Assembly (NCBI GenBank): GCA_913056335.1
Contig: CAJXLX010000030.1
Coordinates: 1-32,596 of the forward strand
Reading direction: 5' to 3'
Length of the DNA: 32,596 nt
Origin: an uncultured Rhodothermaceae bacterium
GTDB taxonomy: Bacteria; Bacteroidota; Rhodothermia; Rhodothermales; Salinibacteraceae
Shown here: positions 1 through 32,596 of the stretch, piece after piece
Numbering within the stretch: position 1 is the first letter of the stretch
Layout: every line of letters begins with the position of its first letter
The notes under the pieces: generated by a model
The model's input: only the letters and a program-made list of their open reading frames with translations
Told to the model about the DNA's origin: nothing
Databases searched by the model: none
Translations under genes and position numbers: made by a program

Positions 1-1
1 C

Positions 2-43
2 ATCAACGCCCACTCTACCGGCTGGAGCCGCGACGCCGTATAG
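2..43 (+). CDS. Possible 3' end of an upstream gene (partial)
   Basis: Reading from base 2 gives a short open stretch ending INAHSTGWSRDAV followed by a TAG stop. A terminator-like hairpin starts 28 bases later. This arrangement suggests the tail of a rightward gene that begins outside the window. Fourteen codons are too few to identify a family, and the other two forward frames are also open for a short way, so the reading frame itself is uncertain. Confidence 0.25.
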   Translation: MNAHSTGWSRDAV

Positions 44-70
44 CGCGCGCTCCGCTTTTTCATGCGCTCA

Positions 71-100
71 GGGGATGCCACTGCGGCATCCCCTTGCGTT
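71..100 (+). terminator. Hairpin, probable terminator of the upstream gene
   Basis: A perfect 9-bp stem (GGGGATGCC / GGCATCCCC) with a 5-base loop is followed by a moderately T-rich TTGCGTTATT. It lies just after the possible stop at 41-43. The ATG at 75 used by the ORF track for the receptor gene falls inside this stem, which argues against that start. Confidence 0.45.
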
Positions 101-227
101 ATTGCCTTACCTGCTGGCATTGTCTTACAGCATTATTTACGGGGCTGCCCCAACGCGGCTCGCATACACGCCCCCCCCGTTCTTCTACACCTCCGTTTTA
201 TTCTTCTCGTCGCTTCCACGTTTACCC

Positions 228-2924
228 ATGTATTGGCTACAGGCCGCCTTTATTCGGGGTGTGCTGCTTGGTCTTGTTGGACTCATCGTTCCCTTCTCTA
301 CGGCTACCGGCACGACCGCGCTCGGCCCGCCGACCCCGACGCCCGACACATCAGACGCCGCCCCGCCCGCTCGTTCTGCGGTCGACAGCCTCGACCACGC
401 CCCGGCCGCGTTTTCGGTGAACCGGACGCTGCAGGGCGCTTTCCCTGGCGTCTACGTTACGCAGACCAACGGCAATCCCGCCGGTGGGATGTCCGTGCGG
501 ATGCGTGGCCCCAGCACGATTCTCGGAGGCACCAGCCCGCTCTACGTGCTGGACGGCATTCCCATTAGCAATGCCTCGCGCGAACTCATTGACCTGGGCG
601 GCGGCACGCAGAACCGCCTTGTCGACCTGGCGCTGCACGACGTGGAACGCATCGAAATCATGAAAGGACCTGCCGCGCAGGCCCACTACGGCGCCCGCGC
701 CAGCAACGGGGTCGTACAGATCGTCACCAAGCAGGGCACGTCTGGCCCGCCCCGCGTCGCGTTCTCAACGCGCGTGCAGACCGAAGCGGTGCGCAACACG
801 CTGGATGTGAACAGGGCCCAGAACGCACAGGGGCAGGTTCTGGATAACTTCGGCAATCCGCTTCCCGAGGGCGCACGCCGCTGGGACTGGCAGGACTTCA
901 TCTACGACCGGGCCTATGGCACCGAGCAGGCGCTCTCGGTATCGGGCGGATTCGGCGACACGCGCTACCGCGCCTCGGGCTCCCACCTTACCAATCAGGG
1001 CATCGTGGAGGGCAACCACTTCCGCCGCATCAACGGACGCCTACGCCTCGACCAGACGCTCAACGACTGGGCCTCGCTTACCGGCAGCGCCACCTACGCA
1101 CGCAGCACCACGCAAGACATCCCCAATGGCGGACTCAACCAGTCATATGGCGCCTTGACCGGGTTCATCTCCGGTCCAAACACCTTCGACCCGCGCCCCA
1201 ACGAAGACGGCACATTTCCTGAGGGCGGCTTCCGGCTCAATCCGCTGGAAGTGATCGAGCGTTTCGACTTCGATCAGCAAACCAACCGGTTTATCGGAAG
1301 TGCCGCGCTGAACCTGCGCCCGACCGAACGCCTGACCGTCGACTACGTCCTGGGACTGGATACGTATGAGCAGGAGGCAACGGCGATCATCCCACCGGGC
1401 GTCTGGGGCGGCCAGACGTGGACAAGAGACCTTCAGCAATCCGAACGCAATAGAACCTATGAGCAGCAGCACGTAAGCAGCCGGCTGAATGTGCGCTACC
1501 GCACCGCCCTTTCGCCCACATTGCAGTCCACGACGCACGTCGGAGGCAGCCTGCACCACGAAACCGGCACGACCGAGGAAGAGGAGATTCAGGGGATGCC
1601 CGGAGATCGGCTGTTTTCCACCGCGGCCGACAGGTTCGAAACCGAGTACGATGTGTACAGCGGATTCGTGCAGGAGACGCTCACCTGGAAGGACCGCCTC
1701 GTGCTTACCGGAGCCGGGCGCGTTGCGGCGTATCCCTCGTTCGACGACAGCGGGCTCGCGTTCTATCCGAGCGCGCGTCTTGCGTACACGCTTTCAGAAG
1801 ATCCCTTCTGGGGCGATACCGGGCTCAATCGCCTCTTTCCACACTTTACGCTGCGGGGAGCGGTTGGCGTTGCCGGCGGCCCCGCGGATGCCACGCCGTT
1901 CTACCGAAGCCAGTTTACAGGCGTGTCGCCCGAGCGCACCCGTGAGATCGAGATCGGCGCAAACACGCACTTGCTCAGCGAGCGCGTGGCCGTAAACGCC
2001 ACGTACTACAGACAGCGCACCAGCGACCTGCTGGTGAACGGGGGGCTGGAGTCGGCCCCGGAAACGAGCATCGGCTTTTCTAACTTCTTGTCGAATGCAG
2101 GCACACTTACCAACCGCGGCATCGAGCTGTCGGTGCAGGCGCAGATCGTGGATCGAGCGCGTACGAGCTGGACCTCTACCCTCAACGTCAGTCGCAACCG
2201 CAACGAGGTGAGCGGACTGCCCAATGATATGACCATTTTCCCCAACGCGCTCAATCTTTCGAGCGCCATAAACGGAGAGGCGCTGGGCGTCTTCTTTGGC
2301 AGTACGTTTCGCCGTGATGCCCAGGGCAATGTGATCGACTTCGCCGGAAATGTTCTGGTCGAAGACAACGGCGTCTGGCGGCTCCGCGACCCGTCGGCCC
2401 CGGAAACGGAAGGGCGCGGCATCCCGATGCCCGATACGCCAGCCGTCATCGGCGACCCCAATCCCGACGTTGTGGCGTCGTGGATCAACGAGGTGGGCAT
2501 CCGCAATTTCGACCTGCGCATGCAGTGGGATGCCGCGGTGGGCCATGACGTCTTCAACTACTCACGCAGTTTAGGCACGTGGTTTGCGAGTGGAACCTCC
2601 ACCATCTACGAGCAGGAGCTGGAAGGCACGGTGCCGACGGGATATTCGCAACGGGCGTCCATTATAGATGAACACTGGGTCGAAGACGGCTCATTTTTGA
2701 AGCTGCGCGAAGTCAGTGCTGCGTACACCATGCGTCCGGCCGCCGCGCGCATCGAACGCGTGCGCCTGCGCTTCACCGCCCGCAATGTGCTCTCCATCGA
2801 CAGCTACACCGGGTACGACCCCGAAATAAACACGGGTGGACAACGCACTGGCGTTCGTGGCCTGGATCTGGCTACGGTCCCCGTGCCGCGCACGTTTTCG
2901 CTTGGGCTGACCGCTGTGTTTTAA
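228..2924 (+). CDS. SusC/RagA-type TonB-dependent outer membrane receptor
   Basis: This is a TonB-dependent outer membrane receptor of the SusC/RagA type, expected to import a nutrient across the outer membrane using energy from TonB-ExbBD. From the ATG at 228 it is 898 aa and opens with a hydrophobic signal peptide (roughly residues 1-25, GVLLGLVGLIVPF). The plug domain follows at about residues 60-175, with the typical SVRMRGPS and SPLYVLDGIPI motifs and then IEIMKGPAAQAHYG. The rest is a long barrel ending in a terminal phenylalanine, FSLGLTAVF. The track start at 75 adds 51 residues that precede the signal peptide and overlap a hairpin, so I prefer 228. Two things are odd. The usual N-terminal carboxypeptidase-like regulatory domain is absent, and no SusD-type lipoprotein gene follows, since the next gene is on the other strand. 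The substrate cannot be read from sequence. Confidence 0.9.
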   Translation: MYWLQAAFIRGVLLGLVGLIVPFSTATGTTALGPPTPTPDTSDAAPPARSAVDSLDHAPAAFSVNRTLQGAFPGVYVTQTNGNPAGGMSVRMRGPSTILGGTSPLYVLDGIPISNASRELIDLGGGTQNRLVDLALHDVERIEIMKGPAAQAHYGARASNGVVQIVTKQGTSGPPRVAFSTRVQTEAVRNTLDVNRAQNAQGQVLDNFGNPLPEGARRWDWQDFIYDRAYGTEQALSVSGGFGDTRYRASGSHLTNQGIVEGNHFRRINGRLRLDQTLNDWASLTGSATYARSTTQDIPNGGLNQSYGALTGFISGPNTFDPRPNEDGTFPEGGFRLNPLEVIERFDFDQQTNRFIGSAALNLRPTERLTVDYVLGLDTYEQEATAIIPPGVWGGQTWTRDLQQSERNRTYEQQHVSSRLNVRYRTALSPTLQSTTHVGGSLHHETGTTEEEEIQGMPGDRLFSTAADRFETEYDVYSGFVQETLTWKDRLVLTGAGRVAAYPSFDDSGLAFYPSARLAYTLSEDPFWGDTGLNRLFPHFTLRGAVGVAGGPADATPFYRSQFTGVSPERTREIEIGANTHLLSERVAVNATYYRQRTSDLLVNGGLESAPETSIGFSNFLSNAGTLTNRGIELSVQAQIVDRARTSWTSTLNVSRNRNEVSGLPNDMTIFPNALNLSSAINGEALGVFFGSTFRRDAQGNVIDFAGNVLVEDNGVWRLRDPSAPETEGRGIPMPDTPAVIGDPNPDVVASWINEVGIRNFDLRMQWDAAVGHDVFNYSRSLGTWFASGTSTIYEQELEGTVPTGYSQRASIIDEHWVEDGSFLKLREVSAAYTMRPAAARIERVRLRFTARNVLSIDSYTGYDPEINTGGQRTGVRGLDLATVPVPRTFSLGLTAVF

Positions 2925-2985
2925 TATGTTTTGGGGATGCGAAGGCACTGCTCATCATGTGCCATACAATCGCCCCGTCGGCTTT

Positions 2986-3029
2986 GCCGGAGACGTCCGC
3001 GCCAGGCGGCGTTCCCAGTCTCCGGCTAC
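2986..3029. repeat. 44-bp hairpin repeat, copy 1
   Basis: A 44-bp element bounded by inverted arms GCCGGAGAC and GTCTCCGGC, with a smaller internal stem (CCGC/GCGG). A second copy lies at 3590-3633 in the same orientation with only two mismatches. This copy sits between the convergent ends of the receptor gene and the BrnA-like gene. There is no T-run on either side, so it is not an obvious intrinsic terminator. It could be an extragenic palindromic repeat. Confidence 0.8.
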
Positions 3030-3034
3030 GGGGA

Positions 3035-3373
3035 CTATGATGAACGCGACGCGCGCTCTTCTTGCACGCGCTTGGCAATCACGAAGGTTTTAAGCACGTC
3101 GTTGATTCGGCTCTGATACCCGTCTCCCTCGCGCTTGAAGTACACGATGATATCTTCATCAAGTCGAATCGTGATACGCTTCTTGTCCGAAGAAGGTACC
3201 ACCGATTGCGCAACCTGAAACCAGTCTTCATCCAGCGCATGCGCATCGGGATCAGCATCTATACCTTGCTGGATCTCCGCATCCGTTTTCGACTGAAGAG
3301 CCTTCCAGTCGGTCTGGCTTTGCATCTCCTTCAGGTCGTCATCGGATGCTTTTGTAGTAGAGTTCTCGTTCAT
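3035..3373 (-). CDS. BrnA-family antitoxin-like protein
   Basis: The C-terminal part reads KKRITIRLDEDIIVYFKREG followed by GYQSRINDVLKTFV, which matches the ribbon-helix-helix region of the BrnA antitoxin family. BrnA proteins neutralise the RNase toxin BrnT and repress their own operon by DNA binding. I place the start at the ATG at 3373 (MNENSTTK), giving 112 aa; the track's longer ORF runs upstream through hairpin sequence, and an ATG at 3415 is an alternative. The N-terminal 60 residues are acidic and rich in Gln, Asp and Lys, likely flexible or toxin-binding. A brnT gene normally sits immediately upstream, but no ORF of that type is visible in any frame there. The gene is therefore an orphan antitoxin or a regulator derived from one. 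It is bracketed by two 44-bp repeats. Confidence 0.75.
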   Translation of the reverse strand: MNENSTTKASDDDLKEMQSQTDWKALQSKTDAEIQQGIDADPDAHALDEDWFQVAQSVVPSSDKKRITIRLDEDIIVYFKREGDGYQSRINDVLKTFVIAKRVQEERASRSS

Positions 3374-3548
3374 AGTCTCGTGCGCATCTTGCTGAAATAA
3401 TTCGATAACGGCCATCGCGTAATGTGTACACGACAACAGCAAGTGGTCCTGACCAGTGATCAGGAATGACTCGGGGAGGTTGCAGTTTACCGACCGCAAC
3501 CCAGCGCTCTTCGGTAGTGGATAGACGCTCAGTGATAGCTCCCTTGAT

Positions 3549-3588
3549 AAAAAACCGTTTCTGAGGCGAACGGTCCCCCGTTCGCCTC
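3549..3588 (-). terminator. Stable hairpin with offset T-run, possible terminator or attenuator
   Basis: A perfect 11-bp stem (GAGGCGAACGG / CCGTTCGCCTC) has a 4-base loop. On the minus strand it is followed after about 8 bases by TTTTTT. The offset makes it a weaker terminator candidate. It lies about 190 bases upstream of the BrnA-like start on the same strand, so it could insulate or attenuate that gene. It shares the core AACGGTCCNCCGTT with two other hairpins in the window. Confidence 0.45.
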
Positions 3589-3589
3589 C

Positions 3590-3633
3590 GCCGGAGACGT
3601 CCGCGCCAGGCGGCACTCCCAGTCTCCGGCTAC
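3590..3633. repeat. 44-bp hairpin repeat, copy 2
   Basis: This is the second copy of the element at 2986-3029, in direct orientation, differing at two adjacent central positions (AC instead of GT) with both inverted arms intact. Together the copies bracket the BrnA-like gene and its upstream hairpin, a segment of about 560 bp. Confidence 0.8.
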
Positions 3634-3732
3634 TGGAACTGCGGGCATGGTGCGCCCTTCACCTCGCTGCGCTTCTCAGAATGGCAGAACGAAGGGCGTT
3701 GACGTTCCTCCTGCCCCACAGATTGCATGCAC

Positions 3733-3763
3733 AAAAAGAACGCCGAACGGCGGACCGTTCGGC
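3733..3763 (-). terminator. Intrinsic terminator of the alcohol dehydrogenase gene
   Basis: On the minus strand, just after the stop at 3797, a perfect 9-bp stem (GCCGAACGG / CCGTTCGGC) with a TCCG loop is followed by GTTCTTTTT. This is a standard rho-independent terminator arrangement, placed about 35 bases past the gene it would end. Confidence 0.8.
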
Positions 3764-3796
3764 TCAGGGGAATAGCGTTGTTGTACGAGGATGTTC

Positions 3797-4822
3797 TTAC
3801 GCGTCATGCTCAGGCACGAGCACGACCCGAAAGCGCGCCTCGTTGTTGATCATCCGGTCGTAGGCGTCGGCGGCCTCCGAGAGCGGGTACGTCTCAATCA
3901 TCGGAGCGACGTCGTTTAGCGCGCTGAAGTCGAGCGTATCCTCGGAGTCGTCGGCGGTGCCACTGGGCCAGCCCGCCACGGACTTGCGTCCCATGATCAG
4001 GTCGAGGGGCGAGACTTCGATGGGCTCGCCGGTCGCCGCCACCACGAGGAGCTGGCCGTCGCGCCCGAGCCCGCCTACGAGTTCGGAGATCGCCTTGCTG
4101 TTGGGGGCCGTCGCCAGAATCACATCCGCGCCTCCTAAGGCTTGCAGCGCTTCGGAAGGATCGTGTGCGGTCGTGTCGATGTAGTTGTTCGCACCAAGCC
4201 CGTACGCCAGCTCTTCCTTGTCGGTGCCGCGGGAGAGCGCCGTCACTTCGCATCCAAACTGACGCGCATACTGCACGGCCAGGTGCCCGAGTCCGCCAAT
4301 GCCCTGCACGGCCACATGATCGCCGGGCTGCAGATCGCCGTTACGAAGCGCATTGTACGTCGTGATACCTGCGCACAGCAGCGGCGCCGCATCGGTGTAG
4401 TCGAGCCCGTCGGGCATGCGGGCCACCGCTTCTTGCGGCGCGACCATGTATTCGGCGTAGCCGCCGTCATATGAGATGCCACAGATCTGTCCGTTTTCGC
4501 AATTCACAAAGTCGCCCGCGCGGCAGGCTTCGCACTCAAAGCAGTGGCCGCCGTGCCAGCCCACACCAACCGACTGCCCCACTGCCCACTGCGACACGTC
4601 ATCGCCCACCGCATCAACAACACCTGCAACTTCGTGCCCCGGCACACGCGGATATTCGATGCCGGGCATGGCGCCGTCTTTCACGAACGCGTCGCTGTGG
4701 CAGATGCCACACGCATGCACTTTCACGCGCACCTCGCTCGGCCCTGGTTCGGGAATGGGCTGATCAACGACTTCGAAATTGCCCCCGGCTTCGGGGACCT
4801 GTACAGCTTGCATTGTAGACAT
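3797..4822 (-). CDS. Zinc-dependent alcohol dehydrogenase (MDR superfamily)
   Basis: A medium-chain zinc alcohol dehydrogenase that would interconvert an alcohol and its aldehyde using a nicotinamide cofactor. The catalytic zinc site is visible as HACGICHSD (Cys38) and PGHEVAG. A structural zinc site follows, with four cysteines in HCFECEACRAGDFVNC. The Rossmann motif GIGGLGH lies near the middle. After the second strand the sequence reads ALSRGTDK; an SR pair in that position usually favours NADP(H). From the ATG at 4822 it is 341 aa, the normal length. The track starts at a GTG two codons earlier, and an ATG at 4813 is also possible. The gene has its own downstream terminator, and 136 bases separate it from the CoA-transferase upstream, so it may be transcribed alone. 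The physiological substrate is unknown. Confidence 0.9.
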   Translation of the reverse strand: MSTMQAVQVPEAGGNFEVVDQPIPEPGPSEVRVKVHACGICHSDAFVKDGAMPGIEYPRVPGHEVAGVVDAVGDDVSQWAVGQSVGVGWHGGHCFECEACRAGDFVNCENGQICGISYDGGYAEYMVAPQEAVARMPDGLDYTDAAPLLCAGITTYNALRNGDLQPGDHVAVQGIGGLGHLAVQYARQFGCEVTALSRGTDKEELAYGLGANNYIDTTAHDPSEALQALGGADVILATAPNSKAISELVGGLGRDGQLLVVAATGEPIEVSPLDLIMGRKSVAGWPSGTADDSEDTLDFSALNDVAPMIETYPLSEAADAYDRMINNEARFRVVLVPEHDA

Positions 4823-4958
4823 ACACACGTAAGACGGTTTGTGAGATATATTGCGTCAGGTTTGTGTAATCCTATGTCAAAACAAGCCGTTCCTTGTGCT
4901 GTCGACTTGTAGCGGGTCTGTTGGAAACGATTGTCTTATGGAGCGGCGCATATCGTAC

Positions 4959-6143
4959 TCATCCACAGGCTATTATGCCATTTTCGAGGAGGGCCGTGAT
5001 GGCCGTGTCGTCGTAGCCCAGCCGGTTGCGCAGCACGGCTCTGGTGTCGGCGGCGTATCGAGGGGGCGGCCGTAGGGCTGGCAATTCCGGCACGCTGCCG
5101 AAGGTCGTTTGGCGGAGCCCAGCGGGATGCGACGCATCATCTGTCTCCAGTGTCATAGCAGCAGCGTGCGGGTCGTTGAACACGGCAGGAAGCGTGCGTA
5201 CCGCTCCCGCAGGCACGCCGCGCTGGTGCAAGGCGGTCAACAGCGCATCTGCCGACTGCTCAGCCAGCCTGGGGCGTAGCACCGCATCGAGGGCCTCGCG
5301 GTGCTGTACGCGGACTGCGTTGGTCGCGAAGCGCTTCTCCTCAGCCCGTGCCGGACAGCCCAGTACGTCGCAGAGCGCCGCAAACTGGCGATCGGTGCCC
5401 ACAGCAAGCACGACCGGCGTATCTGCCGTTTCGTACGCGGTGCCGTAGGGCGCAATGTTCGGATGCGCCGAGCCCATCCGTTGCGGCACGTGGCCGGTGT
5501 TCAGGTAGTTGGTCGCCTGATTGGCGAGTCCGCTCACCGCCGCCTGCATGAGCGATACCGGTACATATGCGCCCTGGCCGGTTTGCGTACGGCGTAACAG
5601 TCCTACAAGCAGGGCTTCTTTCAGGTGGTGCGCGGCCAGCACATCCATGAGCGCCACCGGCATCTTGGTGGGCGGCCCGTCGGCAGATCCGTTCATGGCC
5701 ATGAACCCGCTCTCTGCCTGAATAACCGCATCGTAGCCAGGACGCGGATTATCCGGTCCGTATCCAGTGATGTGTCCATACAGCAAGGCCGGGTTGATGC
5801 GGCGCAACGTGTCGGCATCAGCCCCAAGTGCTGCGGCCTGCCCTGGACGGTAGTTCGCAATCACGATGTCGGCTTCCGTAACCAGCGTGTGCAGCACATC
5901 CTGTCCGCGTTCAGTACGCAAGTCGAGCGCTACGGACTGCTTGCCGTAGTTGCAGCAGCAGAAGTAGGCCGAGCGGTCATCAGAGAGCGTTTCATGGGGC
6001 AGGGTCCACCGCCGCGTAACGTCGCCGTCCGTACCCGGATTTTCGACTTTGATGACGGTGGCCCCCAGCTCGGCAAAGAACTGTCCCACGCTGGGCCCGG
6101 CCAGCACGCTTGCCAGCTCTAACACTGTACACGATTCGATCAT
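4959..6143 (-). CDS. Class III (CaiB/BaiF-type) CoA-transferase
   Basis: A family III CoA-transferase, which moves CoA between carboxylic acids through an enzyme-bound anhydride on a conserved aspartate. The N-terminus VLELASVLAGPSVGQFFAELG followed by ATVIKVENPGTDGD is typical. The conserved TGYG and the aspartate in PVALMDVLAAHHL (Asp167) match the catalytic position near residue 169 in formyl-CoA transferase. Its length of 394 aa is normal. The ATG at 6143 begins the conserved region directly, so the start is firm. Members act on formate/oxalate, carnitine, succinate/mesaconate or alpha-methylacyl-CoA substrates, and the sequence alone does not choose between them. No partner genes for these pathways are next to it. 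Confidence 0.9.
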   Translation of the reverse strand: MIESCTVLELASVLAGPSVGQFFAELGATVIKVENPGTDGDVTRRWTLPHETLSDDRSAYFCCCNYGKQSVALDLRTERGQDVLHTLVTEADIVIANYRPGQAAALGADADTLRRINPALLYGHITGYGPDNPRPGYDAVIQAESGFMAMNGSADGPPTKMPVALMDVLAAHHLKEALLVGLLRRTQTGQGAYVPVSLMQAAVSGLANQATNYLNTGHVPQRMGSAHPNIAPYGTAYETADTPVVLAVGTDRQFAALCDVLGCPARAEEKRFATNAVRVQHREALDAVLRPRLAEQSADALLTALHQRGVPAGAVRTLPAVFNDPHAAAMTLETDDASHPAGLRQTTFGSVPELPALRPPPRYAADTRAVLRNRLGYDDTAITALLENGIIACG

Positions 6144-6413
6144 AACAGCACAGCATAATCAAGAGGGATGCGGACGCGCGTCAACGGGTGCGGGGGCCAA
6201 CCCCGTTCCCGCCGAGCATGCATATCAACTTAGGGTAGGGCGCCTGCCTGTTGCATCCTCCTACTTCATTCACGTCACGCATCGGATGCGTCGGGGCGAG
6301 ACACGAAAAATGATCCATCGTTTTCCCACACTCCTTTCTGTCAAACTTCACCCTCCACCGCTTCCGGGCTCGAACCTTCTCCTCCTGCCAGGTTTACCAC
6401 ATCATGCCACTAA

Positions 6414-6429
6414 ACTTGTAACAACAAGT
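6414..6429. promoter_or_regulatory. Inverted repeat upstream of cydA, candidate operator
   Basis: ACTTGT-AACA-ACAAGT is a perfect 6-bp inverted repeat with a 4-base spacer, about 73 bases before the cydA start. The size and symmetry suit a dimeric regulator such as a CRP/FNR- or Rrf2-type protein, but it is not a canonical FNR box (TTGAT-N4-ATCAA). Assignment to any regulator is inference. Confidence 0.4.
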
Positions 6430-6437
6430 GAGTAGTT

Positions 6438-6453
6438 CTCCAGCATGCTGGAG
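6438..6453. promoter_or_regulatory. 16-bp perfect palindrome in the cydA leader
   Basis: CTCCAGCATGCTGGAG is a perfect 16-bp palindrome, 8 bases beyond the previous inverted repeat and about 48 bases before cydA. It could be a second operator or a structure in the transcript leader. No T-run follows, so it is not a terminator. Confidence 0.4.
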
Positions 6454-6501
6454 CGGGTTGGGCGCCGCACTTGACTGGCGGACTACCGAGGACTGCAGCC
6501 T

Positions 6502-7911
6502 ATGGATTTCTTCTCTCCCCTTGCATTCCTTTCGCCGGAACTGGCCAGCCGGATTCAGTTTGGGTGGACGATCTCCATCCACATTATCTTTGCCGCCACC
6601 TCGATTGGGCTGGCTCCTTTCCTGGTCTACTTTACCGTGCAGGAGTTTCGCACGCAACAGGCACGCTATCGCAAACTGCGCACGTTCTGGACCAAGCTCT
6701 TCGCCATCGGTTTTATCATGGGAACCGTGACGGGTATCCCGATGGGCTTTATGTTTGGTACAAACTTCGCGGTGTTTTCGGAGGTTGCCGGCGAGCTCAT
6801 TGGTGGACCGCTTTCCTTCGAAACCAAGATGGCGTTCTTCACCGAAGCGGTCTTTCTGGGCGTCATGCTGTTTGGTCATGACCGCGTTCCTGGCTGGTTC
6901 TACGTGTTCTCGTCTGTCATGGTGGCGTTTGGAGCGTGGCTGTCGGCATTCTGGATTATCGTTGTTAACGCCTGGATGCAGACGCCGCAGGGGTTCGAGC
7001 TCGTTGAAAAGGGCGGTCTTGAAGTGGCTCAACTCACCGATCCGGTTGCTGCTTTCCTCACCCCACGCATGCCGTGGATGTACGCCCACATGCAGATGGC
7101 CTCTGTGCTGTCTATAGCTCTTATCATTGCAGGTGTGTCAGCTTACTTCCTCTGGCGGAACCACCGCACTGCCGCGTGGCGCACAGCGTTTCGTGCATCG
7201 GTAATTGTCATCCTGGTCACTTCCGTTCTTCAAGTCGTACAGGGGGATATGTACGGTCGGCATGTGGGCGAGACCCAGCCTCACAAATTTGCAGCGATGG
7301 AAGCCCACTACGAAACCGGGTCTGCCGACCTGCATCTGATTGCATTCCCAACTGAGTTGGAAGCTTTCACAAATCCGCGGGCCGAAAATCTCTACGCTAT
7401 CAGCATTCCACATCTGGCCTCGTACCTGGCCAGCGGCGGCGATACCGACTACGAAATAACCGGACTTAACGACTTCCCCTACGAAGGTCCACCCGTGGCT
7501 ATGGTATTCTGGTCATTCCGCATCATGGTTGGGCTTGGCTTCTTATTCATCCTCCTCGGCGTGTGGGGTGGATACCGGCTCTGGCAAGGTCGGCTCTACG
7601 ACGACACCCGGTACCTGCACGCTATGATGCTGTCGGCTCCGCTTGGGTTCGTGGCGCTTCTTACCGGGTGGTACGTTACAGAGATCGGGCGGCAGCCGTG
7701 GCTCATCCAGGATGTGCTACGCACTGGCGAAGGCGTTTCCACGTCACTTACCTCGGCTCAGGCCACCTTCACACTGGCCGCTTTTGTCGTCGGCTACATT
7801 ATCCTATTCGGCATCTTCCTGTACACGTTTAAGCGTCTTGTGGACGCCGAACACAACGCCTCCTCGGATACTGAATCTGTCGAACAACCCTCGGTAGCTC
7901 ACCATGGATAG
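6502..7911 (+). CDS. cydA: Cytochrome bd oxidase subunit I
   Basis: Subunit I of cytochrome bd-type terminal oxidase, an inner-membrane enzyme that oxidises quinol and reduces oxygen to water with high affinity. It carries the haem ligands and the quinol site. His27 in FGWTISIHIIF corresponds to the axial histidine of haem b595, YAHMQMAS carries the second conserved histidine, and the signature GWYVTEIGRQPW is intact. The conserved QPHKFAAMEAHYET segment is also present. At 469 aa it is shorter than the E. coli protein (about 522 aa), consistent with the short Q-loop type, including cyanide-insensitive oxidases. The gene overlaps cydB by 8 bases, a strong sign of translational coupling. Two palindromes in the leader may mediate oxygen or redox control. 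No cydX-like small ORF is evident. Confidence 0.97.
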   Translation: MDFFSPLAFLSPELASRIQFGWTISIHIIFAATSIGLAPFLVYFTVQEFRTQQARYRKLRTFWTKLFAIGFIMGTVTGIPMGFMFGTNFAVFSEVAGELIGGPLSFETKMAFFTEAVFLGVMLFGHDRVPGWFYVFSSVMVAFGAWLSAFWIIVVNAWMQTPQGFELVEKGGLEVAQLTDPVAAFLTPRMPWMYAHMQMASVLSIALIIAGVSAYFLWRNHRTAAWRTAFRASVIVILVTSVLQVVQGDMYGRHVGETQPHKFAAMEAHYETGSADLHLIAFPTELEAFTNPRAENLYAISIPHLASYLASGGDTDYEITGLNDFPYEGPPVAMVFWSFRIMVGLGFLFILLGVWGGYRLWQGRLYDDTRYLHAMMLSAPLGFVALLTGWYVTEIGRQPWLIQDVLRTGEGVSTSLTSAQATFTLAAFVVGYIILFGIFLYTFKRLVDAEHNASSDTESVEQPSVAHHG

Positions 7912-8905
7912 CATTCTTTCAACGTCGGAATATCTGCTGCCTGCGCTCCCCGAGCTCTGGTTCAGTTTTGTAATGGTTGCCTTTGGAGGCTACCTACTGC
8001 TTGATGGGTTCGACTTTGGACTGGGTATGCTCTACCATACGGCTACGGCCAACGAGCGTGCTACACTACGAGCAGCTTTTGGGCCCGTCTGGAAGGCAAA
8101 CGAGGTCTGGCTTGTGCTTTTTGGAACTGTACTGTTCGCGGGCTTCCCACGCGTGTATGCGCAGCTTCTTAGCACCCATTACCTCCTCGTGTTTGCGCTC
8201 CTCTTTGCCCTGTCGATGCGCGGACTGGGCTCCAAACTTCGAGGCAATACAACCGACGCAAAATGGACTCCGTTCTGGGATCAGGCCTTCGTAGCAGGTA
8301 GTCTGTTTTCCCCGTTCCTCCTGGGTATGCTTGCTGGAAGCTGGGCTCTTGGTGCAGCATCGCCTCTTACGCCAGGCCCGATGGTCGTTGGACTTACCCT
8401 TGTTGTACTCTCACTGATGCTGGGGGCATCGTTTCTCGCTATTAAGACCGAGGGGGCCTTGCAACAGCGCATGGCCGTGCGGTCTCGCTGGGCCAGCGTC
8501 GGCTATCTGGGCATGCTGGTGCTCACCGCTGCTACGTTCTATCAATGGCATCCCGATACGCAGGCCACGTTGCTATCGCTTCCTACCGCATTTATCGTAC
8601 TCGGATCGGTCGTAGGGGGGGCTGCTGTGTATCGCTTTCAGCAGCAGCGCTTACATCACAGCGCACTTTTCGCAGCCGCCAGCATGTCCGCCCTGCTCAT
8701 CGGACTCGTTGCCTATCTGATGTATCCGTTCGTGTATCCAGCTGAGGCTCTCACTGTACGGGATGCTGTCGTATCCCCTTTACCGATGAACATCACGTTC
8801 GTGATGGCAGTGATATTTTTTCCTGTGATCCTGCTGTACTTTGGATTCCTGTACTCGGTCTTCAGCGGCCCGGCTCGTCCCGAAGATGAACATGCCTACA
8901 GCTAA
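7904..8905 (+). CDS. cydB: Cytochrome bd oxidase subunit II
   Basis: Subunit II of cytochrome bd oxidase, a polytopic inner-membrane protein that supports and stabilises subunit I. The N-terminal segment LLLDGFDFGLGMLY and the following PVWKANEVWLVLFGTVLFAG are highly characteristic of CydB. Hydrophobic helices continue to the end, and the length of 333 aa is slightly under the E. coli protein. Its ATG overlaps the last codons of cydA, so the two are one transcription unit. No clear terminator is visible in the 158 bases before the next gene, so read-through into the SSB genes cannot be excluded. Confidence 0.96.
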   Translation: MDSILSTSEYLLPALPELWFSFVMVAFGGYLLLDGFDFGLGMLYHTATANERATLRAAFGPVWKANEVWLVLFGTVLFAGFPRVYAQLLSTHYLLVFALLFALSMRGLGSKLRGNTTDAKWTPFWDQAFVAGSLFSPFLLGMLAGSWALGAASPLTPGPMVVGLTLVVLSLMLGASFLAIKTEGALQQRMAVRSRWASVGYLGMLVLTAATFYQWHPDTQATLLSLPTAFIVLGSVVGGAAVYRFQQQRLHHSALFAAASMSALLIGLVAYLMYPFVYPAEALTVRDAVVSPLPMNITFVMAVIFFPVILLYFGFLYSVFSGPARPEDEHAYS

Positions 8906-9063
8906 CAATATCTGAACCCAACTGCTTTTAGACACGTCTGCAGTCTCTAATTCCATTCGCATCTATTCACGTTACGTTTGCAAAATTACCGTGTCTACGG
9001 TGTGGAGGCCATATATGCAGTTCGGCTTACTGATCTATCTCTAAACATAAATCTATTGTTATC

Positions 9064-9519
9064 ATGGCACGTGGCGTAAACAAAGTCGTCTTGGTGGGTC
9101 GGCTGGGTCAAGATCCCGAACTCAAATACACCAACAGTGGCACTGCAGTGTGCACCTTCTCGGTAGCGACCAATGATTCGTACACCGACAGCAACGGCGA
9201 GCGCGTTGACACCACCGAGTGGCACAACATCGTGGTGTGGGGCCGACTGGCGGAGATCTGCGACGAGTATATCGACAAGGGCCAGCAAGTGTATCTGGAA
9301 GGCTCATTACAGACTCGCTCGTGGGAGGACCGCGACGGCAACAAAAAGTATCGCACCGAGGTAAAGGCACGCGAGGTCGTCTTTTTGGGCAACACGCGCT
9401 CAGACTCTCCAAGCACTACACCGCGCGAAGCCGTGCATGAGCCAGCGGATGTAGCGGCATACAGATCCTCTGAAAAGGCACCGGCTTCGGATGAACCCAA
9501 CGGCGCTCCACCGTTTTAA
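9064..9519 (+). CDS. ssb: Single-stranded DNA-binding protein, paralogue with a degraded C-terminal tip
   Basis: An SSB protein that coats single-stranded DNA in replication, recombination and repair. Residues 1-110 form the OB fold, recognised from [33 protein letters not shown], and [20 protein letters not shown]. The linker is short, about 35 residues, and not glycine-rich. The C-terminus is SDEPNGAPPF. Classical SSBs end in an acidic tip with a hydrophobic Pro-Phe (DDDIPF/DDDLPF) that recruits partner enzymes; here Pro-Phe is kept but the aspartates just before it are lost. At 151 aa it is a compact SSB. A second, closely similar ssb follows after 52 bases, so this is a tandem duplication. 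It may serve as a specialised version with weaker partner recruitment. Confidence 0.93.
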   Translation: MARGVNKVVLVGRLGQDPELKYTNSGTAVCTFSVATNDSYTDSNGERVDTTEWHNIVVWGRLAEICDEYIDKGQQVYLEGSLQTRSWEDRDGNKKYRTEVKAREVVFLGNTRSDSPSTTPREAVHEPADVAAYRSSEKAPASDEPNGAPPF

Positions 9520-9571
9520 CGAGATCAGACAGCACGTATCGTACCTGTATAACACAACGTAACCACCCACT

Positions 9572-10099
9572 ATGGCACGCGGCGTAAACAAGGTCATCTT
9601 GGTCGGACGACTGGGCCAAGATCCTGAACTCAACTACACCAACAGCGGCACAGCGGTGTGCAACATGCGCATGGCCACCGGCGACTCGTATACCAACCGC
9701 GAGGGCGAGCGCGTTGACACCACCGAGTGGCACGACGTGGTCGCCTGGGGCGGACTTGGCGAAACCTGCGGTGAGTATCTCGAAAAGGGCCGCCAAGTCT
9801 ACGTGGAAGGCTCACTCCAGACCCGCTCCTGGGAGGACCGCGATGGAAATAAGCGGTACAGCACCGAAGTGAAAGCCCGCGATGTCGTCTTTCTGAGTGG
9901 CGGCGACGGCGGCGGCCGACGCGGCAGTTCTGGTGGCAATAACAACCGCATGAACCAAGACAACGGCCCTGGCAACTTCGACCAGCGACGCCAACCGCGC
10001 AAGGGACAACAGCAGAGCAGCAGCCAGGGCGGAGGCGGCGGTGGCCAGAGTCAGCAGCAAGAAGACTCGTTCGAGCCCGACGACGATCTGCCGTTTTAA
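9572..10099 (+). CDS. ssb: Single-stranded DNA-binding protein, canonical tail
   Basis: The second SSB of the tandem pair. The OB fold at about residues 1-110 is nearly the same as in the upstream copy ([33 protein letters not shown]). It is followed by a long glycine-, glutamine- and serine-rich disordered linker (about residues 113-165). The tip is FEPDDDLPF, the canonical acidic partner-binding peptide. The length of 175 aa is typical. This copy looks like the main housekeeping SSB. The two ssb genes are likely cotranscribed, and a strong terminator follows about 95 bases downstream. The UvrD-like helicase at 20600-22711 ends in an almost identical tip, which may compete for the same partners or reflect a shared function. 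Confidence 0.95.
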
Positions 10100-10193
10100 A
10101 ATCGGTCCTGTCGATCGTGCAGTCGGATGCGAGGGAAGGCGCTTGCCCTACCGCCATCCTACGTGTCCCCTGCACCAATCGCTAATGCAGCAT

Positions 10194-10228
10194 GTGGGGA
10201 CGCCCGTCCGGGTTGTCCCCACTTTTTT
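10194..10228 (+). terminator. Intrinsic terminator downstream of the tandem ssb genes
   Basis: An 8-bp stem, GTGGGGAC / GTCCCCAC, encloses a loop with its own CCC/GGG pairing and is followed at once by TTTTTT. This is a textbook rho-independent terminator for rightward transcripts. It lies about 95 bases after the second ssb stop and 165 bases before the acyl-CoA dehydrogenase. Confidence 0.82.
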
Positions 10229-10393
10229 GTGGGAGACCGTTGCTCCAGGCGCGTCCCGCGCTGCTATCTTTCATAAATCTACGATTATTTCGAGTTTGTC
10301 GATTCTGAGTCGAAAATGTGGCGATCTTTCGACGCTTCATCTGGTACCGTTACATATACGTACCATATTCCGATGATTGTGGCCCCGTAGCTC

Positions 10394-11932
10394 ATGAGTA
10401 TTGCCCCCTACCTTTCGGACGACATCCGCTCGTCCGTCGACTTTGATTCGTTTCTTGACACGTTTCGCGACAAGCTGCGCACGGTCTTTCGGGAGCGCAG
10501 CGATGCCGATGCGGTAAGCCTCACACGGGGCCTGCCGCCGTACATGATGCGCGAAGTGCAGTCCGCCACCCCCCTCGCCACCTTCATTCCCGAAGAGTAC
10601 GGCGGTCGGGGCGGCCATGTGCATGAGTGCCAGGCCATTCTGGCCGCGGCCTCGTACGAGTCGCTCGCGCTCTCGCTTACCTATGGCATCAACGGCGCGC
10701 TCTTTTTGCAACCCGTTACGAAGTATGCCAACGAGGCCGTGAAAGGCCCGATCTTCGAGCGCTTCCTGAAAGACAAGAATATGGGCGGGCTCATGATTAC
10801 CGAGCCCGACTATGGCACCGATGCACTCAACATGCAAACGGCCTACACCGAAACGGAGCAGGGCTACCAGCTCAACGGCACCAAACACTGGGCTGGGCTT
10901 ACCGGATGGGCCGATTTCTGGCTCATCACCGCACGCCGCCAGTCGGAAAGCGGGCAGCTAAGCCGCGACATCGACTTCTTCATCGCCGACATGAACCAGG
11001 CGGAGCAGATGGTGGAGGTCGAGGAGATCTACCAGAACCTGGGGCTCTATCTCATTCCGTACGGCCGTAACAACATCGACCTGACGGTACCGCGCCAGCA
11101 TAAGCTGGAGCCGGAAAGCACGGGCATCAAGATGATGCTCGACACCCTGCACCGCAGCCGCATCGAGTTTCCCGGCATGGGCATGGGCTTCTTGAAGCGT
11201 ATCCTCGACGAATCCCTGGCCCACTGCAAAAGCCGCCATGTGGGCGGACGCTCGCTTTTCGAATACGACCAGGTGCGCAAACGGCTCTCTTGGATTCAGG
11301 CCGCCTTCACGGCATGCTCTGCAATGTGCCTGCACACCAGCGAAACCGCCGCTCTCGAAAACAACCTGGCCGGCGACAATCTGGGGCCAAACTCCACCAA
11401 GGCCGTAGTCACCGACCTGATGCAGGATGCGGCGCAATCCTTCCTGCAACTTTCCGGCGGACAAGGGTACCGCCTCGATCATCCCGCTGGGCGCGCCACC
11501 GTCGACAGCCGTCCGTTCCAGATCTTCGAGGGCTCGAACGATGTGCTCTACCAGCAGATCACCGAAACGGTGCTCAAGCACATGCGCCGCGCCAAGGTCA
11601 GCAATGTGGGCGCCTTCCTGCGCGACTTTGAGCCGACGCACCGCGCCGCCGATCGCTTCGACGGGGCCTTCGACTTCTCGGTCGAAGCATCGTCGCTCTC
11701 GCAGCGTAAAAGCGTAGAGCTGGGCCGCGCGCTGGGTCGCCTGGCGGTCATGGAGTACATCGTGGAGCTGGGCGATCGAGGCTTCCGCAGCGACCTCATC
11801 TCGAACGCCCTCCACGTGTTCACCCAAGAGGTGCAACGCCTGCTCTGCTCCTACCACACCACTCCCGAGCCGCTGCCCATCGAAGCCTACGACGATGCCG
11901 AGAGCAGCTGGCTCAACTTTGTTGATGCGTAG
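10394..11932 (+). CDS. Acyl-CoA dehydrogenase family protein
   Basis: An FAD-dependent acyl-CoA dehydrogenase, which would introduce an alpha-beta double bond into an acyl-CoA thioester and pass electrons to ETF. The visible order is a helical N-terminal domain (with IPEEYGGRGG near residue 65), a beta-barrel middle domain containing MITEPDYGTDALNMQT, and a helical C-terminal domain. The segment LQLSGGQGYRLDHP matches the late conserved region. The catalytic base is probably Glu379 in PFQIFEGSNDVLY, equivalent to the YEG.N motif of short- and medium-chain enzymes. At 512 aa it is longer than the usual 380-400 aa, with about 110 extra C-terminal residues and an extended N-terminus. Chain-length preference cannot be told. 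It stands alone between a terminator and a 251-bp gap before purQ. Confidence 0.9.
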   Translation: MSIAPYLSDDIRSSVDFDSFLDTFRDKLRTVFRERSDADAVSLTRGLPPYMMREVQSATPLATFIPEEYGGRGGHVHECQAILAAASYESLALSLTYGINGALFLQPVTKYANEAVKGPIFERFLKDKNMGGLMITEPDYGTDALNMQTAYTETEQGYQLNGTKHWAGLTGWADFWLITARRQSESGQLSRDIDFFIADMNQAEQMVEVEEIYQNLGLYLIPYGRNNIDLTVPRQHKLEPESTGIKMMLDTLHRSRIEFPGMGMGFLKRILDESLAHCKSRHVGGRSLFEYDQVRKRLSWIQAAFTACSAMCLHTSETAALENNLAGDNLGPNSTKAVVTDLMQDAAQSFLQLSGGQGYRLDHPAGRATVDSRPFQIFEGSNDVLYQQITETVLKHMRRAKVSNVGAFLRDFEPTHRAADRFDGAFDFSVEASSLSQRKSVELGRALGRLAVMEYIVELGDRGFRSDLISNALHVFTQEVQRLLCSYHTTPEPLPIEAYDDAESSWLNFVDA

Positions 11933-12183
11933 TGCATAGCGGGTTTGTTTGGGGATATACACAGGCGGGCGCTTGAATGCACGGCCCCTCGCATCCCCTA
12001 CAGTCCCACGCCTGCACCCACAATCCGCTTTTTCCGCGCCAGGCAGTTGCTCAGTAACGGGCGGCTGCCTGGCGCATATGCGTTGCCTCATACGCTTTTC
12101 ACGCTCGCAGGCTGCGCATCCGCCCTACCTGTTCGCTACGTTGATATACGCCCACTGCTCTTCCGCTTACGCCCTGCTTAGCC

Positions 12184-12900
12184 ATGGCCCGATTTGGCAT
12201 TGTTACCTTTCCCGGCTCAAACTGCGATCACGACGCGTATCACGCAGTAAAACATGTGCTTGGGGAAGACGCTACCTTTGTGTGGCATCAAGACACGGAT
12301 CTGAGCGCGCTGGATGTTGTTGTGCTGCCCGGTGGCTTTTCGTATGGCGACTACCTGCGCTCGGGGGCCATTGCCCGGTTCTCGCCCGTTATGGATGCGG
12401 TCGTCGACTTTGCAAACGCGGGTGGACTCGTACTGGGCGTGTGCAACGGGTTTCAGGTGCTGTGCGAGGCGGGGCTGCTGCCTGGTACGCTGACGCGCAA
12501 CAACTCCCTGCGCTTTGTCTGCAAGCCCACCGCTGTGCGCGTGGAGCGCATTGACACGCCGTTTACCGCGCAGTATGCGCCGGGGCAAGTGCTTTCGCTT
12601 CCGGTAGCGCACGGCGAAGGCCGATACGTGGCCGACGACGCCACCCTCGACGCGCTCGAAGCCAACAATCAGGTGCTGTTTCGCTACACTGATGCCGAGG
12701 GCCGCCCCACCGACGATGCCAACCCCAACGGCTCAATGCGTAACATTGCAGGCATCTGCAACGAAGCCCGCAACGTGCTCGGGCTCATGCCGCATCCCGA
12801 ACGACACGTCGAACTGCTCCTGGGCTCCGACGACGGACGCCCGCTCTTTGAATCGCTCCGTGCATCGGTCAACGACGCGGTGCCCACGTCTGCTGCGTAA
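12184..12900 (+). CDS. purQ: Phosphoribosylformylglycinamidine synthase subunit PurQ
   Basis: The glutaminase subunit of FGAM synthase, which supplies ammonia for the fourth step of de novo purine synthesis. It works with PurL and PurS, which are not in this window. The start [17 protein letters not shown] is the typical PurQ N-terminus. The nucleophile is Cys87 in [20 protein letters not shown], and the catalytic His-Glu pair is in [11 protein letters not shown]. The length of 238 aa is normal for the small, separate subunit. The rhomboid gene begins 6 bases after its stop, so the two are probably cotranscribed, although no functional link is known to me. Confidence 0.97.
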
Positions 12901-12906
12901 TCTGCT

Positions 12907-13560
12907 ATGGTCGAGATGCCGTTCGAAGGTCCCATTTCGCTTGCTGATGTACCCGTCACCACAGCGCTGCTGCTTGCCAATGTGGTGGTGAGCTGGTATG
13001 TGCTGTATCGGAATCCCCGGCTGCTCGACCCGCTCTCCTTTCAGCCGTATCGCATCGCGAACCACGGCGAGTACTATCGCTTCTTAACGGCCGGCTTTGT
13101 GCATGGAAACGGCGCGCACTTGGCCGTCAATATGATCACGCTCTTCTTCTTTGGCCCCATACTGGAAGGGCTGTTGGGAGCATTTGGGTTTTTGGTGCTG
13201 TACGTGCTCTGCGAGATTCTGGCGCACGCGGTTACCTTCACCTATCATTACGACGATCCGCAGTATGCCGCAGTTGGCGCCTCGGGGGCAGTAAGCGGGG
13301 TCGTCTTTGGCTTCTGCCTCTTCTTTCCCCTGGAGATGCTCTATCTCTTCTTTATTTTGCCTATTCCTGCTGTGCTGTTTGCGGTGGGCTACGTAGTGGG
13401 ATCCATCTACGCCTCCAACCGAAACCAGCGCGCCGGGCAGCGCGGAGGCATTGCACACGAGGCACACATCGGTGGAGCCATTGCAGGGATCATTGTCACG
13501 ATTGCGCTCGACCCGCGTGCCCTCGACTCGTTCATCCAGACGATGTCTGCACTCCTGTAG
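12907..13560 (+). CDS. Rhomboid-family intramembrane serine protease
   Basis: A membrane-embedded serine protease of the rhomboid family, which cleaves transmembrane segments of other proteins. Several hydrophobic helices run along the 217 residues. The family motifs are all present: [14 protein letters not shown] supplies the conserved His71 and Asn75 of the oxyanion region, GASGAVSG carries the nucleophile Ser126, and [12 protein letters not shown] carries the catalytic His187. The protein is therefore likely active, with the six-helix core and no extra domains. A second ATG lies three codons in, at 12916. It follows purQ with a 6-base gap and converges on the HAD hydrolase gene, with only 11 bases between the two stops. 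Its substrates are unknown. Confidence 0.92.
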
Positions 13561-13571
13561 CCGATGCGTTC

Positions 13572-14270
13572 CTATGCCACACGGCGTAATAGGTCCGACC
13601 AGTCGGAGAAGGCGAACCCGTGCGCTACGGGCTTGTCCGGCGCGGTTCGCGGGGTGTACCAGGCCATCTTCCACCCTGCTTGCGCACTGCCCTGCACGTC
13701 GGAGGTGTACGAGTCGCCCACGTACAGAATCTCGTTGGGATCCACGCGGGCCTGCATAGTTGCGTGTGTGAACACAGCGGGATGCGGCTTGAGGTGGCCT
13801 ACGTCTTCGCAGATAATCACGGAGGCAGCGGCGTCCTGCAGCATCGGAAACTGATTCATTTTGCGCTGCTGCGTCTCGCTAAATCCATTGGTGAGGATGC
13901 CAACGCCGTATTGGTTCGCGATCTGGGTAAATGCCTGCTGTGCCCCCGGCATGTACTGCCAGTGTGCGCCGTAGCGCTGCAGGTACCGCGCGTGCACAGC
14001 AGACGCCTGTTCCGTGTCAGCGTCGAGTGCGTTGAGGAGGCGGTGGAAGCGCTGCTGCTTTACGGTGGCTTTGTCAATCGTGGCCTGGGCATAGGCCTGC
14101 CACAGCGGCTTGTTGATGTGATGGTACGTATCGTGCACGGTATCCAGATCGTGCCCCGCGAAGATCGTGGGGAAGTCGTTCATCACATCGCCCAGGGCAG
14201 CGCGCTCGGCGTGGCGGTGGTCGAGCAGGGTGTCGTCAAGATCGAAGTAAACAAAGCGGATGGGCGGCAT
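13572..14270 (-). CDS. HAD-superfamily hydrolase (YjjG-like)
   Basis: A haloacid-dehalogenase superfamily phosphatase. Motif I is FDLDDTLLDH, with nucleophile Asp10 and acid/base Asp12. Motif II is GILTNGFSE, motif III lysine is in HLKPHPAVF, and motif IV is YVGDSYTSDVQGSAQAGW. The alpha-helical cap between motifs I and II places it in subclass IA, close to the YjjG-type pyrimidine nucleotidases that remove phosphate from nucleoside monophosphates, including damaged ones. The length of 232 aa fits. It is the last gene of a leftward group after the SPT-like and GNAT-like genes, with a 168-bp gap before it, so membership in one operon is possible but unproven. Confidence 0.88.
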   Translation of the reverse strand: MPPIRFVYFDLDDTLLDHRHAERAALGDVMNDFPTIFAGHDLDTVHDTYHHINKPLWQAYAQATIDKATVKQQRFHRLLNALDADTEQASAVHARYLQRYGAHWQYMPGAQQAFTQIANQYGVGILTNGFSETQQRKMNQFPMLQDAAASVIICEDVGHLKPHPAVFTHATMQARVDPNEILYVGDSYTSDVQGSAQAGWKMAWYTPRTAPDKPVAHGFAFSDWSDLLRRVA

Positions 14271-14438
14271 TCCGATGCGAACAAAGTGAAACAGACACGT
14301 GGATCATCAGCCGATGAAGCTGGGTGGGGTGGTGGACGAAGCGCGGCGCTTCGCTTTCCTCTACATCTCGAATGCATTGAGGCTCGTCATTAGACGCGAA
14401 CGGAGGCCTCTTGGCTACAGAACGGGATTCTGCACGGG

Positions 14439-15584
14439 CTACTGCAGGGCGGCTTCGAAGAGCGCGTACTCTTTGTCGCGGATGGCGCCGATGGATTCGA
14501 TGGCGTTTTTGAGGCGTTCGTTGGTGTCGAGCACCCAGCTGGTTTCGCAGGCGTCGTAGCCGTATTCGGGGCCGCGCTCCATCGTCTCCAGCACCATGAG
14601 GGCGTCGATGCCTTTGCCCTGGTAGGCTTTGCGGATGCCCATAAGCGGCATGCGTAACTCGCTGATGCCGTAGGTGGTGCGCATGAGAAGCGTCCACCAC
14701 CCGGTGGGAAAGAGACGCCCATCGTCAACATGGCGCAGCGCCTGGTTGATGTTGGGTAGCGAGAGCGCAAAGGCGACAGGCTCGCCCTCGTGCTCGACAA
14801 AGTAGATCAGGCGTGGGTCGTACACCTGCTTGAGGCTATCGACGAGTTGGGTGAACTCGGCCTCGCTCATGGGTACGTGTCCCCAGTTGTCGGACCAGGC
14901 TTCGTTGTAGATATCAAGCAGCGTGCGCGCTTCGTCGTAGAGGTTGTCGGGGTCGATGGTGCGAAGCGACAGGCCGGGCGTACGGCGCTTTACGATGTCA
15001 ACGCCGCGCCGCAGCCGGTCGTATTTGGCGTAGCGCTTGTGGGCGTAGTAGGCCCACATGGTCATTGAGCGCTCGAAGCCGTAGTCGGTGAGCAGGTCGG
15101 CGTAGTACGGCGGGTTGTAGGGCATGAGTACCGAGGGCTTCCGGTCGAAGCCGTCGACCAGGAGGCCCGAGACGTCGTTCAGGGACGGGTTGGTGGGGCC
15201 GCGCATCCGGATGCAGTCGCGAGCGCGCAGCCACGACTCGGCGGCGTCGAGTAGCGCCTTGGCGACTGCCGGGTCGTTCTCGGTCTCGAAGAAGCCGAAG
15301 AAGCCGGTATCATCGTCGTACTTCTGCAGATGCATCCCATTGATAATGGCGGCAATGCGCCCGCGCACCTGTCCGGTGTCATCTTCGGCAAGAAAGAGCT
15401 GCATCTCGCCGTGGTCGAAGAACGCGTTTTTGTCGGGGTTGAGGGTGGCATGCTCCTCGCGGCGCAACGGCGGCACCCAGTTCGGGTAGCGCTCAGGGTA
15501 GAACTGATACGGCCAGTCAACGAACGCGTCGCGATCGGCACGCGAGGTAACGGGACGAATCTGAATGGGAGCAGGGGCAGCCAT
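14439..15584 (-). CDS. Large GNAT-fold N-acyltransferase-like protein, resembles bacterial ceramide synthase (bCerS)
   Basis: A 381-aa protein with two GNAT-like halves. The N-terminal half starts IQIRPVTSRADRDAFVDWPY, then has NWVPPLRREEHATLNPDKNAFF, GRIAAIINGMHLQ and GFFGFFE, and MRGPTNPSLNDVSGLLVDGF. The C-terminal half has IRKAYQGKGIDALM and ends in the helix-rich ERLKNAIESIG. As I recall, this motif series belongs to a family often misannotated as dATP pyrophosphohydrolase or hypothetical, which includes the bacterial ceramide synthase first shown in Caulobacter. Such an enzyme would attach a fatty acyl chain to the amino group of a sphingoid or similar base. Its position directly after the SPT-like gene (87-base gap, same strand) supports a lipid role. 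The start is the ATG at 15584; the track start five codons earlier is an alternative. The function is inferred, not proven. Confidence 0.7.
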   Translation of the reverse strand: MAAPAPIQIRPVTSRADRDAFVDWPYQFYPERYPNWVPPLRREEHATLNPDKNAFFDHGEMQLFLAEDDTGQVRGRIAAIINGMHLQKYDDDTGFFGFFETENDPAVAKALLDAAESWLRARDCIRMRGPTNPSLNDVSGLLVDGFDRKPSVLMPYNPPYYADLLTDYGFERSMTMWAYYAHKRYAKYDRLRRGVDIVKRRTPGLSLRTIDPDNLYDEARTLLDIYNEAWSDNWGHVPMSEAEFTQLVDSLKQVYDPRLIYFVEHEGEPVAFALSLPNINQALRHVDDGRLFPTGWWTLLMRTTYGISELRMPLMGIRKAYQGKGIDALMVLETMERGPEYGYDACETSWVLDTNERLKNAIESIGAIRDKEYALFEAALQ

Positions 15585-15671
15585 AGGGCAGAGGGGCAAG
15601 CATCAAACACCGAGGCGCGACCCTGCAGGGAGCAGCGCCGCGCCTCGCTCAACATGAATCAACACAGGGGG

Positions 15672-16958
15672 TTAGTGGACGCCGTTCGAGCCAATCACGC
15701 CGTGGCGGGTGCCTACTTTGTAGAAGGCTTCCAGAATGCGGTCGAGGTCCTCATCGGTGTGCGTGGCCATGTAGGAGGTGCGCATGAGCGACTGGCCTTT
15801 GGGGACGGCGGGCGGCACGACCGCGTTTACGAACACGCCCTCTTCGAGCAGGTCGCGCCAGAAGCGGAAGCATGTTTCCATGTCGCCTACGACGACCGGG
15901 ATGATGGGCGTTTCGCTATCCCACACGTCGAACCCTTGCTCGCGGAAGCCCTCGCGCATGTAGTCGGAGACCTCCCAGAGGCGCTCCAGGCGCTCCGGCT
16001 CTTCTTCGAGAATGTCGAGGCACTTGAGCACGGTAGCCACATTAGCCGGCGGCATCGAGGCGCTGAAGATGTGCGGCGAGCTCTCGTGACGCAGGTACTC
16101 GATCACGTCTTCATCGCCTACGCAGAAGCCGCCCAGCGAGGAGAAGCTCTTCGAGAAGGTGCCGGTAATCAGGTCCACGTCTTGCAGGCGTCCGTAGGTC
16201 GAGGCCGAGCCCTGGCCCTTGGGCCCGATGACGCCAATGGCGTGCGCATCGTCGAGCATGAGCGCCGCGTTGTAGGTGCGGGCCAGCGAGATGAGACGCG
16301 GCACATCGGCAATTTCGCCGCTCATCGAGAACACGCCGTCGGTGGCAATGAGCTTGCCCTTGTCGGGGTGACGCTCATGCGCACGCTCCAGCATCTGCTC
16401 CAGGTGGTCAAGGTCGTTGTGCCGATAGCGACGTGTTTCGGCGTAGCTCATCTGCGTGCCTGCTACGATGCACGCATGGTTGTCCTTGTCGGAAAAGATC
16501 ATGTCGCCCTTTCCAGCAATCGCCTGCACGACCCCCAGGTTGGTCATGTATCCGGTAGAATACAGGATGCATGCCTCGGCCTCCATGAAATCAGCCAGCC
16601 GCTCTTCAAGCTGCAGGTGCAGGTCGAGCGTGCCGTTTAGGAAGCGACTGCCCGTACAGCCTGTGCCATAGGTCTTAATGGACTGTGCCGCCGCCTCTTG
16701 GACACGCGGGTCGGAGGTGAGGCCGAGGTAGTTGTTCGACCCCGCCATGACAACCTCCTCGCCGTTCATGATGGCACGGGCCCCATCGTTCCGCTCAATG
16801 GGGCGAAAGTACGGATACAGGTCGGCCTCTTTCGCCTTAGCATAATCACCATCCGGCTCAAAGAACTGATGGCACTTGTCAAACAGCGAAGGACGCGCCG
16901 CAGCATCGTTGGCGGTGTCGGTTGGGGCAGTTGGGGATGACGCAGAAGTATCTGACAT
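15672..16958 (-). CDS. spt: Serine palmitoyltransferase-type alpha-oxoamine synthase
   Basis: A PLP-dependent alpha-oxoamine synthase that condenses an amino acid with an acyl thioester. The Schiff-base lysine is Lys270 in GTFSKSFSSLGGF, the PLP-binding Asp-X-His is in LDDAHAIGV, and the ring-stacking histidine is His161 in DKDNHACIV. MAGSNNYLGL and YGTGCTGSRFLNGT are strongly conserved. The N-terminal LYPYFRPIERNDGARAIMNG resembles bacterial serine palmitoyltransferases more than BioF, HemA or Kbl. In sulfonolipid makers of this group the homologue can use cysteate to start capnine-type lipids, so the amino acid may be serine or cysteate. I start at the ATG at 16958 (MSDTSASS), giving 428 aa; the track's 93-residue extension crosses a terminator-like hairpin. 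Glycine-using relatives cannot be fully excluded. Confidence 0.82.
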   Translation of the reverse strand: MSDTSASSPTAPTDTANDAAARPSLFDKCHQFFEPDGDYAKAKEADLYPYFRPIERNDGARAIMNGEEVVMAGSNNYLGLTSDPRVQEAAAQSIKTYGTGCTGSRFLNGTLDLHLQLEERLADFMEAEACILYSTGYMTNLGVVQAIAGKGDMIFSDKDNHACIVAGTQMSYAETRRYRHNDLDHLEQMLERAHERHPDKGKLIATDGVFSMSGEIADVPRLISLARTYNAALMLDDAHAIGVIGPKGQGSASTYGRLQDVDLITGTFSKSFSSLGGFCVGDEDVIEYLRHESSPHIFSASMPPANVATVLKCLDILEEEPERLERLWEVSDYMREGFREQGFDVWDSETPIIPVVVGDMETCFRFWRDLLEEGVFVNAVVPPAVPKGQSLMRTSYMATHTDEDLDRILEAFYKVGTRHGVIGSNGVH

Positions 16959-17498
16959 ACAGTTGGTTGCAACGTGTGGCAATAGTGCGGCGAGCACGAG
17001 GCTCCGCTTCTCTTGTCTGTGTGCGTTTTTACGGCGATCGCACTCAGCGCGAAACGCTCGCATGACGCACAATGCGGCCGTGAAAAAGCGGGGGGTCAAG
17101 CCCCGCAGTTGTGGGGGTTCGCTCGGCGTACCGAGTACGTGTGGTATGTAGCCGCCCGCATTACACGGAAAGTAACAGCCGCTCGGTGTGGATGTCTTAG
17201 CGCATGTCCTGATGCACACTTCGCCTGTACACACAGACGCAATTTCTATGCGACAACAGGACTGTAGGTATTGGGCGCGCGGTACAAGGATTCGCTATTC
17301 GCCCCCTCATATACAACGTATACGGAAAATTGCAGACGAACGGCCTTCTTTTTCGCAGAAGCTATATAACGGACTCGAAATGTATTGTTCATTACAATGC
17401 CCGTCCGCCAGACGCCAGAAAGCCCTTTCATAACACATTTTGAAGCGGCTTTCATGATGATCCTGCGCGCCACGACCACGCGTTTCCCATCCAGCTGT
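16959..17498. other. 540-bp intergenic region, no convincing gene
   Basis: This gap lies between two leftward genes and should carry the promoter of the SPT-like gene. A GC-rich hairpin with a T-run for leftward transcripts sits at 17083-17106. The stretch around 17260-17430 is less GC-rich than its surroundings. The 77-aa ORF at 17246-17479 (-) has no recognisable domain or signal peptide and I do not consider it supported. Confidence 0.5.
17083..17106 (-). terminator. Possible intrinsic terminator for leftward transcription
   Basis: On the minus strand GCGGGG-CTTGACC-CCCCGC is followed directly by TTTTTC, a short stem with a 7-base loop. It would end transcripts arriving from the parAB-DUF5683 unit, although that unit's stop is about 390 bases away, or protect the SPT-like promoter from read-through. 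Confidence 0.4.
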
Positions 17499-18152
17499 CT
17501 ACCGGAACTGCCATGTAGCCCGCACCCCGGGAGTCTGCGTCGTGGGCATCAGTGTGGGCTGTATCCGCATGGCCAGATCATCGCCTACGTCGAACGTGAG
17601 TAGATGCGCGCTGACGTACGCATCGACGATGGTAAGCGCATAGAACACACCAGCACCAATGATCATGAGGTTGCGCTGGCGCTGAAATGTGTCGCGCTGC
17701 TGACGAATCAGATTGGCGGACGCGCCCTGCCCCAGTTCGCCGAGCGCTTCGTTGTACTGCGGCTCGTACTGTGCAAACCGATTGGGACCGCCGTTTTCTT
17801 CGGCTTCGTTCTGCCCCACCGCAAACTGATTCGCACGCCGGTAGAGCCGGTACCGGCTCTGATTGCGCACAGCGTTGTAGATGAAGCCGCCGATCCCGCC
17901 GTACACGAAGGGTAGCTTGATATACTGACGGTTGTAGACTTGCCCCCAGCCCGGCAGTGCCGCTGCCCGCCACAGCGCCCGGCGGGGGGTATGGTTTTCC
18001 GGATAGCCCTGCGCACGCAGCCGCTCGGTGCGCACGCTATCGGGCTGCGCATGGGCTGGGTGTGCGGTCATGCCAGCGGATATGCCCCCGGCAAGCACAA
18101 TCCCCAGCAGGGCTCCCAGAATCGTGCGCCAGCGGCCTGATGCAACAAGCAT
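17499..18152 (-). CDS. DUF5683 domain protein, membrane-associated, linked to parAB
   Basis: A protein of unknown role in the DUF5683 family. It begins with an N-terminal hydrophobic segment (ILGALLGIVLAGGISAG) ending at AHAQ, consistent with a signal peptide. The family signature follows: RALWRAAALPGWGQVYNRQYIKLPFVYGG, where the PGWGQ-Y motif and adjacent hydrophobic stretch probably contact the membrane. A second hydrophobic helix (LMIIGAGVFYALTIVDAYVS) lies near the end. I take the ATG at 18152, giving 217 aa; a GTG at 18200 overlapping the parB stop and an ATG at 18188 are possible. In Bacteroidota this family often follows parAB, as I recall, and here it is directly downstream on the same strand. 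That suggests cotranscription, but its function has not been established to my knowledge. Confidence 0.8.
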   Translation of the reverse strand: MLVASGRWRTILGALLGIVLAGGISAGMTAHPAHAQPDSVRTERLRAQGYPENHTPRRALWRAAALPGWGQVYNRQYIKLPFVYGGIGGFIYNAVRNQSRYRLYRRANQFAVGQNEAEENGGPNRFAQYEPQYNEALGELGQGASANLIRQQRDTFQRQRNLMIIGAGVFYALTIVDAYVSAHLLTFDVGDDLAMRIQPTLMPTTQTPGVRATWQFR

Positions 18153-18196
18153 GGTGCGGATCACGGATTCAAAGATACACACACGCATCAGGGACC

Positions 18197-19153
18197 TCAC
18201 GCATCCAAAATCTCAAGCAGGCGCTCCAGATCTTCCTCGGAGTAATAGGCAATTTCGATGCGGCCTTCGCCTTCTTTTTCCTTGTGGTGGATGTGCACCT
18301 GCGTGCTCAGGCGCGAGCGCAGCCGCTTTCGGTAGTCGTTAAGCTGTAGCTTTGTGCGGCTCGGGCCCTTATCCGCTTCCGCGTCGGGCTCGTCCGGCTC
18401 GTCGTCAGACTCCTCTGCGGCTTCTTGGGTGGCATGCCAGGCACGCGCACGGGCCTCTACGTCGCGCACCGACAAACTCTCTTCAATAATCTTGCTGAGC
18501 AGCTCTTCCTGCGCCTCCAGGTCGTCGATCGTGACGAGGGCGCGGGCATGGCCCATGGCTACCTCGCCGTCGCGCAGGGCGGCCTGCACCACTGGCGGCA
18601 GGCGCAACAGCCGCAGAAAGTTGGCCACCGACGCCCGGCTTTTTCCTACCTTTTCGGCGACCTCGGACTGCGTAAGCCCGACTTCGTCCATAAGCCGATG
18701 GTAGCCCAGCGCTACCTCAATGGGGTTCAGTTCCTCACGCTGCACGTTCTCCACCAGCGCCATCTCCAGCATCTGCTCCGAGTCCGCGCGGCGCACGAAC
18801 GAGGGCAGGTGCGTAAGACTGGTGCGGCGGGCCGCCCGCCAGCGGCGCTCGCCCGAAATAATCTCGAACTCGCCGTTACCGAGCGCCCGCACCGTAATCG
18901 GCTGAATGATGCCCATCTGTTCGATAGACGCCGCCAGCTCGTCGAGCGCGTCCTCGCTAAAGGACTGCCGCGGCTGGTAGCGATTGGGGCGGATTGCGTC
19001 GATGGCCACGTCGGCTACGCGCCCCACCATGCGCTCCTCGTCGCTGTCGAACTGGTAGAGTTGGCTCTGGCGCACGGTGCCGTCGCGCTCGCTGTCATCA
19101 TCACCGGGAAGGAGCGCGTTCAGTCCGCGTCCGAGTGCAGAGTTGTTAGCCAT
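18197..19153 (-). CDS. parB: Chromosome-partitioning protein ParB
   Basis: ParB binds parS sites near the origin, spreads along DNA as a CTP-dependent clamp, and loads SMC for chromosome segregation. The N-terminus NSALGRGLNALLPG is the usual ParA-interacting tail. The ParB/Srx nucleotide-binding domain follows, with PNRYQPRQSF, ISGERRWRAA (the CTP-binding arginine box) and ENVQREELNPIE. The helix-turn-helix region is GLTQSEVAEKVGKSRASVANFLRLL. An acidic low-complexity linker (about residues 245-265) leads to the C-terminal dimerisation domain ending GEGRIEIAYYSEEDLERLLEIL. The length of 318 aa is normal. It lies 75 bases after parA on the same strand. I did not find a clear parS sequence (TGTTTCACGTGAAACA-like) in the window, though a manual scan can miss one. 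Confidence 0.97.
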   Translation of the reverse strand: MANNSALGRGLNALLPGDDDSERDGTVRQSQLYQFDSDEERMVGRVADVAIDAIRPNRYQPRQSFSEDALDELAASIEQMGIIQPITVRALGNGEFEIISGERRWRAARRTSLTHLPSFVRRADSEQMLEMALVENVQREELNPIEVALGYHRLMDEVGLTQSEVAEKVGKSRASVANFLRLLRLPPVVQAALRDGEVAMGHARALVTIDDLEAQEELLSKIIEESLSVRDVEARARAWHATQEAAEESDDEPDEPDAEADKGPSRTKLQLNDYRKRLRSRLSTQVHIHHKEKEGEGRIEIAYYSEEDLERLLEILDA

Positions 19154-19228
19154 AGCAAAGTGGGGTTAGACCGAGACGCGCCTCGTATCCACAAGACCGC
19201 GGGCGCATCCCAAGAAAACGAGTGCGGG

Positions 19229-20167
19229 TTACGAGTTGGAGAGCGAGAAGCCGTTAGCTGGGGTCGACGAACGACGGGGCGGCGCGGGCTCTTCCGAATC
19301 GGGCGTGGGGATGCCGTCCGACGCATCGCGAGCGCTCTCTGGAGCGGGCTCAGGATCGGTATCCGCGGTGGCAGTGCCATTGGACGACGCGGACGATGCG
19401 TCTTCTTCGTTAGCCTCTACAATCTCGCGGGCCAGCGCAATGTAGTTGCGCGCGCCCTTGCTCGACGCATCGTACAAAATGACGGGCTTGCCAAAGCTCG
19501 GCGCCTCCGAAAGCCGCACGTTGCGCTGCACAATCGTCTCGAACACCTGATCGCCAAAGTAGCGGCGTACCTCTTTGGCCACCTGATTCGACAGGCGGAG
19601 CCGCGTGTCGAACATCGTAAGAAGCACGCCCTCAATCTCCAGATCCGGATTCAGATGCTTGCGCACAATCTTGATGGTGTTCAGCAGCTGCCCGAGTCCC
19701 TCCAGCGCAAAATACTCGGCCTGCACCGGAATGAGCACCGAGTTAGCCGCCGTCAGCGAGTTCAACGTGAGCAGCCCCAGCGAGGGCGGGCAGTCAATCA
19801 CCACAAAGTCGTACATGCGGCGCAAGCGCGTGAGCACCTTCGACAGGATGCGCTCCCGCTCATCCACCTCAATCATCTCGATCTCGGCCCCGACCAGGTT
19901 GATGTGGCTCGGCATCAGATCCAAAAACGGAATGTCGGTCGTCACGACCACGTCCTCCGGATCGACCTGCCCAGTAAGCGCCTCGTAGATCGACGCGTTC
20001 AGGTCTTTCGGCGCCACGCCAATGCCCGAGGTGCAGTTGGCCTGCGGATCAATGTCGAGCAGCAGCGTCGAGTACTCGGTCGCCGCCAGCGACGCCGCCA
20101 GGTTAATCGCCGACGTGGTTTTGCCCACGCCGCCTTTCTGATTCGCAACCGCGATGACCTTTCCCAT
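19229..20167 (-). CDS. parA: Chromosome-partitioning ATPase ParA (Soj)
   Basis: A ParA/MinD-type ATPase that binds DNA nonspecifically in the ATP state and drives ParB-parS segregation. The deviant Walker A motif is [19 protein letters not shown] at the N-terminus, followed by [15 protein letters not shown] and the Walker B region [16 protein letters not shown]. The start at the ATG at 20167 ([10 protein letters not shown]) places the P-loop at the normal position; the track adds eight upstream codons. Residues beyond about 255 form a Pro-, Ser- and acid-rich tail of roughly 55 residues, absent in short ParA proteins and probably disordered. The gene heads a leftward parA-parB-DUF5683 unit and is divergent from the helicase gene. 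Confidence 0.96.
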
Positions 20168-20599
20168 AGAAACCCGCTTTACTCGATGCAACTGCGTTGA
20201 GGTATACGTACATGTAACCTACAACACACCGCCCCGCAATGTCCACCGCCCCCTGCTCATTTTTCTCGAAAGGACCGTGGAGCCGCACACGCCACAGCCA
20301 CTTCCCCGCTCCCTCCTGCGTCCAACGGTCCTCCGTTGGATGTCTACCGGAAACGCTCCAGTGTTGAGGCCCCGAGTTGGGTGCAACGCATTTTCGGCTT
20401 TCAGGGGAAAGCGAAGCCTCGTGCCCCCGCCCCCTATTCGTTCCGGACCTCCGGCGGCCCCACGGCTCCGCCCCGGGATCACCCATGCGCGGGCGCAAGT
20501 TAAGGCTCCCGCCCTTTCGGGCATAGATCCGGGTTCAAACGGCCTTGCCGCTCTTGGTTTCTGCTGTTCTATCTTCACCACACTATCTACCGCTGTGCC
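20168..20599. other. Divergent intergenic region between parA and the helicase gene
   Basis: This 432-bp GC-rich region should hold divergent promoters for the parA unit and the helicase gene. Beyond the hairpin at 20321-20340 and a small GCCC-TTTC-GGGC stem near 20510 I see nothing distinctive. The ORFs listed over it are extensions of antisense shadows. Confidence 0.5.
20321..20340. repeat. 20-bp hairpin with AACGGTCCNCCGTT core
   Basis: TCCAACGG-TCCT-CCGTTGGA is a perfect 8-bp stem with a 4-base loop. No T-run follows on either strand. It shares the exact core AACGGTCCNCCGTT with the hairpins at 3563-3588 and, in reverse orientation, 3742-3763. Confidence 0.6.
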
Positions 20600-22711
20600 A
20601 TGGCTCGCCGCATCACGCTCGACCCCACCGGCTCCGGCGCTTCGCCCGAGAACCTCACGGTCGATTACCGCGCCGAGCTGAACGACCAACAGTACGCTGC
20701 TGCCACCGCTGACCCCGGCGCGCTGCTCATTGTGGCAGGGGCAGGCACCGGCAAAACCCGTACGCTCGTGTACCGGCTCTCGTATCTGGTGGAAACCGGG
20801 CTCGACCCGCGCTCCATTGTGCTGCTCACCTTTACGCGTCGCGCGGCCCGCGACATGATGACGCGCGCCGCCTCGCTCCTCGACGGACGCTGCCAGCGTG
20901 TACAGGGCGGCACCTTTCACAGCTTCTGCATGCAGCTGCTGCGCCAACACGCCCCTGCGCTCAACCTCTCGCCCGACTTCACCATCCTCGACGCCTCCGA
21001 CGCTGCCGACGTGCTCTCTATGCTTCGCACTCGCGGCGGCTACCCCGACCGGGCCGACCGCTTCCCCAACAAGGGCACGCTGCAGTCCATGTTCTCCGAC
21101 ACCGTCAACCGCGACCGCGCGCTCTCGGAGGCCCTGCACGACCGCTACCCGCAGTTTACGCACCTGCACGATGACCTGCACGAGCTGCAAGACACCTACC
21201 GCGCGTACAAAGCCGAGCACCACATGCTCGACTTCGACGATCTCTTGCGCCGCACCCACGAGCTGCTGTCGCAGAACGACGCCGTCCGCCAGCAGGTGGC
21301 CACGCGCTGTCGCCATGTGCTTGTGGATGAGTACCAGGACACCAACGCGGTGCAGGCCGATCTCGTGCAGCAGTTTACTTCGGTGCATGGCAACGTGACT
21401 GCGGTGGGCGACGACGCGCAGAGCATCTACCGGTTTCGCGGGGCCGACTTCCGCAACATCTTTCGCTTCCCCAAACAATACGACAACGCCCGCGTGCTGA
21501 AGCTGGAGCAGAACTACCGCTCCACCCAGCCGATTCTGGATCTGGCGAACCACCTCACCGACCACGCCGACCGCTCGTACGACACAACGCTCTTCTCGGA
21601 CGCCGACACGGGCGACCTGCCTGCCATTGTACCTGCTGCCGATACCGCCATGGAGGCGCGTTTCGTTGGACAGATGGTCGCGCAACTCCGTGAGCAGGGC
21701 GTACCGCTTCGCGACCAGGCCGTGCTCTTTCGCAGCAGCCACAACAGCTACGATGTCGAGATTGAACTGGGCAAGCGCAACATCCCGTACGTCAAGTACG
21801 GCGGCACGAAGCTGAGCGAGGCCGCGCATATCAAAGACGTGCTGGCACACCTGCGTGTAGCCGAGAATCCCGACGACGCCGCAGCCTGGAATCGCATCTT
21901 GCAGCTGATTCATGGCATCGGCCCAAAAACCGCGCAGGATCTCATCGACTGGCTCACCAACGACGACCACAGCGCGTTTGTGGTCGACGAGCAGGGCCCG
22001 TTCGCCCAGCGCTACCTCGACACGCTCACCCAGCTGCTGAACACGCTCCGCAGTATCCGTCCTGATGAGCAGCCGCTTACCGAGCAGATGGAAGCGGTGC
22101 TCACCTACTATCGCCCGCTGTTCGAGGAGACGTATCCCGACGACTACCCCAAGCGCGAATCGGATCTGGAGCATCTTGCGCCGCTCGCAGCCCGTTACGA
22201 CAGCCGACAGCGCTTTCTCGCGGACCTCACCCTGGACCCGATTGAGCTTACGGCGCTCGACCAAGAAGGCACGACCGACGACGAAGCCCCGCTCGTCCTC
22301 TCCACCATCCACTCGGCGAAGGGGCTCGAATTCCACAGCGTGTTTCTCATCCACGCACTCGACGGCACGCTGCCCTCGCAGTATGCCCTCGACGAACCGG
22401 GCGGCCTCGACGAGGAATTGCGCCTGCTCTACGTCGCCGTCACGCGCGCTGAGGAGACCCTCTTCATCTCGTACCCCATGCTGCAGACGAGCCGGTACTA
22501 CGGCGATACGATGGCCTCGCGCAGCCGCTTTCTGGAGAACATTCCCGAGTCGATTCTGGAGCCGGTAGAGCTGGTCGAAGCGCCGCCCGAATCCGCCCCC
22601 AACGAACTGCCCGATACCGCAGAGCCAGAGGCGCTGCCTGCGCCCACCGACGACAGCACATCCGACCCCGAACCGGACCCACCGGAGCCCGACGACGGAT
22701 TGCCGTTTTAG
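20600..22711 (+). CDS. UvrD/Rep/PcrA-family superfamily 1 DNA helicase with an SSB-like C-terminal tip
   Basis: An ATP-dependent 3'-5' DNA helicase of superfamily 1A, acting in repair or fork restart. Residues 25-55 hold the Q motif (LNDQQYAAA) and Walker A (VAGAGTGKTRTL). Motif Ia is LLTFTRRAARDM, motif Ib GGTFHSFCM, and Walker B plus motif II is VLVDEYQDTN (residues 240-249). Motif III is VGDDAQSIYRFRGA, motif IV LEQNYRSTQ, motif V LSTIHSAKGLEFHSVFL, and motif VI LLYVAVTRAEE. All motifs look intact, so it should be active. At 703 aa it is close to Rep and UvrD in length. After the helicase core comes a 60-residue acidic, Pro-rich tail ending EPDDGLPF. This tip differs by one residue from the tip of the second SSB (EPDDDLPF). 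The start ATG at 20600 is well placed. A GNAT gene follows after 38 bases. Confidence 0.95.
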   Translation: MARRITLDPTGSGASPENLTVDYRAELNDQQYAAATADPGALLIVAGAGTGKTRTLVYRLSYLVETGLDPRSIVLLTFTRRAARDMMTRAASLLDGRCQRVQGGTFHSFCMQLLRQHAPALNLSPDFTILDASDAADVLSMLRTRGGYPDRADRFPNKGTLQSMFSDTVNRDRALSEALHDRYPQFTHLHDDLHELQDTYRAYKAEHHMLDFDDLLRRTHELLSQNDAVRQQVATRCRHVLVDEYQDTNAVQADLVQQFTSVHGNVTAVGDDAQSIYRFRGADFRNIFRFPKQYDNARVLKLEQNYRSTQPILDLANHLTDHADRSYDTTLFSDADTGDLPAIVPAADTAMEARFVGQMVAQLREQGVPLRDQAVLFRSSHNSYDVEIELGKRNIPYVKYGGTKLSEAAHIKDVLAHLRVAENPDDAAAWNRILQLIHGIGPKTAQDLIDWLTNDDHSAFVVDEQGPFAQRYLDTLTQLLNTLRSIRPDEQPLTEQMEAVLTYYRPLFEETYPDDYPKRESDLEHLAPLAARYDSRQRFLADLTLDPIELTALDQEGTTDDEAPLVLSTIHSAKGLEFHSVFLIHALDGTLPSQYALDEPGGLDEELRLLYVAVTRAEETLFISYPMLQTSRYYGDTMASRSRFLENIPESILEPVELVEAPPESAPNELPDTAEPEALPAPTDDSTSDPEPDPPEPDDGLPF

Positions 22712-22749
22712 CACCTGCCTATCTCATCTACCATCTGCTCCGGTTTCCC

Positions 22750-23205
22750 ATGAACGCGACCTCAGCCCTTCGCATTGCTGCCATCTCGCGCGAGGAGCGT
22801 CCGCTGCTGCGCACGCTTAACAAGACGATCTTTGGGGATGCCGAGGTGATTCGCACCTTTAAGCGCGCCGACCTGATGATGCTGGTGGCGTGGCTGCGTG
22901 GTACGCCGGTTGGCTTTAAGGTAGGCTATCGGCTTCAGCCGCGTGTTTTCTACAGCGCAAAGGGCGGCGTCGTACCCGAAGCGCGGCGGCAGGGCATTGC
23001 GCGGGCGCTCCTGCACGCCATGCTGGAGCGAGTACAGACGAGCGGCTATCGGCGGTTTGTGTTCGACACGTTTCCGAACAAGCATCCCGGCATGACCATC
23101 CTGGCGCTGAACGAAGGGTTTCGGGTGATTCAGGCAGGCTACAATCCCGAGCACAGCGACTACCGCCTACGCTTTGCCCGTTCGTTTCCGCCCGGCGGCA
23201 AATGA
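22750..23205 (+). CDS. GNAT-family N-acetyltransferase
   Basis: A 151-aa GNAT acetyltransferase that would transfer an acetyl group from acetyl-CoA to an unknown amine. The acetyl-CoA pyrophosphate-binding loop is visible as GVVPEARRQGIARALLHAMLERV (about residues 75-97), preceded by a strand that reads GFKVGYRLQPRVFYSAKGG. The C-terminal strand-helix pair ends NEGFRVIQAGYNPEHSDYRLRFA, a common GNAT ending. It lies 38 bases after the helicase gene and 99 bases before the permease pair, all rightward, so it may be read with either. Substrate specificity cannot be inferred. Confidence 0.85.
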   Translation: MNATSALRIAAISREERPLLRTLNKTIFGDAEVIRTFKRADLMMLVAWLRGTPVGFKVGYRLQPRVFYSAKGGVVPEARRQGIARALLHAMLERVQTSGYRRFVFDTFPNKHPGMTILALNEGFRVIQAGYNPEHSDYRLRFARSFPPGGK

Positions 23206-23304
23206 CAACGCCAATAGGGCTGTTGATGCGACCCGCTGTAACCATCGTTCGCAGGGATACGTACGTGGGGTGCTGTTGCCTCTCGCATCAACCTGTACTG
23301 CCCT

Positions 23305-24552
23305 GTGCGTCGTTTTCTATTTGACCTGGTGGAAGGCCTTCGTATTGCCCTGAACGCCATCTGGGCCAACCGTCTGCGGGCGGTGCTCACCACGCTGGGT
23401 ATTGTGATTGGCATTGTGTCGGTCACCCTCATGGCCGCGCTCATTAATGGCGTAAACAACGAGTTCGAGGAAACCCTCTCTACGCTCGGCGCCGATGTGA
23501 TGTACGTGAGCAAGTTTCCGTGGGGCGCCAACGTGAATGTGGACTGGTGGGAGATGGCCAACCGTCCGGCGCTATCGCCTGAGCTTGTGAACACCATTCA
23601 GGAGCGCTCGGACTACGCTTCGTTCGTGGCCCCCATGACGAGCACGGGCCGCACGGTGTCGTATCGCAACCGCTCAGCCCGGGCCAGCGTGACGGGCTCC
23701 TCACCGCTGTACGGGCAGATTCGGGGCGTCGAGCTGTCGCAAGGGCGCTTCCTGACGCAGAGCGATGAGCGCGGCGCCCGCACGGTGTGCGTGGTGGGGG
23801 CCGCCATTGCCGATGAGCTGTTTCCGAGCGGGGCCGCCCTGGGCCAGCCGGTACGCATGGGCGCGGCCTCGTGTACCGTGGTCGGTGTTATTGAACGTGA
23901 AGGCGCCGGCCTCTTTGGCGGCGATGGGAGCCACGACAACACGGTTATCATCCCGTTCAGCACGTTCGAGCGCCTCTTTGGCATCAGCCGGTGGCGCAGC
24001 ATCACCATTATGGTGAAGGTGCCCGGCACCGAGCTTATGAATCCCGCCGAAGACGAGCTCACTGGCATCTTGCGCACCGCCCGTCAGCTGGACCCGACCG
24101 AGGCCGACAACTTCGAAATCAACCAGCAAGACCAGGTGCGGGCGTCGTTCTCTACGGTGCGTATCGCCATTTACGGCGTGGGCCTCTTTCTAACAGCGCT
24201 GGCGCTGGTGGTGGGCGGCATTGGCGTAATGAACATCATGTTTGTCTCCGTTAAGGAGCGCACCAAGGAGATTGGCATCCGCAAGGCCGTGGGGGCCAAG
24301 CGCTTCACCATCCTGCTGCAGTTTCTGATTGAGGCCATTATCGTGTGTCTGATTGGCGGACTCATTGGCATTGGCGTAACCGCGGGCCTTACCACGCTTA
24401 TTAGCAACACGCTGGGTATTGCGGCGCCGCTCTCGCCCCAAGTGGTTGCCATTGCCTTCGCCATCTGTGTAAGCGTGGGCGTACTCTTTGGCATTGCCCC
24501 CGCCTGGCAAGCCGCCCAGGCCCGCCCCATCGACGCCCTGCGCTACGAGTAG
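23305..24552 (+). CDS. ABC transporter permease, MacB/FtsX type (first of a pair)
   Basis: An inner-membrane ABC permease of the type VII (MacB/FtsX) mechanotransmission class. The first transmembrane helix is near residues 20-45 (IWANRLRAVLTTLGIVIGIVSVTLM). A large periplasmic MacB-like core domain follows (about residues 50-275), then three C-terminal helices of the FtsX domain containing GGIGVMNIMFVSVKERTKEIGIRKAVGAKR. It ends PIDALRYE, the usual family terminus. The start is a GTG at 23305. Such permeases work with a MacB/LolD-type ATPase to export or extract substrates across the envelope, but no ATPase gene is adjacent. It is paired with a second permease 60 bases downstream, suggesting a heterodimer. 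Confidence 0.93.
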   Translation: MRRFLFDLVEGLRIALNAIWANRLRAVLTTLGIVIGIVSVTLMAALINGVNNEFEETLSTLGADVMYVSKFPWGANVNVDWWEMANRPALSPELVNTIQERSDYASFVAPMTSTGRTVSYRNRSARASVTGSSPLYGQIRGVELSQGRFLTQSDERGARTVCVVGAAIADELFPSGAALGQPVRMGAASCTVVGVIEREGAGLFGGDGSHDNTVIIPFSTFERLFGISRWRSITIMVKVPGTELMNPAEDELTGILRTARQLDPTEADNFEINQQDQVRASFSTVRIAIYGVGLFLTALALVVGGIGVMNIMFVSVKERTKEIGIRKAVGAKRFTILLQFLIEAIIVCLIGGLIGIGVTAGLTTLISNTLGIAAPLSPQVVAIAFAICVSVGVLFGIAPAWQAAQARPIDALRYE

Positions 24553-24612
24553 CCCTGTCGCCTGCAGTTCCCTCGCCGTTCACGATCTGTTTCTTGAATC
24601 CCCCTGTTTGCC

Positions 24613-25842
24613 GTGAACCTGATTGAAGCGTTTTGGTCGGCCCTCCGCGCCCTGCGCGCTAACCTGACCCGCTCGGCCCTTACGCTGCTTGGCATGGTCA
24701 TTGGCGTGTTTGCCGTCATTGCGGCAGTGACGGCGGTCGATGTAATCGACACCTACTTTAAGGAGTCCATTCAGCAATACGGCACCAACACGTTCTCGGT
24801 GCAGCGGCACGGCGAGCAGTTTGTGGGGCCGCGGCGCGGACGCACGTATCGTCCACCCGTAACCTACAACCAGGTCGAGGGGCTGCGCGAGCGGGTAGGC
24901 GGCACCTACGACGTGAGCGTGCTTGAGCAGTTTGCCTGGCGCGAGCGGGCCCAGTCGCGCTTCGAAGAAACCGAAGCCGCTATCGAGCTGCACGGCACCG
25001 ACGCGTTCTTCCTCGACAACTACGGCTTCACGCTGGAGGCCGGGCGCCCCTTCACGGTGCAAGACGTACGCAACGGGCGGCCCGTCGCCATGCTGGGCGC
25101 TCCTGTCGCCGAAACGCTCTTCCCCAACGAAACGCCCATCGGCAAAACCGTGCGCATCGGGCGGGTCCGCCTGGAGGTGGTGGGCGTGCTCAAAGCCAAA
25201 GGCGGCTTCCTGGGGCTCGATCCCGACTCCCGCATCTACGCCCCTATCACGCATCTCCTGGCCACCTACGGCGACGGCGGGCGCGACATGAACAGTGTGA
25301 GCGTGCGTGTAGGAAACGAAACCCAGATGCAGGCTGCTCAAGATGCGGTCATCAGCCAGATGCGCGTCATCCGCCAGGTTGATGCCGGGGCCGAAAACAA
25401 CTTCGAAATCGAAACCAATGCCTCCGCCCGCAGCACCTTCGACACGTTCACCGCTACGCTCACCATCGCCGGCGCCGGCATCGGACTCATTGCACTCGTC
25501 ACCGCCGGCATCGGCATCATGAACATCATGCTGGTGTCTGTTACTGAGCGCACCCGCGAGATCGGGGTGCGCAAGTCCGTGGGTGCCAAAAAGCGCGACA
25601 TCCTGGGGCAGTTTCTGCTGGAGGCGGTCGTGCTCTGCCAGATCGGTGGGCTGCTTGGCATTGGCCTCGGTGGGGCCTTTGGCAACCTCGTGGCGGTCTA
25701 CTTCGACATCGGCATGTCCTTTCCGTGGGGATGGGCCGTGGGCGCGGTCATCGGCGTCACGCTCATCGCCGTTGCGTTTGGCGGATACCCGGCCTACAAA
25801 GCCGCTCGGTTGGATCCGATCGAGTCGTTGCGATACGAGTAG
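24613..25842 (+). CDS. ABC transporter permease, MacB/FtsX type (second of a pair)
   Basis: The second permease of the pair, with the same layout: a first helix at SALTLLGMVIGVFAVIAAVTAV, a periplasmic core domain, and the FtsX region GIGIMNIMLVSVTERTREIGVRKSVGAKKRD, ending LDPIESLRYE. It too starts with GTG. The length of 409 aa nearly equals its neighbour's 415 aa, but the periplasmic domains differ clearly, with an Arg-rich insert here (GPRRGRTYRPP). The pair is therefore an old duplication that now probably forms an asymmetric permease. The ATPase partner must be encoded elsewhere. Cargo could be lipoproteins, peptides or small toxic compounds, and the sequence does not decide. Confidence 0.93.
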   Translation: MNLIEAFWSALRALRANLTRSALTLLGMVIGVFAVIAAVTAVDVIDTYFKESIQQYGTNTFSVQRHGEQFVGPRRGRTYRPPVTYNQVEGLRERVGGTYDVSVLEQFAWRERAQSRFEETEAAIELHGTDAFFLDNYGFTLEAGRPFTVQDVRNGRPVAMLGAPVAETLFPNETPIGKTVRIGRVRLEVVGVLKAKGGFLGLDPDSRIYAPITHLLATYGDGGRDMNSVSVRVGNETQMQAAQDAVISQMRVIRQVDAGAENNFEIETNASARSTFDTFTATLTIAGAGIGLIALVTAGIGIMNIMLVSVTERTREIGVRKSVGAKKRDILGQFLLEAVVLCQIGGLLGIGLGGAFGNLVAVYFDIGMSFPWGWAVGAVIGVTLIAVAFGGYPAYKAARLDPIESLRYE

Positions 25843-25957
25843 GGCTGTTGCCAGACGTACAGCCGCGCGCCCGTCCGAATATCTGGCCTCGCAGGGCGAA
25901 TGGACCTGCCTGTGGCAACATCTTTGGCAGGGACGCGGCTCTCGACCTCTCAGTACG

Positions 25958-25981
25958 AGCGACGCACCACGCTGCGTCGCT
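25958..25981. repeat. Perfect inverted repeat between the permease and rpiA
   Basis: AGCGACGCA and TGCGTCGCT form a perfect 9-bp stem with a 6-base loop. No T-run follows in either direction. It lies just upstream of the 32-bp palindrome in the same 298-bp gap. Confidence 0.6.
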
Positions 25982-26004
25982 ACCGAACTGCTGTACCAGG
26001 GGCA

Positions 26005-26036
26005 AGACCTGTCAGGTTTCGAAACCTGACAGGTCT
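26005..26036. repeat. 32-bp perfect palindrome
   Basis: The half-site AGACCTGTCAGGTTTC is followed directly by its exact reverse complement, giving 32 bases of perfect palindrome centred on TTCGAA. It lies in the 298-bp gap between the second permease and rpiA. Very similar palindromes (CCTGTCAGGTTT-type) are, as I recall, scattered between genes in many Bacteroidota genomes. It may act as a bidirectional terminator, though only short T-runs are inside it, or as a dispersed repeat. Confidence 0.85.
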
Positions 26037-26140
26037 GCAAACGCAGCTATTTGCCCAATCTCTGCTTGCGATTGCGCGATGCAAACAGGAACTTTGGGCC
26101 GACATTCCCACCCTCTTTTCTCTGCTGACTCCTGCCCTAA

Positions 26141-26833
26141 ATGTCCGACGCTTCCGCTGCCAAACAAGCCGCCGGTGCGGCCGCTGCCGATCTCGTCGAG
26201 TCGGGCATGTCGCTCGGCCTGGGCACCGGCTCCACCACCGCCTGTGCGCTGGAGGCGCTGGGCACGCGCATCCAGAACGACGGACTCGACATCGTCGGCG
26301 TGCCCACCTCGTTTGCCGCCGAGCGCCTGGCGAAGCAGCACGACATCCCCCTCACTACCCTCGACAACGTGCCGCGCCTTGACCTTGCCCTCGACGGCGC
26401 CGACGAAGTGGACCCGGAAGGCCGCCTTATCAAAGGACGCGGCGCAGCCCACACGCGCGAGAAGGTCGTGGCTCACGCCGCCGAGCGCTTTGTGGTGCTC
26501 ATCGACCCCTCGAAGCCGGTTGACGAACTCGGACACGCCTTCCCGCTGCCCATTGAGGTCGTGCCCATGGCGCTCGGACCCGTGCAGCGCCTCATTGAAC
26601 AGCTTGGCGGACGCCCGGAGCTGCGCATGGGCACTGCCAAAGACGGGCCGGTCATCACCGATCAGGGGCTGTGGGTCGTAGATGCCCACTTCAACGGCAT
26701 CACCGATCCCGAGGCGCTCAACCGCACCCTCAACGACGAGCCCGGCATCCTCGACCACGGCCTGTTCCTGAATCTGGCCACCGACATTCTGTGTGGCGAG
26801 GCGGACGGTAGCGTGACGCATGCTGTGGTGTAA
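26141..26833 (+). CDS. rpiA: Ribose-5-phosphate isomerase A
   Basis: Interconverts ribose 5-phosphate and ribulose 5-phosphate in the non-oxidative pentose phosphate pathway. The phosphate-binding loop is SLGLGTGSTT (residues 25-33), followed by VGVPTSF. The active-site aspartates lie in LALDGADEVD (Asp85 and Asp88). The catalytic lysine and glutamate are in LIKGRGAAHTREKVV (Lys98 and Glu107). The family normally has KGGGAA, so Arg100 is a small deviation in a loop that lines the substrate. The length of 230 aa is normal. The gene is monocistronic as far as can be seen, between a palindrome-containing gap and a palindromic repeat. Confidence 0.96.
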   Translation: MSDASAAKQAAGAAAADLVESGMSLGLGTGSTTACALEALGTRIQNDGLDIVGVPTSFAAERLAKQHDIPLTTLDNVPRLDLALDGADEVDPEGRLIKGRGAAHTREKVVAHAAERFVVLIDPSKPVDELGHAFPLPIEVVPMALGPVQRLIEQLGGRPELRMGTAKDGPVITDQGLWVVDAHFNGITDPEALNRTLNDEPGILDHGLFLNLATDILCGEADGSVTHAVV

Positions 26834-26912
26834 GCACGGGCTTCGCATCCAACAGGACCTATTGCTGCGTCACGCGTCAATCTTGAGGTAGCAACGTACT
26901 CCTCTCATACGC

Positions 26913-27049
26913 TGTCATCTTGAGCGTCGTCCGACGCATGTCGCTCCGACTCCTGTCGGAGGAAAGATCTCCCCCAAGTTTGGCAGGGCCTCTGTCCCGC
27001 CGTCTCTGCCAAGCGCCAAGGAGATGGTTCGACTGCGCTCACCATGACA
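26913..27049. repeat. Compound palindromic intergenic repeat
   Basis: A roughly 137-bp element begins TGTCATCTTGAGCG and ends with the imperfect inverse, CGCTCACCATGACA. Nested inside are the matching GATCTCC and GGAGAT blocks, a TCCGAC-TCCT-GTCGGA stem, and a TTGGCAG / CTGCCAA stem. The outer arms resemble the widespread TGTCAT-CTGAGCG-type repeats that occur in many bacterial genomes, which I recognise from memory. It occupies most of the 285-bp gap between the convergent rpiA and beta-propeller genes. Confidence 0.7.
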
Positions 27050-27118
27050 AGCTTCGTTGGGGAATGATTGCAGAGCAACCATCAAAATGAGGATTGACGG
27101 AGCACTATCTATTGGTGT

Positions 27119-28165
27119 CTACCAATCAGCATTCAGTTCAGCCCTCCGAATGGTTAACCTGCCAAAATCGGGGCCATAGTCGTCCTGTGTGAAATAGAAG
27201 GCATCCGTCACGCTCCCCAGCACCCCCGGCGTTTCAATGCCGTGAGCGAGTAGCGTCCCCTCACGATCGAATACATCAAGAAAGTACCTGGGGGCGTCAT
27301 CGCCCCTGTTTTTGTTTTCGTGCTGAACAAAGACATAGTTCTGATGGACGAAAAGATCGCGAATGATGGAGTGGGGCCGACTGAGCAGATCACGTCGGTC
27401 TGCCATAAAGGCTTCACGCGAATCGTACCGCTCTGATTCCGCCTCCAGGAACGCCGTAGACGGCGAATCTACGGGAAACGACACGACGTGCTCGCCCTCC
27501 AGTGTGTAGCTCTGCACCACCGGCTCTTGCACATTGGCCACATACACCGTATCTCCCGCCACATCGCCCTTCCAGGTTGCTGAAAACGGCGTCTCGTCTA
27601 TGGATGCCATACCCTGAAGGGGATTTCCCTCTGCATCATACACCCGCACCGCACAGATCGACGACTCACACGCATTGGGCCCAATGGTCACCATCCGAGA
27701 ACGCCCTCCGTGCTCCACCGGAAACAGATGTTCGGTCTGAACGGCCCCACGGCCCCACATGGCTACATGATTCAGTGCATCGTCGAACACCTGAATGCGC
27801 ATGTTGCCGCGTTCGTACACGAAGATCTCCTCGGCATCGAGACCCGGTTTCACTTCAAACGGCATCTGCACATCGCCCGGTCCCTGACCCAACTGTCCGG
27901 CTTCGGCCAGGCGTGTGCCATCGTGGTCGTAGAGGGCGATCTGGTGGCTCTGGTAATCGGCAAGATAGATGCGCTCCGCGGTAACGTGCGGGTTGATGAT
28001 CGCTGTTAGGGGGACCGTTTCATCGCCCTCCAGCACGGTCTCGTCTGTGATGGTGAAGGCATCGTCGAAGGCGATCGGGCCCCGATCCTCGTCCGACTGG
28101 CCATGTGCCGGTTGCACAGCGACTGCCACCACGAGAGCCAAAAGCGCCACGAGGGTACGATTCAT
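27119..28165 (-). CDS. Secreted six-bladed beta-propeller protein
   Basis: An exported beta-propeller protein of the kind common in Bacteroidota. From the ATG at 28165 (MNRTLVALLALVVAVAVQPAHG) it has a clean signal peptide cleaved around AHG-Q and is 348 aa. A start at 28183 is possible; the track's 58 extra residues are not signal-peptide-like. Blades are visible as repeated segments such as IYLADYQSHQIALYDHDGT, then GQGPGDVQMPFEV and IFVYERGNMRIQVFDD. The G-Q-G-P-G motif followed by a Phe-rich blade is characteristic of this family. The molecular role is unknown; relatives may bind sugars or proteins at the surface or in the periplasm. The stop codon lies within a small hairpin (ATTGGT/ACCAAT). 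The closest neighbour on the same strand is a Cys-rich secreted peptide, 379 bases upstream. Confidence 0.82.
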   Translation of the reverse strand: MNRTLVALLALVVAVAVQPAHGQSDEDRGPIAFDDAFTITDETVLEGDETVPLTAIINPHVTAERIYLADYQSHQIALYDHDGTRLAEAGQLGQGPGDVQMPFEVKPGLDAEEIFVYERGNMRIQVFDDALNHVAMWGRGAVQTEHLFPVEHGGRSRMVTIGPNACESSICAVRVYDAEGNPLQGMASIDETPFSATWKGDVAGDTVYVANVQEPVVQSYTLEGEHVVSFPVDSPSTAFLEAESERYDSREAFMADRRDLLSRPHSIIRDLFVHQNYVFVQHENKNRGDDAPRYFLDVFDREGTLLAHGIETPGVLGSVTDAFYFTQDDYGPDFGRLTIRRAELNADW

Positions 28166-28544
28166 ATGCAGGGAATGGAGCATTATCGTGCTTGGGTATT
28201 CGATGAATGGGTTGGACTCATTAGGTAGGTTTTCAACCAGTGCAAGGCCTGCCACCCACGCTATATAGCGTAGCAGAAAGTCTGAAGCACGTGAAAGGAT
28301 ATACGGAATACAGTTCACTATGTCAGGATGCCATTGCAAGTAAAGTCCCCATGAGTCACCTGGATGGAGCCCGACAGCCGTATCTCTTAGGGTCAGGAAC
28401 AGATCCAGGATGACGCATGGGGGCGTGCAGCACTACATCGCACTAATCTACTTTTTTAGTAGCCACAATCATACTAGCATCACGATTGTGATTTTGTACC
28501 GTACGCGTTTATCTGCCGCATTGTTAGCTGTTATACTTGATACT
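28166..28544. other. Intergenic region, AT-richer, no gene seen
   Basis: This gap between the Cys-rich peptide and the propeller gene becomes AT-rich to the right; a hand count of 28441-28500 gives 35 percent GC. A CACAATC / GATTGTG inverted repeat at 28464-28490 is the only clear structure. The 87-aa ORF at 28410-28673 (+) runs antisense to the Cys-rich peptide gene and is not supported by any feature. Confidence 0.5.
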
Positions 28545-28889
28545 TTACTGCTGGATAGGAAAATGCCACCCGCAAGGTTCACAGAGAAAATTATTGCCAC
28601 TTATATTTCTGAGACAGCAAACACTTCCTGTACCCTGTACTGTGCAACCTGCCGCTTTACAGCCACTTTGTAAACCTTTTTGAGAACACTGGTTCAAGAG
28701 TGTGCTTGCATTGAGAGCACTTTGACTGTCGATGAGTAATTTCGTCGCTCCCACTTCTAACAGGACTTGCTCCGTGTCAGTGCTATTCTCAACAATTGGC
28801 TCCGGATTATCTGGCTCCGGGTCACCCACTTCTGCCGTAAATCCAACGAGGAAAACAGCAGCTAAAAGTACTGCACATAGTGATCGCAT
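28545..28889 (-). CDS. Small cysteine-rich secreted protein, unknown function
   Basis: I do not recognise this family. The 114-aa product starts MRSLCAVLLAAVFLVGFTAE, a likely signal peptide. An acidic, Pro-rich spacer follows (PEPDNPEPIVEN), then a mixed helix-like stretch to residue 66. The last 47 residues hold seven cysteines (68, 77, 82, 91, 92, 103, 106), including a CC pair, in a Gly-rich context (CKAAGCTVQGTGSVCC). Such a pattern suggests disulfide bonds or metal binding after export. The odd number of cysteines leaves one free for dimerisation or prosthetic attachment. The gene sits in a visibly AT-richer patch (28561-28620 counts 40 percent GC), so it may have come by transfer. Small Cys-rich secreted peptides next to beta-propeller genes are known in Bacteroidota (NVEALA-type), but the NVEALA motif itself is absent. 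Confidence 0.6.
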   Translation of the reverse strand: MRSLCAVLLAAVFLVGFTAEVGDPEPDNPEPIVENSTDTEQVLLEVGATKLLIDSQSALNASTLLNQCSQKGLQSGCKAAGCTVQGTGSVCCLRNISGNNFLCEPCGWHFPIQQ

Positions 28890-29005
28890 AGCGTTGCGTT
28901 ATTTTTGATGAATGCTTTTAACGGACGCTTTTTAGAGAGAGAGACAGGAAACTATCAAGGTATATCACTCTGCCTATCGGTCATTCACAGAAGTTAAATA
29001 AATAT

Positions 29006-29037
29006 AAAAAGAGACGCCCTCTTCCGAGAGCGCCTCT
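29006..29037 (-). terminator. Intrinsic terminator of the GH31-sugar porter operon
   Basis: On the minus strand, about 30 bases past the transporter stop, a 12-bp stem (AGAGGCGCTCTC / GAGGGCGTCTCT, with two G-U pairs) closed by a GGAA tetraloop is followed directly by TTTTTATATTTATTT. This is a very good rho-independent terminator. Confidence 0.87.
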
Positions 29038-29066
29038 GGAGTTGTTGAGATATGTGGACTACGTGT

Positions 29067-30539
29067 TTACGACGCCTGCCCGGCCGCAATGTCGGCGGCT
29101 TCGTGTTCTTGGGACATCTGTTCGAGCGTTTTGCCCATCGTTTCTTCGATGTACTGCTGCACGAAGACAAACGCAATCACGCCAAAGGCCGCATAGGTGC
29201 CGTATGCTATGCCCAGTCCCACACTGGCAAGCAGCACCGGGAAGGTCATGGTAATCGCAAAGTTCGAGAGCCACTGCACCAGTCCAGCCATCGCCAGCGC
29301 CGCGCCACGGAAGCGGTTCGGAAACATCTCGCCGAGCATCACCCACATGATGGGCCCCCACGAGAACGCAAAGAACGCAATGTAGGCGTTCGCTGCCAGC
29401 AGCGCGACCAGCCCGGCATCATCGCTGAGCTGCAGGCCTCCATCTGGGCCCAGCCCGCCTGTGCTGAAGACGTAAGCCATCACCCCGAGCGCGGCGGCCT
29501 GCCCCAGCGCGCCGATCAGCAGGAGCGGGCGGCGCCCCACTTTGTCGATGAGCGCAATCGCAATGAAGGTGAATCCGACATTTACCGAGCCGCTAATCAC
29601 GTTCTGCATGAGCGCGCTCGACTCGTCGAATCCAGCGGCCTGCCAGAGCGTGGCGCCGTAGTAAAAGATCACGTTGATGCCGGTAAACTGCTGCAAGGCG
29701 GCAAGCCCGAGTCCGACCCACACAATCGGATGCACGCGTCCGGTGTGCTCGCTAATAATGTCAGAGAGGCGCGGCTTGCGCGTGTCGAGCACAGTGTCTT
29801 TGATGTCGGCCACGGTCTGCCTGGCCTTCTCTTTGGCGTTGAGCAGCCGCTGAAGCACATCCTGCGCCTCGCCGTCGCGCCCTGCGGCCACCAGGTAGCG
29901 CGGCGACTCGGGGATAAAGAGCAGGCTAATCAGAAAGATGGATCCGGGGATGATCTCCACCCAGTACATCCAGCGCCACGCCGGAAAGTCAAGCCAGAAC
30001 AGGTCGGATGCGCTTCCAGCCGCACCCGCAATGAGGTAGTTGCTCAGGAACGCAATGAACAGCCCGACCACAATCATGAGCTGCTGCAACGTGGCCATGC
30101 GTCCGCGGATGTGGGCGGGCGAGATCTCGCTGATGTAGGCGGGCGCTAAGACGCTGGCGGCGCCCACCGCGACGCCACCGATAATCCGAAAGAAGACGAA
30201 CGGCGCCGAACTCCAGGCTACGCCCGAGCCCCATGCACTAAAGATAAACAGGCATGCAGTGGCGATCATCACCAGGCGACGGCCATACTTATCGGCCACC
30301 GTCCCCGCAAAGAACGCCCCCACCGCGCTTCCCAGTAGCATCGACGCCACGTTGAAGCCCGTGCCCACGGCATCGGAGTTAAACGCTTCTTGCAGCGCAT
30401 CAACCGTGCCGTTGATGACGCCGCTGTCGAATCCAAACAGAAAGCCGCCCAGGGCTGCCGCCATCGAAATCAGGATGACCATCAGGGTGTTGCCCTGGCC
30501 TTCTTCGGGCGCGGGGATCTCTAACTCGTTGTCTTGCAT
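29067..30539 (-). CDS. Sugar porter family MFS transporter
   Basis: A 12-helix major facilitator of the sugar porter family, probably importing a monosaccharide such as glucose or xylose with protons. The start MQDNELEIPAPEEG at 30539 gives 490 aa; the track extends 17 codons into the intergenic space. Family signatures are present: FGFDSGVINGT in helix 1, DKYGRRLVMI after helix 2, PAHIRGRMATLQQL, PESPRYLVAAGRDGEA after helix 6, DKVGRRPLLLIG in helix 8-9, and FPNRFRGAALAMAGL near helix 10. It lies 54 bases after the GH31 gene on the same strand and ends at a strong terminator. The context suggests it takes up the sugar released by that enzyme. Confidence 0.94.
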   Translation of the reverse strand: MQDNELEIPAPEEGQGNTLMVILISMAAALGGFLFGFDSGVINGTVDALQEAFNSDAVGTGFNVASMLLGSAVGAFFAGTVADKYGRRLVMIATACLFIFSAWGSGVAWSSAPFVFFRIIGGVAVGAASVLAPAYISEISPAHIRGRMATLQQLMIVVGLFIAFLSNYLIAGAAGSASDLFWLDFPAWRWMYWVEIIPGSIFLISLLFIPESPRYLVAAGRDGEAQDVLQRLLNAKEKARQTVADIKDTVLDTRKPRLSDIISEHTGRVHPIVWVGLGLAALQQFTGINVIFYYGATLWQAAGFDESSALMQNVISGSVNVGFTFIAIALIDKVGRRPLLLIGALGQAAALGVMAYVFSTGGLGPDGGLQLSDDAGLVALLAANAYIAFFAFSWGPIMWVMLGEMFPNRFRGAALAMAGLVQWLSNFAITMTFPVLLASVGLGIAYGTYAAFGVIAFVFVQQYIEETMGKTLEQMSQEHEAADIAAGQAS

Positions 30540-30593
30540 GGAGACAGGTCGGTCGGTGCGCGTGAATGAGCAGGAGCGTGCAATGTACAAATG

Positions 30594-32596
30594 CTACGGC
30601 AGGGATGCCACCTCGGCGTTTTGGACGCGCAGCGTGTGGGCAGCGTCGAGGGCCGCACCATCAACCTGAATGTGCAGTTGCTGCGTGTCGGCATTGTAGT
30701 GGAAGCCGTTGTTTTCGGCAACGGCCTGGGCCGAGTCGCGCTGCGGCAGGCTGGTGCCGTTGTGCATCACCGCCGTGGGAGCGCTGCTCAGGCGGTGCAC
30801 GGTGGGCGCAAGCGTGCGTGCGGCGGGCTGATCTTCGTACGTCCCGGTAGTCGCTTCTACGGTTACGTCGATCACCGGGGTGCCGTCTACCGTGTGCTGC
30901 GTCTGGTGCAGCGCCGTGGTGGCGTAGGCGCCGTTGTCGTAGGCCAGCGTGCTGCCGTCGTCTTCGTAGAGCGAAGCGCTATGGCGCGCATCAGGACCGG
31001 GGTAGACGTCCAGGTGCAGTTCGTCTTGGGGCTGTGCGCCGGTGTGAGGGGCCACCGGACGCATCGGGATGATGCTTCCGGCCCGCACAAACAGCGGCAT
31101 CTCGTCGAGCGGCGCGTCTACGGTGGCGGACTGTCCACCAGCGTACGCGTCTCCGCTCCAGTAATGAATCCACGTGCCTTGGGGCAGTTCAACGGTCTTT
31201 TCGCGCTGCCCTTCGGTCATGACGGGGGCGACGAGGAAGGCATCCCCAAAGAGATAGGCATCGTCATAATTCGCAAGCGCCGGGTTGTCCGCATCCGCAA
31301 AAAAGAGGGGACGCGTGAGCGGCATGCCAGTGGTGTGGTTTTCGTGCGCCAGGGTGTACAGATACGGCATGAGGCGGTAGCGCAGTTGCACGTAATCGCG
31401 CACGATGGATGTCGTTTCCTCGCTGAAGCGCGTGGGCTCGGTCGCCTGGTCGTCTACGCCGTGGGGGCGCATGGTGGGCGTGAAAGCGCCGTGTTGCAGC
31501 CAGCGCGTGTAGAGCTCGTCGGTGGTGGTACCGTTGGTGAATCCGCCCAGATCAGAGCTGTAGTAGGCCAGTCCCGACAGGCTCATGTTCAGCAGCATGG
31601 GCGGCTGCGACTGCAAGCCCGTGAAGCTACGCCCCACATCGCCCGACCACAGGAACGTGCTGTAGCGCTGGATGCCTGCGGACCCGGCGCGCGTCAGATT
31701 GACCAAGCGCTGGTTGGGGCGCCAGTCGCGGTAGCCGTCGAACAGCGTCTTGGCCCAGAGCAGGTTGTAGGCGTTGTGGACGGAGGCTACGCTGCCCTCG
31801 TAGTGCCGCATACTATCGGGATGTTCTTCGGGCTCGCCGAGATCGGTCCAGAGTCCGCCCATCTCTTCACCCATGAAGACGGGGTACTGCCCCCACCACC
31901 AGGCGCGGGCAGCGGGATTCGTGAGGTCAACCAACGCGGCCTGACAGCCTGCGTCGCTGCTGGCCACTGATTCGGTACACGACCACCAGTTGTCGATGAG
32001 GTACGTATCGCCGCTATCGTTCTGGGCGAAGTAGCCCGCCTGGTCGCCCTCCTCGAAGAGGCCCGATTCAGGGACGAGGAAGGGTTCGGTGATGGCAATG
32101 GTCTGCACGCCGTCGTTGCGCAGGTCGCGCATCATTTGAAAAGGCTCGGGGAAGCGCTCGCGGTTCCAGCGCAAATCGCCCATGTGCTCGAACCAGTAGA
32201 GGTCGAGAATAAGCCCGTCGATGGGGATATCGTTGGTGCGCAGTTCGTCGACAATGTCGCGAGCGTCGTCTTCGGTGCGGTAGCCGTACTTCGACTGGAT
32301 GTAGCCGAGCGCCCACTTTGGCGGCATGGGCTGGCGTCCGGTGAGCGCGGTGTACTGCTCTAATTGGGCCGGGACGTCGGGGCTTGCCATCAGGTAGTAG
32401 GTGAGAGCACCGCCTTCGACATCCACCGAAAATGTGTTCGGATTGGCAGCTCCGATGTCGAAGCGCGTGGGCCAGGTGGTATCCACGTACAGTCCGTATC
32501 CGCTACTGGTAACAGCCAGCGGCACGTTCACCTTCATCTGAGGCGGCGCCTCGTGGTAGCCGGACTGCTGCGTGTTGTAGAGGTCAACGGCCTTGC
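30594..32596 (-). CDS. Glycoside hydrolase family 31 enzyme (alpha-glucosidase type), 5' end cut by window
   Basis: A GH31 enzyme acting on alpha-linked sugars. The reading frame stays open past the track's Met at 32537 to the window edge (DLYNTQQSGYHEAPPQ), and the family's N-terminal domain is missing, so the true start lies outside. In the (beta/alpha)8 barrel, DGLILDLYWFEHMGDLRW forms the first active-site strand, the nucleophile is the Asp in GGLWTDLGEPE, and the acid/base Asp is in FLWSGDVGRSF. C-terminal beta domains include RAGSIIPMRP and a DUF5110-like region with DVYPGPDARHSASLYEDDG. The DLYWF-HMG-L-W pattern recalls the oligosaccharide 4-alpha-glucosyltransferase Agd31B, so transglycosylation is possible alongside hydrolysis. 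It is followed by a sugar porter in an apparent two-gene operon. Confidence 0.92.
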   Translation of the reverse strand, partial: KAVDLYNTQQSGYHEAPPQMKVNVPLAVTSSGYGLYVDTTWPTRFDIGAANPNTFSVDVEGGALTYYLMASPDVPAQLEQYTALTGRQPMPPKWALGYIQSKYGYRTEDDARDIVDELRTNDIPIDGLILDLYWFEHMGDLRWNRERFPEPFQMMRDLRNDGVQTIAITEPFLVPESGLFEEGDQAGYFAQNDSGDTYLIDNWWSCTESVASSDAGCQAALVDLTNPAARAWWWGQYPVFMGEEMGGLWTDLGEPEEHPDSMRHYEGSVASVHNAYNLLWAKTLFDGYRDWRPNQRLVNLTRAGSAGIQRYSTFLWSGDVGRSFTGLQSQPPMLLNMSLSGLAYYSSDLGGFTNGTTTDELYTRWLQHGAFTPTMRPHGVDDQATEPTRFSEETTSIVRDYVQLRYRLMPYLYTLAHENHTTGMPLTRPLFFADADNPALANYDDAYLFGDAFLVAPVMTEGQREKTVELPQGTWIHYWSGDAYAGGQSATVDAPLDEMPLFVRAGSIIPMRPVAPHTGAQPQDELHLDVYPGPDARHSASLYEDDGSTLAYDNGAYATTALHQTQHTVDGTPVIDVTVEATTGTYEDQPAARTLAPTVHRLSSAPTAVMHNGTSLPQRDSAQAVAENNGFHYNADTQQLHIQVDGAALDAAHTLRVQNAEVASLP

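Follow-up and report, generated by a model that had tools for sequence, protein, structure and literature searches.

A probable secreted cysteine-rich peptide encoded upstream of an exported beta-propeller points to an uncharacterised two-gene system in Rhodothermales

Among described families, the peptides of NVEALA (PF14055) show the layout of the locus reported here, a small leader-bearing peptide with a same-strand propeller directly downstream, and their cysteines usually lie in the C-terminal part, as in the peptide studied here. The sequence-only reading had mentioned such a neighbourhood for NVEALA-type proteins, and it does exist in one Bacteroidota genome (G329), where 6 of 6 PF14055 peptides are directly followed by a propeller matching PF15869, PF13970 or PF17170; the downstream propeller is a layout seen in this analysis and is outside the Pfam definition of the family. 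DUF6520 (PF20130), also from the Bacteroidota, likewise consists of short exported multi-cysteine peptides. In the three DUF6520 loci tested (L133, L134 and L135) the peptides come directly after MauE-domain genes, which is another neighbourhood of exported cysteine-rich peptides. In methylamine dehydrogenase, a disulfide-rich small subunit, with two tryptophans for the TTQ cofactor and about twelve cysteines, sits on a propeller subunit. Searches of the open-access literature, with subscription journals mostly outside their scope, found nothing on NVEALA, DUF6520 or peptide–propeller pairing.

The window, the whole stretch of 32,596 nt that was analysed, is an entire contig of a genome comprising 220 contigs and estimated to be 86% complete, from a salt-loving bacterium of the genus Longimonas. 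Its same-genus relative is Longimonas halophila KCTC 42399 (G005, NZ_PDEP01000005.1; Rhodothermota, Rhodothermales). The features of the locus are as follows.

28545–28889, minus strand: putative gene for an exported cysteine-rich peptide of 114 aa (ATG ORF, chance test and class-level recurrence)
28833–28889, minus strand: predicted Sec-type leader, about residues 1–19, MRSLCAVLLAAVFLVGFTA (rule-based; cleavage site uncertain)
28710–28832, minus strand: acidic spacer, residues 20–60 (ten D/E versus one K/R)
28548–28709, minus strand: cysteine domain, residues 61–114 (seven cysteines, C-x-P-C-G at 103–107, C-terminal PIQQ)
27119–28165, minus strand: exported beta-propeller of 348 aa, the presumed partner (L. 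halophila ortholog, Foldseek)
29010–29037, minus strand: intrinsic-terminator-like hairpin 3′ of the MFS transporter gene, parting the transporter from the peptide gene

The 114-aa ORF, leader, acidic spacer and seven cysteines in the last 47 residues that had been described from the sequence are all present. Cysteines occur at residues 5, 68, 77, 82, 91, 92, 103 and 106, and the leader has one positive charge followed by a hydrophobic core, with no D or E (signal calls were made with a simple hydrophobicity rule, not SignalP). A structure model of the peptide was poor and uninformative (pLDDT 51). The ORF was also said to lie in an AT-rich patch of 35–40% GC; GC is indeed lower than in the window as a whole (60.6%), but the ORF itself has 46.1% and the intergenic interval between propeller and transporter 45.5%, with minima of 40% over 200 nt and 34% over 100 nt.

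As had been proposed, the peptide gene lies upstream of a secreted beta-propeller gene on the same strand, at a distance of 379 nt. The L. halophila ortholog of this propeller is 84% identical, with an omega of 0.21, and the closest propeller outside Longimonas comes from a Salinibacteraceae MAG (G025, SLED01000039.1). A model of the window protein (mean pLDDT 64, pTM 0.70) and the Foldseek comparison predict a propeller fold, the top matches including NHL-repeat propellers and the Bacteroides proteins DUF4221 (3s9j) and BF0058 (4raa); these share 10–15% identity with the window propeller, and their entry titles mention no peptide ligand. Against PF17170, a six-bladed propeller family, the window propeller scores 12.1 bits with a cut-off of 22.9, and its sister at L115 scores 27.3 bits. 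No minus-strand terminator-like sites were found in the gap between peptide and propeller. A hairpin at 28461–28492 stands there beside a second short hairpin, and the folding energy of this region is ordinary compared with shuffles (z −0.87). An Rfam search of 27000–30700 gave no match, and a tRNA scan of the whole window found none. Positions 28424–28440 hold a 17-nt inverted near-copy of the transporter 3′ end (29147–29163, 94% complementary), which is possibly a recombination scar or due to chance. Elsewhere in the window, adjoining plus-strand genes at 9064–9519 and 9572–10099 read as single-stranded-DNA-binding-type proteins.

When the interval was shuffled 1000 times with dinucleotide composition preserved, an ATG ORF of at least 110 aa arose in 3.3% of shuffles and one that also had a hydrophobic leader in 0.3%, whereas the combination of ORF length, leader and seven cysteines in the last 50 residues arose in 0 of 1000. 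The codon score of the ORF falls on the non-coding side, with a GC3 of 0.37. Codon statistics of this kind had been named beforehand as evidence against the peptide; the ORF does score as non-coding, but the same score is given by sister peptides that purifying selection clearly maintains, which makes the test unusable here. That no family could be assigned from the sequence was borne out, with searches of Pfam, NCBIfam, PHROGs and PDB sequences returning nothing above noise. A scan of GTDB contigs returned no relative, and none that was convincing was found in 27 genomes of the family, where weak matches (E 0.02 or worse, several crossing stop codons) were rejected. A profile built from the window and L107 peptides, run against 114 Rhodothermales genomes, recovered its two members only, with everything else at E of at least 0.02, and profile–profile comparison with the sister peptide family A6 gave no signal. 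The spacer is weakly similar to the L033 peptide (BLAST E 0.002, residues 3–46). Taken on its sequence, the ORF probably encodes a secreted disulfide-rich peptide.

Comparison with the described families places the window peptide outside each of them. Although the layout is the same, the peptide is, judged by sequence, not a member of NVEALA: PF14055 gave no match to it at E up to 1, nor to any of ten sisters when E was allowed to reach 10, and it has no N-[VI]-E-A-L-A motif separating its leader from its cysteine region. NVEALA was not found in the sampled Rhodothermales genomes, and the window host belongs to the Rhodothermota. PF20130 did not match the window peptide and reached 11–13 bits against three sister peptides, below its cut-off of 25.4; DUF6520 was rejected as a parent family because the neighbourhood differs, with a MauE-domain gene in place of the propeller. 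Compared with the small subunit of methylamine dehydrogenase, the window peptide has one tryptophan rather than two and seven cysteines outside the leader rather than about twelve.

Recurrence of the layout was examined in loci around the propellers of the two Longimonas genomes and their relatives. Under a strict rule (ATG start, at most 150 aa, at least four cysteines after the leader, end no more than 450 nt upstream of the propeller), peptides were found at 11 of 66 propellers and at none of 148 control genes from those loci (p ~1e-6; 12 of 67 before one propeller counted twice was removed). The rules were set once some pairs were already known, the loci were picked for having propellers and the control genes were not matched for secretion. 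Leaving out the window pair gives 10 of 65 (p = 4e-6). A looser rule flagged 30 of 84 propellers, of which 24 were kept after six ORFs were discarded by eye (GC-rich frames, a 169-aa frame resembling part of another gene, and weak leaders). At the majority of the surveyed propellers no peptide was detected. In the kept sister pairs the two genes overlap by up to 17 nt or stand as much as 149 nt apart, and the gap of the window pair is longer. In the opposite direction, a profile of the A6 peptides found 16 places in the 114 Rhodothermales genomes, 14 of them beside a propeller; the exceptions (L186 and L188) are weak matches whose frames are 245 and 304 aa long. An NCxC core is kept in A6 across Longimonas, genus g7 and family f11, with differing leaders, and in three genomes of f11 (G064, G066 and G067) the last 4 nt of the peptide gene are also the first of the propeller frame. 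Alternating arrays of cysteine-rich peptides and propellers are found at L041 (4241–5996, with an extra peptide copy at 5805–5996) and L115 (8527–11563). The suggested check for recurring peptide and propeller neighbours thus came out positive, the layout being widespread in Rhodothermales, and the window peptide is probably no isolated case.

Some features of the window peptide recur in particular sisters. CxPCG is common to it and to the seven-cysteine peptide of the closest propeller outside Longimonas, where it lies near the end, and the PIQQ C-terminus is found again in the L172 peptide, from another genus. P-I occurs in the last six residues of 7 of 25 collected peptides, against a shuffled mean of 0.37, a figure that is only suggestive since the motif was spotted before being tested.

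Three ortholog pairs of sister peptides between the two Longimonas genomes have omega values of 0.12, 0.29 and 0.45. The tested sister peptides have a GC of 0.45–0.52 and a mostly low GC3, including the pair at C68/C2, which has the same neighbours in both Longimonas genomes. Low GC is therefore a property of the class and not a mark of recent transfer, and the earlier suggestion that the AT-rich patch signals horizontal acquisition was rejected. Among 17 diverged pairs (propeller similarity under 0.25), mature-peptide similarity follows propeller similarity (Spearman p 0.03, Pearson p 0.01), a correlation that is also to be expected where linked genes have a common ancestry; leader similarity does not track propeller similarity in the same pairs (p ~0.4). 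The two nearest peptide-bearing relatives of the window propeller (L035 and L033) are also the ones whose peptides come closest to the window peptide (p = 0.004), with peptide similarities that are marginal (E 0.002 to 0.02).

At the same locus L. halophila retains the flanking transporter, the propeller and ribose-phosphate isomerase. No peptide was found at the site in that genome, which is ~92% complete, and a second propeller stands in its place. Between this extra propeller and the orthologous one lie 94 nt that duplicate the 3′ end of the transporter gene (L031 6948–7041, 95.7% identical to window positions 29075–29168). The locus varies across species, and the transporter-tail copy suggests that the cassette may have been gained via recombination at the tail of the transporter gene.

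We think it likely that the ORF is genuine, that it encodes an exported peptide stabilised by disulfides, and that it forms a two-gene cassette with the adjacent downstream exported propeller. For the class, the pairing is well supported by recurrence, by the reciprocal neighbourhood and by correlated divergence. At the window locus, where it is argued from position and from the agreement between the top relatives of the two genes, it is less so, because of the 379-nt gap and because L. halophila keeps the propeller without a peptide. The course of events that we infer begins with the leader, which would carry the peptide through the inner membrane. The seven-cysteine domain would then fold and form its disulfides, either in the periplasm or outside, and could dock on its own propeller, perhaps via the short C-terminal tail, with the propeller acting as a dedicated binding partner, whether receptor, carrier or scaffold. 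Counting against this reading, the window peptide has no ortholog and a codon score on the non-coding side, the omega values being those of sister peptides, the L. halophila propeller is under purifying selection with no peptide at the same site, and the greater part of the surveyed propellers lack a peptide too.

It is unlikely, though the best placed of the alternatives, that the peptide is an exported antibacterial or kin-discrimination effector acting on neighbours and the cognate propeller an immunity protein or decoy that captures it. Private pairs that diverge together, tandem arrays and gain or loss between sister species would be in keeping with such a role, as would the lone L. halophila propeller if it were an orphan immunity gene. 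Between the two Longimonas genomes, however, selection on the sister peptides is purifying rather than diversifying, the cysteine motif of one peptide family is conserved across two families of the order, and the search of one library, PHROGs, gave no match. By analogy with methylamine dehydrogenase, the peptide might instead serve a propeller enzyme as a small subunit, whether structural or catalytic, given that a cysteine-rich peptide is likewise paired with an exported propeller and that DUF6520, a different peptide family of the Bacteroidota, adjoins MauE-domain genes. The single tryptophan, a propeller of a different family (NHL/DUF4221-like), the persistence of the L. halophila propeller without a peptide and the lack of any recognised MauE-like gene near the pair make this improbable.

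Equally improbable, in our estimate, is an orphan peptide gained alone in this strain, with its place before a propeller a coincidence. The arrangement is seen at none of the control genes, the top relatives of peptide and propeller match, and the closest propeller outside Longimonas also has a seven-cysteine peptide with CxPCG near its end; set against these are the missing ortholog in the 114 Rhodothermales genomes and the GTDB contig scan, a gap exceeding that of the other pairs and the variability of the locus between species. That the ORF arose by chance within a non-coding AT-rich spacer is very improbable: its codon score and GC3 are typical of non-coding DNA and it has no ortholog, but its combination of features was absent from all shuffles, and purifying selection acts on sister peptides whose composition is the same.

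Together with the many divergent but similar pairs in relatives, the window pair points to an uncharacterised two-gene system of peptide and propeller. Small exported cysteine-rich peptides of unrelated sequence are missed by annotation; the constant propeller neighbour makes such peptides findable, each with a testable partner. It is quite possible, and we propose it tentatively, that a large, unrecognised class of exported peptide–propeller recognition cassettes is common to Rhodothermota and Bacteroidota. In each cassette a fast-diverging cysteine-rich peptide would be a ligand private to its propeller, and NVEALA would be only the best-marked branch of the class. If the pairing is functional, many orphan peptides and orphan propellers in the two phyla would come under one hypothesis.
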